Shown here one piece after another: positions 1 to 64,000 of a DNA stretch of 64,000 nt. Position 1 is the first letter of the stretch. Every line of letters begins with the position of its first letter. Under the pieces are notes generated by a model, which ran no database searches, was not told where the DNA came from, and saw only the letters and a list, made by a program, of their open reading frames with translations. The stretch comes from Woeseiaceae bacterium (GTDB lineage: Bacteria > Pseudomonadota > Gammaproteobacteria > Steroidobacterales > Woeseiaceae), in contig JASJCM010000014.1 in NCBI GenBank assembly GCA_030065985.1, positions 1-64,000 on the forward strand, written 5' to 3'. Made by a program: the position numbers and the translations under genes.

Positions 1-9
1 TCCCTAATA

Positions 10-25
10 TGTGACAGCGGTCACG
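10..25. promoter_or_regulatory. CRP/Vfr/Clp-like palindromic site
   Basis: The sequence reads TGTGA-N6-TCACG, one base from the classical CRP-family half-site pair TGTGA-N6-TCACA, and contains the perfect inverted repeat GTGAC/GTCAC. It lies about 150 bp before the chosen xerD start, so it may serve xerD or a gene beyond the left edge. Binding is inferred from the motif only. Confidence 0.4.
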
Positions 26-175
26 CCCGGCTATGAGTATCCCCAGCATACTCAGAAACCTTGAAAAATCCGTCGCTTGGCGATATTTGCGAGCCGGTAT
101 GCTACCAGCGGCACGCCGGCATGGACAGGTACTCGTCGCTGCAAAGGACTGCGCGACTTCAGAAGATGGACGCTT

Positions 176-1111
176 ATGGGCAGTAGCAACAAGCAAAGTA
201 CGCCGGAATCGAAGGTGGTCCAGCGCTCGGAGGAGCTCGTGGATCGCTTTCTCGATGCAATCTGGATGGAACGAGGCCTGTCGAAGAACACGCTCGGCGC
301 GTATCGCGCTGACCTGATGACACTGGGCCGCGGTCTCTCTGAAAGCAACAAGTCCATCGAGCAGGCGGACAAGGCCGACCTCCTGGACTTTATTGCCAAG
401 CGCGTGGAATCAGGCGCCAAGCCTCGCTCTACGGCACGGCAGTTGTCGAGTTTCCGCCGCTTCTTCCGTTACATCATGCGTGAAGGCATGCGTGATACGG
501 ACCCGACGGCAGAGATCGAGATGCCGCGTATCGGCCGCTCGTTGCCGAAGACGCTGTCGGAAGACGAGGTCGATTCGCTCCTCAATGCACCGAACACGGA
601 CGAGCCGCTTGGTCATCGCGACCGCGCAATGCTCGAACTGCTGTATGCCACCGGTCTGCGCGTATCCGAGCTGATTAACCTCAAGCAGTCACAGATCAAT
701 TTCAACCAGGGCGTCCTGCGCATCGTCGGCAAAGGCGACCGTGAGCGCCTGATCCCGCTGACCGATGAGGCTCAGCGCTGGCTCAAAGAGTTCATCAACG
801 GCCCGCGCATGGAGATCCTGCTCGAGCGGCAAACCGACTACCTCTTCCCGACGCGGCGCGGCGATCGCATGACCCGCCAGGCGTTCTGGCACATCATCAA
901 GCGCTATGCCGAGAAAGCCGGGGTGCGCAAGAAGATGTCGCCGCACAGCCTCCGCCACGCGTTTGCCACGCACCTGCTCAACCGCGGTGCCGACCTGCGT
1001 GTCGTCCAGATGCTGCTGGGACACAGCGACCTCTCGACCACGCAGATTTACACGCACGTGGCTCGCGAGCGCCTCAAGGACCTGCACGGCGAGCACCATC
1101 CGCGCGGTTAA
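176..1111 (+). CDS. xerD: Site-specific tyrosine recombinase XerD
   Basis: XerD acts with XerC at dif to resolve chromosome dimers at the end of replication. From the start chosen here the protein has 311 residues, close to the usual 298. An N-terminal SAM-like core-binding domain (about 15-105) precedes the catalytic domain (about 120-305). All catalytic positions are visible: R162 in ATGLRVSEL, K186 in GKGDRERL, H257 and R260 in HSLRHAFATH, H283 in LGHSDLS, and the nucleophile Y292 in TTQIYTH. An upstream in-frame ATG at 77 would add 33 arginine- and tryptophan-rich residues that look unlike coding sequence, so 176 is preferred, although the ribosome site there (AAGATGGA) is weak. dsbC follows, the usual xerD-dsbC order in gammaproteobacteria. 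XerC is the alternative; the neighbour favours XerD. Confidence 0.93.
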   Translation: MGSSNKQSTPESKVVQRSEELVDRFLDAIWMERGLSKNTLGAYRADLMTLGRGLSESNKSIEQADKADLLDFIAKRVESGAKPRSTARQLSSFRRFFRYIMREGMRDTDPTAEIEMPRIGRSLPKTLSEDEVDSLLNAPNTDEPLGHRDRAMLELLYATGLRVSELINLKQSQINFNQGVLRIVGKGDRERLIPLTDEAQRWLKEFINGPRMEILLERQTDYLFPTRRGDRMTRQAFWHIIKRYAEKAGVRKKMSPHSLRHAFATHLLNRGADLRVVQMLLGHSDLSTTQIYTHVARERLKDLHGEHHPRG

Positions 1112-1200
1112 GGGAGAGCGGCGCAAATCCGCTGCAACAAAATGCCCGGTTCGAGGGTCTCTTTGGTAGACTTTCCGCGCTTTGCCAAGGGACCTTATCT

Positions 1201-1944
1201 ATGAGCCGCTCTACCTGGACATTCAAATTGCTGACCGTGTTGATGCTTGCGGGCGTCACGGCCGCGCATGCAGCGGACACCGATCCCCGGCTTGCCGCGG
1301 TCCAGGCAAAGATCTCCGAAATGTTCGAAGCTATCGAGCCAAAGGATGTTTCGAACAGTCCGGTGGACGGCTGGTACACCGTTCAGAAAGGTTCGATCGT
1401 CGCTTATGTCAGTGAAGACGGTCGCTACCTTTTGCAGGGTGACCTGATCGATCTCGACCTCAACGTTAACCTCAGCGAGCTGAGCCGCAATGATTCGCGC
1501 CGCGAACTCGTCGGGGCCCTGGAGGACCGGCAGGCGATCCTGTTTTCGCCCGGCGAGGTGAAGCACTCTGTAACGGTGTTCACCGACATCGACTGCGGTT
1601 ACTGTCGGAAGCTGCACGCCCAGATTGACGGGTATCTGGAACGAGGTATCGAGGTGCGTTATGTGCTGTACCCGCGAAACGGACCGGCGTCACGTGCCTG
1701 GAGCACCTCGGAAGACGTCTGGTGTTCGCGCGATCGCGGCAAGGCGCTGACTGCGGCCAAGCTGGATCGAGAGTTCCAGACCTCGAAGTGCGACGCGTCG
1801 ATGATCTCTACGCACTACATGCTCGGGCAGGACATAGGGCTCAGTGGTACACCGGCGATCGTGTTCGAAGACGGCACGCTGGTTGCCGGCTACCTGCCGC
1901 CCGCCGCACTGGCGAGCCGGCTCGAGAACTCGAATACGAACTAG
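1201..1944 (+). CDS. dsbC: Thiol:disulfide interchange protein DsbC
   Basis: This is a periplasmic disulfide isomerase that reshuffles wrong disulfide bonds and is kept reduced by DsbD. A signal peptide covers about residues 1-24, ending AAHA. An N-terminal dimerisation region (30-95) precedes a thioredoxin fold with active site C132-G-Y-C135 (in DIDCGYCRKLH) and the cis-proline segment SGTPAIVF near the C-terminus. The 247-residue length is slightly above the family norm of about 236. AGGGA lies 10 nt before the ATG. It is 90 bp downstream of xerD in the same direction, the common gammaproteobacterial arrangement. DsbG is the alternative but usually stands alone. Confidence 0.93.
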   Translation: MSRSTWTFKLLTVLMLAGVTAAHAADTDPRLAAVQAKISEMFEAIEPKDVSNSPVDGWYTVQKGSIVAYVSEDGRYLLQGDLIDLDLNVNLSELSRNDSRRELVGALEDRQAILFSPGEVKHSVTVFTDIDCGYCRKLHAQIDGYLERGIEVRYVLYPRNGPASRAWSTSEDVWCSRDRGKALTAAKLDREFQTSKCDASMISTHYMLGQDIGLSGTPAIVFEDGTLVAGYLPPAALASRLENSNTN

Positions 1945-1948
1945 CTGA

Positions 1949-2482
1949 TCAGGAATGCGAGCGGCGCAGCTCGTGTACGTGCACACCGCGATTCTTGCCA
2001 CGATCCTCGAAGTATTTCTCGAGCGCGAACTTGCCGCTCTGGAACGCAATGTCGTCCCAGGGAATTTCGTCTTCGCTGAATAGCGCGGTTTCGAGCGTCT
2101 CCTCGCCAACGCCATAGTCACTGACGAGCTTGCCCGTATAGAAGAGGTGTACCTGTCCCGCATCGACGACATCGACGAGGGCGAACAGGTGTCCGAGTTC
2201 GACCGTAGCAAGCGCCTCCTCGAGCGTTTCGCGCGCCGCACCACCCGCGACGGTTTCGCCAAGCTCCATGAACCCCGCTGGCACGGTCCAGCAGCCGTAA
2301 CGAGGCTCGATGGCGCGTTTGCAGAGCAGGACTTTGCCATTGCGCTCCGGGACGCAGCCGACTACGACCAGCGGATTGCGGTAGTGAATATGTCCACAGT
2401 CGTCGCAGATGGCCCGCTCGCGATTGTCGTCTCCGGGAATTCGGTAACTGATGTTGCCGCCGCAGTCCGAGCAAAATTTCAT
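1949..2482 (-). CDS. Nudix hydrolase with N-terminal zinc ribbon
   Basis: It probably hydrolyses a nucleoside diphosphate linked to another group; the substrate cannot be read from sequence. The N-terminus has two CxxC knuckles (CSDCGG and CDDCGH) forming a zinc ribbon, as in NudC-related proteins. The Nudix box GFMELGETVAGG followed by RETLEEAL keeps the metal-binding REx2EE core, although the usual glycine after the last glutamate is replaced. The start at 2482 gives MKFCSDCG, the common beginning for this family; an in-frame GTG at 2500 would add six residues. The stop codons of this gene and dsbC are only 4 bp apart (convergent). Confidence 0.82.
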   Translation of the reverse strand: MKFCSDCGGNISYRIPGDDNRERAICDDCGHIHYRNPLVVVGCVPERNGKVLLCKRAIEPRYGCWTVPAGFMELGETVAGGAARETLEEALATVELGHLFALVDVVDAGQVHLFYTGKLVSDYGVGEETLETALFSEDEIPWDDIAFQSGKFALEKYFEDRGKNRGVHVHELRRSHS

Positions 2483-2546
2483 CTTGTTCAGGTAGTGCAC
2501 GTGTCGCTCACGCAGTCCTTGCGCTCCGGAGAGTCGTCGGTGTTGA

Positions 2547-2633
2547 TGGTGCCGGGAGGGGGAATCGAACCCCCACTTCCTCTCGGAAACCGGATTTTGA
2601 ATCCGGCGCGTCTACCAGTTCCGCCATCCCGGC
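2547..2633 (-). tRNA. tRNA-Leu (anticodon CAA)
   Basis: On the minus strand the sequence folds as a class II tRNA. The acceptor stem GCCGGGA pairs with TCCCGGC, and the 3' CCA is encoded. The anticodon stem is CCGGA/TCCGG with loop TTCAAAA, so the anticodon is CAA (reads UUG). A long variable arm is present and the T arm contains GGTTCGATTCC. Length is 87 nt with CCA. Confidence 0.96.
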
Positions 2634-2650
2634 CCATTTCAAGGGCGCAC

Positions 2651-2656
2651 AGTATA
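2651..2656 (-). promoter_or_regulatory. Candidate -10 element of the tRNA-Leu promoter
   Basis: TATACT on the minus strand lies 18-23 nt before the tRNA 5' end, which leaves room for a leader of about 10 nt. No convincing -35 hexamer is seen. A GCACAG/CTGTGC inverted repeat (2647-2652 and 2672-2677) brackets the element. Confidence 0.5.
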
Positions 2657-2705
2657 TGCCCGGATTCTCGACTGTGCGACCCTTTACCGCGGTTCTGCAT
2701 CTAAG

Positions 2706-3311
2706 ATGGCAGGTATGAGCAAGTTTGCCGACATCGATATCGATCCGGGGATTATCAAGCGGGCTGCACGCGGCGACGCGCGTGCCCACGAGATCATCTA
2801 CCGGGCGTTTTCGGCCCCGGTCTACTCGATTTGCCTGCGGTTCACGAAAGTGCCGGCGCATGCCGAGGACCTCACGCAGGAGACGTTTATCGAGATCATG
2901 CGGTCCATCGCGAAGTTTCGTGGCGAAGCCGCACTGGGTAGCTGGATCCGGCGTATCGCGGTCACCAAGGCACTGATGTTCTTGCGTTCGGCCTGGACCA
3001 AGCGTGGCCAGTTGCTTGCCGACGACTGGCATGACGTGACCGAGGGCGACGCGCTAAGTCACGGCGTTTCGCGTCACCCGGACGATGCGCTCGACCTGGA
3101 TGCGGCGCTGGCTAGCCTGTCTGATGTGAGTCGCGCCGTCGTGTGGCTGCACGATGTTGAGGGCTTTACGCACAAGGAGATTGCCGGGTTCATGGGCAAG
3201 TCCGAGAGCTTTTCGAAGTCGCAATTGTCGCGTGCCTACCAGCGGCTCCGGCCGTTGCTCGAAGTGAATGAGGAAGACCCGCAGGCCGAAGGCGCTGCGA
3301 TTAGTTACTGA
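2706..3311 (+). CDS. ECF-family RNA polymerase sigma factor
   Basis: This directs RNA polymerase to a specific regulon, typically for envelope or stress responses. At 201 residues it is the usual ECF size. Region 2 spans about 15-85 and includes DLTQETFIEIMRSIAKFRGE and SWIRRIAVTKAL, the core-binding and -10 recognition helices. Region 4 spans about 125-185, with a DVEGFTHKEIAGFMGKS helix-turn-helix for the -35 box. An ATG three codons in (2715) is an equally possible start; neither has a strong ribosome site. The next gene encodes a single-pass membrane protein in the position of an anti-sigma factor, followed by a PDZ protein. Confidence 0.9.
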   Translation: MAGMSKFADIDIDPGIIKRAARGDARAHEIIYRAFSAPVYSICLRFTKVPAHAEDLTQETFIEIMRSIAKFRGEAALGSWIRRIAVTKALMFLRSAWTKRGQLLADDWHDVTEGDALSHGVSRHPDDALDLDAALASLSDVSRAVVWLHDVEGFTHKEIAGFMGKSESFSKSQLSRAYQRLRPLLEVNEEDPQAEGAAISY

Positions 3312-3339
3312 CAAGAGAATGACAGCAGGAGTTACCAGC

Positions 3340-3924
3340 ATGAGCGGTAACAAGAAGGACGACGAAATGATTTGCGCACTGACAGCTGACGAACAGGCAG
3401 CACTGGAGCGGGAGCTGAATTCGCTTCCCGACACGATGCCGCCGCGCGTCGTATGGCAGCGCATTCGTGAGCAGGCCGAGGCCGAAGGTCTCGTGCAAGT
3501 GCCGCACCTGCGCAAGCGAACGATCTGGTACACAGGCGTCGGTGTTGCCGCGGCAGCGCTCGTAGCCGCGTTCATGTTGCCCGGGCTGTTGCAAAAGTCA
3601 TCCGAACCACTACCGACAGTGCCGCAGGAACTCGGTACCGAATCAGAAATCCCGCTGAACACGTTGCAGGCGCTAATGACGGAATCGCGCCAGCTCGAGA
3701 GCAGCCTGCGAGCGTTGCCCGATGCGCCGCGCGTGCAGCGTGCCGGCACCATGGCGACGATTTCGGATCTTGAGGACCGTATCGCGGCCATCGATTTCCA
3801 GTTGAATGATCCGAACGTCCAGATGTCGGACGCGGATCGCGAGCTTTTCTGGCGCGAACGCGTCAGGTTGATGAGATCGCTGCTGCAGTTGCGTTATGCG
3901 CAGACGCAACGGGCGGTGTTTTGA
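3340..3924 (+). CDS. Single-pass membrane protein, putative anti-sigma factor
   Basis: No known domain was recognised with certainty. The 194-residue protein has an acidic N-terminal region (about 1-60), a basic patch (HLRKRT) and one membrane segment (about 67-86, ending AAFMLPGLL). A periplasmic part with two amphipathic stretches (about 105-185) follows. This topology, and the position 28 bp after an ECF sigma gene, fit an anti-sigma factor whose N-terminus binds the sigma factor. No zinc-binding HxxxCxxC motif is present, so it is not a ZAS-type anti-sigma. The start at 3340 follows CAGGAG; an in-frame ATG at 3319 and longer forms would overlap the sigma gene or lack a site. Confidence 0.6.
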   Translation: MSGNKKDDEMICALTADEQAALERELNSLPDTMPPRVVWQRIREQAEAEGLVQVPHLRKRTIWYTGVGVAAAALVAAFMLPGLLQKSSEPLPTVPQELGTESEIPLNTLQALMTESRQLESSLRALPDAPRVQRAGTMATISDLEDRIAAIDFQLNDPNVQMSDADRELFWRERVRLMRSLLQLRYAQTQRAVF

Positions 3925-3943
3925 ATGAAGGAGTAGGACCCAG

Positions 3944-4999
3944 ATGAAGATGTGGAAGATTATTGTGCCCGTTACAGCAATCCTGTTGTTTGCGGGACAG
4001 GCAGCTGCGCAGACCGAGGAAGAAGAACGCCTGCGTGCAATGGAAGCTCGGGAGCTTGAAGTCAAAGAGCGCTTGCGCATGGCCGAGGAACGCATGGCCG
4101 CTGCTGCTCGCGAGATCGCAGAGATCTCGAAGGAGCGGCTGCCTCGCGTGGCCGCGATCGAGGAGCGTTTCGCCTTGGCGAACAAGCCAAGGCTTGGCGT
4201 CACGATTGAGACGACCGAAGAGCCGGGACCTGTCGAAGGCGTCAGGATTCTCGGCGTCACGCCGGGCAGCGCTGCGGCCGATGTCGGACTGCGTCCGGGT
4301 GATGTCCTGACATCGGTCAACGATGAGGGTTTGAGTGCCGGGAGCTCCAAAGAGGCCAACAGCAGGCTCCTTGATTTTATGACAGGCGTGGAAGAGGGTG
4401 ATGTACTCGCTGTCGAATATCTGCGCGGTGGCAAAGTCGGCTCGGTCGAGATCGAACCCCGCGTCGTCGATAGCTGGTCGTTTGTCTGGAAAGGCGACGG
4501 AGATTTGCATATCCCGCGTGCGCCGATGGCACCGGGTGTTGTCCAAAGCTTCAAGATGGAGTTTACCCATCCGTGGCATCACTCCGGTCTCGGTGACATG
4601 GAGCTCGTTGAACTCAATGAAGGGCTTGGCCGGTACTTCGGCACGGACAAGGGCCTGCTCGTGGTCAGCGCACCGAAGTCCGATGCCTACGATATTCGCG
4701 ATGGCGATGTCATTCAGAGCATCGATGGACGCGAGCCCAAGGACACGCGCCATGCGATCCGTATTCTCAGCTCATATTCGAGCGGTGAGAAACTCGAGCT
4801 CGGCATCATGCGTGACAAGAAGAAGGTGACGGTTGACGTCGAGATTCCGGCCGATCATCGCGGCAGCCTCGCACCCGATTTCGAGTTCAAGGTACGGCCT
4901 GCCGTTGCACCGGCTGCGCCGCGCAGCCCACGGGCGCCTGCAGCCGTACCGCCGCCCGAGGCGGCAGACCAGGACGTCACTGTCGATATCATCTCCTGA
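3944..4999 (+). CDS. Periplasmic coiled-coil protein with two PDZ domains
   Basis: The 351-residue product has a signal peptide (1-22, ending QAAAQ). A charged helical segment rich in E, R and A (about 24-75) is likely a coiled coil. The first PDZ domain (about 83-170) contains PGSAAADVGLRPGDVLTSVN. A second PDZ-like domain (about 230-310) contains SDAYDIRDGDVIQSIDG. A proline/alanine-rich tail (about 320-340) ends the protein. No protease triad or zinc motif is seen, so this is not DegP/MucD or RseP; a peptide-binding scaffold is inferred. AAGGAG precedes the ATG. It is third in the ECF-sigma cluster, where PDZ proteases often sit, which suggests a role in sensing or handling misfolded envelope proteins. 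Confidence 0.75.
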   Translation: MKMWKIIVPVTAILLFAGQAAAQTEEEERLRAMEARELEVKERLRMAEERMAAAAREIAEISKERLPRVAAIEERFALANKPRLGVTIETTEEPGPVEGVRILGVTPGSAAADVGLRPGDVLTSVNDEGLSAGSSKEANSRLLDFMTGVEEGDVLAVEYLRGGKVGSVEIEPRVVDSWSFVWKGDGDLHIPRAPMAPGVVQSFKMEFTHPWHHSGLGDMELVELNEGLGRYFGTDKGLLVVSAPKSDAYDIRDGDVIQSIDGREPKDTRHAIRILSSYSSGEKLELGIMRDKKKVTVDVEIPADHRGSLAPDFEFKVRPAVAPAAPRSPRAPAAVPPPEAADQDVTVDIIS

Positions 5000-5053
5000 A
5001 CCCCGTCACGCGGGGCACCCCGGGCGCGCATGGCTTTGCTACCATGCGCGCCC

Positions 5054-7186
<2,133 letters not shown>

Positions 7187-7188
<2 letters not shown>

Positions 7189-7210
7189 CCCGGACTACGC
7201 CGCCCGGGCT
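7187..7210. other. Hairpin after tgt
   Basis: AGCCCGG and CCGGGCT form a 7-bp stem with a 10-nt loop, starting at the tgt stop codon. No run of T follows, so it is not a standard terminator. It may stabilise the queA-tgt message or partly attenuate transcription into yajC. Confidence 0.3.
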
Positions 7211-7281
7211 TGGGTTCTGCAAAGTCGTCCCCACGTCCAAAGCTTGTGCCATAATACCGCGCTCTTTTTCAGGGACACGTC

Positions 7282-7608
7282 ATGGATTTCTTCATACAGA
7301 ATGCTTACGCGCAAGCAGCGCAACCCCAGGGGGGCGGCACCAGTTTCATCATCATGATGGTGCTGATGTTTGCCGCTTTTTATTTCCTGCTCATTCGTCC
7401 GCAACAGAAGAAGCAAAAGCAGCACCAGGAACTGGTGTCGGCACTGCAGGTTGGCGACGAAGTGATGACCGCCGGGGGCATACTCGGGAAGATCACGGGC
7501 GTCAGCGAGCACTACGCGATCATCAGCGTCAGTGACAACACCGAGATCAAGGTACAGAAGCAGAGCGTCTCGGCTGTTGTACCGAAGGGCACGTTCGACG
7601 AAGCATGA
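7282..7608 (+). CDS. yajC: Sec translocon accessory subunit YajC
   Basis: YajC is a small inner-membrane protein that joins SecD and SecF in the holotranslocon. The 108-residue product has a glycine/glutamine-rich start and one membrane helix (about 19-38, ending FYFLLIRPQQKK). A cytoplasmic domain follows with the family segment GDEVMTAGGILGKI. It overlaps secD by four bases (ATGA). Confidence 0.95.
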   Translation: MDFFIQNAYAQAAQPQGGGTSFIIMMVLMFAAFYFLLIRPQQKKQKQHQELVSALQVGDEVMTAGGILGKITGVSEHYAIISVSDNTEIKVQKQSVSAVVPKGTFDEA

Positions 7609-9416
7609 ACAAGTTTCCTGCGTGGCTAAACCTGCTGGTTCTCGCCATCGTGGCGGCCGGCTGCCTGCTCGCGCTACCGAATATCTACGGTAGCGTCGAG
7701 GCCGTTCAGCTGGCCAGCAACGACGGTACCGAATATGAAGTATCCGATATCGACCGTTTCGTAGCGGTTGTAGAGGAGGCGGGAGTCACGCCTGAAGCTG
7801 CTTATCTGCAGGATGGGCGCGTGGTCATGCGCTTCGACGGCAGCATTGACCAGGAGCAGGCCGGCGAGCAGCTTAAGGAGACCTTTGGCCGCTCTGTCAG
7901 CGTTGCACCGACGCTGGCGCCGAAACTGCCGGAGTGGATCCGGGCACTCGGCCTGAACCCGATGAGTCTTGGCCTCGATCTGCGCGGCGGCGTGTATGTG
8001 CTGCTCGAGGTTGACATGGCGTCGGCGCTTGCTACGCGTATGAGCGGTTACGAACAGGACTTCGATGATCGACTGCGCGATGCACGCATTCGGCATCGCG
8101 TCGATCTCGAGGGCGACACCATCACGGTACGCCTCACCGGGCCCGAGGATGCCGCAGCAGCACGCGAAGTTATCGAGCGTGCCGATCCGGATGTCGTCGT
8201 CCTCGACGGCCCCGACGGTAAATCGCTGCTGGTCCGCATGAGCGAAGCGCAAATCGAGGAGCGACAGAACTTCGCCATCGAGCAGAACCTGACGACGCTG
8301 CGTAATCGCGTCAACCAGCTCGGTGTCGCAGAGCCGCTCGTACAGCGGCAGGGCGTTGATCGGATCGTTGTGCAGTTGCCTGGTGTACAGGACCCGAACC
8401 AGCTCGACAAAATCCTGACGGCGACGGCAACACTCGAGTTCCGGCTCGTGGATCTGTCGGGCGATGAGCCCGGCTCACGTCGTTACCCGGGGCGGGCGGG
8501 CGAAGAGTCGCAGGTTCTCAAGCGCAAGGTCATTGCCTCGGGCGACCAGATCATCGACGCGCGCGTCGGCCAGGACCAGGGTCAGCCGATCGTATCGATC
8601 ACGCTGGATTCGGCCGGCGGCGAGAGCATGCTCGAAACAACGATGAACAACCTCAAGAAGCCGATGTCGACGGTCTTCATTGAAACGGAGCGCGAGGAAA
8701 TCGAGCGCAACGGCGTCACCGAATATCGGACGATCAAGACTGAAGAGATCGTCAATACGGCAACGATCCAGGGCGTGTTCAAGAATCGCTTCCAGATCAG
8801 CGGGCTGACCGCGTTCGAGGCGCAGGACCTCGCGCTGTTGCTGCGCGCGGGTGCGCTCGCCGCGCCGGTCTACAAGATCGATGATCGTACGATCGGACCG
8901 AGTCTTGGCCAGGACAACATTGATCGCGGCTTCAATGCCATCAAGATCGGTTTCCTCGCGGTGATCGTATTCATGGCGATCTACTATCGCGCGTTTGGCT
9001 TGATTGCCAACCTCGCGCTGCTCTCGAATCTCGTCTTCATCGTTGCAATGCTTTCTGTACTCGGCGCTTCGCTGACCCTGCCGGGCATTGCCGGCATCGT
9101 CCTGACGGTTGGTATGGCGGTGGACGCAAACGTGCTCATATTCGAACGAATACGCGAGGAACTCTCGGCCGGTGCGTCGCCACAGACTGCGATCAATTCC
9201 GGCTATGAGAAAGCGCTCTCATCGATCACCGATGCCAACGTCACGACACTGATTGCGGCCATCGTGCTGTTCGCCCTCGGTACCGGACCGATCAAAGGGT
9301 TCGCGATTACGCTATTGCTCGGCATCATCACGTCGATGTTTACGGCGATCGTCGGTACCCGAGCTGTCGTCAATCTGATCTTCGGCGGGCGCAAGCTGCA
9401 GTCGTTGCCGGTTTAG
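7605..9416 (+). CDS. secD: Protein translocase subunit SecD
   Basis: SecD with SecF uses the proton gradient to help pull exported proteins through SecYEG. The 603-residue protein has membrane segment 1 near residues 8-26 and a long periplasmic region (about 30-430). The P1 signature GLDLRGGVYVLLEVD lies near residue 125. Five more membrane segments occupy the C-terminal third, with the RND-type GMAVDANVLIFERIREE motif. The length is normal for the family. Confidence 0.97.
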   Translation: MNKFPAWLNLLVLAIVAAGCLLALPNIYGSVEAVQLASNDGTEYEVSDIDRFVAVVEEAGVTPEAAYLQDGRVVMRFDGSIDQEQAGEQLKETFGRSVSVAPTLAPKLPEWIRALGLNPMSLGLDLRGGVYVLLEVDMASALATRMSGYEQDFDDRLRDARIRHRVDLEGDTITVRLTGPEDAAAAREVIERADPDVVVLDGPDGKSLLVRMSEAQIEERQNFAIEQNLTTLRNRVNQLGVAEPLVQRQGVDRIVVQLPGVQDPNQLDKILTATATLEFRLVDLSGDEPGSRRYPGRAGEESQVLKRKVIASGDQIIDARVGQDQGQPIVSITLDSAGGESMLETTMNNLKKPMSTVFIETEREEIERNGVTEYRTIKTEEIVNTATIQGVFKNRFQISGLTAFEAQDLALLLRAGALAAPVYKIDDRTIGPSLGQDNIDRGFNAIKIGFLAVIVFMAIYYRAFGLIANLALLSNLVFIVAMLSVLGASLTLPGIAGIVLTVGMAVDANVLIFERIREELSAGASPQTAINSGYEKALSSITDANVTTLIAAIVLFALGTGPIKGFAITLLLGIITSMFTAIVGTRAVVNLIFGGRKLQSLPV

Positions 9417-9425
9417 GAGTTCGCC

Positions 9426-10367
9426 ATGCGACTTATAAAAGAAAAAACCAGCATCGACTTTCTGAGCCCGGTACGCCGCAGGGTAGCGCTGATATTCTCG
9501 GCACTGTTTGTCATCGTCTCACTCGTCTCGCTGTTCACGCGCGGTCTCGAATTCGGTATCGACTTTACTGGCGGTATCCTGCTCGAGGTTGCCTACGAAC
9601 AGCCGGCGGACCTCGAGGCGATTCGCGGCGATCTTGCGGCCGCGGGTTTCGAGGATGCCCAGGTACAGCTCTTCGGTCGCGAGACCGATGTGCTCGTTCG
9701 TTTGCCCCCACAGGATATTGAGAGCGCTGCCGAGGTTCGCGATCAGCTGCGGGCGACGCTCGAAGCAGGCGGCGAAGAAATAGACCTGCGTCGACTCGAG
9801 AGCGTCAGTGCTCAGGTCGGCAGTGAGCTCGCAGAAAAAGGCGCGCTCGCCATGGTCGTGGCGCTGCTGATGATCTTCGTGTACGTGATGATCCGCTTCC
9901 AGTGGAAGTTCTCGGCCGGCGCCGTCGCGGCACTCGCGCACGATGCGATCGTGACCGTCGGCTTCTTCTCGATTTTCGGGTTGCCGTTCGACCTGACCGT
10001 CGTTGCGGCCGTGCTCGCCGTGATCGGTTATTCGCTCAACGACACCGTCGTTGCGTTCGACCGAATTCGCGAGAACTTCTTTGCCCTGCGTGGCGTGTCA
10101 GCGGAAGACGCGATGAACATCTCGATCAACGAGATGCTCGCACGTACGTTGATCACGGGTATTACGACGTTGCTTGTATTGATTGCACTGCTCACGCTGG
10201 GTGGTGAGTCGATTGCGCCGTTCTCGATCGCACTGATCGTCGGCATCATCGTCGGCACGTACTCGTCAATCTACACGGCAAGCGCCACGGCACTCGCGCT
10301 CAACGTCAGTCCACAGGACCTCATCGAGCCGATCAAGGATCCGTCTTTGATCGACGATCTGCCCTAG
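9426..10367 (+). CDS. secF: Protein translocase subunit SecF
   Basis: SecF is the partner of SecD in proton-driven export. The 313-residue product has an N-terminal helix (about 20-38), the FGIDFTGGILLEV motif of the P1-like domain, and five C-terminal membrane segments containing YSLNDTVVAFDRIREN. AGGAG precedes the ATG, and the gene lies 9 bp after secD. It converges on suhB across a 220-bp gap that holds a long hairpin. Confidence 0.97.
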   Translation: MRLIKEKTSIDFLSPVRRRVALIFSALFVIVSLVSLFTRGLEFGIDFTGGILLEVAYEQPADLEAIRGDLAAAGFEDAQVQLFGRETDVLVRLPPQDIESAAEVRDQLRATLEAGGEEIDLRRLESVSAQVGSELAEKGALAMVVALLMIFVYVMIRFQWKFSAGAVAALAHDAIVTVGFFSIFGLPFDLTVVAAVLAVIGYSLNDTVVAFDRIRENFFALRGVSAEDAMNISINEMLARTLITGITTLLVLIALLTLGGESIAPFSIALIVGIIVGTYSSIYTASATALALNVSPQDLIEPIKDPSLIDDLP

Positions 10368-10490
10368 ACGACGCGATCAAGCTGATTAGCCGCGCTGCGC
10401 ACGACGCCCGAGGCAACACCCGAGCCCGGCATTCTGCTTCCTGTCCGCGATAGGTGCGTCGGCGGAGTTCACACGGGTCGGCGCGGCGCG

Positions 10491-10552
10491 CGCGGAGCAT
10501 CGCCATCAAGCGAGTTATCGCAGATTGTCCGAGCGACTGGTGATGCTCCGCG
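10491..10552. other. Long inverted repeat between secF and suhB
   Basis: Arms 10491-10505 and 10538-10552 form a 15-bp stem (CGCGGAGCATCGCCA against TGGTGATGCTCCGCG) with a single G-T pair and a 32-nt loop. It sits in the middle of the 220-bp gap between convergent genes. No T-run follows on either strand. It could act as a barrier to read-through or protect 3' ends; nothing else is seen in this gap. Confidence 0.55.
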
Positions 10553-10587
10553 GGTAGCAGCCGCGTTCGCGAAGTCTCCGGTAGCGG

Positions 10588-11394
10588 TTACCCGGCGGCG
10601 TGGAGAATGGCTTTGATGTCGTGGGAGCAGAGCCGCGCGAGACCGGCGTAGATTTTCGGTGTGCCGCAGAGGATGTGGCCTTTGTCCAGGTAGTTCTCGC
10701 TACCGTCCAGGCCACTCACGATCCCACCGGCTTCACGGATAATCAGCGACCCGGCCGCGAGATCCCAGGCCTTGAGGCCGGTTTCCCAGAACCCGTCGAG
10801 CCGTCCCGCTGCGACGTAGCACAGATCCAGTGCCGCGGCGCCCGGACGACGCACGCCCGCCGTATTGCGTACGACCTTGCCGAGCATTGCGAGATACGGG
10901 CCCATGTCCATATCAGGCTGCCGAAACGGGAAGCCGGTACCGATTAATGCGTGTTCCATTTCGCGGCGCCCGCTGACCCGGATCTTGCGGTCATCGAGCG
11001 TTGCGCCGTTACCCCGCGATGCGGCGAAGATCTCCTGGCGCAGCGGGTCGTAGACGGCCGCGGCCTCCATGCGGCCCTTCACCTGGACCCCGACCGACAC
11101 GCAGAACTGCGGGAAGCCGTGCAGGAAGTTCGTGGTGCCGTCCAGGGGGTCGATGATCCAGACCGTGTCGGAGTCGCCGCTGACGCCGGATTCCTCGGCG
11201 AGGATGGCGTGGTCGGGATAGTGCTTATGGATTTCCTCGATCACGGCCGCTTCGGCGGCGCGATCGGCGTCACTGACGAAATCGTTATGACCCTTCTTCT
11301 CAACTTTGATCTTGTCGAGCTTGTTGAGGTGCCGGATGAGGATTGTGCCGCCGCGGCGCGCAGCCATCACGGCCACATTCTGTAATGCGTGCAT
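10588..11394 (-). CDS. suhB: Inositol-1-monophosphatase SuhB
   Basis: SuhB dephosphorylates inositol phosphate; in E. coli it also takes part in rRNA antitermination complexes. The 268-residue protein has the magnesium motifs of the family: EESG near residue 68, IDPLDGTTNFLHGFP near 85-99, and AWDLAAG with the third metal aspartate near 215. It is divergent from trmJ, with 88 bp between the starts. A long ORF on the opposite strand inside it is a shadow. Confidence 0.95.
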   Translation of the reverse strand: MHALQNVAVMAARRGGTILIRHLNKLDKIKVEKKGHNDFVSDADRAAEAAVIEEIHKHYPDHAILAEESGVSGDSDTVWIIDPLDGTTNFLHGFPQFCVSVGVQVKGRMEAAAVYDPLRQEIFAASRGNGATLDDRKIRVSGRREMEHALIGTGFPFRQPDMDMGPYLAMLGKVVRNTAGVRRPGAAALDLCYVAAGRLDGFWETGLKAWDLAAGSLIIREAGGIVSGLDGSENYLDKGHILCGTPKIYAGLARLCSHDIKAILHAAG

Positions 11395-11482
11395 GAAACG
11401 ATTCCGTCAATGTAAAAGAACTGGGCAGACCGGGCCTGCGGGGCGGTAGAATACCCGACTTTCGATTACCTGTCCCTTCCGC

Positions 11483-12205
11483 ATGCCCATTCGCATCGTC
11501 CTTGTTGGCACCACCCATCCCGGCAACATCGGGGCCGTCGCACGCGCCATGAAAAACATGGGGCTTGGTGACCTGTACCTTGTGAATCCGAAGGTGTTCC
11601 CGCATGAGGATGCGACGGCTCGGGCATCCGGTGCTTCGGACATTCTCGAACGAGCCAGGGTTGTCGATACGCTCGATAAGGCACTGGTCGACTGCGTGTA
11701 TGTGGCAGGTGCCAGTGCGCGGTCACGGACCATCAACTGGCCCTGCATGGGACCGCGAGACTGTGCCGAGCGCATGATCCAGGAGAGCGAGCATGGCGAT
11801 GTTGCCTGCGTCTTCGGACCGGAAAAGACGGGGCTGCATAATGACGACCTCGACCTGTGCCACACGCTGCTGACGATTCCGACCGATCCCGGCTTCAGTT
11901 CGTTGAATCTCGCCATGGCTGTGCAGGTATTCACCTACGAGGTGCGCGTTGCGAGCATGCTCGGCGAGGGCCCGGTGTTCGATGTCGAGGCGCCGCCCGC
12001 GACCAGCGACGAGATGGAGCACTTTTACGAGCATCTCGAAAACGTGCTGCGTGACATTCGTTTTCTGGATCCGGATAACCCGCGCCACCTGATGCGTCGC
12101 ATGCGGCGCCTTTTTATTCGTGCGCGGCCCGACAAGAACGAAGTCAACATCCTGCGCGGCATTCTGACCGCGGTCGACCGGACACGAAAAGACGATGACG
12201 ACTGA
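11483..12205 (+). CDS. trmJ: tRNA (cytidine/uridine-2'-O)-methyltransferase TrmJ
   Basis: TrmJ is a SPOUT-family enzyme that methylates the 2'-OH of nucleotide 32 in tRNAs. The 240-residue product begins MPIRIVLVGTTHPGNIG, the family N-terminus, and contains the knot motifs CVFGPEKTGL and IPTDPGFSSLNLAMAVQ. The C-terminal extension (about 170-240) is typical of TrmJ. It overlaps the cysteine desulfurase start by 11 bases. The order suhB/trmJ/isc recalls many gammaproteobacteria, although iscR and cysE are absent here. Confidence 0.94.
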   Translation: MPIRIVLVGTTHPGNIGAVARAMKNMGLGDLYLVNPKVFPHEDATARASGASDILERARVVDTLDKALVDCVYVAGASARSRTINWPCMGPRDCAERMIQESEHGDVACVFGPEKTGLHNDDLDLCHTLLTIPTDPGFSSLNLAMAVQVFTYEVRVASMLGEGPVFDVEAPPATSDEMEHFYEHLENVLRDIRFLDPDNPRHLMRRMRRLFIRARPDKNEVNILRGILTAVDRTRKDDDD

Positions 12206-13355
12206 GATGGTTTACCTCGACTACGCGGCTTCGACGCCGGTGGATCCGCGGGTTCTCGACCGCATTCGCGAGGTCGCGGAATCAGCGTATGCCAATCCGT
12301 CGTCGACGCACGCGGCAGGTCGTCAGACACACACAATCATTGCCGGGGCGGCGAAGCAGCTCGGCGGCCTTCTCAACGTGGACCCGCAGACGTTGATCTG
12401 GACGTCCGGCGCAACCGAATCCGACAATCTCGCAATCTCGGGCACCGCACGCTACCGGGCACATCGTGGCCGACACCTCGTGTCGATGCGCACTGAGCAC
12501 AAGGCCGTTACCGACGTATTCGACATGCTGCGGGGACAGGATTTCGACGTGACGTACGTCGATCCAGGACCTGACGGCGTACTGGATCCGGCGGATTTCG
12601 AAGCAGCGCTGCGAGACGACACGCAGTTCGCCTCGATCATGTACGTCAACAACGAAACCGGCGTCATCCAGGATATAGAAACGCTCGGCGCTATCTGCCG
12701 CGAGCGTAATGTGCTCTTTCACGTCGACGCGGCGCAGGCCGTTGGCAAATTGCCGATCGACCTCAGCAAACTGCCCGTCGACCTGATGTCGCTGACGGGT
12801 CACAAGTTCTATGGGCCCAAAGGGGTCGGTGCGCTCTACATTGTCGACCGGTCGGACTGCCACGTTGAGCCGCTCTTTTATGGTGGCGGGCAGCAGCGGC
12901 GCATCCGTCCAGGCACGCTGCCCACCGACCTGATCGCGGGGCTCGGCGAGGCCGCCGAGATCGCATCGGGCCTTATCGAGGCCGACCTTGCGCACCTGCG
13001 AGAACTGCGCGATATCCTCTGGACCGGCATCCAGGACATTGACGGCATCCGGCTGAATGGCAGCGCGGATGGGTTTCCCGGGATTCTCAATGTCAGCATC
13101 GCGGATATCGAAGGCGAGAGCCTGCTGCTCGATCTCGAGCCGATCTGCGTGGCGACCGGCAGTGCCTGCAATTCAAAGAGCCAGGAGCCATCCTATGTGC
13201 TGCGGGCGCTCGGGCGGACCGATCTCGAGGCGCAGAGCGCAATCCGCTTTAGCATGGGGCGGCCGACGACGCGCGCCGAGGTCGAATTTGCCGTCTCGAA
13301 GTACCGCGACGCGGTAGCACGCCTGCGGGGCATGGCGCCGGGGCAGGCTGCTTGA
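12195..13355 (+). CDS. iscS: Cysteine desulfurase (IscS-type)
   Basis: This PLP enzyme takes sulfur from cysteine for Fe-S clusters and tRNA thiolation. The product has 386 residues against 404 in E. coli IscS. It begins with YLDYAASTPVD and carries SGATESDN. The PLP lysine is in SLTGHKFYGPKGVGA, and the catalytic cysteine loop is ATGSACNSKSQEPS. The ATG at 12207 is a possible alternative start. The stop overlaps the next gene (TTGA), a degenerate IscU-like protein, and iscA follows. hscB, hscA and fdx do not follow, so the isc operon is partial. Confidence 0.92.
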   Translation: MTTEMVYLDYAASTPVDPRVLDRIREVAESAYANPSSTHAAGRQTHTIIAGAAKQLGGLLNVDPQTLIWTSGATESDNLAISGTARYRAHRGRHLVSMRTEHKAVTDVFDMLRGQDFDVTYVDPGPDGVLDPADFEAALRDDTQFASIMYVNNETGVIQDIETLGAICRERNVLFHVDAAQAVGKLPIDLSKLPVDLMSLTGHKFYGPKGVGALYIVDRSDCHVEPLFYGGGQQRRIRPGTLPTDLIAGLGEAAEIASGLIEADLAHLRELRDILWTGIQDIDGIRLNGSADGFPGILNVSIADIEGESLLLDLEPICVATGSACNSKSQEPSYVLRALGRTDLEAQSAIRFSMGRPTTRAEVEFAVSKYRDAVARLRGMAPGQAA

Positions 13356-13717
13356 GCGGCGACCCTTACAGTCCCGCTGTACGTGCGTTGTTCGCGGAGC
13401 CAGGGCACGTCGGCGATGTGGATGGTGGCGAATGGGCAATGCTCGACGAGCAGGGGGTCCGCGTGCGGCTTTCCGCAGTGGCGAAGGCGGGGACGATCGA
13501 AGCCATGCGCTTCCGGGCCTGGGGCTGCCCGCACCTGATTGCGGCGGCGGAATGGCTATGCGGCTACTACGAAGGCCGGCCCCTGGCAGCCCTTGAGGAA
13601 TTCCCGCGCGCCCCGATTATGGAGAATCTGGCTATACCGACGGAGAAAACCGGACGTATACTTGTCCTTGAAGATACGGTTCGCTCGCTTGGGCAGAAGT
13701 TTGGCGAGGGATCCTGA
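13352..13717 (+). CDS. Degenerate IscU/NifU-N-like scaffold protein
   Basis: The 121-residue protein resembles the IscU fold. FRAWGCPHLIAAAEWL matches the FxxxGCxxxIAxxS block that holds the second ligand cysteine of IscU. The first ligand cysteine (in the PxCGD block) is missing, with PGHVGDVDG there. The third is replaced by arginine (TGRILVLEDTV where IscU has a cysteine before LAEDAI). Only two cysteines remain, C in GCPH and C in WLCGY. The gene starts with TTG overlapping the iscS stop and has GGGGCAGG upstream. Its position between iscS and iscA suggests a Fe-S role, but a standard cluster site is not possible with these residues. Confidence 0.72.
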   Translation: MSGDPYSPAVRALFAEPGHVGDVDGGEWAMLDEQGVRVRLSAVAKAGTIEAMRFRAWGCPHLIAAAEWLCGYYEGRPLAALEEFPRAPIMENLAIPTEKTGRILVLEDTVRSLGQKFGEGS

Positions 13718-13736
13718 ACGTAACTGGATGGAAACC

Positions 13737-14060
13737 ATGGCGATATCGCTCACAGAAGCGGCAGCGGACCGCGTTCGTAGCTACCTCGAAAAGCGTGGCA
13801 CGGGGCTTGGCCTGAGGGTCGGGGTCACGGCGACCGGCTGCTCGGGCTATTCCTACGTCATCAACTATGCCGAGTCGATTGAAGACGACGACGTCATCTT
13901 CGAGGACAAGGGCGTCAAGGTGGTCATAGACCCCGAGGCCCTGGAGCTGATCGATGGCACCGAGGTCGACTTCGTCAAGAACGGCCTGAACGAGGCCTTC
14001 AGCTTCCGCAACCCCAACATCAAGGGGGAATGTGGCTGCGGTGAGAGCTTCACAGTCTAG
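13737..14060 (+). CDS. iscA: Iron-sulfur cluster assembly protein IscA
   Basis: IscA is an A-type carrier that delivers iron or [4Fe-4S] clusters to target proteins. The 107-residue product has all three conserved cysteines: TGCSGYSY near residue 40, and GECGCGESF at the C-terminus. The start at 13737 gives MAISLTEAAADRV, the family N-terminus; an ATG three codons earlier is also in frame. It lies 19 bp after the IscU-like gene. Confidence 0.93.
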   Translation: MAISLTEAAADRVRSYLEKRGTGLGLRVGVTATGCSGYSYVINYAESIEDDDVIFEDKGVKVVIDPEALELIDGTEVDFVKNGLNEAFSFRNPNIKGECGCGESFTV

Positions 14061-14071
14061 AGCAAGGACAG

Positions 14072-14093
14072 CCCTGTGCTGCGGGGCACAGGG
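14072..14093. other. Hairpin after iscA
   Basis: CCCTGTGC and GCACAGGG form a perfect 8-bp stem with a 6-nt loop, 11 bp after the iscA stop. No T-run follows, so termination is uncertain. Confidence 0.4.
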
Positions 14094-14158
14094 ATGTGCG
14101 TCAGCAACCTAGTACCGCCGCCACAATCCATAGTAAAATCGACGACTTATGTCTTTCT

Positions 14159-14181
14159 GCGCCCGGCTCGATGCCGGGCGC
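14159..14181. other. Hairpin in the leader of ndk
   Basis: GCGCCCGGC and GCCGGGCGC form a perfect 9-bp stem with loop TCGAT, followed by TTATC, 34 bp before the ndk ATG. It could be a weak terminator for transcription arriving from isc or a 5' stabiliser of the ndk message. Confidence 0.45.
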
Positions 14182-14215
14182 TTATCATCACCACCTGAAC
14201 TAAAGGATACAACCC

Positions 14216-14647
14216 ATGGCCGTTGAGCAGACGCTCTCCATCATCAAGCCGGATGGCGTACAAAAAAACCTGATTGGAGAGATCTACAGCCGCTTCGAAA
14301 AAGCCGGGCTCGAAATCGTCGCTGCGCGCATGATGCACCTCACCGAGGAGCAGGCGCAGGGATTTTATGCCGTTCACAAGGAACGTCCCTTCTTTAACGA
14401 CCTCGTCAGCTACATGACGTCGGGTCCGGTTGTCGTGCAGGCGCTGCAGGGCGAAGGCGCAATCGCGAAGAATCGCGAGATCATGGGCGCAACAAACCCG
14501 GCGGAGGCCGATCCTGGCACGATTCGCGCGGATTTTGCCGCGAGCATCGAAGAGAACGTCGTGCACGGATCGGATGCCGCCGAGACGGCCGCGGTCGAGA
14601 TCGCTTTCTTCTTCGGCGACGACGGCGTCTGCCCGCGAACCCGCTAG
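14216..14647 (+). CDS. ndk: Nucleoside diphosphate kinase
   Basis: Ndk transfers the terminal phosphate between NTPs and NDPs through a phosphohistidine. The 143-residue product begins with the family pattern [15 protein letters not shown] and has the active-site histidine in [12 protein letters not shown] and the NxGAT-like [15 protein letters not shown] segment. AAAGGAT precedes the ATG. ndk-rlmN-pilF order is conserved in gammaproteobacteria. Confidence 0.97.
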
Positions 14648-14654
14648 GAGACGC

Positions 14655-15776
14655 ATGAGCGCCACTGCCGCAAAAACGAACCTGCTCGGCATGTCGCAAG
14701 ACATGCTCGAGCAGTTTTTTGCGGACTGGCAGGAAAAACCGTTTCGCACCCGGCAGATCATGCAGTGGATCTACCAGCGCGGCGTCGTCGACATTGACGA
14801 GATGACGGACCTGTCGAAGAAACTGCGCGCGCGGCTTGCCGCGGAAACCGAGATTCGCCTGCCAGAGGCCCTGTCACGTTTTGACTCGGCGGACGGTACC
14901 GTCAAATGGTTGTTCGCAACCGACTGCGGGCAAGCCATCGAAACCGTCTTCATTCCCGAGCCGGGACGCGGCACGTTGTGTATTTCATCGCAGGTTGGCT
15001 GTGCGCTTGACTGCGCGTTCTGTGCAACCGGTGCACAGGGCTTCAATCGCAACCTGACCAGCGCCGAGATTATCGGCCAGGTGTTCGTGGCCAATCAGGA
15101 GCTGCCGCGACGCGACAACGGCGACCCGGCAGTTACCAACGTCGTTCTCATGGGCATGGGCGAGCCACTTGCCAACTACCGCAACGTGGTGCCGGTTCTG
15201 AAACTGCTGATCTCCGACTGGTCCTTTGGACTGTCACGCCGCCGCGTAACGGTCAGCACCTCCGGCATTGTGCCGCACATGAACAAGCTCGCAGACGACT
15301 GCAACGTCTCGCTGGCCGTGTCTCTGCATGCACCGAATGACGCGTTGCGGGACCAGATCGTGCCGATCAACAAGCTGCACCCGATCGCCAGCCTGCTCGA
15401 TGCCTGCTGGGCGTATGCAGCCAAACACGCGAACCGCTTCATTACCTTCGAGTACGTCATGTTGCGCGGCGTCAACGATTCGCTTGCGCATGCTGACGAA
15501 CTCTATGAATTACTCAACAACAAGCCTGCAAAGGTGAACCTGATTCCGTTCAATCCATTTCCCGGAACGGTATTCAAGCGCTCCTCTGCGGCTACAATCA
15601 GGCATTTCCAGGACCGCCTTCGCCAGCGGGGACTCGTCGCAACCACGCGCAGGACGCGCGGCGACGACATCGATGCGGCGTGCGGGCAACTGGCCGGAGA
15701 TGTTGCCAACCGCGTACGCAATCGGCTTGGTGACAAGAAAATCGGTGACAGGAACATAAAGGTGGCGTCAGCGTGA
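14655..15776 (+). CDS. rlmN: Dual-specificity RNA methyltransferase RlmN
   Basis: This radical SAM enzyme methylates C2 of A2503 in 23S rRNA and of A37 in some tRNAs. The 373-residue product has the CxxxCxxC cluster motif in CALDCAFCATGAQGF, the GMGEPLANY motif, and the C-terminal catalytic cysteine in DIDAACGQL. AGGAG lies just before the ATG, which is 7 bp after ndk; longer upstream frames overlap ndk and were rejected. The stop overlaps the pilF GTG start. Confidence 0.96.
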   Translation: MSATAAKTNLLGMSQDMLEQFFADWQEKPFRTRQIMQWIYQRGVVDIDEMTDLSKKLRARLAAETEIRLPEALSRFDSADGTVKWLFATDCGQAIETVFIPEPGRGTLCISSQVGCALDCAFCATGAQGFNRNLTSAEIIGQVFVANQELPRRDNGDPAVTNVVLMGMGEPLANYRNVVPVLKLLISDWSFGLSRRRVTVSTSGIVPHMNKLADDCNVSLAVSLHAPNDALRDQIVPINKLHPIASLLDACWAYAAKHANRFITFEYVMLRGVNDSLAHADELYELLNNKPAKVNLIPFNPFPGTVFKRSSAATIRHFQDRLRQRGLVATTRRTRGDDIDAACGQLAGDVANRVRNRLGDKKIGDRNIKVASA

Positions 15777-16531
15777 ACAAGAGCGAGCTTCTAGCGGTAC
15801 TGGCACTGTCGGGACTGGTTCTCGGCGGTTGCGTAACGACGACGACGGGATCCTCGGAACCGGAGACCGGTGACGACGCGGCGGAGTACAACTACCAGCT
15901 CGGCGTGCGTTACCTGCAGAACGAGAATTACGACCTGGCGCGCGACCGGCTCGAAAGGGCGCTGGAGATCGACCCGCGCCTGGGTAAAGCGCACATGACC
16001 CTGGGCATGACCTACGAGCGGCTGGGCAATTTGCGCCTTGCGACCGAGTCCTACGAGTCGTCGGTACGCGTGGAGCCCCGCAACTTCGAGCTGCAAAACG
16101 GTTACGCCGTCTTCCTGTGCAAGCAACGCGACTACGACAAGGCGAAGAAGCACTTCAACCGTGCGGCTAACCACCCGGAAAACGATACGGCGGCAACGAC
16201 GCTGACTAACGCAGGTTTGTGCATGCAGCAGAAGCCGGATGCGGCGGCGGCCGAGGCTTTCTATCGCGAGGCACTCGAGCGCCAGTCGAACTACGGCGAA
16301 GCGTTGTTGCAGCTGTGTCTGCTCAAGTTCCAGCAGGAGGATTTCCTGGGGTCGCGTGCATTTCTGCAGCGATTCATGAGTGCGAACCGGACGACCGCCG
16401 GCGTTCTTTTCCTGGCTGCCGAAATCGAAGGGAAGCTGGGTAACGACCGGGGCCGTACCGAATACATCAACCAGTTGCTGCGCGAGTTCCCGGAATCGCC
16501 CGAGGCGCGCAGGGCACTTAGCAGCAGCTAG
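15773..16531 (+). CDS. pilF: Type IV pilus biogenesis lipoprotein PilF/PilW
   Basis: This outer-membrane pilotin helps the PilQ secretin multimerise for type IV pili. The 252-residue product starts at a GTG overlapping the rlmN stop, has a lipoprotein signal with lipobox LGGC (cysteine at about 20), and then carries tetratricopeptide repeats (about 38-215). The first of these are YNYQLGVRYLQNENYDLA and HMTLGMTYERLGNL. Position between rlmN and rodZ is the conserved pilF location. Confidence 0.92.
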   Translation: MNKSELLAVLALSGLVLGGCVTTTTGSSEPETGDDAAEYNYQLGVRYLQNENYDLARDRLERALEIDPRLGKAHMTLGMTYERLGNLRLATESYESSVRVEPRNFELQNGYAVFLCKQRDYDKAKKHFNRAANHPENDTAATTLTNAGLCMQQKPDAAAAEAFYREALERQSNYGEALLQLCLLKFQQEDFLGSRAFLQRFMSANRTTAGVLFLAAEIEGKLGNDRGRTEYINQLLREFPESPEARRALSSS

Positions 16532-16547
16532 AACGACGCGAGAACGC

Positions 16548-17414
16548 ATGACCGAGGACGTCGAAAACCAGGATACCGACGACAACGTCGACGAGCCGCA
16601 AGGGCCGGTCGGGGGGGAGCGTCTTGCGGCTGCGCGTCGTGAGCAACAGATTTCCGTGCTCGAGATAGCGAAAGAACTGCACCTCGATGAGCCTAAGGTT
16701 CGTGCGCTTGAGCGCAACGAATTCGAAGTCCTTGGCGCCCCGGTTTTCGCCAAGGGACATCTGAAGAAATACGCCGAGCTCGTCAGCGTCGATCCCGACG
16801 ACATCCTGGCTGACTACTATCAGCTCGAGAGAGCCGGTGAAATGCCGCCGCTGGTATCTACGCGCCGCCGTCCGCGCCAGGAGCTGTCACCGGGTCCGTG
16901 GATCGCGGTCATCGTTGTCGTGGTTGTCGTTGCAACGGCGTACTGGTGGTTTACGTCGCGCCCCTTGCAGACGGAAGCGGCCCCGGATGTGGTCGCCGCG
17001 CCGGGGACCGACGAGAGCATGTCCGTTGAGCCGCAGGCAACCGACGACGCTATGGAGGTTGCGTCAGAGCAAATCGCTGACGAGCCGGATGTCGAGCCTG
17101 AAGACACTGCGACCGAAGCCTCTGAACCGCCCATCGAAGAAACGAGTTCCCCGGTGCTCGCCGAAGGCCAGATGCGCATCTTGCTGACGTACACCGGCGA
17201 CTGTTGGACCGAGATCACCGATGCGAGCGGGCGTCGCCTGTTTTTCGATCTCGGCAAAGACGGCCGCACTGTCGAGCTGACCGGCGCGGAACCATTCAAT
17301 GTGCTGTTTGGCAATCCGGGCAATGTCAGCGTAGTCGTCAATGGCGGTGACTATGCGTTGCCGGCATCCAGCCGGCCGGACCGTCCACTACGCCTGACCA
17401 TCTCGGGAACATGA
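16548..17414 (+). CDS. rodZ: Cytoskeleton protein RodZ
   Basis: RodZ links the MreB cytoskeleton to the cell-wall elongation machinery. The 288-residue protein has a cytoplasmic helix-turn-helix domain (about 22-95, with [20 protein letters not shown]). A membrane segment follows (about 118-136, a run of valines). An acidic linker then leads to a periplasmic C-terminal domain (about 205-288, [16 protein letters not shown]). The stop overlaps hisS (ATGA). In many relatives ispG sits between rodZ and hisS; it is absent here. Confidence 0.92.
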
Positions 17415-18688
17415 GCAAGAAGCCACCAACAGTGCGCGGGATGAACGACATCCTGCCTGACGTCGCACACACCTGGGAATACCTTGAATCGGAAGTCGAG
17501 GATATTGTCGAGTCTTACGGTTACCGCCAGGTGCGGTTGCCGCTGCTCGAGCACACCGAGCTGTTCAAGCGCTCGATCGGCGAGGTCACCGACATCGTCG
17601 AGAAGGAGATGTACACGTTCGACGACCGCAACGGCGACAGCCTGACGCTGCGACCCGAAGCGACGGCGAGCATGGTACGCGCTGGCATGACGCACGGGCT
17701 ATTTCACAATCAGAAACAGAAACTGTGGACGACGGGTCCGATGTTCCGCCGCGAAAAGCCGCAGGCCGGCCGCTACCGGCAGTTCTACCAGTTCGATGTC
17801 GAAGCCATGGGCTATGAAGGGCCGGATATTGATGCCGAGCTGATCATCATGAGCGCGCGCATGTGGCAACGGCTCGGTATCGACCGGATTCGCCTCGAGC
17901 TCAATTCGCTCGGCGTCCCGGAGTCCCGGGCACGCTACCGCGAGGCGCTCGTCAAGTACTTCAGCGGCGTGAAAAGTCGGCTCGATGAGGATAGTATTCG
18001 CCGGCTCGACACGAACCCGCTGCGGATCCTCGATAGCAAGAACCCGGAGATGCAGGACATCGTCCATACGGCGCCGGTCATGATCGACTACCTCGATGAG
18101 GAGTCGGCCGCGCATTTCGCCGGGTTGCAGGACCTGCTGAGGGCGGCTGGTGTCGAGTTTGAGGTCAACCCGCGGCTGGTCCGCGGGCTGGACTACTACT
18201 CGCGCACCGTGTTCGAGTGGGTGACCGATGCGCTGGGAGCGCAAGGCGCCGTTTGCTCGGGTGGCCGTTATGACGGACTCGTCGAGAAGCTCGGCGGGCG
18301 GGCGACGCCGGCAATTGGCTGGGCCATGGGCATCGAGCGCTTTGTCGCGCTTTATGAAGCCTGCGGAGGTGAAGCGCCGGCGACGGACCCTGACGTGTAT
18401 CTCGTCGCAGTCGGTGAGGGCACCCAGGCGCGCGCGTTTGCGCTGGCCGAAGAGTTGCGCGACAAGGTCGAGGGAATTCGCGTCGAGTTGAATCTCGGCG
18501 GTGGCAGCTTCAAGTCACAGATGAAGCGTGCCGACAAGAGCGCCGCGGCGTTCGCATTGATCCTGGGTGAACAGGAGCTGAGCGAACAGCGCATCGGGTT
18601 TAAGCCCCTGCGCATCGGTGAGGAACAGGAAAGCATCGGGCTGGACGATCTGGCGTCGGTGCTGCAGGACAAACTTGGCGGCGCATAG
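17411..18688 (+). CDS. hisS: Histidyl-tRNA synthetase
   Basis: A class II aminoacyl-tRNA synthetase that charges tRNA-His. The 425-residue product has motif 1 near the N-terminus, [14 protein letters not shown], motif 2 with [21 protein letters not shown], the histidine signature [15 protein letters not shown], and motif 3 in [12 protein letters not shown]. An anticodon-binding domain fills about 325-425. Length is normal. Confidence 0.97.
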
Positions 18689-18712
18689 CCGCAACGCAAC
18701 AAAGGCAGTCTC

Positions 18713-19435
18713 GTGGACGATACACTTTCAGAGAAGGAACAAATCGAACAGATTCGCGCGTGGTGGTCGGAGTACGGCGGCTACGTGATTGGCGGGCTGG
18801 GTCTCGGCATCGCGACGCTCGTCGGCTGGAACTACTACCAGGACAGCAAGCTCGAAGCGCAGCTCGAAGGATCGGCGCTCTACGAGACGCTGACCGAACA
18901 CGTGGTCGACGGCAGCCTCGAAGAGGCCGAGGTCGTCGCGAATCAGTTGACTGTTAACTATGCGGGCACGACATACGCGGCACAGTCGAAGCTCGCGATG
19001 GCGCGCCTCTACATGGACAAGAACCGCGATCAGGAGGCCGCGGCCACGCTGCAGGAGCTGCTCGACAGCGATGCCGATGACGCGGTCAAGCACGTAGCGC
19101 GTGCGCGACTGGCGCGCGTGCGACTCTATCAGGGCGATGCCGAGGCGGTCCTCGAATTGCTCGAAGGCCAGGACAGCAGCGGCTTTGGCGCGACCTACAT
19201 GGAACTCCTGGGTGATGCTTATCACGCGCTCGGCCGCATTGAGGACGCGCAGGCTGCCTACCAGGCTGTGCTGCTCGACCCGGTGGCGCAGGGCACGGTT
19301 GACCGTCAGCTCGTGCAGTGGAAAGCGCTCGATCTGCCTGAAGTCGAGGCGGCCAACGAGACCGATACCGCAGAACCGGCGGTCGAGGAACCCGCCGTCG
19401 AAGAGCCTGTCGAAGCGACTGAGACAGAGGAATAA
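18713..19435 (+). CDS. YfgM-type ancillary SecYEG translocon subunit
   Basis: YfgM is a single-pass membrane protein with periplasmic tetratricopeptide repeats that works with PpiD at the translocon. The 240-residue product (GTG start) has a cytoplasmic N-terminus (EKEQIEQIRAWWSEYGGYV), one membrane helix (about 22-40) and TPR-like helices (about 50-200). A glutamate/proline-rich tail ends the protein. The hisS-yfgM-bamB-der order is diagnostic. Confidence 0.9.
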   Translation: MDDTLSEKEQIEQIRAWWSEYGGYVIGGLGLGIATLVGWNYYQDSKLEAQLEGSALYETLTEHVVDGSLEEAEVVANQLTVNYAGTTYAAQSKLAMARLYMDKNRDQEAAATLQELLDSDADDAVKHVARARLARVRLYQGDAEAVLELLEGQDSSGFGATYMELLGDAYHALGRIEDAQAAYQAVLLDPVAQGTVDRQLVQWKALDLPEVEAANETDTAEPAVEEPAVEEPVEATETEE

Positions 19436-19438
19436 CGA

Positions 19439-20638
19439 GTGAACAACAGGTTGCGAGCACTGGCGGTCATCGCCGCGACGTCGTTACTTGGCGCTTGCGG
19501 CCTGTTCGGCAAAGATGACGAGGAGCTGAAGCCGGCCGAACTCGTCGACTTCGAGCCGACCGTCAAGATCAAGCGAGTATGGGATGCTCGACTCGGCGGC
19601 GAGTCGGAGTTCATGCTCGTCGCCTTGCAGCCGGCAGGCGACGGCAATCGTATTTACGCGGCGAGCCAGGACGGCAAGGTGTCGGCATTCGACCCGGAGT
19701 CGGGCAAGCAGATATGGCGTATCGATCTCGACCTCGAGCTGTCTGCCGGTCCCGGCGTCGGCGAAGGCCGTCTCGTGGTGCTCGGCAAGGACGGCACGGC
19801 GATCGTGCTCGATGCCGCGAGTGGCGAAGAACAGTGGCGAGTCGACATAGCGGCTGAGTCGCTGGCAAGCCCGCTGATTCGTGGCGAGACAGTGGTCGTG
19901 CAAACTATCGACAATCGACTTCAGGCGCTGTCGCTGTTTGACGGCCGCGCGCGCTGGTCGCTGCAGCAAACAGCTCCGGCACTGTCTGTTCGCGGTTCGG
20001 CAACGCCCGTGCTTGTCGGCACGACCGTGATCTCTGGTTTCGACAACGGCCGCCTGGTCGCTGCGGAACTTGACACCGGCACCGTCGTCTGGGAGTCACT
20101 GATCTCCCCGCCGTCTGGCCGTTCGGATCTGGATCGGCTTGCGGACATCGACGGTGCGATTGCCGTCGTTGGGCAGGACGTCTATGTATCCGGGTACCAG
20201 GGACGCACCGCAGCACTGGCATCCGAATCCGGGCAGGTACTGTGGTACCGCGACATTTCCTCGCTCACGGGAATCGCGGCGAGCTGGAACTCGATTTACA
20301 CCGTCCGTGAGGATGGCGAGATTGTTGCGCTGACGCGTCGTAACGGCGCCGAGGAATGGCGCAATGCTTCGCTGCTGCGGCGCGAACCGACGCTGGCAGT
20401 ACCTTTCAATACGACCATCGTCGCCGGCGATTTCGAGGGATACCTGCACTTCTTTAGCAACATCGACGGCGAAGCCGTCGCGCGGGTGCGTCACAGCAAC
20501 GCGGCGATCACCAGCGACCCCGTGGTCATTGCGAATCAGCTCTACGTGCAAAGCGACAATGGCACGCTTGCGGCTTATACCGTGGTTGACGATCGTCCCA
20601 GGCGCAGCGCCCCCGACATCGCCGAAGACGGTTCCTGA
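19439..20638 (+). CDS. bamB: Outer membrane assembly lipoprotein BamB
   Basis: BamB is a lipoprotein of the BAM complex that inserts beta-barrel proteins in the outer membrane. The 399-residue product (GTG start) has a lipobox LGAC (cysteine 20). Repeated PQQ-like beta-propeller blades follow, such as IYAASQDGKVSAFDPESGKQIW and VVLGKDGTAIVLDAASGEEQW. It sits 3 bp after yfgM and 25 bp before der. Confidence 0.95.
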   Translation: MNNRLRALAVIAATSLLGACGLFGKDDEELKPAELVDFEPTVKIKRVWDARLGGESEFMLVALQPAGDGNRIYAASQDGKVSAFDPESGKQIWRIDLDLELSAGPGVGEGRLVVLGKDGTAIVLDAASGEEQWRVDIAAESLASPLIRGETVVVQTIDNRLQALSLFDGRARWSLQQTAPALSVRGSATPVLVGTTVISGFDNGRLVAAELDTGTVVWESLISPPSGRSDLDRLADIDGAIAVVGQDVYVSGYQGRTAALASESGQVLWYRDISSLTGIAASWNSIYTVREDGEIVALTRRNGAEEWRNASLLRREPTLAVPFNTTIVAGDFEGYLHFFSNIDGEAVARVRHSNAAITSDPVVIANQLYVQSDNGTLAAYTVVDDRPRRSAPDIAEDGS

Positions 20639-20663
20639 GCGACTGCGCTGAAGGTGTTATCCC

Positions 20664-22052
20664 GTGCTCCCTGTCATTGCCCTGGTTGGCCGTCCTAACG
20701 TAGGCAAGTCGACGCTGTTCAATCGTCTGACGCGCTCACGGGATGCGCTTGTTGCCGATTACCCCGGGCTGACACGCGATCGCAAGTACGGCTTCGGCAA
20801 GCTCGGCCCTGTTCCCTATATCGTCATTGATACGGGCGGCGTTGCCGGCGGCGAGGAAGGCATCGACGAGGCGATGGCCGAGCAAACCGTCAAGGCTCTG
20901 CAGGAGGCCGACGTCGCGATCATCATGGTCGACGGGCGCAGTGGCATCACGGCCGCTGACGAACACGTTGCGGAGCTCGCGCGTCGTCATGCGAGGAAGA
21001 CCTGGCTGGCCGTGAACAAGGCTGAGGGCCTGGAGTCCACGACAGCCAATGCTGATTTCTACGGACTCGGACTCGGCGAACCCATTGCGGTCTCGGCCGC
21101 CCACGGCGATCGCATCGCGGCGCTGATGGACGGCGTTCTCGGCGACTTCGAGCCTGACGAAGCTGCGCCCGATGCCGATGATGACCACGAACTGCGAATT
21201 GCCATTGTCGGTCGGCCCAACGTTGGAAAATCCACACTGGCGAATCGCCTGCTGGGCGAGGATCGCCTGGTGGTCTACGACATGCCAGGCACGACGCGCG
21301 ACACGGTCGAGGTGCCGTTCGAACGCAGCGATCGCAAATACATGCTGATCGATACGGCGGGTATTCGACGCAAAGCGCGCGTCAATGAAGCGATCGAGAA
21401 GTTCAGCATCATCAAGGCGCTGCAGGCGATCGAACGTGCGCATGTCGTGATCGCCGTGCTTGATGCGCAGGAGGGCGTGACCGAACAGGATGTGAGTCTG
21501 CTCGGGCTCGTCCTGGAACGTGGTCGTGCGCTCGTTGTTGTGACAAACAAGTGGGACGGACTGTCGGCGGAAAAACGCAAGCAAGTTCGTGACGATCTTG
21601 ATCGTCGATTACCGTTCCTGGATTTTGCCGAACGGATCACAATTTCAGCGCTGCACGGTACTGCTGTCGGCGATCTGCTGCCTGCCGTCGAACGTGCTTA
21701 CAAAGCTGCGACGCGTGACATGCCAACGACAGATCTGACCAACGAACTCGAAGCGGCGGTCATGGCACATCCGCCGCCCCTCGTGCGCGGCCGCCGTATT
21801 CGTTTGCGCTATGCGCACCAGGGTGGGCGAAATCCGCCGGTCATCGTGATCCATGGCAACCAGACCGAGCGCCTCCCCGAGGCGTATCGACGTTATCTCA
21901 TCAATCGGTTTCGCAAGGCTTTCAAGCTGAAAGGCACGCCAGTGCGCCTGAGTTTCAAAACCAGTGACAACCCGTACAAAGGCCGGCGCAACAAGCTGAC
22001 GCCGCGCCAGGAACGCAAGCGCGCGCGGCTGATGAAGCGCGTCAAGAAGTAG
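20664..22052 (+). CDS. der: Ribosome-assembly GTPase Der (EngA)
   Basis: Der is an essential GTPase with tandem G domains needed for maturation of the 50S subunit. The 462-residue product (GTG start) has [14 protein letters not shown] near residue 8 and a second [14 protein letters not shown] near residue 183. [13 protein letters not shown] lies in switch II of domain 2, and NKWD is present. A KH-like C-terminal domain ends in a basic tail ([19 protein letters not shown]). Confidence 0.97.
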
Positions 22053-22084
22053 CGCGGGCTATACTGGGACGTCGAGGAGGGCAC

Positions 22085-23179
22085 ATGACAGCGGCGAGAA
22101 AACTTGTGACCTATGAGGGGCAGTTCCGCATGCACCGTGCGGGCTATCTCGAATCGCCGTCGCTTGCCTACGAGACCTGGGGCACGCTAAACGAAGCGCG
22201 CGACAACGCTATCCTGATCTTCACCGGTCTGTCGCCATCGGCGCATGCGACGTCGTGCGCGGAAGACCCGACGCCGGGCTGGTGGGAAGAGATGATCGGC
22301 AAGGAATTGCCGATCGACACCGACCGCTACTTCGTCATCTGTGTAAATTCGCTCGGCAGCTGCTTTGGCTCTACCGGCCCTGCGTCCATCAATCCGGAGA
22401 CCGGGAAGCGTTATCGCCTGTCCTTTCCGGTGCTGCACCTTGAAGACGTCGCTGAGTCGGCCTGGTACGTCGTGCAGCACCTTGGCGTAGACGTACTGCA
22501 TACGGTCGTTGGCTGTTCGATGGGCGGCATGACCGGGCTTGCGTTCTGTGTGCGGCATCCTGACAACGTGCGCAATTTCCTTTCGGTGTCGTCCGCGGCC
22601 CGCGCGCTGCCGTTTTCCATCGCAGTGCGTTCGCTGCAGCGCGAAATGATCCGCTCGGATCCCAAGTGGAAGAAGGGCGAGTACGACGTCGGCGATCCGC
22701 CGATCACGGGCCAACGGCTTGCGCGCAAGCTCGGCATGATCACGTATCGCTCGGCCGAGGAGTGGAAGATACGCTTCGGTCGCGAACGGTCTACGTCGCA
22801 TGCGCGAATCGAGGACCAGTTCGTCGCCGAATTCGCGGTGGAGTCTTACCTCGAGAATCACGGGCAAAAATTTACGGGCGCATTCGACCCGAACTGCTAC
22901 CTGTACCTGTCGCATGCGTCGGACCTGTTCGATCTCGCCGAGTATGGCGGATCACTCGAATGCGGCTTCCGGAGACTGCAGCTCGAACGGGCCCTCGTAA
23001 TTGGCGTGCGCACCGACATCCTGTTCCCGCCGGAACAGCAGCGCGAGCTGGCCGAGGGCATTTCCGGTGTGTGCCCGGACACCCAGCTGGTCGAGCTGGA
23101 CTGCATTCGCGGACACGATTCGTTCCTGGTTGATATGGACGCGTTCCGCCCCGTCATTTGGGACTTTTTAAAGGCCTGA
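22085..23179 (+). CDS. metX: MetX-family homoserine/serine O-acyltransferase
   Basis: An alpha/beta-hydrolase acyltransferase. The 364-residue product has the nucleophile S145 in VGCSMGGMTG and the rest of the triad in GVRTDILFP (Asp, about 313) and RGHDSFLVD (His, about 347). The family makes O-acetylhomoserine for methionine, but proteins of this type in Xanthomonadales have been shown to succinylate serine for cysteine synthesis. I cannot decide the substrate from sequence alone. GAGGAGG precedes the ATG. No methionine genes are adjacent; der is upstream, 32 bp away. Confidence 0.85.
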   Translation: MTAARKLVTYEGQFRMHRAGYLESPSLAYETWGTLNEARDNAILIFTGLSPSAHATSCAEDPTPGWWEEMIGKELPIDTDRYFVICVNSLGSCFGSTGPASINPETGKRYRLSFPVLHLEDVAESAWYVVQHLGVDVLHTVVGCSMGGMTGLAFCVRHPDNVRNFLSVSSAARALPFSIAVRSLQREMIRSDPKWKKGEYDVGDPPITGQRLARKLGMITYRSAEEWKIRFGRERSTSHARIEDQFVAEFAVESYLENHGQKFTGAFDPNCYLYLSHASDLFDLAEYGGSLECGFRRLQLERALVIGVRTDILFPPEQQRELAEGISGVCPDTQLVELDCIRGHDSFLVDMDAFRPVIWDFLKA

Positions 23180-23238
23180 ATCCGATCTAAAGCTGCCCAC
23201 GGCGTGGCCGATAACCTTGACTGAAGGTCTGGTTATCG

Positions 23239-25233
23239 ATGACGGATTCATTTTTCACAATACGCCTGTTTCTCGACTGGCACGATTCGGTGCAGTGGTT
23301 CTCCTTCGGGCTGCTGGGCGCGCTGCTGGTGCTGGCGACGCTCCAGTTCGTGCGCTCCAGGCGCACGGCTGCTGGTCTCAGGTGGTTTGGCGGCAAGAGC
23401 CTGGGCACGTCGATTGGCGTTGGCGCTGTCCTGCTGGGCCTTATTCCTATCGTGGCACTGGTCGTATTGATGACCGAGCGATCCGCATACATGCGCCACG
23501 ATCGTATGGAAACGCGCATCGAGGAAATGGCCACAGCCGTTGCCCATTCGGTCGAACGTTTCGTCGACAAGCATGTATCGGGAATGACGTCCGCCGCCTC
23601 GTCGATAAACGCATCAGGCGACTTCAGTGCGACATCGATCCAGGAATCCCTGCTGCTGTACCACGAGATCTACGGCGACTTTTTGACGATGCTGGGCACC
23701 GATGCAAAGGGCGACATTATTGCAGCAAGTTCGCGTCTCGATGGCGTGCTGGCGCCGTTCGACCAGCTGTCGGGGCTTAGTGTCGCCGACAGGGAGTACT
23801 TCAAGGCACCAATGACGAACGGCTTTCCGTTCGTCTCCCAGGCATTCCGGGGGCGCGGATTTGGCGCGGACCCGATCGTCGCGATCAGCGCATCGCTGCG
23901 AGAACAGGGGGGTACTCGCGTTGGCATCGTCGAGGGCTCATTGAACCTGAGCGCTTTTGACGAAATCGACCGTGAGCACCCGCATATCGATGGAGCCAAT
24001 CTCATCATCCTCGACAACGACGACGAGGTCATCTACGCCAGCCCCGAGGCCAAGCTCGTGTTCCTTGAAGACCTGAGTGGCGATGCGCTGGTTATTTCGG
24101 CAGAAGGCCTTCGCCAGGGCGTGGCCTTCGACTACGATGACCAGTCGCTGGATCGTAACCGCAACCACATGGCTGCATATGCGACGACTGCTCTCGGCTG
24201 GAGAGTCTTCGTTCGTGTGCCGACCGACCCGATTGCCCAGCAGATGCTTGGCGACTACAAGGTTGGCCTGCTGCTGTTGTCTGTTACAGCGGCTATTTCA
24301 TTGCTCATGGCAAGCGCACTCACGCGTCGCTTCAGTACGGCGCTTGGTCAGGTCAACGACGCGATCGACGGGCTGTCCGTTGACGGCAGTGACACGTCGG
24401 TTCGACTGCCACAAGACATGCCGACCGAATTTGAGCCGGTTTTTGCGCACATGCAGGATCGTGCGGCCAGGCTCCGGGGCGCTTACAAGCGCCTCAGCAA
24501 CTCGATCGAAACTGGCGAAAAACTGCGCAAGGAACTGACTCAGGCCATTGCGCTCAAGGACGTCGAGATCGCGGAGCGCACTGCCGAACTCGAGAAAGCA
24601 AATGAAGAGCTCAGTTCACAGAGCAAGCGCGACCCGCTGACAAAGATCGCGAACCGCCGCGAATTCGAGGCGTTCGAGAATCGCATCTGGAATCTCGGCG
24701 CGCGGGAAAAAATGCCGGTTGCAGTTGTCCTGATCGACATCGATCACTTCAAGGCATACAACGACACGCTCGGCCATCAGGCTGGCGACACCTGCCTGAA
24801 ACTGGTCGCCAAGGCGCTCGAAGGTTCTGCTAATCGCCCGCTCGACCTCGTGGCGCGTTACGGCGGTGAGGAATTTGTGGCCGTGCTTGGCGGTGCCGCC
24901 GTTGCAGACGCTCTGATTGTCGCCGAGAACATGCGTCACGCCGTGCTGGATCTTGGGATGGTTCATCCAAAGACTGACGAAGGTCTGGTGTCGGTGAGTA
25001 TCGGCGCTGCCTCGGTCGTGCCGACGCATGACGAAGAAGCGACGTCATTGGTCAAGGCCGCCGACGATGCGCTGTACCGGGCCAAGGCCTCGGGCCGCAA
25101 CTGCGTCGTATTTCGACGTGAGGACGATTTCGTCATCTATGATCCCGACGAGCACAGCCTCGAATCGACCAACATCATCAAGATGCTCGCCGGCGACCGG
25201 CATCGTAAAACGAAGGGTCCGCCGCGCGGCTAG
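23239..25233 (+). CDS. Membrane-bound diguanylate cyclase with periplasmic sensor
   Basis: This makes cyclic di-GMP in response to an external signal. The 664-residue protein has membrane segments at about 19-39 and 55-76. A periplasmic sensor of dCache type spans about 80-335 (LSVADREYFKAPMTNGFPFVSQ is typical). A third membrane segment lies at about 345-367, followed by a HAMP-like linker (about 367-430) and a coiled coil (about 445-490). The C-terminal GGDEF domain has the active motif ARYGGEEFVAVL and the inhibitory site RPLD exactly five residues upstream, so feedback inhibition is expected. It converges with the M23 peptidase gene, the two stop codons overlapping by 4 bp. Confidence 0.9.
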   Translation: MTDSFFTIRLFLDWHDSVQWFSFGLLGALLVLATLQFVRSRRTAAGLRWFGGKSLGTSIGVGAVLLGLIPIVALVVLMTERSAYMRHDRMETRIEEMATAVAHSVERFVDKHVSGMTSAASSINASGDFSATSIQESLLLYHEIYGDFLTMLGTDAKGDIIAASSRLDGVLAPFDQLSGLSVADREYFKAPMTNGFPFVSQAFRGRGFGADPIVAISASLREQGGTRVGIVEGSLNLSAFDEIDREHPHIDGANLIILDNDDEVIYASPEAKLVFLEDLSGDALVISAEGLRQGVAFDYDDQSLDRNRNHMAAYATTALGWRVFVRVPTDPIAQQMLGDYKVGLLLLSVTAAISLLMASALTRRFSTALGQVNDAIDGLSVDGSDTSVRLPQDMPTEFEPVFAHMQDRAARLRGAYKRLSNSIETGEKLRKELTQAIALKDVEIAERTAELEKANEELSSQSKRDPLTKIANRREFEAFENRIWNLGAREKMPVAVVLIDIDHFKAYNDTLGHQAGDTCLKLVAKALEGSANRPLDLVARYGGEEFVAVLGGAAVADALIVAENMRHAVLDLGMVHPKTDEGLVSVSIGAASVVPTHDEEATSLVKAADDALYRAKASGRNCVVFRREDDFVIYDPDEHSLESTNIIKMLAGDRHRKTKGPPRG

Positions 25234-26023
25234 TCGGCAATCAGGATCGCCGGATCGACCGCGGTCCCGTTCAGGTAGGTTCCGAAATGCAGGTGTGGTC
25301 CGGTTACACGCCCCGTTGCACCGACAAGTCCAATCGCATCGCCAGCGCTGACCGTCTGGCCATCTTCGACGCCTATCGCGCTCAGGTGACAGTACATCGT
25401 CACAAAGCCCTGGCCATGGTCAATGATGACGGTGTTGCCATTGAAGAAGAAGTCCCCGATGACCGCGACGATGCCATCCAGCGGCGCCGCGATCGGCGTA
25501 CCCGTTCCGGCGGCGATATCCATGCCCTTGTGAGGCGAGCGCGGCTGATCGTTGAAGAAGCGCCGCAGGCCGAAACTGGAGCTGCGCCGTCCATCAACCG
25601 GCGCAATGAGTTCAATGCCGGCCACAGGAACGTCACGGAAACTATTCAGCGCCGAATCGAGGATTTTGCGCTCCCGGACGATGCGGTCCAGCTGCGCCTG
25701 GTCCGGCGTGACGTAGCTCTGGTTCGTCACAGTCAGCCGCTGCTCGGCATAGGCGTGCTCGCTGATCGCAATACTCACTTCATCACTGCCGACGGCAACG
25801 GTCAGTTCACCAGGCGTCGTGTCCAGCGGAACGCCGACGACGGCCTTCCACCGATCGTGTTCCTGCAGCAGGAGCACCGGCTTGCCGTCGTAGGCCACGT
25901 CCGGAGCCGCCACTTCGAGAGAACCCACATCGATGACGGCGATCCCGCCCGGCCGTGGCGAGTGTTCGGGTGCGGCAAACGCATTGCTCGCCAGTGCACA
26001 GGCCGCCAGCAGCAGTATTCGAT

Positions 26024-26027
<4 letters not shown>
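25230..26027 (-). CDS. M23 family peptidoglycan endopeptidase
   Basis: A secreted LytM-type zinc peptidase that probably cuts peptidoglycan crosslinks. The 265-residue product has a signal peptide (1-18, ending NAFAAP). An N-terminal beta domain (about 25-130) precedes the M23 core (about 150-260), with the zinc ligands in SPHKGMDIAAG (HxxxD) and GPHLHFG (HxH). All metal residues are present, so it should be active rather than an EnvC-type activator. It overlaps xseA by four bases (ATGA) and is co-transcribed with it. Confidence 0.9.
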
Positions 26028-28923
<2,896 letters not shown>

Positions 28924-28924
<1 letters not shown>

Positions 28925-30489
28925 TGTCCGTCGATATCCATGCCAACAAGCTGCTGATCATCGATTTCGGCAGCCAGTACACCCAGTTGATCGCGCGGCG
29001 CGTCCGTGAAGTCGGCGTTTATTCCGAGATTCATCCGTGGGACATGACGGACGATGATATTCGTGCATTCGCTCCCGACGGCATCATTCTTTCCGGCGGT
29101 CCCGAGTCGGTCAACCTCGACGACCCACCGCGGGCGCCGCAGGCTGTCTTCGAGCTCGGCGTGCCGGTCCTCGGTATTTGTTACGGCATGCAGACCATGG
29201 CGGCGCAGCTTGGTGGCAAGGTCGAGGCATCTTCGCATCGCGAGTTCGGCTATGCCGAGATCGAACCGATCGAGTGCCGCCTGCTGCATAGCCTCAGTGA
29301 CGAAGCCAGTCACGCCATGCTCAAGGTCTGGATGAGTCACGGTGATCGCGTCGAGGCGATTCCGCCGGGGTTTGTTGCGACGGCCTCGAGTGCCAACTCA
29401 CCGCTCGCGGCGATGGAAGACGTCGACCGGAACTTCTTTGGCGTGCAGTTCCATCCAGAGGTCACGCACACGCTGCAGGGCCTCAAGATCCTGCGCCGGT
29501 TTGTGCACGAGATCTGCGGCTGCGCGGGGGACTGGACCCCGGGCAACATCGTTGCGGACGGCATCGAGCAGGTTCGCAAGCAGGTCGGTGATGGCAAAGT
29601 CCTGCTCGGTCTTTCGGGCGGGGTTGATTCGTCGGTCGTTGCCGCGCTGCTGCACGAGGCGATTGGCGACCAGCTGGTCTGTGTATTCGTTGATCACGGC
29701 CTGCTAAGGCACAACGAAGGCGACCAGGTTATGGAGACGTTCGCCGAGCATATGCACATCAATGTGATTCGGGTGAACGCCGCCGACCGTTTCTTCGCGG
29801 CGCTCGAAGGCGTCTCTGATCCGGAAGAAAAGCGCAAGATCATCGGTCGCCTGTTCATCGAGGTCTTCGATGAGGAGGCGCACAAACTTGAAGGCATTGA
29901 CTGGCTGGCGCAAGGGACGATCTACCCTGACGTCATCGAGTCGGCTGGCGGGAAGACGGGCAAGGCGCACGTGATCAAATCCCATCACAACGTTGGTGGC
30001 TTACCCGAGAAGATGCGCATGAAACTCGTTGAACCGCTGCGCGAGCTGTTCAAGGACGAAGTGCGCAAGATCGGGCTCGAACTCGGTCTGCCGCGCGAGA
30101 TGGTCTATCGCCATCCTTTCCCGGGCCCCGGCCTGGGTGTCCGTATTCTCGGTGAAGTTAAACCCGAGTATGCGAAGTTGCTGCAGCTCGCCGATGACAT
30201 TTTCATCGAGGAACTGCACGCGCAAAAACTCTACGACGAGACGAGCCAGGCGTTTGCTGTCTTCCTGCCGGTCAAGTCTGTCGGTGTCATGGGCGATGGA
30301 CGTCGCTACGACTATGTGGTTGCCCTGCGCGCCGTTGAGACGATCGACTTCATGACGGCACGCTGGGCACGGCTGCCCTACGAGTTTCTCGAACACGTCA
30401 GCTTGCGCATCATTAACGAAGTTGACGGCATTTCCCGCGTAACCTACGACATTTCCGGCAAACCGCCCGCGACCATCGAGTGGGAGTAG
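28924..30489 (+). CDS. guaA: GMP synthase (glutamine-hydrolysing)
   Basis: GuaA aminates XMP to GMP. The 521-residue product has an N-terminal class I glutaminase domain (nucleophile in [10 protein letters not shown], about residue 85; FHPEVTHT later), the ATP-pyrophosphatase P-loop LSGGVDSSV near 235, and the dimerisation domain ending [15 protein letters not shown]. It is in the guaB-guaA operon. Confidence 0.97.
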
Positions 30490-30505
30490 GGCGGCTCGTC
30501 AACGC

Positions 30506-30964
30506 ATGAGCTGGTCACCCGAAGACACTGAACACATGCACGCCGCACTTGGTGCGGCGCGACAGGCCGAGGCGGCCGGCGAAGTACCGGTTGGCGCCGT
30601 GGTCGTGGCAGGCGGCAAGATTGTCGCCGATGGTCACAACATTTCTGTTAGCGATGCCGACCCTAGCGGACATGCCGAAGTCGTGGCGTTGCGCGCCGCA
30701 GCCAACGCGCTCGGCAACCATCGTCTCAACGACGCGACCCTCTATGTCACGCTCGAGCCCTGTGTTATGTGCGTCGGCGCCATGGCGCATGCGCGCATCT
30801 CGAGGGTTGTATTCGGCGCCTACGATATGAAAGCCGGCGCACTGGGCAGCGTCGAGGACCTGTCTATGTCCAGGGCTCTGAATCATCGATTCGAGGTCAA
30901 CGGCGGTGTTCTGGCAGACGAGTGCGGCGAACTTCTGAGGGCGTTCTTTGAGGCTCGCCGATGA
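30506..30964 (+). CDS. tadA: tRNA-specific adenosine deaminase TadA
   Basis: TadA converts A34 to inosine in tRNA-Arg(ACG). The 152-residue product has the zinc motif HAE (in SGHAEVVAL) and PCVMC (in LEPCVMCVGAMAHARI), plus VFGAYDMKAGALGS, a family block. It is 16 bp after guaA, the same order as in pseudomonads. Confidence 0.95.
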   Translation: MSWSPEDTEHMHAALGAARQAEAAGEVPVGAVVVAGGKIVADGHNISVSDADPSGHAEVVALRAAANALGNHRLNDATLYVTLEPCVMCVGAMAHARISRVVFGAYDMKAGALGSVEDLSMSRALNHRFEVNGGVLADECGELLRAFFEARR

Positions 30965-30985
30965 TCAGGAAACAGCGAGGTGCGC

Positions 30986-32146
30986 ATGAAACTGGTAATG
31001 ACTGTTGGGTGTATCGCCCTTTTCTTATTGGTCGCATGTAGCGATGCGCCCGATCCGGAAGACACTGTGACCGGCGCTGTCGCGCCCGACGCCGGCGTTG
31101 CGCCGCCCGCGGCTCGCGACGGGGTCGTCGAGGACAGGTTTGCAATTCTTGCCCTGTCGTGTGTGCACCGGGAATACCCGAACAAGATCGCACACGTTCT
31201 GACCGGCGACGCTGACGCCCGTCCGCCGAGGGAACTGACGCCGGCGTTCTATGGTTGTTTTGACTGGCATTCGTCAGTGCACGGTCACTGGCTGCTCGTG
31301 CGGATACTGCGCATGGACCCGGACACCCCGTTTCGCGCAGCTATCGTCGATGCGCTCGATGTTTCGTTTACGGCGGACAATATAGCCGCAGAGGTCGTGT
31401 ACTACACGGGGCCGGACCGCAGCTCTTTCGAGCGGCCCTACGGTATCGCCTGGTTTTTGCAACTCGTCGCCGAACTGCACGAAAGCGACGACCCGAAGCT
31501 ACGTGCCTGGCGGCAGATCCTTGCGCCGCTCGAACGCGAGATTGTGTCGCGCATCCAGGCTTGGTTGCCGAATCTTGCGTACCCGATTCGCCTCGGCACG
31601 CACAATCAGTCGGCGTTTGCGTTCGGGCTGATGCTGGACTATGCGCGCACCGTTGGCGACGCAGATCTCGAGCAGGCGCTTGAGGAAAAAACGCTGGCGT
31701 TTCATCGCAATGACGTAGATTGCCCGCTGGACTACGAGCCTTCGGGTGAAGACTTCCTGTCGCCTTGCCTGATGGAGGCGGACCTGATGCGCCGTGTGCT
31801 CAATGAAACAGAATTCGCTGCGTGGCTCGGGGCCTTTCTGCCGGGCATCCCGTTGGACGGCAGCAACGACTGGCTCGCGCCTGGCGTCGTGCTCGACGCC
31901 AAGGATGGCAAGCTCGTGCACCTTGACGGCGTGAACCTGTCACGCGCCTGGGCGCTTGAGGGTATCGCGTCGGGCCTGCCCGCCGGGGATCCAAGGGAAG
32001 CAGCGCTGATGGCTTCGGCAGCACTGCATCGCGAAACCGGTATCGCGGCCGTGTCCGACGAACACTATTCCGGCAGCCATTGGCTGGGTAGCTTTGCAAC
32101 CTATCTCGTGACGCAGCGCGGCGTGACCGGCCCGGGTCGGGAGTAG
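30986..32146 (+). CDS. DUF2891-like lipoprotein
   Basis: The 386-residue protein has a lipoprotein signal (lipobox LVAC, about residue 18), a short proline/alanine-rich linker and a helical domain. The domain carries CFDWHSSVHGHWLLVRIL, GTHNQSAFAFGLMLDYAR and the tryptophan-rich HYSGSHWLGSFATYLVT. These blocks match my memory of the DUF2891 family, whose biochemical role is unknown. Histidine and tryptophan content and the all-alpha look suggest an (alpha/alpha) toroid, but this is inference. GAGG precedes the ATG at 30986. It lies between tadA and the convergent mltF, where pseudomonads have no such gene. Confidence 0.7.
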   Translation: MKLVMTVGCIALFLLVACSDAPDPEDTVTGAVAPDAGVAPPAARDGVVEDRFAILALSCVHREYPNKIAHVLTGDADARPPRELTPAFYGCFDWHSSVHGHWLLVRILRMDPDTPFRAAIVDALDVSFTADNIAAEVVYYTGPDRSSFERPYGIAWFLQLVAELHESDDPKLRAWRQILAPLEREIVSRIQAWLPNLAYPIRLGTHNQSAFAFGLMLDYARTVGDADLEQALEEKTLAFHRNDVDCPLDYEPSGEDFLSPCLMEADLMRRVLNETEFAAWLGAFLPGIPLDGSNDWLAPGVVLDAKDGKLVHLDGVNLSRAWALEGIASGLPAGDPREAALMASAALHRETGIAAVSDEHYSGSHWLGSFATYLVTQRGVTGPGRE

Positions 32147-32148
32147 CG

Positions 32149-33534
32149 CTAGGCGGTATCGGGCGCACCCTCGGCCGTGTCCTCAGGCGGCGATCCTTCC
32201 TGGTCGGTCAGCCACTTCAGGATGTTGTAGTAGGCGCGGATATTCTGGACGTACAGCACTGGCTCCCAGCCACGCGCGTAACCATACGGGAGCTTCGAGT
32301 ACCATTTGCGCTGTGCTTTCAACGGCAGCGCCTTGCTGAGGTCGATCCAGGAATCCGGGTCACCGCCTTGCCACTCGACGATCAGGCGCGCGTCTTTGAC
32401 GTGATTAAAACCGACGTTGTACGCGGCCAGCGCCATCCAGGTGCGATCCGGTTCGCCAACCGAGTCCGCTACGCGCTCGGTCTGGCGCGCAAAATACTGC
32501 GCGCCGCCGAAAATGCTGTTCTTCGGATCTCTGCGGTCATCGATGCCGAGGTAGTCTGCCGTGGCTTCCGTGAGCATCATGATGCCGCGTACCCCGGTCG
32601 GGGAAACGGCGTTGGCGCGCCAGTGCGACTCTTGATAACCAATCGCCGCCAGCAGGCGCCAGTCGACGCCCCACTGCGCGCCGGCCTCCTCGAACCAGGG
32701 GCGGTACCGCGGCAGGCGGCTCTCGAAATGACGAATGAAGTTCCGCGTGCCGACATAGTCGTACTTCTTGGTATGGCCGTAGTAGCGGTCGTGGACGCGC
32801 GCAAGCAGGCCGGATCGGTCGGCACTGATCAGGAAGTCATCGGCCGCTGACAGCAGGGAATCGGCGGTGCCCTTCGGGAACGCCCACGCAAGCGGGTCGT
32901 CAAGAAAAAGGTCGAGGGCGACCCGAAGGTCCGGGTAGAAGTGACGCTGGATGTTGAAGTCCGTGCTGTCCGCAATGGTCAGGTCGATGTCGCCAACTGC
33001 GACCTTTTCGAGCAACTGGGCCGCGTCGATGTCGGCATTCTCGGTCCAGCTCAGGGTTGGGTGGCTCTCCTGAAGTGACTCGAGAATATCGACATGACTT
33101 GTCGATGCCATGACTTCGATCGAACGATCGAGAACGTCGTCAATCGACCGTGGCCGGCCGGTACCCAGCTTGTAGATCAGGTGGACATCTACGGTTTCGT
33201 ACGGGAAGCCAAAGTTCAGGTACTCGCGGCGCGAGTCCGTGACGGAAAGGCCAGCGGCCGCCATGTGCGATTCGCCGGAAAGCAGCATTGGCAGGATTTC
33301 GGAAACGCTCTCGACCGACTGAATGACCAGCGCCGCGCCAAGGTGCTCGGCGAATTCGAGCACAAGGTCGTACTCGGGGCCACTCGGTCCGTCAGGGCCC
33401 AATGTATACGACGTCGGGCTGTCGAGGGTGACGACGCGGAGTTCGCCGGTATCAATCACCTGCTCGAGGATCGACGGCGGCGACGAACAGGTCCCGATCA
33501 GCCCTGCGGTCAGAATGATGAGAATTATTCGCAC
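32149..33534 (-). CDS. mltF: Membrane-bound lytic murein transglycosylase F
   Basis: MltF cleaves the glycan strands of peptidoglycan, producing 1,6-anhydro-muropeptides. The 461-residue protein has a lipoprotein-type signal (about 1-17, cysteine in GTCSS). A periplasmic binding-protein-like regulatory domain spans about 28-265 (LRVVTLDSPTSYTLGPDGP). The SLT domain spans about 285-430, with the catalytic glutamate in AAIGYQESHWRANAVS and GVRGIMMLTEATADYLG. The acidic proline-rich end (SPPEDTAEGAPDTA) is short. Its stop is 2 bp from the DUF2891-like gene's stop (convergent). Confidence 0.93.
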   Translation of the reverse strand: MRIILIILTAGLIGTCSSPPSILEQVIDTGELRVVTLDSPTSYTLGPDGPSGPEYDLVLEFAEHLGAALVIQSVESVSEILPMLLSGESHMAAAGLSVTDSRREYLNFGFPYETVDVHLIYKLGTGRPRSIDDVLDRSIEVMASTSHVDILESLQESHPTLSWTENADIDAAQLLEKVAVGDIDLTIADSTDFNIQRHFYPDLRVALDLFLDDPLAWAFPKGTADSLLSAADDFLISADRSGLLARVHDRYYGHTKKYDYVGTRNFIRHFESRLPRYRPWFEEAGAQWGVDWRLLAAIGYQESHWRANAVSPTGVRGIMMLTEATADYLGIDDRRDPKNSIFGGAQYFARQTERVADSVGEPDRTWMALAAYNVGFNHVKDARLIVEWQGGDPDSWIDLSKALPLKAQRKWYSKLPYGYARGWEPVLYVQNIRAYYNILKWLTDQEGSPPEDTAEGAPDTA

Positions 33535-33591
33535 TCCCCAAAGGCTACCCTAGAAGCGCTCCAAATTCAGCGCGTCAGGGCGGCAATCGGC

Positions 33592-33620
33592 TGGTCAGGA
33601 CAGGAGGGTTTGCGTACAAT
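33592..33620 (+). promoter_or_regulatory. Candidate sigma-70 promoter of tRNA-Ser
   Basis: TGGTCA (33592-33597), a 17-nt spacer and TACAAT (33615-33620) lie 19-47 nt before the tRNA 5' end, giving a leader of about 10 nt. Confidence 0.5.
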
Positions 33621-33638
33621 CCGCCTCCCGACCGCGCA

Positions 33639-33731
<93 letters not shown>

Positions 33732-33739
33732 AAAACGAA

Positions 33740-33763
33740 AGGGCCCCATTCGGGGCCCTTTTT
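33740..33763 (+). terminator. Rho-independent terminator after tRNA-Ser
   Basis: AGGGCCCC and GGGGCCCT form an 8-bp stem with loop ATTC, followed by TTTT and a second T-run. The A-rich left flank (GAAAAACGAAA) can extend the stem into the T-tract, so it could work in both directions. Confidence 0.9.
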
Positions 33764-33785
33764 CGTTTTTCATGGCCGTCGAGGG

Positions 33786-33883
33786 TTGAGGATTCGAACC
33801 CTGTTCGACTCACGCAGGCGCGCAGCGCCCAGTGAGCACGCGCAGCCGCAGGCAAGCGTGAATCCCACCCAGCGCAGCGCCCA
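33786..33883. repeat. tRNA-derived fragments and short repeats after tRNA-Ser
   Basis: The minus strand at 33790-33801 reads GGGTTCGAATCC, a tRNA T-arm sequence, in the opposite orientation to the tRNA. GAATCCCACCC at 33860-33870 repeats the 3' part of the tRNA-Ser T arm (33710-33720). The 12-mer GCGCAGCGCCCA occurs twice, at 33820 and 33872. A further GAATCCCACC is at 34891-34900, beyond the next gene. No gene is seen from 33730 to 33979 apart from the terminator. Confidence 0.5.
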
Positions 33884-33979
33884 TCCCATTTGGCACGATT
33901 GCGGCACGACTCCAGGGACGTTAGTTTTCAGTACGAGCGGCAATCGACCTTCTTTTAAACCTGACGGATATCAGAGGCC

Positions 33980-34849
33980 ATGAGCTACGACCTATTCCTA
34001 AGATCCGAAGACAACAGTTTCGACGCGACGTCATTCGAACAGTACTTCTCCCAGAGAGCCCACTACAACGTCCAGGGCTCGCAAGCCTGGTACCAGAACG
34101 AGGCGACCGGCGTCTATTTTCTCTTCGAATTGCAGGGCGAAGATGATTCAGAGGCTGGCGAGGACTTCTATCCCGTTGCGTTCAACATGAATTACTTTCG
34201 GCCGACCTATTTCGTATTGGAGGCTGAACCTGAGGTAACGGCATTCATAAAAAGATTCTCCATGACCGTCATGGATCCGCAAATGGAGGGGATGGGCACC
34301 GGGGACTATAGCGCTGAGCGGTTCAAGACCGGCTGGCTGCATGGCAACGATTTCGGGTACAGCTCAATATTAAAGAACCATCAAGATGTCTATTCACTTC
34401 CCCAGGCGCAGCTGCACCAACTTTGGGAGTGGAATTTCAACAAAGAGGATCTCCAGGGCTCTGTCGAAGACGATGTATTTGTTCCTAAAATCATGCTCGT
34501 AAAGAGAAACGGAATCCCGATAACGGCAGCCGTCTGGCCAGATGCGATTCCGTCAGTTCTTCCCGAAGTTGACTACCTCTTGATCGGTAGACAAGAGCTT
34601 GCGCCCCGGAGGCTGTTCAAGAAGCAAGACGACATGGTCGTCGTCGCGTTCTCGGAGATGCGCGAGCTGATCGATAAGTACAAAACCAAGATGCATGGGT
34701 CGGCGTACTATTTGTTCTACGAATCGGTTCCGGACGAGATCAAGAAGGCTATTCAGAGATTTAGTCCGCACAACGACGAACTAGAGGGATTGCCCGTCGA
34801 CCAGGTTCTGGATCGAGAAATCGTAGAAAAGTACTTCCATGACAATTAG
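33980..34849 (+). CDS. Unrecognised protein in a lower-GC segment
   Basis: I do not recognise this 289-residue protein. It begins MSYDLFLRSEDNSFDATSF, a soluble acidic protein with many aromatic residues (Y, F, W), no signal peptide and no membrane segment. The middle contains GVYFLFELQGEDDSEAGE and NMNYFRPTYFVLEAEPEV. Four 60-base lines counted by hand give 121/240 GC (50%) against about 60-65% in housekeeping lines, and ATA, AGA and AAA codons are more common. It is flanked by copies of GAATCCCACC from the tRNA-Ser end, which fits acquisition by transfer. A role in immunity or defence is possible but not shown. Confidence 0.7.
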   Translation: MSYDLFLRSEDNSFDATSFEQYFSQRAHYNVQGSQAWYQNEATGVYFLFELQGEDDSEAGEDFYPVAFNMNYFRPTYFVLEAEPEVTAFIKRFSMTVMDPQMEGMGTGDYSAERFKTGWLHGNDFGYSSILKNHQDVYSLPQAQLHQLWEWNFNKEDLQGSVEDDVFVPKIMLVKRNGIPITAAVWPDAIPSVLPEVDYLLIGRQELAPRRLFKKQDDMVVVAFSEMRELIDKYKTKMHGSAYYLFYESVPDEIKKAIQRFSPHNDELEGLPVDQVLDREIVEKYFHDN

Positions 34850-34890
34850 TCGGAACGGTTTGCACTAGCCAACGCTGTTCGAGCCGAGCT

Positions 34891-34900
34891 GAATCCCACC
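34891..34900 (+). repeat. Third copy of the tRNA-Ser T-arm fragment
   Basis: GAATCCCACC followed by TTCT resembles the tRNA-Ser end GAATCCCACCCTCT (33710-33723), 42 bp after the unrecognised gene's stop. With the preceding T it shares 11 bp with the copy at 33859-33869. It could be a decayed attachment-site repeat. Confidence 0.35.
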
Positions 34901-34902
34901 TT

Positions 34903-37125
34903 CTAGTTGCCCCGCAGAATCAATGTCTTCAGGTTCGGGTCGGCAAGAATTTCTTCTTCGGTAAACGGCAATTGCAGCCACTCGCCGCGAGCGTACAGCT
35001 CGGTCTGGTCGTAGTAATGTGGCGAGTCGGCTTCCGGCGATTGCGAATAAGTCAGTATGCCGCGCGCGTCAGGCTTACCGTCTTCACCCCACGTAACGAC
35101 CTGGATATAACTGTTGCCGTGAACAATGGGCGTATAGCCCTTGCCGTCCGTGAAATCCGTGTTGATATAGCTGAACATGCCGTGACGGCCAGGTCCGCCG
35201 GGCACCGGAATCCGGGTGCCATTGCGTTCGGCGAACTGCACATCACCCCATGGCTTATCCAACTCGATGCCTGCATCCTGCAGACGTTGCTGCGCCGCTG
35301 TAAGTGCTTCGCGGACGGCGTCACGGACGGCCTGGTTATCGACTGCGATTCCACGAGGCGTGTTGACCGGGTCGGCCGGGTCGAATGGAATCGCGTAGAT
35401 GCCGTCGATACGGCGCGCGGACTCCCAGAATTCTGTCCAAACCTGCATGCCGCGGCTGTCAATACTGGCCGTGCGATCCCATTCCCGAAGCACGTCACAG
35501 CTCTTCGCAATCTCGTCATTGTCCTCACAGACTGAGAGCACGTCGTCGAGCAGCAGCTCCGCGCCGAAGTGCCGATGGCTTAGCAGGAGCGACTGGATGT
35601 CATCGGGGCGTAGCTTGCTGCCCCGTTGCAGATGTTCATTAAGAAACACGAGGCCGGCACGTGTACGCAACGTGCGGGCAGTCCGCTCCGGACCGATGGT
35701 CGGCAAGTAACCTTCGAGCGGTTCATCCGGGTTCGACAGCCAGTAACTGTCGTTCGAATTACTGAAATAGCGCCTGCTCGTCGCACGTGGCATGTCGTCC
35801 GCTGGCAGGTTTCCCGGAACAGCGCTTCGTGGATCATCGCGCCAATCACATTCGGGACTCGAGCCATCAAGCACGACTATCTGCGCGGGCAAACCACGCA
35901 CCTCGCGGCGGCAGTTTCCAAGAATGTCCATATCGAGATGCGGCGTTGCGGATATGTCGGCATAAAACGCGTTGCCTTCACGATCGGCAGCAATCGTGTT
36001 GACGAAATAGACACCCTGTTTGCTAATCGCCGCTTCGACATCGGCCACAGACGCTGCGGTGTGCAGGGCCTCGTAGGTCGCAAACGCCGCGTTGTTATTC
36101 AGAATGGCGTCGCGGGCGGCATAAGCGCGCGTCTGCGTCCACGGCAGCTCATCGCTGACGAGAACCGGCCCGAGATGAGTCAGGTAGACGGTTTGCCTGC
36201 TGTCGCCATCTGCCAGCGGCACCGAGACCTCGATTACTTCGATGTCACGGTAGTCATCGCCATAGCGATACTGCATGGGGTTTTCCGGATTCAGCTCGAG
36301 CTCGAACAGCGTCATGCGGAGTGCCGTCGATACTGTGTGCGTCCATGCGACGTCCTCGTTGAATCCAATGGCGATGAAGCTTCCTGACAACAGGCTTGCA
36401 CCCATCGTGTCGATCTCGCCCGGAATCGTCGTGTGGATCATGTGAAAGCGTGCCGGGCCATGCCATGGATAGTGGGGATTTCCAAACAGGATGCCCTTGC
36501 CGGACTGCGTAAGCTCGCTGCCCAATGCGATCGCGTTGCTGCCGATTCCTGGTGTCATGTCGTAATCAAGCTGCACCGAGGCGACCGGCTCACCGGGCGG
36601 TGCCGCGGCGGCGATTCCTGTATTGAAGCGGCCGACGCCGTAGCGAATACCGAATGCGATGAACATTCGACCCAGTTCGAGTTCGTCGATCAGCCGCACC
36701 CATTTCTGGCCGGCACACGCTGCCGGAAGACTCTGGAGATTGTCCTCGATAAACCGGTTGTAGCCGGCGACGAAACCGGCGTGATACATGCGCATGTTTT
36801 CGGACATGGCCGCAGCACTTGTGCGCACCATTTCCGGCGTAACGATCGCGCGATGGAATGTGTCGCTGGCAAGATTCTCGTCCGATGCGCCAAAGTCGGC
36901 CGACAGCGTTCCGTTCGCCCTCGCGACCTCGCGCGCAAACACGCAGATGCCGTCGTTAGCGGTCGCGTACGCAAAGCCGTATCCGAGGCTGCCCCAGTCT
37001 TCCGCCTTGACGTGCGGAATACCGTAGCCTGTCCAGCGGATCTCGGCGTTGTACGTGTCGCCCGAATCGGTCGAACAACCTAACAGCATTGCCAATACAC
37101 CTAACAGCAGAAATTGATGTTTCAC
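34903..37125 (-). CDS. Penicillin-acylase family lipoprotein, PvdQ-like AHL acylase
   Basis: An N-terminal nucleophile hydrolase that likely removes acyl chains from amides such as acyl-homoserine lactones. The pattern GIGSNAIALGSELTQSGKG, with the autocatalytic Gly-Ser junction (Ser about 196), is followed by GNPHYPWHGPARFHMIHTTIPG and then IGFNEDVAWTHTV. This series closely follows P. aeruginosa PvdQ. The 740-residue length fits the alpha-spacer-beta precursor. The GTG at 37125, after CAGGA, gives a clean lipoprotein signal (VKHQFLLLGVLAMLLGC). An ATG at 37182, also with a good site, would add 19 residues. A lipid anchor is unusual compared with soluble PvdQ. Peptide or other amide substrates remain possible. 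It is divergent from the desaturase. Confidence 0.85.
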   Translation of the reverse strand: MKHQFLLLGVLAMLLGCSTDSGDTYNAEIRWTGYGIPHVKAEDWGSLGYGFAYATANDGICVFAREVARANGTLSADFGASDENLASDTFHRAIVTPEMVRTSAAAMSENMRMYHAGFVAGYNRFIEDNLQSLPAACAGQKWVRLIDELELGRMFIAFGIRYGVGRFNTGIAAAAPPGEPVASVQLDYDMTPGIGSNAIALGSELTQSGKGILFGNPHYPWHGPARFHMIHTTIPGEIDTMGASLLSGSFIAIGFNEDVAWTHTVSTALRMTLFELELNPENPMQYRYGDDYRDIEVIEVSVPLADGDSRQTVYLTHLGPVLVSDELPWTQTRAYAARDAILNNNAAFATYEALHTAASVADVEAAISKQGVYFVNTIAADREGNAFYADISATPHLDMDILGNCRREVRGLPAQIVVLDGSSPECDWRDDPRSAVPGNLPADDMPRATSRRYFSNSNDSYWLSNPDEPLEGYLPTIGPERTARTLRTRAGLVFLNEHLQRGSKLRPDDIQSLLLSHRHFGAELLLDDVLSVCEDNDEIAKSCDVLREWDRTASIDSRGMQVWTEFWESARRIDGIYAIPFDPADPVNTPRGIAVDNQAVRDAVREALTAAQQRLQDAGIELDKPWGDVQFAERNGTRIPVPGGPGRHGMFSYINTDFTDGKGYTPIVHGNSYIQVVTWGEDGKPDARGILTYSQSPEADSPHYYDQTELYARGEWLQLPFTEEEILADPNLKTLILRGN

Positions 37126-37285
37126 GACGATTCCTGAGAGCTTCAAACTGGCAGGACAGCCTACAGAAATGAGCTTGCTCATTCCATTTCCTGATAAACG
37201 AAAAATTGGCGCGAAATCTAAAGGACTTTCGACCCGCTGGGTTCACAATGCCGCCACGCAATGTTCATATGAGCTGCACAGGACT

Positions 37286-38314
37286 ATGGACGGAAATCTC
37301 CCGAAGACACGGACCGACGTGCAGGCAGACAGGGACCTGTTCAAGGCAACTCTGCCATTCGGTGTCGAATCTGTAAGAACCAGCTGGTGGGTCGTCGGTT
37401 CGACGTTCCTGTTGCTGACTGCATCGCTGACTGGCGCCGCGCTCGCACCGCACTGGTCGATACGACTGTTGTTCTCAGTCCTGTCGGCGCTGCTCATGGT
37501 TCGCGCGTTCATTACGTACCACGACTATATGCACAATGCGATCCTGTCACGGTCGCGACTCGCAAAGTGGTTATTTCGTCTGTTCTCGGTCATCGCGCTC
37601 ACGCCGCCAAGAGCATGGAAGTACAGCCATAACTACCATCATGGCCATGTCGGCAACATTGATGCTGCCGCCGACGGCGCATTCAAATTGATGACGACGG
37701 ACATGTGGCGTGAGGCTTCGCCCTGGACTCGCTTCGCTTACCGTGTCGAACGTCATCCGCTCACTATCCTGGCCGGGTATTTCACCGTCTTCTTCCTTAG
37801 CGTGACGCTTCTTCCGTTCATAAGGAGTCCATCCCGTAACTGGGACTCGCTAGTGGTCGTAGCCGGTCACGGGGCACTGATCGCGGCGCTGTGGGTGCTT
37901 GGCGGATTCGATATGGCGTTTTTCGTCGTCCTGTTGCCAATGACGATTGCTTCGATGATCGGGAGCTTCCTGTTCTTCGCCCAACACAGCTTTGAAGAAA
38001 TGCACATCCTGCCGGCGGAGACATGGACGAGCAGGCGAGCAGCATTGGAATCCTCGAGCTACATGAAGATGAACCCGGTTATGCGCTGGTTCACAGGGAA
38101 TATCGGTTACCACCATATTCATCACCTGAACGTGCGAATCCCGTTCTATCGACTTCCGGAGGCGATGGACGCGATCGCCGAACTCCAGTCACCCGCAACG
38201 ATTTCGCTGTCGTTGCAGGACATCGTGGCCTGCTTCCACTGCTGCCTGTGGGATGAGGGATTGCAGCGCATGGTCTCGTATCGGGAATTCGCCAGGGCGT
38301 CGGCCGCAGCCTGA
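37286..38314 (+). CDS. Membrane fatty acid desaturase/hydroxylase
   Basis: A di-iron membrane enzyme that inserts a double bond or hydroxyl into an acyl chain. The 342-residue product has the three histidine boxes: HDYMH, HNYHH (in KYSHNYHHGHVGN) and HHIHH (in GYHHIHHLNVRIPFYRLPEA). Between them are four or so hydrophobic membrane segments. The frame opens at 37169, but that start lies inside the neighbouring divergent gene; the ATG at 37286, after CACAGGA, is preferred. Its divergent neighbour is the PvdQ-like acylase. Confidence 0.88.
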   Translation: MDGNLPKTRTDVQADRDLFKATLPFGVESVRTSWWVVGSTFLLLTASLTGAALAPHWSIRLLFSVLSALLMVRAFITYHDYMHNAILSRSRLAKWLFRLFSVIALTPPRAWKYSHNYHHGHVGNIDAAADGAFKLMTTDMWREASPWTRFAYRVERHPLTILAGYFTVFFLSVTLLPFIRSPSRNWDSLVVVAGHGALIAALWVLGGFDMAFFVVLLPMTIASMIGSFLFFAQHSFEEMHILPAETWTSRRAALESSSYMKMNPVMRWFTGNIGYHHIHHLNVRIPFYRLPEAMDAIAELQSPATISLSLQDIVACFHCCLWDEGLQRMVSYREFARASAAA

Positions 38315-38355
38315 CGCCGCGGGTCCCGTAGACCACGGTGACCCGAATTTCAACT

Positions 38356-38383
38356 TTGAAACGGATTTTTTGCGGAGTAGGAT
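38356..38383 (+). promoter_or_regulatory. Candidate sigma-70 promoter of the PDZ membrane protein
   Basis: TTGAAA (38356-38361), a 16-nt spacer and TAGGAT (38378-38383) precede the ATG at 38429, giving a leader of about 40 nt. Confidence 0.4.
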
Positions 38384-38428
38384 CGTTCGCTTGCAAGCTC
38401 TATCAATAATAAGAACAGGGAGTTAGCT

Positions 38429-39424
38429 ATGAATCCAAGTGACAGCAAGACACCGATCCTGATATTTGCCGCGATAGTCGCGATCTACGCGATCCTCGGC
38501 TGGCTGGACGTAAAGAACTACGCCCAAGGCGGCTGGGCTACGGCGCCCGACAACACAGTCACCCAGGTCCTGCCGGGAAGCCCCGCCGAGTCCGGTGGGC
38601 TGCAGGTGGGGGACAAGTTGGTGAGCCTGGGCGGTGTTGATGTTTCAGATGCGGCCGCCCAGTCTCAGCGGGGCCGACCTGAAGTCGGCGAAGCCTGGGA
38701 ATTCGTCGTGCAACGTGACGGCGCGACCGTCTCTTTCGACATTACTTTTGGCGAGATGGTGCCCGAACGCAAATTCCTGGCACATGCCACCTTCCTCGTC
38801 GGGTTCTGTTTCATCATATTCACGGTTCGCGCATTCATGCAGAATCAAACAGCATCAACGCAAGCCCTGGCGCTCGCGGGAATCCTTTTCAGCTTCGTGT
38901 TTATTACCGGCCCATATTTTGGCAGTCCGATGTTGCGCAGTATCGACAACGCGGTCGGAGTATTGCTGGTTTGGCTCGGCGTGGCCTCGATCCTGAACTT
39001 CCTGTTGGTGCATCTGCGTGACGGCGGCAATCGCCTGCTATACCTGCCAGGTCTGGCAGTCGGTCTGTTCATCGCCTGGCGCATACTGGCCACTCCGGCG
39101 GCGACCGACGGACTGAATAATTTCACCAATGTATTTGTTGGCATCGTTGCCGTGTTCTACCTGATCGCAGCGCTCGTCACGGTATACCGCAGCTTCGTCG
39201 GCGCAACCGCCTCAGAGCGTGAAGCCAGCGGTCTGAAACTCATGATGATTGGAGCTCTGGTCGGCCTGTTGCCCCCGCTGATCAGTATTGCGGCAGGTGT
39301 CGTGGCGCCGCAGGTGGTTTTGCCGGGACAGAACTTCTACTTCCTCGCATTCATCGCCATACCGATCACGTGGTCGATCGCCGTAACGAAGAAACCAGAT
39401 GCACCGGCAGCAGCATCCGACTGA
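38429..39424 (+). CDS. PDZ-domain multi-pass membrane protein
   Basis: The 331-residue protein has an N-terminal membrane segment (about 9-25) and a PDZ domain (about 40-112, with TQVLPGSPAESGGLQVGDKLVSLGG). Seven or so membrane segments follow between about 118 and 320. The C-terminus is a short proline/alanine tail. No HExxH or serine protease motif is visible, so it is not a site-2 protease. The layout looks like a membrane sensor with an extracytoplasmic PDZ ligand-binding part, but no output domain follows. AGGGAG precedes the ATG and a terminator follows 27 bp after the stop, so it is a single-gene unit. Confidence 0.75.
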   Translation: MNPSDSKTPILIFAAIVAIYAILGWLDVKNYAQGGWATAPDNTVTQVLPGSPAESGGLQVGDKLVSLGGVDVSDAAAQSQRGRPEVGEAWEFVVQRDGATVSFDITFGEMVPERKFLAHATFLVGFCFIIFTVRAFMQNQTASTQALALAGILFSFVFITGPYFGSPMLRSIDNAVGVLLVWLGVASILNFLLVHLRDGGNRLLYLPGLAVGLFIAWRILATPAATDGLNNFTNVFVGIVAVFYLIAALVTVYRSFVGATASEREASGLKLMMIGALVGLLPPLISIAAGVVAPQVVLPGQNFYFLAFIAIPITWSIAVTKKPDAPAAASD

Positions 39425-39450
39425 GCTCACCACCGACCCATGCAACGAAT

Positions 39451-39472
39451 AGGCCCCCTGCGGGGCCTTTTT
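39451..39472 (+). terminator. Rho-independent terminator after the PDZ membrane protein
   Basis: AGGCCCC and GGGGCCT form a 7-bp stem with loop CTGC followed by TTTT. The A-rich left flank is weak, so it chiefly serves the plus-strand gene. Confidence 0.88.
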
Positions 39473-39508
39473 CTTGTCTGGCCGGGCGTCGTTAACGTCG
39501 AAACTCAG

Positions 39509-40792
39509 TCAGTGCCTCGTATGACTGATTAGCGTTTCCAGGTAGCGGGATTTGAGCTGCTCGCTTGCCAGGAACTGCTTGATGGGCGGCAGCTTCAGGA
39601 TCACACCCAATACCGCTGCCATCGCACGGTGACTCCACAGGACGTGGTTGTCGAAAATCAGGTTCTGCAATTTGCCCCGCTCAATCGCCATGACCACGGC
39701 CCGGTGCGTGCCGTTCAGCGGTGTAAGAACGCGTTTCGGTCGTGATTCCAGAGACAGGCTGTCGTGCTTGTTGCAGCTGCGTATGCACACGCCGCAGCCC
39801 AGGCAGAGCTCTTCGTTCAAGCGGGCAATTTTCATCTTGGGCTTTTCCGGATCGTGGGATGAAACCAGGGTCATTGCCTCGACCGGGCAGACGTTCACGC
39901 ATTTGCCGCAACCGTTGCAGGTTTCCTCGTCGATAACCGGGATGAAGTTGGTTGTGTGTACGGGGTTGAGAATGGCAAAACGGCGTGCGGCGATCATGGC
40001 CTCGCAACAGCAGCTGCAGCAATTGCAGATGAAGTTGACATGCTCACGGACATTTTCCCCAAACTGCACGAGGTTGTTGTCGTAAGCCTCTTGCAGCAGG
40101 TCGTGACATTCCTCCTTGTCGATCTCACGAGCGACACCGTGTCTCGTCAGCGAGGACGCGGTGGTGTTGAACGTCATGCAAATATCCTGCGGTGCAGAAC
40201 ACGCCTTGCCCATGTGTTCCATTTTGTGGCGGCAATAACAGCGTCCCACACCGATATGGCTCGCAGTTTCGATCACCTCGCTGGCGCGCTCGTAATCCAG
40301 CACGTGAAGTGCATTTTCTTCAGACAAGGCAGGTTCACTGACGAAGGCTCGACCCAACTGCGTGTCACCACGAGTGAACAGCTCCCTGATGAAGTCCTCC
40401 TCGACATTCATATACTCATGAAATAGCTCGCTCAGTAATTTCTGGTCGAGGTCATCGCGAACCCGCATCAGAGAGAATTCGAAGAACCCGGCCATAGGCG
40501 GCGGCAGGGCATAGACCGTCTCACCGTTTTGCTCGAAGTCGACCAGAATGGCCCTGTCGGCCAGCTCATCGAGCGTGTTCTGCGTTTCGACGAGGTTCTT
40601 CTTCCAGATCCGACTGGCTTTTCTTGCCGTAAACGGCCTTATCGGCATCAATGAAACCAGGCCAGCTTCTTCTTCGCTGAACAGCATCGACAGGATATTG
40701 AAGAGCAGATCGGAAGGAGGCGCGCCCTGCGGAAAACGATTCAACCTGTCGGTAAGGGCGGAGTAACTCGTTTTCAGTGTTGTATGGGCCAC
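39509..40792 (-). CDS. Cysteine-rich 4Fe-4S protein
   Basis: A 427-residue iron-sulfur protein without a signal peptide. An N-terminal helical region (about 1-150) may be winged-helix-like. A conserved block CYCRHKMEHMGKAC with cysteines 185, 187, 198 and 205 follows. Next is the unusual run CNCCSCCC (256-263) and two ferredoxin-type 4Fe-4S motifs, CNGCGKCVNVCP (292-303) and CLGCGVCIRSC (330-340). The GTG start at 40792 follows GGAGGG; a longer frame to 40894 would add an unlikely segment. The role is unknown: an electron carrier or a redox-sensing protein. It is divergent from the beta-helix gene. Confidence 0.8.
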   Translation of the reverse strand: MAHTTLKTSYSALTDRLNRFPQGAPPSDLLFNILSMLFSEEEAGLVSLMPIRPFTARKASRIWKKNLVETQNTLDELADRAILVDFEQNGETVYALPPPMAGFFEFSLMRVRDDLDQKLLSELFHEYMNVEEDFIRELFTRGDTQLGRAFVSEPALSEENALHVLDYERASEVIETASHIGVGRCYCRHKMEHMGKACSAPQDICMTFNTTASSLTRHGVAREIDKEECHDLLQEAYDNNLVQFGENVREHVNFICNCCSCCCEAMIAARRFAILNPVHTTNFIPVIDEETCNGCGKCVNVCPVEAMTLVSSHDPEKPKMKIARLNEELCLGCGVCIRSCNKHDSLSLESRPKRVLTPLNGTHRAVVMAIERGKLQNLIFDNHVLWSHRAMAAVLGVILKLPPIKQFLASEQLKSRYLETLISHTRH

Positions 40793-41007
40793 GATGCAAA
40801 ACCCTCCAGCAATCTCCTGATCGTACCCCTGGTGCGGCGCACGAGGGTATATGGGAAATTGCGCATGTTCGGCGGCATCTTGCCGCTGTGCCAACCGTGA
40901 TCGACTCGCTAGTTCTACCTATAGCTGCCGGGCAAAAATGCGCATAGGGTCTAACTTACGTGCTGGGCCAATCTTGGGCTCCGGTCCCGCTCGTGTGGAG
41001 GTCTGCG

Positions 41008-43143
41008 ATGCGACCACATTTGCATGCTAGTCGCGGCTCGTTCCGGGTCGTCGGAACCACCTTCCTTTACGTCGTGATCCTTACCGGTCTCGCCAGTTGT
41101 GGCGATGGCAGCGGTGGTGGCGGTGTCGTTCCTCCGCAGCCTGCGATTACCGTCAATAGCCTGCTTGACGATGCTTCACCCCCGAGCGGCACGGTGACGT
41201 TTCGCTCGGCGCTGGCGGCCGCTTCGTCCGGACAGCCAATCACCTTCGATCCCACTTTGAACGGCGGCACGATTAACCTGATCTTCGTCGCCGAAGAACA
41301 CACCGTGCTGGTCGGCGAGGTCATGGGCTTTGACGCCGTCAACAACATGTCGTATCTGATCGGCTACCACGACCGGGACTACGGCAAGTCAGCTCTGTTC
41401 GCTGACAAGAATGTCGTTATCGACGCATCCAATCTGCCGGACGGCATAACGCTGAACTGGGACGGCGCGGATGCCGCAAGGGTCCTGGCCGTGTCCGGCG
41501 ACCTTACATTGACCAACGTAACGATTACCGGCGGTACCCTGGCGTTTGATGCAGCGGCAGACGTCGGCCAGCACCCGGACGACAACCAGACGTCGACGCT
41601 GGCCCGAGGCGCGGGCATCGCGGTCTGGGGTATCGCAACGCTTAACGACTGCGTCATCTATGACAACCACGGTGTCGGTGATGACAGCGATACATCTCGC
41701 GACGGCGGCGCCTACGGCGGTGGTGTGTATGCTGACACGGTCGTCATGGACGGCTGCATCGTCAGCGGTAACTCGATCTACGGCGGGGGCGCGGCCGGCG
41801 GCGGCGTGTTCTCTGTCGGCGGGCGCCATACCGGTGTTGATACGTCGTCGATACGTCGCTCAAGCATCACCGAGAACCGCATCTCAGGCCTGTTTGCTTA
41901 TGGCGGTGGCGTCTATTCGGATGGCGGCGGTATCGGCCGATCGACGCGCATTCATGTCGAGAACAGCACTCTTGCGAGAAATCTCGTCGAGCCGCCGCTG
42001 CTTCCTCCGTTCCTGTTTGGCCTGCTGGACATCGGTTACTGGCGCGGCGGCGGACTCTATATGTCCAACGGTTACATGCAGGTTCAAAGCAGCACAATCG
42101 TCGAGAACCAGGTCTTTGGCAAGCCGCGGACCACCGAGCTCGACAAGCCGAACATGGCCGGCGGCATCGCGGCGACAATCGGCAACGCACATGCTGTCGA
42201 AGACATGATTATTGGTCACTCGATCATCGTTGGAAACACTGTTCACGAGATCGATGGTGGTGGACCGGGCGGCTACACGATCAGCACTGTATATCCACAC
42301 GATATCTTCACCGGCTCTGTCTTCGAGTTCCGCAGCATGGGCCATAACCGGATCGGCGTCATCGATTTCAGCCAGATCCTGGTACCGATCGGTGAGCCCG
42401 GGTGGGCATCCCTCTCGAGGAAACACTATCCGCAGACGAACGACGAGCACGGTGTGTTGATTGATGATGTGCTTGGCGCCGCGCAGTTATCCACATACAT
42501 CAGCACGTCCGGCATATTGGCCGATCCTTTCGCAGTGCTTCACTATGAGCCGCAGGGCAGTGCGCTGGACCAGGTTCCCGGCAGCGGCTACGCAGTCACC
42601 GAGATCCTCGGCGAGCTGGTTGGGCCAACCGATGAAGGCCGGAACCCGCTTCTCATCCCACTGGTCCTGGACCAGATTGAATCGACTCACAGCCAGCCGG
42701 GCTTCGCAAGCGCTTTCAGAAGCCACTTCGAAGGATTCCTGTCGGACGTCGATCCGGACACTGCCGGTGCACAGCAGTACGCCAACTGTGGCGGCGCAAC
42801 GATCGATACGCTCGAGCAGGCATTTTGGTGCGGCCCCGCTCAGACCTGGCCACAACATGAGTTCAACCACGCTTACATCCATTTCTGGCATCACCTTGAC
42901 AAGGCACTTGCGAACGACATCCCGGGGGTCAACGTCGATCAGATCACGGGCGTCGGACCCGCAGCGATTAACGACGACATCTGGCTGTCGCTTTTCGGCC
43001 TCGGAGACAGCTTTTTCAACGGTGTTACCGTGCGTCTTGGCGAAACGACGCTCAGCGTTGCGCCAGTTACTGTCGATCAGCTGGGCAACTCCCGGCCGGC
43101 GGATCTGTCAGGCGATATCGGAGCAATCGAAGTCGACAACTAG
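41008..43143 (+). CDS. Parallel beta-helix lipoprotein
   Basis: The 711-residue protein has a lipoprotein signal (lipobox LASC) followed by a glycine linker. A CSLREA-like start region comes next (VNSLLDDASPPSGTVTFRSALAAA). A right-handed parallel beta-helix then spans about 130-430, with many GGG- and N-rich turns such as YGGGVYADTVVMDGCIVSGNS. The C-terminus ends DIGAIEVDN, the terminal pattern of choice-of-anchor Q proteins. It is likely exported and cell-surface or periplasmic; the substrate is unknown. GGAGG precedes the ATG at 41008. The frame at 40960 is longer but has no ribosome site. Confidence 0.78.
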   Translation: MRPHLHASRGSFRVVGTTFLYVVILTGLASCGDGSGGGGVVPPQPAITVNSLLDDASPPSGTVTFRSALAAASSGQPITFDPTLNGGTINLIFVAEEHTVLVGEVMGFDAVNNMSYLIGYHDRDYGKSALFADKNVVIDASNLPDGITLNWDGADAARVLAVSGDLTLTNVTITGGTLAFDAAADVGQHPDDNQTSTLARGAGIAVWGIATLNDCVIYDNHGVGDDSDTSRDGGAYGGGVYADTVVMDGCIVSGNSIYGGGAAGGGVFSVGGRHTGVDTSSIRRSSITENRISGLFAYGGGVYSDGGGIGRSTRIHVENSTLARNLVEPPLLPPFLFGLLDIGYWRGGGLYMSNGYMQVQSSTIVENQVFGKPRTTELDKPNMAGGIAATIGNAHAVEDMIIGHSIIVGNTVHEIDGGGPGGYTISTVYPHDIFTGSVFEFRSMGHNRIGVIDFSQILVPIGEPGWASLSRKHYPQTNDEHGVLIDDVLGAAQLSTYISTSGILADPFAVLHYEPQGSALDQVPGSGYAVTEILGELVGPTDEGRNPLLIPLVLDQIESTHSQPGFASAFRSHFEGFLSDVDPDTAGAQQYANCGGATIDTLEQAFWCGPAQTWPQHEFNHAYIHFWHHLDKALANDIPGVNVDQITGVGPAAINDDIWLSLFGLGDSFFNGVTVRLGETTLSVAPVTVDQLGNSRPADLSGDIGAIEVDN

Positions 43144-43185
43144 CGGGTCAATGAACATACGTCCGCAGTCGGCATGGACCACGCG

Positions 43186-45411
43186 TCACCGGTCCAGTGT
43201 TGCCCGAATTGCGTCCAGCAGGTCGTGCGAGGAATACGGCTTTCGGAGCATTGTCTCGCGTAGATAGCCGTCTGTACTGACCGGGCCGGGACCGTCGGTG
43301 AATCCACTCGCCAACTGAATCTTGGTGTCCGGGTACTGCTTTGCAACGATAGCGGCTAGCCGAAAACCATCCATCCCTGGCATCAGGACATCGCTAAAGA
43401 CAAGGTCGACCTTTTCACGCTCGAGAATCTCAAGGGCCTCGGCACCGCTGCCGGCGGTTATCACTCTGTAGCCGTAGCTCGAAATAATGCTGGTGTTGAG
43501 TTTGAGAAGAGCTGGCTCGTCGTCGACGACCAGTATCGTTTCGGTTCCGAGTGCGGCCACCACCGGAGCCCGATCTTCACCTTCCAATACCTGGGCGGAT
43601 TCACGTTGGCGCGGAAAGTACAGGTCAACACGGGTTCCCTGACCGAGTTGCGAATGCACATTGACGGCGCCGTGGCTGCGCTCGACCATACCGTACACCT
43701 GACTAAGGCCGAGCCCCGTGCCTTGCCCCTCCTTGGTTGTAAAGAACGGCTCGAACATCCGGCTCCGCGTCTCGTCGCTCATGCCGCAGCCGCTATCGAC
43801 GACGCTCATCTCAACGTAATCGCCGGGCTCGAGCCCCAGGGTTTCCGCGTTGATTTCGTCAAGCGACTTGTTGCGTGTCCGGAACAAAAGTTTCCCTGTG
43901 TCGTTGATGGCGTGTGCAGCGTTAATAGCCATATTGATGATGGCATCGGCAAGATCGCCTTCGTCCAGCAATACCGGCCAAAGGTCCGACTCCAGTTCAT
44001 ACTCAAGGTCGATACGCGGAGTTAGCGATTTTTTCAACAGGTCCCGCTCGCGTTCCAGTAGCGAATTGATGTCGACACTTTCGCTTCTGCCACCGGATCT
44101 TCGTGAAAACGCCAAGAGCCGCTGCGAGAGGCGCGCACCGCGTTCCGTGGCTCTGGTGATCTCATCGACGTAGCCCGCCAACGTAGCATTCTTCTCGAGC
44201 TCGACTTCAAGCAAATTGGCGTAGCCAAGAATGATGCCGAGCAGGTTGTTGAAGTCGTGCGCCATGCCGCCGGTGAGTTTCCCGAGCGCATCCATTTTCT
44301 GCGTGCGGCGAATCTGCTCTTCTTGTTCTCTTGCGACAGTGAGGTCCTGACACGACGCAATGAATCGCTGTTCCGCGTCACTTGTCCGGGGCATTGAGGT
44401 CAGGTTCAGACGTACAGGAAATTGCTCGCCATTTTTGTGCAGCGCTTCAGTTTCTCGAGATGAGCCCGCCGTCGGAAGCTCGCGGGTCTCTACATCGTTC
44501 ACGAAGAGAGAATTTATTTTGCGACCGACTATCTCCTGTGCCGCATATTCGAACACCCTTTCGGCGCTCTTATTGAAGGACAGAATGGAACCGGTATCGT
44601 CGAATACCACGATCGCATCGCCGATACTGTCCAGCGTAATGGCCAGGTCCCGTTGCTGTGCGCGAAGCGCGTCAACCGCGTTGTCACGACTCTTGGCGGC
44701 AACGGCAAAGGCTCCAGCGAGCTCGTCGATTTCTCGGGTGCTTGAACCGACTGCCTTGAACCTTGCTTTCTCGCTTATTCCGTAGCGACGCAGGAAATCG
44801 GTGAATCGGGTCAATGGCGCCGTAATTCGCCGGCTCGAGGCGAGTCCCAATCCGATTGCAAGCAAGGCGATGACGAAACTCGTGAGCAGAGTCAGTCCCG
44901 ATGACCGCGATAGCCTTGCCGTGATATTGGATTGATTGATGCCGATGTATACCGTGGGCTCAAGGCCCTCGATCAGAGGAGCGTGGTACTCGTAAATCAG
45001 CTGCTCCCCTGTCCGGAACCTGCGACTAACATACAGGTCCTCGCGTTCTACCATCTGAAAATCCTGCCTCGCCAGATAGCGGGGAAACCCGACCTCGAAC
45101 GAATGAGCGAATACGCCCCCGTCTAGCCCTGTGACGAACAGATACTCAATTGGGTCGTTATCGCGCTGGATACTTTGCAGAAGGCTGGCCACTCGCAGAG
45201 CGTTACCGTCGATCACGTCGCGTACAACGGCGTCGCGTACGGAATTGACGATTGTCTGCGCAAGAATCGCTTCGGACTCTCGGTTGAGCGCGACCTGTTG
45301 GTAACGCGTTAGCCCAACGTGCGCAAGTGCACTGAGCGATACGATCGCGACAATGAGCAACAGGATGCGCGTCGCCAGCTTCAATCCGCCTGTTCCCTGA
45401 GCTGCTGCCAC
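43186..45411 (-). CDS. Hybrid sensor histidine kinase with receiver domain
   Basis: The 741-residue protein has membrane segments at about 11-32 and 170-190 around a periplasmic sensor region. HAMP (about 190-245) and PAS (about 258-370, LDSIGDAIVVFDDTGSI) domains follow. The HisKA histidine is in MAHDFNNLLGIILGY, and the ATPase has the N-box AIINMAINAAHAI and the G-boxes VVDSGCGM and GTGLGLSQVYG. A C-terminal receiver (about 620-741) has VVDDEP, phospho-acceptor D in VFSDVLMPG and K in LRKPY. The start is GTG at 45411, overlapping the upstream gene by 31 bp, or TTG at 45384 overlapping its stop by 4 bp. No separate response regulator or transmitter is adjacent. The upstream gene encodes a PhnD-like binding protein, likely its ligand sensor. 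Confidence 0.9.
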   Translation of the reverse strand: MAAAQGTGGLKLATRILLLIVAIVSLSALAHVGLTRYQQVALNRESEAILAQTIVNSVRDAVVRDVIDGNALRVASLLQSIQRDNDPIEYLFVTGLDGGVFAHSFEVGFPRYLARQDFQMVEREDLYVSRRFRTGEQLIYEYHAPLIEGLEPTVYIGINQSNITARLSRSSGLTLLTSFVIALLAIGLGLASSRRITAPLTRFTDFLRRYGISEKARFKAVGSSTREIDELAGAFAVAAKSRDNAVDALRAQQRDLAITLDSIGDAIVVFDDTGSILSFNKSAERVFEYAAQEIVGRKINSLFVNDVETRELPTAGSSRETEALHKNGEQFPVRLNLTSMPRTSDAEQRFIASCQDLTVAREQEEQIRRTQKMDALGKLTGGMAHDFNNLLGIILGYANLLEVELEKNATLAGYVDEITRATERGARLSQRLLAFSRRSGGRSESVDINSLLERERDLLKKSLTPRIDLEYELESDLWPVLLDEGDLADAIINMAINAAHAINDTGKLLFRTRNKSLDEINAETLGLEPGDYVEMSVVDSGCGMSDETRSRMFEPFFTTKEGQGTGLGLSQVYGMVERSHGAVNVHSQLGQGTRVDLYFPRQRESAQVLEGEDRAPVVAALGTETILVVDDEPALLKLNTSIISSYGYRVITAGSGAEALEILEREKVDLVFSDVLMPGMDGFRLAAIVAKQYPDTKIQLASGFTDGPGPVSTDGYLRETMLRKPYSSHDLLDAIRATLDR

Positions 45412-46352
45412 AAATCGAGCTCAACGAGCCACTCGTGCAGTTCGCGATAGTCCTCGTAGGTTGATCGCTGGAATCCGTTGGGCATCTCCGTCCTGTCCCA
45501 GTTATAAAGGTTTTCGCCGTGATCTCCTGAGGGATCGAATGCGATTAGCGCCTGCGTGACCAGCTGAATGACATCCTCGGGAACCGAAGCATTGGCGACG
45601 ATGCTGCTTGATGGGTATTCGTCGGAGTAGTGGATAATCTTGATTCGACCCTCACTGGCAAGTCTTTCGGCAAGTGTGTCCTGCAAAGCGGCGGCGTCAG
45701 CCCGACCCGAGACCACTGCCTCAGCAGCACTCTCGTGCGAATTGGTAAAGAAGTACGAGTCCAGCTCGTCGAGAGAGATAGCGTTCTGTCGCAGTTCGAT
45801 CCGCGGAATGAGGTGGCCCTGTGTCGAGTCGGAACTGCCAAAGGCGAGCCGCCGTCCCCGCAATTGCGAGATTTCCGTTAATGGGCTTTCTGGAGAAACG
45901 GCGAACACGCTTCGGTAGGTTGCCTTGTTCTTTTCGTTGAGACCGCGCGCGATCGAAATAGCGCCGTACTGATCGTTGGCCCGCAGAAAGCTGACGGCGC
46001 CCATTGCCGCAAACTGCGTGCGGTCCAGCCCCAGGTCATCAGACGTAGCGCTGCTGTTAGCCGCGAAATGCAGCTTGAAACGCAGCCCCGTTGCTTCCTC
46101 GAGGTAGCGCAGAAACGGCAGGTACTGCGCCGCGTCTTCCTGCGGACTTGAGCGCAAGTCGAACCCGAAATAATAGACGCCCGGCTGACGCGCGGGAGCT
46201 GGCGGGTGAAGAAGCTCGGCTTCGGCGAGCGCGTCATCGTCGTCAACGACAATGACGGGAGTAGTGTCCGCGTCGTGGCATGACGACATAGCGAAGCCGA
46301 TAGCGAAAATCGCGAAGAATGCCGCCCCCAGGCCTAGCGATTTATTGGACAT
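45381..46352 (-). CDS. PhnD-like periplasmic substrate-binding lipoprotein
   Basis: A phosphonate/phosphate-binding-type protein of 323 residues. It has a signal with lipobox SSC and then binding-protein motifs such as LPFLRYLEEATG, FAAMGAVSFLRAND and LAFGSSDSTQGHLIPRI. No ABC transporter permease or ATPase gene is near, so it is not a transport component. Instead it overlaps the kinase, and by analogy with TorT/TorS it probably presents a ligand to it. The ATG at 46352 is preferred over a TTG two codons earlier. It is divergent from the next gene, the starts touching within CATG. Confidence 0.85.
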   Translation of the reverse strand: MSNKSLGLGAAFFAIFAIGFAMSSCHDADTTPVIVVDDDDALAEAELLHPPAPARQPGVYYFGFDLRSSPQEDAAQYLPFLRYLEEATGLRFKLHFAANSSATSDDLGLDRTQFAAMGAVSFLRANDQYGAISIARGLNEKNKATYRSVFAVSPESPLTEISQLRGRRLAFGSSDSTQGHLIPRIELRQNAISLDELDSYFFTNSHESAAEAVVSGRADAAALQDTLAERLASEGRIKIIHYSDEYPSSSIVANASVPEDVIQLVTQALIAFDPSGDHGENLYNWDRTEMPNGFQRSTYEDYRELHEWLVELDLWQQLREQAD

Positions 46353-46434
46353 GATCAACGATACGGGCTACCTGTCTGTAACGCGTCTAATCTATCTCAC
46401 GGTCGGCAGGATCGCCATTTTCACGGCCAGACTC

Positions 46435-47181
46435 ATGGCGGGCCGAGAAAGCCTTGTTTTCCTCTCAGTCCTGTCCGACGATTCAGGTTCCCCGCTCGGT
46501 GTGGAGAGAGGTGTGTATCACAGCAGCGAGATTCGCTGGTTCTTCCGGGACGGTCCGCGGTGTGAAGTGGACCAGTGGTTCTCGAGTTGCGCCTTGGCTG
46601 TCACCGAGCCACCGCGCGTAGACAACTACATCATCCTGCCGCGCTGCAAAACAGCCGGCGTCAAGATTCGGCAGGGCAATATCGAAGTCAAAGCGCAGAC
46701 GCAGAACTCCGAGCTCCTCGAGATTTCGGATCGAGTCGGCGGATTCCAGGACGCCTGGGTGAAATGGTCTCGACCCGCAGCGAACCCGGACGCCGTATTT
46801 GCAGCGCCAAGCATTCCGGAGTGCTGGGCCTGCGTCGAAAAAGCCCGGGTACTGCGGCTGCTAACCCTTGAAGCGGAATCGCCTGATGAAATCGCCCCCG
46901 GGTCGAGGCACCTGCACGTCGGTTGCCAGGCGGAAAAGACCGACCTCAGAGTTATCGTCCTCGATACCGACGTCGAACCGTCGGCGCACGATTGGAAAAA
47001 GGCTGAGCGCTGGTGGAGCTTTTCGCTCGAGGCTTTCGGCCCGGCCAATGAGGTTGGCGGGTTGTTGCACCGCGCAGCGTCACACTGGTTCGGCCAGGAT
47101 TTCCCGGCGACGCTACTGGCCGAAGATTCGATGTCCTATCCCGAATGGCTCGCGCGCCTGGAGCAAAAAGCGGCGGCCTGA
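46435..47181 (+). CDS. Unrecognised protein, possibly CYTH-like
   Basis: I do not recognise this protein with certainty. It has about 248 residues from 46435. The N-terminal half has an alternating pattern of charged residues such as SSEIRWFF, DNYIILP and VKIRQGNIEVKAQ. This faintly resembles the ExExK/KxRxG layout of CYTH triphosphate tunnel enzymes, but the match is weak. No signal peptide or membrane segment is clear from this start. Longer starts at 46351 or 46252 would overlap the divergent PhnD-like gene. It may be unrelated to the sensor pair. Confidence 0.55.
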   Translation: MAGRESLVFLSVLSDDSGSPLGVERGVYHSSEIRWFFRDGPRCEVDQWFSSCALAVTEPPRVDNYIILPRCKTAGVKIRQGNIEVKAQTQNSELLEISDRVGGFQDAWVKWSRPAANPDAVFAAPSIPECWACVEKARVLRLLTLEAESPDEIAPGSRHLHVGCQAEKTDLRVIVLDTDVEPSAHDWKKAERWWSFSLEAFGPANEVGGLLHRAASHWFGQDFPATLLAEDSMSYPEWLARLEQKAAA

Positions 47182-47253
47182 AAATCCCCTGCTATATTTA
47201 ATAGAGAGCAGTCTTATTCACTTTCACTGGTCTGATCCGGGAGGGGGATTACC

Positions 47254-48021
47254 ATGATGAGAATAACGTCCGCTGTGCTGATCGTCGTTCTGCTGGCGAT
47301 CGCATCACCTGCGCAGCCCCAGGATACTGCGCCCGACACCATCTTTGCCTACGCAACGTACTTCGAGTGCACGCCCGATCGCGAATCTCGCGCCGATGAA
47401 ATCATCGCGTCGAGCTACAAGCCGCACTACGATCAGGCGGTCGAACAGGAGCAAATCGTTTCCTGGGCATGGATGCAACACTACATTGGTGGCAAGTGGC
47501 GGCGCATGTTGGTCGTGGTGACGAACGAGCTGGAGTCGGCGCTTGAAACCTCGGGCGCGCTCGGTGAGATCATCAGCGATCGAACCCCCGAAGCCGGCCG
47601 CGCGTTCTCGGAAATCTGCAGCTCGCATGACGATTACATGTGGCAGTCGATTCCGGGCGTCGGCGGCGGGCCGGTTTCGGCACAGCGCGGATCAGCCGCG
47701 TTCTCAACGTACATGGAATGCAGCCTGGCATCTGAAGACCGTGCGGACGAACTGGTAAGGACGGTTCTCGCGCCGGTCTACGACGCCCATGTTGGGGACG
47801 GCAAACTGACGTCCTGGAATTGGCTCAAGCAGACGGTTGGTGGCGAGTACACGCGCTTGTTGACGCTCGGTGCGCAAGACCACGCGTCCCTGCTGCGGGC
47901 ACGCGCGGCGATCGAACAAGACCTCAAAGGCCGCAAAGTGCAGCGAGCCATTCGAGAGTTCCTGACAATCTGTCATACGCAGAGCGACTACATGTGGGAC
48001 CTGTACCTCGAGACGTCCTGA
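47254..48021 (+). CDS. Secreted protein with two tandem copies of one domain
   Basis: The 255-residue protein has a signal peptide (about 1-22, ending PAQPQ). Two related repeats of about 110 residues follow. Each begins with a YATYFEC- or FSTYMEC-like strand and then a helix with RADE. Each then has W-W (SWAWMQ or SWNWLK) and GGKWRR or GGEYTR, and ends AxSEICSSHDDYMW or REFLTICHTQSDYMW. The fold looks like a dimeric alpha/beta barrel formed from one chain. The function is unknown. GGGAGGGGG precedes the ATG. No close link to its neighbours is seen. Confidence 0.7.
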   Translation: MMRITSAVLIVVLLAIASPAQPQDTAPDTIFAYATYFECTPDRESRADEIIASSYKPHYDQAVEQEQIVSWAWMQHYIGGKWRRMLVVVTNELESALETSGALGEIISDRTPEAGRAFSEICSSHDDYMWQSIPGVGGGPVSAQRGSAAFSTYMECSLASEDRADELVRTVLAPVYDAHVGDGKLTSWNWLKQTVGGEYTRLLTLGAQDHASLLRARAAIEQDLKGRKVQRAIREFLTICHTQSDYMWDLYLETS

Positions 48022-48091
48022 GACGCGACGCCGTAAGTATTCCGCGATATAGTCCGCAGACCGAATTTACGCACTGTTTGTGAGAGGCACT

Positions 48092-48601
48092 ATGTCACCG
48101 AAGAATAAGTCACTGTCCCTGGTCCTGACCGTATTTGCGATGTCCGCCTTTTTGGGCGCATGCAGCAAGCAGGAAGCCCCTGAAGAGCCGCAGGCTGAAG
48201 CCGAAGCAGCGGCCGAAGCAGCGGTCGATGCGATGAGCCCGCAGGACGAGCGCCATGAGCTCATGGAGACTGTGAAGGAAGCGGCCCAGGTTCTCGGACC
48301 CATGGCGCAGGGTAAGAAGGAATACGATGCGGTCGCGGCGATGCAGGCGCTTGAAGTTTGGCAGGACGTTGGCAGCAAATTCGGCGATCTGTTCCCCGAA
48401 GGCAGTGAGGGCGGCGAAGCGGCGCCAGCGATCTGGGAAGACCGCGAAGGCTTCAACGCTGCGTTGAAGGAATGGCAGGACGCAACGGCCGCGGCGATTG
48501 CGGCTAATCCCCAAACGCTCGAAGACGCCAAGGTGTCGATCGGACCTGTGTTCGGCACCTGCAAGAACTGCCACGACTCGTATCGCATCGAAGACGAGTA
48601 G
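48092..48601 (+). CDS. Cytochrome c (class II-like) lipoprotein
   Basis: The 169-residue product has a lipoprotein signal (lipobox LGAC), an alanine/glutamate-rich linker and a helical domain. The single heme site CKNCH lies near the C-terminus, as in cytochromes c' and c-556. GAGAGG precedes the ATG at 48092; a GTG at 48080 is less likely. It lies 9 bp before the diheme cytochrome gene and is probably co-transcribed with it. It is likely a membrane-anchored periplasmic electron carrier. Confidence 0.82.
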   Translation: MSPKNKSLSLVLTVFAMSAFLGACSKQEAPEEPQAEAEAAAEAAVDAMSPQDERHELMETVKEAAQVLGPMAQGKKEYDAVAAMQALEVWQDVGSKFGDLFPEGSEGGEAAPAIWEDREGFNAALKEWQDATAAAIAANPQTLEDAKVSIGPVFGTCKNCHDSYRIEDE

Positions 48602-48609
48602 TCTGACCA

Positions 48610-49515
48610 ATGCGTCGAGCTCTCGTCGCATTACCGATTGTCCTTGTCGCTGTGGCGTGGTGGCTGACTGCGCCACAGCCCCTGGATGACTCTGTCATTC
48701 CCGACCATGTGCCGGATTTGGAAGCCGGCGAACGCGTCTTCTGGGCCGGCGGCTGTGCCTCGTGTCATGCGAGTCCGCTAGAGGGTAAGCGTGCTCGCGG
48801 GCTCTTCAAGTTTCGGCTGGGCGGCGGCGAGGAACTGGACACGCCGTTTGGCCTGTTTCGAATCCCGAATATCTCGCCTCACCCGGACGATGGCATCGGC
48901 GGCTGGACGACGCTGCAGTTCGTCAATGCGATGCAGCGTGGTATCGCGCCGGACGGGCGGCATTACTACCCCTCATTCCCATACGCGTCGTACGCGCGCA
49001 TGCCTGTTGCGGACCTGATCGATCTCAAGGCCTACCTCGATACGCTGCCCGCGATGGAAGGTCGGGTCGAGGACCACGAACTTGCCTTCCCCTGGAGTGT
49101 GCGGCGCGGCATCGGCTTGTGGAAGCGGCTCTACCTCGATGCGGACCCCGTCATCGACACGAGTGACGCGGACGTACTCGTGCAGCGCGGTCAGGCGTTG
49201 GTAGAGGGAGCAGGGCACTGCGGCGAATGTCATACACCGCGCAACCTGCTCGGCGGTATGGACCACTCGCGTTGGCTGGCAGGGGCGCCAAGTCCTGAAG
49301 GCGGTGGCAAAGTGCCGGACATCACGCCGGGGAGCGAGAGCATCGGCGACTGGTCGGCAAACGACATCGCCTACTACCTGCAGAGTGGCTTCACACCCGA
49401 GTTCGATTCCGTTGGCGGCGCGATGGTCGCAGTACAGGAAAACATGGCCAAGCTGCCTGAGGAGGACTGGCAGGCAATCGCGGCCTACCTGAAGTTCACC
49501 CCAGCGTCGGATTAG
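48610..49515 (+). CDS. Diheme cytochrome c
   Basis: The 301-residue protein has an uncleaved-type N-terminal hydrophobic segment (about 3-20) and two c-type heme sites, CASCH (about residue 49) and CGECH (about 200). This fits the dehydrogenase-linked cytochrome c family such as the gluconate or alcohol dehydrogenase subunits. Possible sixth-ligand methionines are in ARMPVADLIDLKAYLDTL. A dehydrogenase partner is not in this window. It follows the class II cytochrome by 9 bp. Confidence 0.85.
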   Translation: MRRALVALPIVLVAVAWWLTAPQPLDDSVIPDHVPDLEAGERVFWAGGCASCHASPLEGKRARGLFKFRLGGGEELDTPFGLFRIPNISPHPDDGIGGWTTLQFVNAMQRGIAPDGRHYYPSFPYASYARMPVADLIDLKAYLDTLPAMEGRVEDHELAFPWSVRRGIGLWKRLYLDADPVIDTSDADVLVQRGQALVEGAGHCGECHTPRNLLGGMDHSRWLAGAPSPEGGGKVPDITPGSESIGDWSANDIAYYLQSGFTPEFDSVGGAMVAVQENMAKLPEEDWQAIAAYLKFTPASD

Positions 49516-49524
49516 ACCACTCGT

Positions 49525-49824
49525 CTAATCCGCAGGTTTGAGCTTGCGCGAATCGAATTCGTAGTGTGACCCGTCCTTGGCTTCGAGGTTGACCTCCCAG
49601 ATTTCCTCGTCGGGGATCTGCGTCCGTTCGAGTCCGGGCAGTTCGCGTTCGTCGTCGACCTGCAGCCCCCAGATTCTGACGTTGCGAACGCCGACGACGG
49701 GAATGCGGGCCTCATCGAACTTGGCGCGCAGGGCGCTGTCGATATCGTCGCTCGCCCACGTGACAAAACCGCGAGAGACGATCGACGCCACGCGCTCGGG
49801 CATTTTCGGGTGCTTTTCGTTCAT
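49525..49824 (-). CDS. Small unrecognised protein
   Basis: A 99-residue soluble protein with no recognised domain. It is acidic, with ASDDIDSALRAKFDE and IWGLQVDDERELPG segments and no signal peptide or membrane helix. A very strong ribosome site (AAAGGAGG) lies 9 bp before the ATG, which supports real expression. It converges on the diheme cytochrome gene and is divergent from the HIG1-type gene. Confidence 0.65.
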   Translation of the reverse strand: MNEKHPKMPERVASIVSRGFVTWASDDIDSALRAKFDEARIPVVGVRNVRIWGLQVDDERELPGLERTQIPDEEIWEVNLEAKDGSHYEFDSRKLKPAD

Positions 49825-50000
49825 GGCGCTGATCCTCCTTTCCCGAGGCTACGGAGTCGCGGAGGCCTCCGGAATCCGTAGTTATGCCGATTACGGTCGA
49901 CTAGCCGCTACGCGGGTCCGTATTTGTCTGGATTGCGCCGCGTGCCGATCAGCGTAGCGTGGATACGAGGAATTCGCGCGGATTGCGAAAGGAGGACCGC

Positions 50001-50195
50001 ATGTCAATCGTCAGCATGCTGATCATCGGTGCACTCATCGCGACGATTGTCGTTATGATGCTGGGGCTGCGCTCCATGGCCAAGGGCGGCGACTACGATA
50101 GGGAGCACGCCGAGAAGTTCATGTGGGAACGGGTCGCGCTGCAGGGTCTTGTCGTAATTCTGCTGTTGGCGGCTGCCGTCATACTAAATATCTAG
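50001..50195 (+). CDS. HIG1-type twin-transmembrane small protein
   Basis: The 64-residue product has two membrane helices, about 4-22 and 44-62. The central loop GLRSMAKGGDYDREHAEKFMWERVALQG matches the HIG1-like twin-transmembrane family, known from alphaproteobacteria and mitochondria as a respiratory-supercomplex factor. Here it lies near two c-type cytochrome genes. A strong AAAGGAGG precedes the ATG at 50001; the longer frame from 49959 lacks a site. Confidence 0.75.
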   Translation: MSIVSMLIIGALIATIVVMMLGLRSMAKGGDYDREHAEKFMWERVALQGLVVILLLAAAVILNI

Positions 50196-50272
50196 GTCAG
50201 GCGTGACGCCATCATCACGCTCATCGCTTAGAATAGCCCCTGTTCTTCACGGGCTGTTCTGAGGGGATACCC

Positions 50273-50800
50273 ATGCGCATCGACGCCATTGCCATCGGCA
50301 ATAACCCCCCCGACGACGTGAATGTCATCATCGAGGTCCCGCTTGGTGGGCAGCCGATCAAGTACGAGCTGGACAAGGATGCGGGCACGCTGGTTGTCGA
50401 TCGCTTCCTGTATACGCCGATGTCTTATCCAGGCAACTACGGCTTCGTGCCGCACACGTTGTCCGAAGACGGCGACCCGATCGACGTGCTCGTCATCAAC
50501 ACACGTGAGCTCGTCCCGGGTTGCGTAATCAATGCGCGCCCGGTCGGGGTGCTGATCATGGAGGATCAGGCCGGTCAGGACGAAAAGGTCATTGCCGTAC
50601 CGTCGCACTCGTTAACGCAGCGCTACGATCATGTTCTGACGCATTCGGACCTGCCCGACATCACGCTGCACCAGATCGAACACTTCTTCGAGCACTACAA
50701 GGATCTCGAACCCGGCAAATGGGTCAAGATCGGCGACTGGCACGGCGTCGAGGACGCCAAGGAAATGATCAACCAGGCGATCGCGCGCGCGAAAACCTGA
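50273..50800 (+). CDS. ppa: Inorganic pyrophosphatase
   Basis: Family I soluble pyrophosphatase that hydrolyses PPi and pulls biosynthetic reactions forward. The 175-residue product has the signature [18 protein letters not shown] and [11 protein letters not shown] with metal-binding aspartates. Length is normal. TAGAAT at 50229-50234 is a possible -10 element without a clear -35. It converges on the aldo/keto reductase, the stops 3 bp apart. Confidence 0.96.
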
Positions 50801-50803
50801 CGC

Positions 50804-51721
50804 TCACAACGCGTCGAAGAGCGCCTCCTGGCGTTTGCGTTGCGCCGCGTCTGGCAGGTTGCCATGAGCGGCACCGAAATTGTCGTCGACGTGATGAACC
50901 TTGGTCATGCCCGGGATGCTCAGCGTTGCTGCGGGGTGGCCCAACGCGTAGTTGAGCAGGAACTGCGCCCAGCTGTTGCAGCCGAAGTCCTTTGCCCACT
51001 CAGGTAGCGGCTGATCGCCGACTTTCTGGAAGATACGGCCACCGCCGAATGCGCGGTTGATCATGACGGCCATGCCGCGATCCACAGCGAGCGGCAGGAT
51101 CCGCCTGGCCGCCTCACGCTGTTCGAGCGAGTAGTTGATCTGGATGAAATCGAGTTCTTCCTGGCGCATGATTTTTTCGAACTCTTCGTACTGCCGCGCC
51201 CGTGAGGTCGTGATGCCGATATAGCGGACCTTGCCTTCCTGTTTCCATTCGCGCAGAACCGGCAGCGCGTCCTGCCAGGCGATCAGGTTGTGCACCTGCA
51301 GCAGGTCGAGCGTGTCAGTCTTGAGGCGACGCATCGATTCCTTGATTTGCGCATGCGTGGCGTCACCGCCAGCGTCCTCGTCCACCTTCGTTGCGATGAA
51401 CAGGTCGTCACGAATGCCGAGGTCGGCAATCAGGTCGCCGAGTACTACCTCGGATGAGCGATACATCGGCGCCGTATCGATGACGGTGCCGCCGAGCGCG
51501 TGGAAGCGGGCAAGTGATTCTTTGAGCACGGCGCGCTTCGCCGCGTCGTCACCAACACCGTAGCGGTTCGTGCCCAGGCCTATGACGGGTACGGTCTCGC
51601 CCGACGACGGGATGGGCTTGCGTAACAGGTGTTCAGGGCCTGCCATGGCGGGGGCGCCGATGGCTGCCAGCGACAGGGCACTTAGCCCTGCCTTGCTGAA
51701 GTCGCGTCGTGAAATCTTCAT
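50804..51721 (-). CDS. Tat-exported aldo/keto reductase
   Basis: The 305-residue protein has a twin-arginine signal (SRRDFSKAGLSALSLAAIGAPAMAG). An aldo/keto reductase barrel follows with D and Y in DTAPMYRSSE, K in ATKVDED and H in LLQVHNL. The start at 51721 follows GAGGAG. The reaction is probably NADPH-linked or, as it is exported, may use another donor; the substrate is unknown. It sits 10 bp downstream of the sugar porter gene, so the pair may act on the same sugar or its oxidised form. Confidence 0.85.
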   Translation of the reverse strand: MKISRRDFSKAGLSALSLAAIGAPAMAGPEHLLRKPIPSSGETVPVIGLGTNRYGVGDDAAKRAVLKESLARFHALGGTVIDTAPMYRSSEVVLGDLIADLGIRDDLFIATKVDEDAGGDATHAQIKESMRRLKTDTLDLLQVHNLIAWQDALPVLREWKQEGKVRYIGITTSRARQYEEFEKIMRQEELDFIQINYSLEQREAARRILPLAVDRGMAVMINRAFGGGRIFQKVGDQPLPEWAKDFGCNSWAQFLLNYALGHPAATLSIPGMTKVHHVDDNFGAAHGNLPDAAQRKRQEALFDAL

Positions 51722-51731
51722 TGGGTTCTCC

Positions 51732-53183
51732 TCATCCCGCCATGTCTTCGAGTTCAACGCCCCTGGTTTCGTGGACCATCCTGGCCACGAAGAAGATCGA
51801 GAACACGGCACATACGGTGTAGAAGCCGTATGCCCCGGCCAGGCCGATACCGGCGAGCATGATCGGGAAGGTCATCGTGATGCCGAAATTCGATCCCCAC
51901 TGAGCGAGACCCGAAACGGCGAGACCAGTTCCCCGAATCTGGTTCGGGAACATCTCGCCAAGCATGACCCACATGACCGGGCCCCAGGAGAAGTTGAAGA
52001 ACATGACGTAGACGTTCGCGGCGACGAGGGCCATTGGACCGTAAATGCCCTCGAGCGTCAGGCTGCCATCCGCCGCGGTTGACGCGTTCGTGAACGCGTA
52101 GGTCACGATCGCGAGCGTGATTGCCATGCCGATCGAGCCGATGAACAGGATCGGCTTGCGGCCGATGCGATCGATGAGCAGCAGCGAAACCGTAACGGCC
52201 GCGATGCTCAGGCCGGCGCTCACGATGTTGATCAGGAGCGCGTCGCTCTCGGCAAAGCCAACCGACTGCCACAACACTGCGCCGTAGTAGAAGACGACAT
52301 TGATGCCGACGAGCTGCTGGAATGTCGCAAGTCCGATGCCGACCCAGACGAGCTTGCGAATGCGACCCGTCGCCGGATCGAGCAGGTCGGCAAGCCGCGG
52401 ATTGTGATGGTCTTCTGCAAGCGAAGCGTCGATTTCGTCCGCTTTCTTCAGGGCCGCTTCACGCCCGCTGAGTTTCGTCAGTACATCAACGGCCTTGTCG
52501 CGCTGGCGGTGCAGCACAAGGAAACGCGGACTTTCGGGAATGAAGAGCAGGGCGACGAGGAAAAACGTTGCAGGCAGGATTTCGACCCAGAACATCCAGC
52601 GCCAGGCCTCGAAACCCCACCAGAGTTCGTTCATCGATGAGCCGGCCGTGCTGGCGATCAGGTAGTTGCTGATGAATGCCATGAACAGGCCGAAGATGAT
52701 CGCGACCTGCTGCACCGTCGCCAGGGTGCCGCGGTAGTGTGCGGGTGTCACCTCGCTGATGTAGGCTGGGGCAAGAATGCTGGCCGCTCCAACGGCAAGG
52801 CCGCCGAGGAAGCGGTAGACGACGAATTCGGCCGATACCGTCGCGATGCCCGATCCCCAGGCGCTGACAATGAAGAACACGGCCGCGACGCGCATGATCG
52901 TGCGGCGACCGAAGCGATCGGCGAGGCGTCCTGCGAAAAATGCGCCCGCCGCGCAGCCGAGCAGCATCGACGCGACGTTGAAGCCGGTACCGACACTGTC
53001 GGAGTCGAACGCGGTCTGGAGTCCGTCGACGGTGCCGTTGATGACGCCACTGTCGAAACCGAACAGGAAGCCGCCGATCGTGGCGATGCAACTGATGACG
53101 ACGATGTACAGGGTGTGCTGCGAGTTGGCGGCCGATTCCGTCACGTCCATCCCCTTGTTTTTATTGGACGAGTCATTATGCAT
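51732..53183 (-). CDS. Sugar porter (MFS transporter)
   Basis: A 12-helix sugar:proton symporter of the major facilitator family. From 53183 the protein has 483 residues. It shows RFGRRT (in LADRFGRRTIMR), LGGLAVGAASILAPAYISEV with the sugar-porter signature, PESPRFL after helix 6, and FNFSWGPVMWVMLGEMFPNQIRG in the second half. The sugar cannot be deduced. It shares an operon with the Tat-exported aldo/keto reductase. The start is uncertain: 53150 (MDVTES) is also possible. Confidence 0.9.
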   Translation of the reverse strand: MHNDSSNKNKGMDVTESAANSQHTLYIVVISCIATIGGFLFGFDSGVINGTVDGLQTAFDSDSVGTGFNVASMLLGCAAGAFFAGRLADRFGRRTIMRVAAVFFIVSAWGSGIATVSAEFVVYRFLGGLAVGAASILAPAYISEVTPAHYRGTLATVQQVAIIFGLFMAFISNYLIASTAGSSMNELWWGFEAWRWMFWVEILPATFFLVALLFIPESPRFLVLHRQRDKAVDVLTKLSGREAALKKADEIDASLAEDHHNPRLADLLDPATGRIRKLVWVGIGLATFQQLVGINVVFYYGAVLWQSVGFAESDALLINIVSAGLSIAAVTVSLLLIDRIGRKPILFIGSIGMAITLAIVTYAFTNASTAADGSLTLEGIYGPMALVAANVYVMFFNFSWGPVMWVMLGEMFPNQIRGTGLAVSGLAQWGSNFGITMTFPIMLAGIGLAGAYGFYTVCAVFSIFFVARMVHETRGVELEDMAG

Positions 53184-53208
53184 GCCACTGTAATGATGTG
53201 CACGACGC

Positions 53209-53223
53209 TGGCACAATTATCGC
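53209..53223 (+). promoter_or_regulatory. Possible sigma-54 promoter upstream of the MaoC-like gene
   Basis: TGGCAC-N5-TCGC matches the -24/-12 consensus TGGCAC-N5-TTGC at all but one position; GG and GC are separated by 10 nt as required. It ends 28 nt before the ATG. No enhancer-binding protein gene is nearby and no sigma-70 alternative of equal quality was found. Confidence 0.3.
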
Positions 53224-53251
53224 TCTTACGAGCCAAATTAAAGAGCAGCAA

Positions 53252-53704
53252 ATGCCTGGTTTCTACTACGAAGAATTCGAGGTCGGCCAGACCTTCGATC
53301 ACTCGATCCGCCGCACCATCACTGAAACCGACAATGTGCTCATTACGACGATGACGCACAACCCGGCGTCGCTGCACCTCGATGCCGAGTACATGAAGAA
53401 CACGCCGTTCGGCAAGCCGCTTGTGAACAGCTGCCTGACACTGGGCTTCATGGTTGGCATTTCGGTCAACGACACGACGCACGGCACTACGGTTGCCAAT
53501 CTCGGGTGGGACGAGGTGCGCTTCCCGGCGCCGCTGTTCTGCGGCGATACGATCCGCGTCGAGACCGAGGTCCTCGAGCTGCGCGACAGCAAGTCTCGTC
53601 CCGACAATGGCATCGTCGTGTTCGCCCATCGTGCTTACAACCAGGACGAAGTGCTGGTCGGCGAGTGCAAGCGCACGGCGCTGATGCTGCGGCGGCCCGC
53701 CTGA
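53252..53704 (+). CDS. MaoC-like enoyl-CoA hydratase
   Basis: A hot-dog-fold hydratase. The 150-residue product starts MPGFYYEEFEVGQTFDHSIRR, with the MaoC pattern TMTHNPASLHLDAEYMKNTPFGKPLVNS around the hydratase aspartate/asparagine and histidine. The start at 53252 follows AAAGAGCAG. It overlaps the CitE-like gene by one base (TGATG). Such MaoC/CitE pairs occur with mesaconyl-CoA hydratases and malyl-CoA lyases, so a role in C4/C5 CoA-ester metabolism is inferred. Confidence 0.82.
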   Translation: MPGFYYEEFEVGQTFDHSIRRTITETDNVLITTMTHNPASLHLDAEYMKNTPFGKPLVNSCLTLGFMVGISVNDTTHGTTVANLGWDEVRFPAPLFCGDTIRVETEVLELRDSKSRPDNGIVVFAHRAYNQDEVLVGECKRTALMLRRPA

Positions 53705-54555
53705 TGCGCAGCTTCCTGTTCGTTCCTGCTGACTCGGAACGCAAGATGGAAAAGGCTGTCGGCGTGGGTGCCGATGCCCTGATTCTCGATCTCGAGGACG
53801 CTATTGTCCCGGAGGCGCGACCGAGGGCGCGCGAGCTCACGGTCAACTACCTGCAGGGCAATAGCAACGTCTGGGTGCGCATCAACCCGCTGGATTCGCC
53901 GGACGCCATTCCCGATCTCGAGGCTGTCATGCCCGGAGGGCCGGCCGGCATTGTCCTGCCCAAGCCGCGCAGTGCCGAAGATGCCGTGACCCTCGCGGCT
54001 CGGCTCGACGACCTCGAAGCCCGGCACGGGCTGGAGGCAGGATCGACACAGATCATGGCCCTGTGCACCGAGCGCCCCGAAGCGCTGTTCAAGCTGCACG
54101 AGTACCAGGGCGCAACGGAGCGGCTTTACGGACTGTCGTGGGGTGCTGAGGACCTCTCCGAGGCTGTCGGAGCCAGCGCCAACCGCGGCCCGGACGGCAA
54201 CTGGCTGCCCCAGTTTGAGCTGGCGCGCTCCCTGTGCCTGTTCGCCGCGGCCGCTGCGGAAGTTGCGGCTATAGATACGGTCTTTACGGACTTCCGTGAC
54301 GCCGACGGATTGCTACATTACGCCACGAAAGCGCGCCGTGACGGCTTTACGGGCATGCTGGCGATCCACCCGAACCAGGTTGAGACGATCAACGCTGCGT
54401 TCGAACCGACAGCCGAAGAACTGCAACGTGCGGAGCGCATCATTAGACTTTTTGATGAGAGTCCTGGAGCTGGAACGGTTGCCCTCGATGGTAAAATGAT
54501 CGACCGACCGCACCTGGTTCAGGCGCAGCGATTACTGCGGGCGAAACGCACGTAA
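53704..54555 (+). CDS. CitE-like CoA-ester lyase (HpcH/HpaI family)
   Basis: The 283-residue product is a TIM-barrel CoA-ester lyase or thioesterase. It has the CitE signature RSFLFVPADSERKMEKA, metal-binding LILDLEDAIVPE, VWVRINPLDSPD, and IDTVFTDFRDADGLLHYA. The pair with the MaoC-like gene suggests malyl-CoA or beta-methylmalyl-CoA as substrate; citramalyl-CoA is also possible. Acetyl-CoA synthetase follows after 24 bp. Confidence 0.85.
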   Translation: MRSFLFVPADSERKMEKAVGVGADALILDLEDAIVPEARPRARELTVNYLQGNSNVWVRINPLDSPDAIPDLEAVMPGGPAGIVLPKPRSAEDAVTLAARLDDLEARHGLEAGSTQIMALCTERPEALFKLHEYQGATERLYGLSWGAEDLSEAVGASANRGPDGNWLPQFELARSLCLFAAAAAEVAAIDTVFTDFRDADGLLHYATKARRDGFTGMLAIHPNQVETINAAFEPTAEELQRAERIIRLFDESPGAGTVALDGKMIDRPHLVQAQRLLRAKRT

Positions 54556-54578
54556 CACACCTAAAAAGGCGATAAACA

Positions 54579-56525
54579 ATGGATACGCAAATCTACCCGG
54601 TTCCCGAGGCAACGAAGGAACGCGCTCTGATCGATGAGGCGCGTTACGAGGAAATGTATGCCCAGTCTGTCGAAGACAATGAGGGCTTCTGGGCCGAGCA
54701 GGCTAAACGCATCGACTGGATGAAGCCGTTTACCAAGGTCAAGGACGTATCCTTCGCGAAAGACGATTTGCACATTCGCTGGTACGAAGACGGCACGCTG
54801 AATGCCTGCTACAACTGTGTTGACCGCCACCTTGAAACGAAAGGCGACGATGTTGCGATCATCTGGGAAGGCGACGACCCGTCCCGCGATCTCAAGATCA
54901 CGTATCGCGAGCTGCATGAACGCGTCAGCAAATTCGCCAATGCCTTGAAAGCGCTTGGCGCGAAGAAGGGCGATCGCATCACGCTTTACATGCCGATGAT
55001 TCCCGAAGCGGCGATCTCGATGCTGGCCTGTGCCCGCATCGGTGCCGTGCACTCGGTTGTGTTTGGCGGCTTCTCGCCCGATGCACTCGCCGGCCGTATC
55101 GTCGACTGCGAATCGAACATCGTCATCACAGCTGACGAAGGCATGCGCGGTGGCAGAATCGTGCCGCTCAAGGCAAACGTCGATGCCGCGGCCGCAAACC
55201 CGGAGGTCACGACGCTCGAGAAAGTCCTCGTCGTCAAGAATACCGGCAACGACGTCGGCTGGGTCGAGGGTCGCGATGCATGGCTGCACGAAGTCGAGGC
55301 AGAAGTCGATGCGGAGTGCCCGTGCGAGGAAATGAACGCTGAAGACCCGCTGTTCATCCTGTACACGTCAGGATCGACGGGCAAACCGAAAGGCGTGCTG
55401 CACACGACAGGCGGCTACATGGTGTTCGCCGCGATGACGCACGAGTATGTGTTCGACTATCACCCGGGCGACATCTACTGGTGCACGGCAGACGTCGGCT
55501 GGGTAACAGGCCACAGCTACATCGTGTACGGCCCGCTCGCGAACGGCGCGGTCACGCTGATGTTCGAAGGCGTGCCGAATTACCCGACGTCGTCACGATT
55601 CTGGGAAGTCTGCGACAAACACAATGTCAATATCTGCTACACGGCGCCGACCGCGATCCGCGCGCTGATGCGCGAAGGCGACGACCCCGTGAAGAAGACT
55701 TCACGCAAGGACCTGCGCCTGCTGGGTTCGGTTGGCGAACCGATCAACCCCGAAGCCTGGCAGTGGTACTACGACGTGGTTGGCGACAGCCGCTGCCCGA
55801 TCGTCGACACGTGGTGGCAGACCGAGACAGGCGGCATCCTGATTACGCCGCTGCCCGGCGCGATTGCGTTGAAGCCGGGTTCTGCGACGAAGCCGTTCTT
55901 CGGCGTTATGCCGGAACTGCTCGACGCCGAAGGCAAAACGCTTGAGGGCGCAGTCTCCGGCAACCTGGTCATCGCAGACAGCTGGCCCGGCCAGATGCGT
56001 ACGGTCTACGGCGATCACCAGCGCTTCATCGACACGTACTTCTCAACCTATGACGGTTACTACACGACGGGCGACGGCGCGCGCCGCGACGAAGACGGGT
56101 ACTACTGGATCACCGGTCGTACTGACGACGTCATCAACGTCTCCGGCCATCGCATGGGTACCGCTGAGGTTGAAAGCGCGCTGGTATCGCACGACAAGGT
56201 TGCTGAGGCCGCTGTCGTGGGCTACCCGCACGAGATCAAGGGCCAGGGCATCTATGCCTACGTCACGCTGATGGAAGGCATCGAGTCCAGCGAGGAGCTG
56301 CGCGGCGAATTGCAGCAGTGGGTACGCAAGGAGATCGGTCCCATCGCCAAGCCGGACCTGTTGCAGTGGGCCCCGGGCCTGCCGAAGACGCGCTCCGGCA
56401 AGATCATGCGCCGTATCCTGCGCAAGGTTGCTGCGGATGATTTCGGTGAGCTGGGCGATACGTCGACGCTGGCCGATCCGTCGGTCGTCGATGATCTGAT
56501 CGAGAATCGTCAGAATCGATCGTAG
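54579..56525 (+). CDS. acs: Acetyl-CoA synthetase
   Basis: Acs activates acetate to acetyl-CoA through acetyl-AMP. The 648-residue product has the AMP-binding signature [14 protein letters not shown] and the catalytic lysine region [16 protein letters not shown], where acetylation normally regulates activity. Its length and ends match E. coli Acs (652). It is the third gene after the MaoC-like and CitE-like genes, so it may share their promoter. Confidence 0.96.
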
Positions 56526-56528
56526 CGA

Positions 56529-57947
56529 TCAGGCCTTGAGCTGGTCGCGGTCGATCTCCTGCGAGAGGCTGTTATCGAGCTCGTCGATAAAGCTTCGGTC
56601 GAGCTCGTCGGCATCGAACGAGGGCACCTCTTCGATGATGCTGTCATCGTCGAAAGGCTGATCGGCCACGGCCGACTCAGCGATCTGCATCGGATTATCG
56701 AGTTTCTGGGTTGCGAGGAGATCTTCCTCGACGGCCTCATGCGAATCGCCTGATTCCGGCGGCGTGTCCTCACGGTCACGTCGCTGGTAGTCGGCGACCT
56801 GCCGTTCGTAGGCCCGGACAAACTCCTCAGCGAACATCTGCGGGAAGCGGCCGCCGCCTTTCTCCGTGATGATCGGATAGAGGTCGCGGTACATGTCCCA
56901 GTATTTGGACTTCTGCAGGAACTTGAGGAAGGAACTCCCGGAAACGCGGTCGAAGCCTTCCTGCATCTCGTCAGGATCGAAACGTTCTGCAAACTCGATG
57001 AACGCGCTGTTCATCGCGTCGAGGAATGCGTTCTGGTGGTTCACGAGGTCGCGCGTTGTCTCGCGCACGGCATCGCGAGCACCGAGGTATTCGCCTTCTT
57101 CACCGATTAGCAGCTGTTTCACGAGGTCGTTCGTGTTGTCCGAGAACTTCATCGGGTTGTTGTGACGCGGCAGCACCGTGGTTTGCTCGAGGCGGAACGC
57201 GTTCTTCAGGTTGGCGCGGCTCGACAGCAGCTTGACCGTGCCCTCAACGAACTCGCGCAGCACGATACCGGCCGTCATCATCATGTCAGGACGATTCACA
57301 GTCGGGTGCAGCTCGACGCGGCTGATACCGAGTCCGTCGAGGAACGAGTCGAACAGGTCCTCGGCCGTCACGTCAAAGCCCTTGACCTTGTGGCCGGCGA
57401 TATCGTCGTTGGCCGGTTCGTCCGTCACTTCAGGTTTTGACTCTTTCTTCTTCGGCTTTGCCTCTTCGCCGAACAGCGCGTTCTGAAATTCATCGTCGCC
57501 CGTGATCTCATCCTCGTCGAGCAGCTGCATGCCGGTCTCAATGAGGTCTTCGTCGACGAACTGTTCGATGTTGTCCGGTGCGACCGACGGGGTATCCGGT
57601 TCGAGGGGCATAACGAGGCTCTCACCCTTGTCGATCGAAACCTCAAATTCGAAGTCGCCCATACGCATGCGATCGCCGTCGAACAAGCGGCGCGGATTGC
57701 CTTTGCCGATCGGCTCGACCTCACCGTTCATGTAGACGCCGTTGCTGCTGGTATCGAGCAGGTAGTACATGCCGCCCTTGTAGTCGATCGTGGCATGACG
57801 ACCCGAGATATAGCGATCGGGGTCAGGGAGAATCCAGTCGTTCTGCAAGGAGCGACCGATGGAGCCACCGTCTTCGTGGTACTCGCGCTCAAAGTCGTCA
57901 CCGACCAGGTCGCGGTGCTCGGATACGATCTTGATGACTAGCGGCAT
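56529..57947 (-). CDS. Type VI secretion system FHA-domain protein (TagH/Fha1-like)
   Basis: The 472-residue product has an N-terminal FHA domain (about 1-105). The domain shows GGSIGRSLQND, RYISGRHATI and TSSNGVYMNG with the phosphothreonine-binding R, S, H and N residues. An acidic linker leads to a C-terminal domain (about 190-390) with FLDGLGISRVELHPTVNRPDMMMTAGIVLREFVEGT, the T6SS-FHA-C pattern. Such proteins are substrates of PpkA/PppA kinase-phosphatase control of type VI secretion. No other type VI gene is in the window. GGGAG precedes the ATG at 57947. It lies 4 bp from the convergent acs gene's stop. Confidence 0.85.
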   Translation of the reverse strand: MPLVIKIVSEHRDLVGDDFEREYHEDGGSIGRSLQNDWILPDPDRYISGRHATIDYKGGMYYLLDTSSNGVYMNGEVEPIGKGNPRRLFDGDRMRMGDFEFEVSIDKGESLVMPLEPDTPSVAPDNIEQFVDEDLIETGMQLLDEDEITGDDEFQNALFGEEAKPKKKESKPEVTDEPANDDIAGHKVKGFDVTAEDLFDSFLDGLGISRVELHPTVNRPDMMMTAGIVLREFVEGTVKLLSSRANLKNAFRLEQTTVLPRHNNPMKFSDNTNDLVKQLLIGEEGEYLGARDAVRETTRDLVNHQNAFLDAMNSAFIEFAERFDPDEMQEGFDRVSGSSFLKFLQKSKYWDMYRDLYPIITEKGGGRFPQMFAEEFVRAYERQVADYQRRDREDTPPESGDSHEAVEEDLLATQKLDNPMQIAESAVADQPFDDDSIIEEVPSFDADELDRSFIDELDNSLSQEIDRDQLKA

Positions 57948-58102
57948 GGCTGCTCCCTCATGGTTCGGCCAATTGTGCGCTGAATCAAGAACTTGGACTG
58001 CTACGCAGTTCACATAATCAAGGGTCAAAAACGGCTCTAAGGTATTGATTCATAGTATTTCGAGCCATTGCTGCGGTATTTGGGTAAACTTCGACGCCTC
58101 TG

Positions 58103-58435
58103 ATGAGCAAGCAGCCACTTTTCAAAGTCATTTTCATGAGCCAGGGGCAGGTCTACGAGATCTACGCCCGCTCGGTCGGTCATGGCGAGATGTTTGGTTT
58201 CATCGAGGTCGAAGAGCTTGTTTTCGGCGAGCGCACGACGGTCGTGGTGGACCCGTCCGAAGAGAAGATCAAGGCAGAATTCGAGAACGTCCGGCGCACT
58301 TACCTGCCGATGCACTCGATCATTCGCATCGACGAAGTCGACCGCCAGGGAACAGCCAAGATTTCGAAGCTCGAAGGCGGCAATGTCGCGCAGTTCCCAT
58401 TGCCCGTCTATACGCCCGGCGACAACAGCACGTAA
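58103..58435 (+). CDS. DUF1820-family protein
   Basis: The 110-residue product begins MSKQPLFKVIFMSQGQVYEI. FIEVEELVFGERTTVVVDPSEEK and YLPMHSIIRIDEVDRQGTAKIS follow. I recognise this pattern as DUF1820, a gammaproteobacterial family of unknown function. It is a small all-beta-looking protein without signal peptide. It is divergent from the FHA gene and lies 55 bp before purL. Confidence 0.82.
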   Translation: MSKQPLFKVIFMSQGQVYEIYARSVGHGEMFGFIEVEELVFGERTTVVVDPSEEKIKAEFENVRRTYLPMHSIIRIDEVDRQGTAKISKLEGGNVAQFPLPVYTPGDNST

Positions 58436-58490
58436 CGACGGTATTATCGCGACTCGATAGCACTCACCCCTGACAAGGTCCTCGACCCCG

Positions 58491-61400
58491 ATGCTCGAAC
58501 TGCCAGGACAGGCGGCCCTCTCGGACTTTCGCCTGGCCAAACTGACCCGCTCCCTGAGGCGTGCCGACGACCGTATCCAATCCGTCGAAGCCCGCTACGC
58601 CTATTTCATCGCGACCTACGATTCGCTAACCAAGGAAGACCGGTCGAGACTCGATGCGCTGCTGCTCTCCGGCGACAAGCCTGGCAAGCTCACGCGTGGT
58701 GCACGGACGCTGTACGTATTACCGCGACCCGGCACGATCTCGCCCTGGTCGTCGAAAGCGACCGACATTGCGAGAGCCTGTGACCTTGACGTCGTTGAGC
58801 GTATCGAACGCGGTGTCTGCTACGGGCTGAAGTTCTCGTCGAAGGTCAGCGACGACGAGGTCATGGCACTCGGTCATCTGCTGTTCGATCGCATGACCGA
58901 AGCCGTTTTCGCCGACGCCGCTGGCGTCGAAACGCTGTTCGAGACGCACGAGCCGGCACCGGTGGGCATGATCCCGCTGCGTGAATCGGGACGCGACGCG
59001 CTTGTGGCCGCGAATACCGATCTGGGCCTCGCCCTGTCTGGGCAGGAGATCGATTATCTCGTCAGCTGCTATGAGGATCTTGATCGCGACCCGACGGACG
59101 CCGAGCTGATGATGTTCGCGCAGGCCAACTCGGAGCACTGCCGGCACAAGATTTTCAATGCCAGCTGGACGATCGACGGCGAGCCGCAGGAGAAACGGCT
59201 GTTCGGCATGATCAAGTCGACGACCGAGAAGACGCCGGACGGCGTGATCTCCGCTTACAGCGATAACGCCGCCGTGTTCGAAGGCTGGTCCGGATCGCGG
59301 CTGATGCCACGCACGGCGGATCGTGAGTACGAGTTCGTCGACGAGCCGATTCACGTTCTGATCAAGGTCGAAACCCATAACCATCCGACCGCGATTTCTC
59401 CGTTCCCGGGCGCCGCGACGGGCTCGGGTGGCGAGATCCGCGACGAGGGCGCGACAGGCCTCGGTGCCAAGCCTAAAGCAGGACTGACCGGGTTTACGGT
59501 TTCGCACCTGCGCATCCCGGACTACCAGCAGCCCTGGGAGATCGACTTCCCGATCCCCGAGCACCAGGCGACGCCGCTCGACATCATGATCGAGGGGCCG
59601 ATTGGCGGCGCAGCGTTCAACAATGAATTCGGACGGCCCAACCTGGCCGGGTACTTCCGCACCTACGAGGCGCGATTGCCCGGCCTGCCGGACACTGAGA
59701 TTCGTGGCTACCACAAGCCGATCATGATTGCGGGCGGTCTCGGCAATGTGCGCGAGGAACACGCGAACAAGATCGACGTACCTGTCGGCGCCAGGGTCGT
59801 CGTGCTTGGTGGCCCGGCAATGCTCATCGGGCTTGGCGGTGGCGCCGCGTCATCGCTGGCGAGCGGCACGTCGAGCGCCGAGCTCGACTTTGCTTCGGTG
59901 CAACGTGGCAACCCCGAGATCGAACGGCGCGCCCAGGAGGTCATCGACCGCTGCTGGCAGATGGGCAGTGACAACCCGATCCTGCTCATCCACGACGTTG
60001 GTGCGGGCGGTCTGTCGAATGCCGTGCCCGAAGCGGTCGATCACTCGCAGCATGGCGCGGAAATTGAGCTGCGCGAGGTGGACAACGCCGAGCCCGGGAT
60101 GTCCCCGATGGGCATCTGGTGCAACGAGGCGCAGGAGCGCTACGTACTGATTATCGGCGCGGACAGGATCGATGAATTCACGGCGCTCTGCGAGCGCGAA
60201 CGTTGCCCGATGTCGATCGTTGGCACGCTGACTGACGACGGCAACCTCAGGGTTAGCGATCGTACCTTTGCCAACTACATTGTCGACATGCCGATGCAGA
60301 TGCTGCTCGGCAATCCGCCCAAAATGGAACGTGACGTTACACACGCACCGCTGCCCGATTCGTCACTCGATCTCGATGGCATAAAACTCGAGGAAGCTGC
60401 ACTTCGCGTACTGCGGTTCCCGGCGGTTGCGGACAAGTCGTTCCTGATTCACATCGGTGATCGCACGGTGGGCGGGCTGAGCGCTCGCGACCAGCTCATC
60501 GGGCCCTGGCAGGTCCCGGTCAGCGACGTTGCTATCACGTCTTCCGGCTTCCACAGCACCACGGGCGAGGCGATGTCGATGGGCGAGCGCACGCCGCTGG
60601 CCACGACGAATGCTCCGGCATCGGGCCGCATGGCCGTTGCCGAAGCGATTACCAATATCGCGGCCGCGCCCATCGAGACCTTGAGCAAGGTCCGCCTGTC
60701 GGCCAACTGGATGGCCGCCGCAGGACACCCCGGCGAGGACGCGAATCTCTTCGATACCGTCAAAGCGGTCGGCGACGAACTGTGCCGCGAAATCGGTGTG
60801 GCCATCCCCGTGGGTAAGGACTCGATGTCGATGCGCACGCGATGGGACGATGATGCCGGCGAGCACAACGTGGTTGCGCCGGTATCGCTGATCGTCTCGG
60901 CTTTCGCGCCGGTATCCGATGTAACGAGACAACTCACGCCGCAGCTGCGCCACATTATCGAGCCGAGCTACCTGCTGCTGTTCGACCTAGGCGGCGGCAA
61001 GAATCGTCTCGGTACTTCCTGTCTCGCGCAGGCGTACCGGCGCACGGGCGGGCAAACGCCGGATCTCGATGACCGTGCCGCACTCAGGGGCCTGTTCGAA
61101 GCCGTGCAGGAACTCAATGAGCGCGACATGCTGCTCGCGTATCACGACCGCAGCGACGGTGGCCTGCTGGCCACGGTCGCGGAAATGATCTTTGCAAGCC
61201 GACTCGGCGCGACGCTGACGCTGAGCGGATCACGCGTGGAGCTGCTGAAGCGCCTTTTTGCCGAGGAGGTCGGTGCAGTCGTGCAGGTGGCCAAGAGCAA
61301 GCTGCCCCAGGTGCAAATGGTCCTCGATCGCAATGGCGTCAAAGCCGAAGCGATCGGGCTAGTGACCGATGATGCGCGACTCGTCGTCAAGAGCGACGAC

Positions 61401-62369
61401 GACACGGTCCTCGATCTGGATCGCGTCACTATGCAACGCGAATGGTCCGGGATGAGCTACCGCATCCAGGCCTTGCGCGACAACCCGACAACGGCAAAGG
61501 AAGAATATGACCGGATCCTCGATGACAGGGATCCGGGACTCAATGTCACACTGTCGTTTGATCCCCAGGACGACATCGCGCGGCCATTCCGCGGCGCGGC
61601 TAGGCCGCGCGTGGCGATTCTGCGCGAGCAGGGAGTGAACAGCCAGAACGAAATGGCTGCCGCGTTCATGAAGGCCGGTTTCGCGGCGGTCGATGTGCAC
61701 ATGAGCGATTTGCTCGAAGGGCGCGACGCGCTCGACAACTACCAGGGCGTAGTCGCCTGCGGCGGCTTTTCGTTCGGCGATGTGCTTGGTGCCGGTGGCG
61801 GCTGGGCGAAGTCGGTGCTGTTTCACACCCGCACGCGCGACCAGTTCCAGTCGTTCTTCGAGCGCAATGACACGTTCGCGCTGGGAGTCTGCAACGGTTG
61901 CCAGATGCTGTCGCAGCTCAAGGAGCTTATTCCCGGTGCAGCACACTGGCCACGCTTTTTGCGCAATCGCTCCGAGCAGTTCGAGGCGCGCCTGAACCTG
62001 GTTGAGATTCTCGAGAGTCCGTCGCTGTTCCTCGACGGCATGGCCGGCTCGCGGCTACCGATCGCGACCTCGCACGGCGAGGGCAGGGCGGAGTTTGCCG
62101 ACGATACGGCACGCTACTCGGCGTCTTACACGGTCGCGATGCGCTACGTCGACAACTACGGTGAAGTCGCCGACGCCTATCCGGCGAACCCGAACGGCTC
62201 GACGGACGGCATCTGCGGACTGGCCAACGACGATGGTCGCATCACGATCATGATGCCGCACCCTGAACGCGTTGCACTGACGCGCCACAACTCCTGGCAC
62301 CCGGACGAATGGGGCGAGGACGGGCCGTGGATGCGCATGTTCCGTAACGCCCGCGTCGCGATCGGGTAG
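58491..62369 (+). CDS. purL: Phosphoribosylformylglycinamidine synthase
   Basis: PurL converts FGAR to FGAM in purine synthesis. The 1292-residue product is the long single-chain form. It has an N-terminal PurS-like domain and ATP-binding domains with [24 protein letters not shown] and [11 protein letters not shown]. The C-terminal class I glutaminase has nucleophile [14 protein letters not shown], the histidine in SHGEGRAEF and MMPHPERV. Length is normal for E. coli type (1295). Confidence 0.98.
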
Positions 62370-62381
62370 TATTTGCCGTCA

Positions 62382-62948
62382 ATGAGCAGCGACCCGAATT
62401 CAGACATAACCAGAATCTTCCGCGAGCACCCGGCGCTGCTGGTGTCGGCGTTCTACGTCGCGGCATCGGTCATCGGCATGTTCTATGCCTGGTCGTACCT
62501 GCGCCAGTTTGGTCTCAACGTCTTCAACTATGCGCAGATCAGCGACTTCCTGGTTGCGTCTCTGAAAGAACCGATCACGTGGGCGTGCGTCTTTGTCATC
62601 GTTGGTTTCATATCGCTCGATAACATCTCCAGTCGCCGCGTCGAACGCAAAGGGCCGTCGAAGTGGTTTCGCTGGTACGGATCGCCGAAGTACCGACATT
62701 TCAATAACTACGCCGCGATGCTCCTGGTACTTTATGCCATTTACGGATGGGCGCACCACAAAGCCGATATCACGCGCGCGGGCGAGGGCAAGTTCGTCGA
62801 CGTGACCTATGCCGATGGGGATTCAGCCACGTCGCGCATGCTGCTCGGCACGACGGGGCAATGGGTGTTCCTGTACGACCACCTGACCGAGCGCGTGGAG
62901 GTTCACCCGCTGGAGAGTATTGACTCGATAGCGTTCCAGGCCGACTAG
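62382..62948 (+). CDS. Unrecognised membrane protein
   Basis: I do not recognise this 188-residue protein. It has three membrane segments (about 18-37, 57-76 and 103-118), then a beta-rich C-terminal region (about 130-188) with GEGKFVDVTYADGD and QWVFLYDHLTERVEVHPLESI. The ATG at 62382 is preferred to a TTG three codons earlier. It converges on the zinc-knuckle gene with a 4-bp overlap of stop codons. Confidence 0.6.
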   Translation: MSSDPNSDITRIFREHPALLVSAFYVAASVIGMFYAWSYLRQFGLNVFNYAQISDFLVASLKEPITWACVFVIVGFISLDNISSRRVERKGPSKWFRWYGSPKYRHFNNYAAMLLVLYAIYGWAHHKADITRAGEGKFVDVTYADGDSATSRMLLGTTGQWVFLYDHLTERVEVHPLESIDSIAFQAD

Positions 62949-63637
62949 GCCGACGCGGCTTCGTCGTTATTCGCCTCTGATACGAAGAACCGCCGAACCT
63001 TCAGGGCACGCGTCAGTTTTCCGTGGCGCACGAAGCACTGGTAGAACATGTCTTTCAGCACCTCGAGCAGAATGCCCGCCTGCGCGCGGTTCAGCAGCGG
63101 CAGTTCCTCGTGCGGACCGGACCCGAACAGCACTACCTTGATCGGTGCGAAAGACTCATCGTCGATGCCGGCGATGTCCTGGGCCACCATGACTTCCTCG
63201 AAAGCACGCAGTTTGCCGCCTTCGCCAAGTGCCCGGTAGGCGCTGACCGAGGCGCGCCGACACATTGACGCGAACGCATTGAAGTTGTTGCTGGAATAGC
63301 AGCTCAGTGCTTCGCGGAACAGGACTTCGGTGTGCTTCGGCAGGTACGAGAACGCAAAGCGTTCCTTCGGCCGCTCCAGCTCCACGAAGTTGCGATACAG
63401 CTCGACCTTGTTGTCCTTGTATTCGCGGACCGCGAAGCGCAGGAATACGGGTGCATTGCACGAGTCGCACTTGTACACGAGGCCGACGTGCTTGGGCTTG
63501 TCGCGCAGTAGCGAGGATGCATCAGGGACGGATTGCGGTTGCATGTGGGCATACACGCCGCAGTAGGGGCACTCGAGACCAATATTGTCCTCGAGCTCGC
63601 TTTTTATCCCCTGATCTCTATCAATTACGATTGCCAT
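62945..63637 (-). CDS. Zinc-ribbon protein, DUF4145-like
   Basis: The 230-residue product has two zinc knuckles, CPYCG (about residue 23) and CDSC (about 57). A helical domain follows, including LFREALSCYSSNNFNAFASMCRRASVSAYRALGEGG. The combination of a zinc ribbon and this helical part resembles DUF4145 proteins that occur in many genomes, sometimes near defence genes. Function unknown. It lies between the membrane-protein gene and ettA. Confidence 0.6.
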   Translation of the reverse strand: MAIVIDRDQGIKSELEDNIGLECPYCGVYAHMQPQSVPDASSLLRDKPKHVGLVYKCDSCNAPVFLRFAVREYKDNKVELYRNFVELERPKERFAFSYLPKHTEVLFREALSCYSSNNFNAFASMCRRASVSAYRALGEGGKLRAFEEVMVAQDIAGIDDESFAPIKVVLFGSGPHEELPLLNRAQAGILLEVLKDMFYQCFVRHGKLTRALKVRRFFVSEANNDEAASA

Positions 63638-63707
63638 ATCGCTCAGTTTTGTTTTTGTAGATCAGCAAATCGAGTATGCACCCTTATTCATCTTACGCCA
63701 CGGCGCG

Positions 63708-63737
63708 TTGACATAATACTGAAATGATTATTGTCAC
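63708..63737. other. Imperfect AT-rich palindrome between ettA and the zinc-ribbon gene
   Basis: TGACATAAT and ATTATTGTCA face each other across nine bases in the 123-bp gap upstream of the zinc-ribbon gene (minus strand). It resembles an operator, and TATTAT on the minus strand could be a -10 element. Nothing else is seen in this gap. Confidence 0.35.
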
Positions 63738-63760
63738 CTTTCCACGACAACGATGAGGCG

Positions 63761-64000
63761 TTACGCGTCGAGCCGCTTGTATTTGATGCGGTGTGGATTG
63801 TCCGCGTCCGTGCCGAGTCGTCGCCGCCGATCCGCTTCGTAGTCGGCATAGTTGCCCGCAAACCAGACAACCTCGGAGTTGCCTTCGAACGCGAGGATGT
63901 GCGTCGCGATGCGATCGAGGAACCAGCGGTCATGCGAGATCACAATCGCCGAGCCCGGGAATTCGAGCAGTGCTTCCTCGAGCGCACGTAAGGTTTCGAC
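63761..64000 (-). CDS. ettA: Energy-dependent translational throttle protein EttA (C-terminal part)
   Basis: The gene continues beyond the right edge. The visible 79 codons end with [18 protein letters not shown] and [15 protein letters not shown], the second ABC ATPase H-loop and the C-terminus of EttA. EttA is an ABC-F protein that binds the ribosomal E site and responds to the ADP/ATP ratio. The stop is at 63761-63763. Confidence 0.93.

What the first reader, a model, noticed from the sequence alone, without database searches (positions are those of the whole stretch)
45381..46352. PhnD-like lipoprotein coupled to a hybrid histidine kinase
The binding-protein gene and the kinase overlap by 31 bp (GTG start) or 4 bp (TTG start), and no ABC transporter genes are near. 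A dedicated periplasmic sensor that feeds a membrane kinase is known for TorT/TorS. This version combines a PhnD-type binding protein with a PAS-containing hybrid kinase whose partner transmitter is unknown.
Basis: partly seen in the sequence, partly recalled or inferred. Interest (0 to 1): 0.6.

Follow-up and report, generated by a model that had tools for sequence, protein, structure and literature searches.

The report
Binding lipoprotein dedicated to sensor kinase
A bacterium carries a membrane-tethered binding protein, of a kind usually tied to nutrient importers, whose gene overlaps that of a sensor kinase; the same pair recurs in many other bacteria, where the sensor half is sometimes wired to other outputs such as swimming control or a second messenger.

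Summary
A PhnD-fold lipoprotein (45381-46352, -) overlaps a hybrid histidine kinase by 4 bp (TTG start, 45384). The pair is conserved. In a motif-seeded scan of 84,980 species genomes, 47 of 51 loci with a relative (40-53% identity) have a homologue of this kinase's sensor module as the next gene downstream. Of the other four, one is cut by the contig end and three carry a chemoreceptor. A regex found no ABC-transporter ATPase in the 51 loci (many cut short), and no PhnE-type permease was found in the 84% complete genome.

The relatives form their own clade, apart from transporter PhnD/PtxB and an AioX-like comparator. They keep the oxyanion-head residues (Y146, S176, T177, H206) but lack AioX's arsenite cysteine (Gly in 53/53) and the phosphite-capping tyrosine (Ser in 52/53). 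The kinase's sensor is a single Cache domain. Outputs in the 51 loci: 40 histidine kinases, 2 GGDEF-EAL, 1 HD-GYP, 3 chemoreceptors, 5 cut or unclear.

Best reading: the ligand-loaded lipoprotein docks on the Cache domain and sets kinase activity. Docking, ligand and the downstream partner are inferred, not shown. Closest precedent is AioX/ArrX-AioS rather than TorT/TorS. New variant of a known kind.

The parts
45381..46352 (-). PhnD-fold binding lipoprotein gene (323 aa, ATG 46352, stop TGA 45381-45383)
   Evidence: PF12974 1.5e-51; TIGR01098 120 bits over cut-off 112; AlphaFold pLDDT 91.6, Foldseek best PtxB/ArrX/PhnD/AioX
46278..46280 (-). candidate lipidation cysteine C25 (MSSC), followed by a linker of about 37 residues before the folded domain
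   Evidence: sequence; Cys at this alignment column in 45 of 53 rows
45447..46169 (-). ligand-binding domain (PF12974); pocket positions Y146, S176, T177, Q178, H206, Q224, S249
43186..45384 (-). hybrid histidine kinase gene, TTG start (732 aa)
   Evidence: start from homologue comparison
45381..45384 (-). 4-bp TTGA overlap of the two genes
   Evidence: 29 of 48 homologous pairs have a 4-bp overlap
44920..45306 (-). periplasmic single-Cache sensor domain between two membrane helices (approximate limits), motif FAHSFEVGFP
   Evidence: AlphaFold pLDDT 87.9; Foldseek matches to WalK, KinD and CitA sensor domains, E 8e-5 to 2e-3; sCache_3_2 hit in 4 homologues L082, L087, L105, L117, not in the window kinase at the threshold used
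44338..44619 (-). cytoplasmic PAS domain
   Evidence: PF13426 1.8e-11
44095..44286 (-). HisKA dimerisation/phosphoacceptor domain, motif MAHDFNN
   Evidence: PF00512 1.8e-8
43606..43965 (-). HATPase_c catalytic domain (NAAHAI, DSGCGM, GTGLGL motifs)
   Evidence: PF02518 4.5e-17
43204..43536 (-). C-terminal receiver domain (FSDVLMP)
   Evidence: PF00072 5.5e-19

Best explanation
A two-gene sensory unit. The lipoprotein is held near the membrane by its lipid, binds a small oxyanion-headed ligand in the periplasm, and in its closed form docks on the single Cache domain of the co-translated kinase. The Cache-HAMP-PAS relay then sets autophosphorylation of the kinase and phosphotransfer to its own receiver and, probably, to a response regulator encoded elsewhere. 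Shown here: overlapping genes, conservation of the pair, predicted folds of both periplasmic parts, complete kinase motifs, no transporter partner found. Inferred: lipidation, docking, ligand dependence, direction of regulation, downstream partner (a REC-EAL c-di-GMP phosphodiesterase is the best lead). The ligand is unknown; the pocket argues against arsenite and against PtxB-like phosphite.
For: 4-bp overlap in 29 of 48. Binding-protein and sensor distances covary, Spearman 0.62 over 48 pairs, 0 of 1000 permutations as high. Regex for ABC ATPases in the 51 loci: one match, read by eye as UvrA. The PhnE model finds nothing in the genome although it rings in 13 of 14 control genomes, over its cut-off in 6. 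All 28 family members sampled are one side of a branch, SH-aLRT 100. A second PhnD-like protein in the same genome also overlaps a hybrid kinase by 4 bp. REC-EAL beside the pair in L053, L074, L076; a homologue of the L053 one, 38% identical over residues 31-382 of 395, exists in the window's genome but elsewhere.
Against: No docking or ligand binding was tested; no complex could be predicted. Covariation of distances with the sensor was not clearly above that with the HATPase domain (difference 0.11, bootstrap -0.09 to 0.32), so shared descent could explain it. The Cache domain could bind a ligand itself. The genome is 84% complete and many homologous loci are cut within 7 kb, so a missed transporter is not excluded. 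Seven of the ten members of the window's starred clade, the window among them, show no REC-EAL beside the pair; some of these are cut by contig ends. None of the 36 other same-genus genomes has a match above 26% identity, so the pair is accessory and its use in this organism unproven.
Confidence: 0.8

Rival explanations
1. It is an arsenic-oxyanion sensor of the AioX/ArxX/ArrX type.
For: Same fold and same gene order binding protein-kinase; ArrX is among the best hits by sequence and structure. In four Chloroflexi-labelled loci a molybdopterin oxidoreductase lies close to the pair; the one scanned, in L119, resembles PhsA/DMSO/Arr enzymes below every cut-off listed.
Against: AioX C106 corresponds to G118, which is Gly in 53 of 53 rows, whereas an XSR-type relative on Sulfuricella plasmid pSCD has Cys there. 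That relative's kinase matches the family sensor profile mainly in HAMP. No arsenic enzyme or sigma-54 regulator among the six neighbours scanned or seen by eye at 28-64 kb.
Confidence: 0.07
2. The lipoprotein is an ordinary phosphonate/phosphite importer subunit that happens to lie beside a kinase.
For: TIGR01098 is met (120 against 112 bits), which is how pipelines would name it; best PDB sequence hit is phosphite-binding PtxB.
Against: In the 50 loci of the scan where a downstream gene is visible, 47 have a receptor with this sensor and 3 a chemoreceptor; the ABC-ATPase regex gave only a UvrA-like match; PhnE not found. By contrast 7 of the 8 plasmid loci with a PhnD-like match that I fetched, of 25 listed and 772 matching, have phnE in the same gene row; the eighth has a kinase.
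Confidence: 0.05
3. The two proteins work together, but otherwise: the ligand-free lipoprotein holds the kinase in one state and ligand releases it, or the Cache domain senses its own ligand and the lipoprotein only modulates.
For: Apo-form regulation by binding proteins has precedents (recalled); the sensor models as a complete Cache fold.
Against: Nothing here decides the sign. H94, F96 and P101, kept in 90% or more of 48 receptors, could be a docking or a ligand site.
Confidence: 0.15

Closest known systems
AioX-AioS-AioR / ArxXSR / ArrXSR
   Same: PhnD-fold periplasmic protein encoded directly beside a sensor histidine kinase; Tyr, Ser and His oxyanion residues kept
   Different: Arsenite Cys106 position is Gly118; Ser163 position Gln178 and Asp210 position Gln224; different kinase sensor by profile (one comparator, L137); hybrid kinase; varied outputs; candidate lipoprotein
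TtrS / ThsS (PhnD-like domain inside the kinase)
   Same: PhnD-like periplasmic input for a histidine kinase
   Different: There one protein; here a separate lipoprotein and a kinase whose own sensor is a Cache domain
TorT-TorS, LuxP-LuxQ, BctC-BctE
   Same: Binding protein stimulates a membrane kinase (TorS and LuxQ are hybrid kinases, recalled)
   Different: Binding proteins of other families (TorT and LuxP structurally distinct from AioX, PMC5908839 section 14; BctC is of the TctC family, PMC9602780)
PtxB/PhnD/HtxB importer binding proteins
   Same: Fold and most oxyanion-head residues
   Different: No transporter genes found; capping tyrosine position is Ser249; PhnD equivalog model not met (103 of 261 bits)

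Membership tests
AioX/ArxX/ArrX sensor family | PhnD-fold (class II) binding protein beside its own histidine kinase | tested here: met
AioX/ArxX/ArrX sensor family | conserved pocket including Cys106 | tested here: not met
   Gly118 in 53 of 53; Cys present in the XSR-type comparator L137; mapping through PhnD Gly65 from PMC5908839 passages and the alignment
AioX/ArxX/ArrX sensor family | cognate regulator and arsenic enzyme genes beside the pair | tested here: not met
   none among six neighbouring proteins scanned and none seen by eye in ORF starts of 28-64 kb
AioX/ArxX/ArrX sensor family | binds arsenite or arsenate | not testable with these tools
   needs binding assay
phosphonate/phosphite ABC importer binding protein | PF12974 and TIGR01098 | tested here: met
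   175.6 and 120 bits, both over cut-off
phosphonate/phosphite ABC importer binding protein | PhnD equivalog TIGR03431 | tested here: not met
   103.4 against 261.1 bits
phosphonate/phosphite ABC importer binding protein | phnC/phnE partner genes | tested here: not met
   no PhnE match in the genome (84% complete); ABC-ATPase regex in 51 homologous loci gave only a UvrA-like match (flanks of 7 kb or less)
phosphonate/phosphite ABC importer binding protein | phosphite-capping tyrosine (Te_PtxB Y208) | tested here: not met
   Ser249 in 52 of 53, Gly in one; PMC5700983 passages; alignment
receptors stimulated by binding proteins (general kind) | binding protein co-conserved with a receptor that has an extracytoplasmic domain | tested here: met
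receptors stimulated by binding proteins (general kind) | ligand-dependent docking and activation | not testable with these tools
   needs experiment
TtrS/ThsS | PhnD-like domain within the kinase | tested here: not met
   kinase has no PF12974 match

The most novel reading that the evidence does not exclude
A portable sensory cassette: one clade of mostly tethered PhnD-fold proteins with a single-Cache receptor module, spread over several phyla and plugged into histidine kinases, hybrid kinases, GGDEF-EAL and HD-GYP proteins and chemoreceptors, reading an undescribed oxyanion-type ligand through a Gln178/Gln224 pocket and often steering c-di-GMP and motility.
Probability: 0.4. Interest if true: 0.7.

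Novelty: new variant of a known kind. Interest (0 to 1): 0.5.

Why it matters
Pipelines would call this protein an ABC importer subunit (TIGR01098 is met), yet throughout the clade sampled it sits with a receptor and no transporter was seen. The 2018 AioX paper stated that AioX orthologues are the only signalling members of this fold family; this clade, and the more distant kinase-coupled PhnD-like proteins met on the way, suggest that signalling use is wider. One clade joined to several output classes gives a natural series for asking how a binding protein reads out through a Cache domain, and a defined set of proteins for ligand screening.

Tried and rejected
Disulfide idea: the window lacks two cysteines (209, 221) present in the nine other members of the first alignment. 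In the wider set C209 is in 44 and C221 in 29 of 53, so concerted loss of a disulfide is not supported; dropped.

Horizontal arrival: none of the 36 other same-genus genomes has a match above 26% identity, and the order set (246 genomes, E up to 1e-10) gave none above 30% besides the window. But I could not show an empty site: the one contig I fetched for it (G006) ends too soon, and the G+C of the two genes (0.58, 0.57) is only a little under the window's 0.60. Left open.

Ligand from neighbours: clustering of flanking genes (clusters of 3 or more loci shown) gave a large cluster of response regulators and kinases, a PAS-chemoreceptor cluster in four loci, an apparently antisense ORF, and a molybdoenzyme set in up to four Chloroflexi-labelled loci; no metabolic gene common to the family.

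A selenocysteine suspicion about the ferredoxin-like neighbour (39509-40894), raised by in-frame TGA codons in relatives, was rejected: in the two relatives aligned the TGA lies upstream of the likely start.

Co-evolution specific to a docking partner: not separable from shared descent.

Limits: titles of the loci are MAG titles and may be misbinned; the genome-contig scan seeds on two motifs, P[QHI]EDA[RA]QY and Y[NH]W[DHE][KR]TEM, so conservation at those residues is partly selected for; several loci are near relatives of each other.
Full report
WHAT IS THERE. The gene at 45381-46352 (-) encodes a 323-residue protein with a lipobox-like cysteine and a PF12974 domain (175.6 bits, cut-off 27). 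Its stop codon overlaps the start of a hybrid histidine kinase (43186-45384, -) with PAS, HisKA, HATPase_c and receiver domains and the usual catalytic motifs. The window is part of contig C60 of a 2.77-Mb, 84% complete genome. The six neighbours scanned with Pfam are a ferredoxin-like protein, cytochrome c', a cytochrome c and three proteins without a match.

NO TRANSPORTER FOUND. The PhnE model finds nothing in this genome, although it rings in 13 of 14 control genomes, over its cut-off in 6. One other PF12974 protein was found in the genome, and it too overlaps a hybrid kinase by 4 bp (kinase domains). The sensor region of that kinase shows no convincing match to the sensor profile of this family.

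THE PAIR IS CONSERVED. Of the 36 other same-genus genomes, two have a match, at 23% and 26% identity. The order set (246 genomes, E up to 1e-10) gave nothing above 30% besides the window. In the class set (369 genomes with the window's own) 10 others carry a relative at 46-55% identity, one of them truncated. For nine the contig shows the downstream gene, and in nine of nine it matches the sensor half of the window kinase. In 47 of 51 a tblastn match to the window kinase's residues 1-255 lies in the next gene downstream, once after a gap of 294 bp (L096). L089 is cut by its contig end; L116, L117 and L120 have a chemoreceptor instead. The sensor of these three did not match the window sensor in tblastn; that of L117 hits sCache_3_2, the Cache family also hit by three kinases of the set.

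ONE INPUT, SEVERAL OUTPUTS. Pfam on the downstream proteins of the 51 loci: 14 hybrid kinases with receiver; 19 HisKA kinases without receiver in the frame seen (L099 is cut by its contig); 4 HisKA_3 kinases; 1 HisKA_2; 2 further frames with HisKA but no HATPase (L084 cut by its contig, L098 with HisKA just below cut-off); 2 GGDEF-EAL (L094, L104); 1 HD-GYP (L080); 3 chemoreceptors (L117 with its signalling part in the next frame, by eye); 5 cut or without recognisable output (L073, L078, L085, L089, L121). On the tree of 53 binding proteins the four coarse outputs need at least 4 changes, finer classes 12. Many forks of that tree are weak (20 of 50 inner branches open).

PARTNER REGULATORS. 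Pfam on ten chosen neighbours: REC-EAL beside the pair in L053, L074 and L076, three of the ten members of the window's starred clade; REC-GGDEF-EAL next to the receptor in L122 and, second gene on, in L111; proteins with receiver and kinase domains in L075, L095 and, second gene on, L109; a lone receiver in L114; a LuxR-type regulator in L118, with similar genes by eye in L115, L119 and L123. The window's genome holds a homologue of the L053 REC-EAL protein (38% identity over residues 31-382 of 395) away from the pair. So c-di-GMP is a plausible output here, not a shown one.

FOLD AND POCKET. AlphaFold with 53 sequences gives pLDDT 91.6 for the lipoprotein. Foldseek's best hits are PtxB (5jvb, TM by target 0.82; 5o2j, 0.81), ArrX (6x8w, 0.85), PhnD (3p7i, 0.68) and AioX (6esk, 0.76). 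I mapped pocket positions by counting along the profile alignment with PtxB and PhnD, with the pocket descriptions in PMC5700983 (passages) and PMC5908839 (passages). PtxB Y94, S124, T125 and H155 correspond to Y146 (53 of 53), S176 (53), T177 (52) and H206 (52). PtxB S126 corresponds to Q178 (Q in 51), AioX Asp210/PhnD Asn175 to Q224 (53), AioX Cys106/PhnD Gly65 to G118 (53), and the phosphite-capping tyrosine to S249 (52). A direct alignment with transporter and kinase-coupled relatives agrees, and the XSR-type protein on Sulfuricella plasmid pSCD carries Cys and Asp at the AioX positions. W285, T288, E289, M290, G293 and F294 are invariant in 53 rows, but the scan was seeded partly on this motif. 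The clade stands apart: 28 sampled members are one side of a branch with SH-aLRT 100 (quick method, some long outside branches).

RECEIVING DOMAIN. The kinase's periplasmic part models as a single Cache domain (pLDDT 87.9), with moderate Foldseek matches to sensor domains of KinD, WalK and CitA (E 8e-5, 1.9e-4, 2.1e-3). H94, F96 and P101 of the FAHSFxxGFP loop are kept in 90% or more of 48 receptors, and G148 in all.

TETHER. A cysteine stands at the lipobox column in 45 of 53. By a looser rule 46 of 53 have a candidate lipid cysteine (two of them doubtful), 21 of these followed by Asp. Asp there is an inner-membrane retention signal in Gram-negatives (recalled), which would suit docking on an inner-membrane kinase; the window itself has His there. 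The seven without are L085, L097, L098, L121 and the three chemoreceptor-coupled ones.

HOW IT PROBABLY WORKS. Ligand closes the tethered lipoprotein; the closed form docks on the Cache domain; the HAMP-PAS relay changes kinase activity. Supported by pairing, overlap, distance covariation (Spearman 0.62, 0 of 1000 permutations, 48 pairs) and lack of a transporter. Covariation with the sensor is not clearly above that with the kinase core (difference 0.11, -0.09 to 0.32, 39 pairs), so it is weak evidence for contact.

WHAT IS KNOWN. PMC5908839 (passages and section 14) describes AioX/ArxX/ArrX and says AioX orthologues are the only signalling members of the family. PMC5408782 (passages) reports 838 sensor kinases with PhnD-like sensor domains, i.e. 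fused; PMC4618731 (passages) mentions a PF12974 domain in kinases of Azospirillum brasilense. PMC9602780 (passages) describes activation of kinases, chemoreceptors, diguanylate cyclases/phosphodiesterases and Ser/Thr kinases by binding proteins as widespread. In the titles, abstracts and passages that I saw from nine answered searches of the open-licence library I met no description of this clade; subscription papers are not held, and a review that might bear on it was not held. The mechanism is a known kind; the clade, its pocket and its spread over outputs look new to me.

WIDER CONTEXT. Of 11 more distant PhnD-like proteins examined (25-33% identity; the best such hits plus the second one of this genome), 8 have a Pfam-confirmed kinase directly downstream, L072 has none by eye, L070 lies near a contig end and L063 is unresolved. 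They were picked as nearest relatives, so this is no rate for the family at large.

Noticed in passing
L003:5607-8344 (-), contig C46 of the same genome: A second PhnD-like lipoprotein overlapping a hybrid kinase by 4 bp, scoring 199.8 bits against the putative selenate-binding model TIGR04553 (cut-off 250), downstream of what looks by eye like a sigma factor/anti-sigma pair; a same-genus relative (L064) has the same lipoprotein-kinase arrangement.
   Followed up: partly
L118, L119, L123, L115 (Chloroflexi-labelled loci): The pair lies near a molybdopterin oxidoreductase and, where the contig reaches, a 4Fe-4S subunit, an NrfD-like membrane subunit and a TorD-like chaperone; in L119 these resemble PhsA/DMSO/Arr-type enzymes but stay below every NCBIfam cut-off listed.
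   Followed up: partly
L137 (Sulfuricella denitrificans plasmid pSCD): PhnD-like protein, HAMP kinase and sigma-54 regulator beside a molybdopterin oxidoreductase: an XSR-type module annotated without a specific name.
   Followed up: partly
L116, L117, L120 (Desulfobacterales): Family members paired with chemoreceptors have a cleavable-looking signal peptide without lipid cysteine, unlike most of the kinase-coupled ones.
   Followed up: partly
window 40960-43143 (+) and 46435-47181 (+): Two proteins flanking the pair without a Pfam or NCBIfam match at the thresholds used.
   Followed up: no
window 39509-40894 (-): The start in the ORF list is probably too far upstream: two relatives show a stop upstream of an apparent start near residue 35.
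   Followed up: yes
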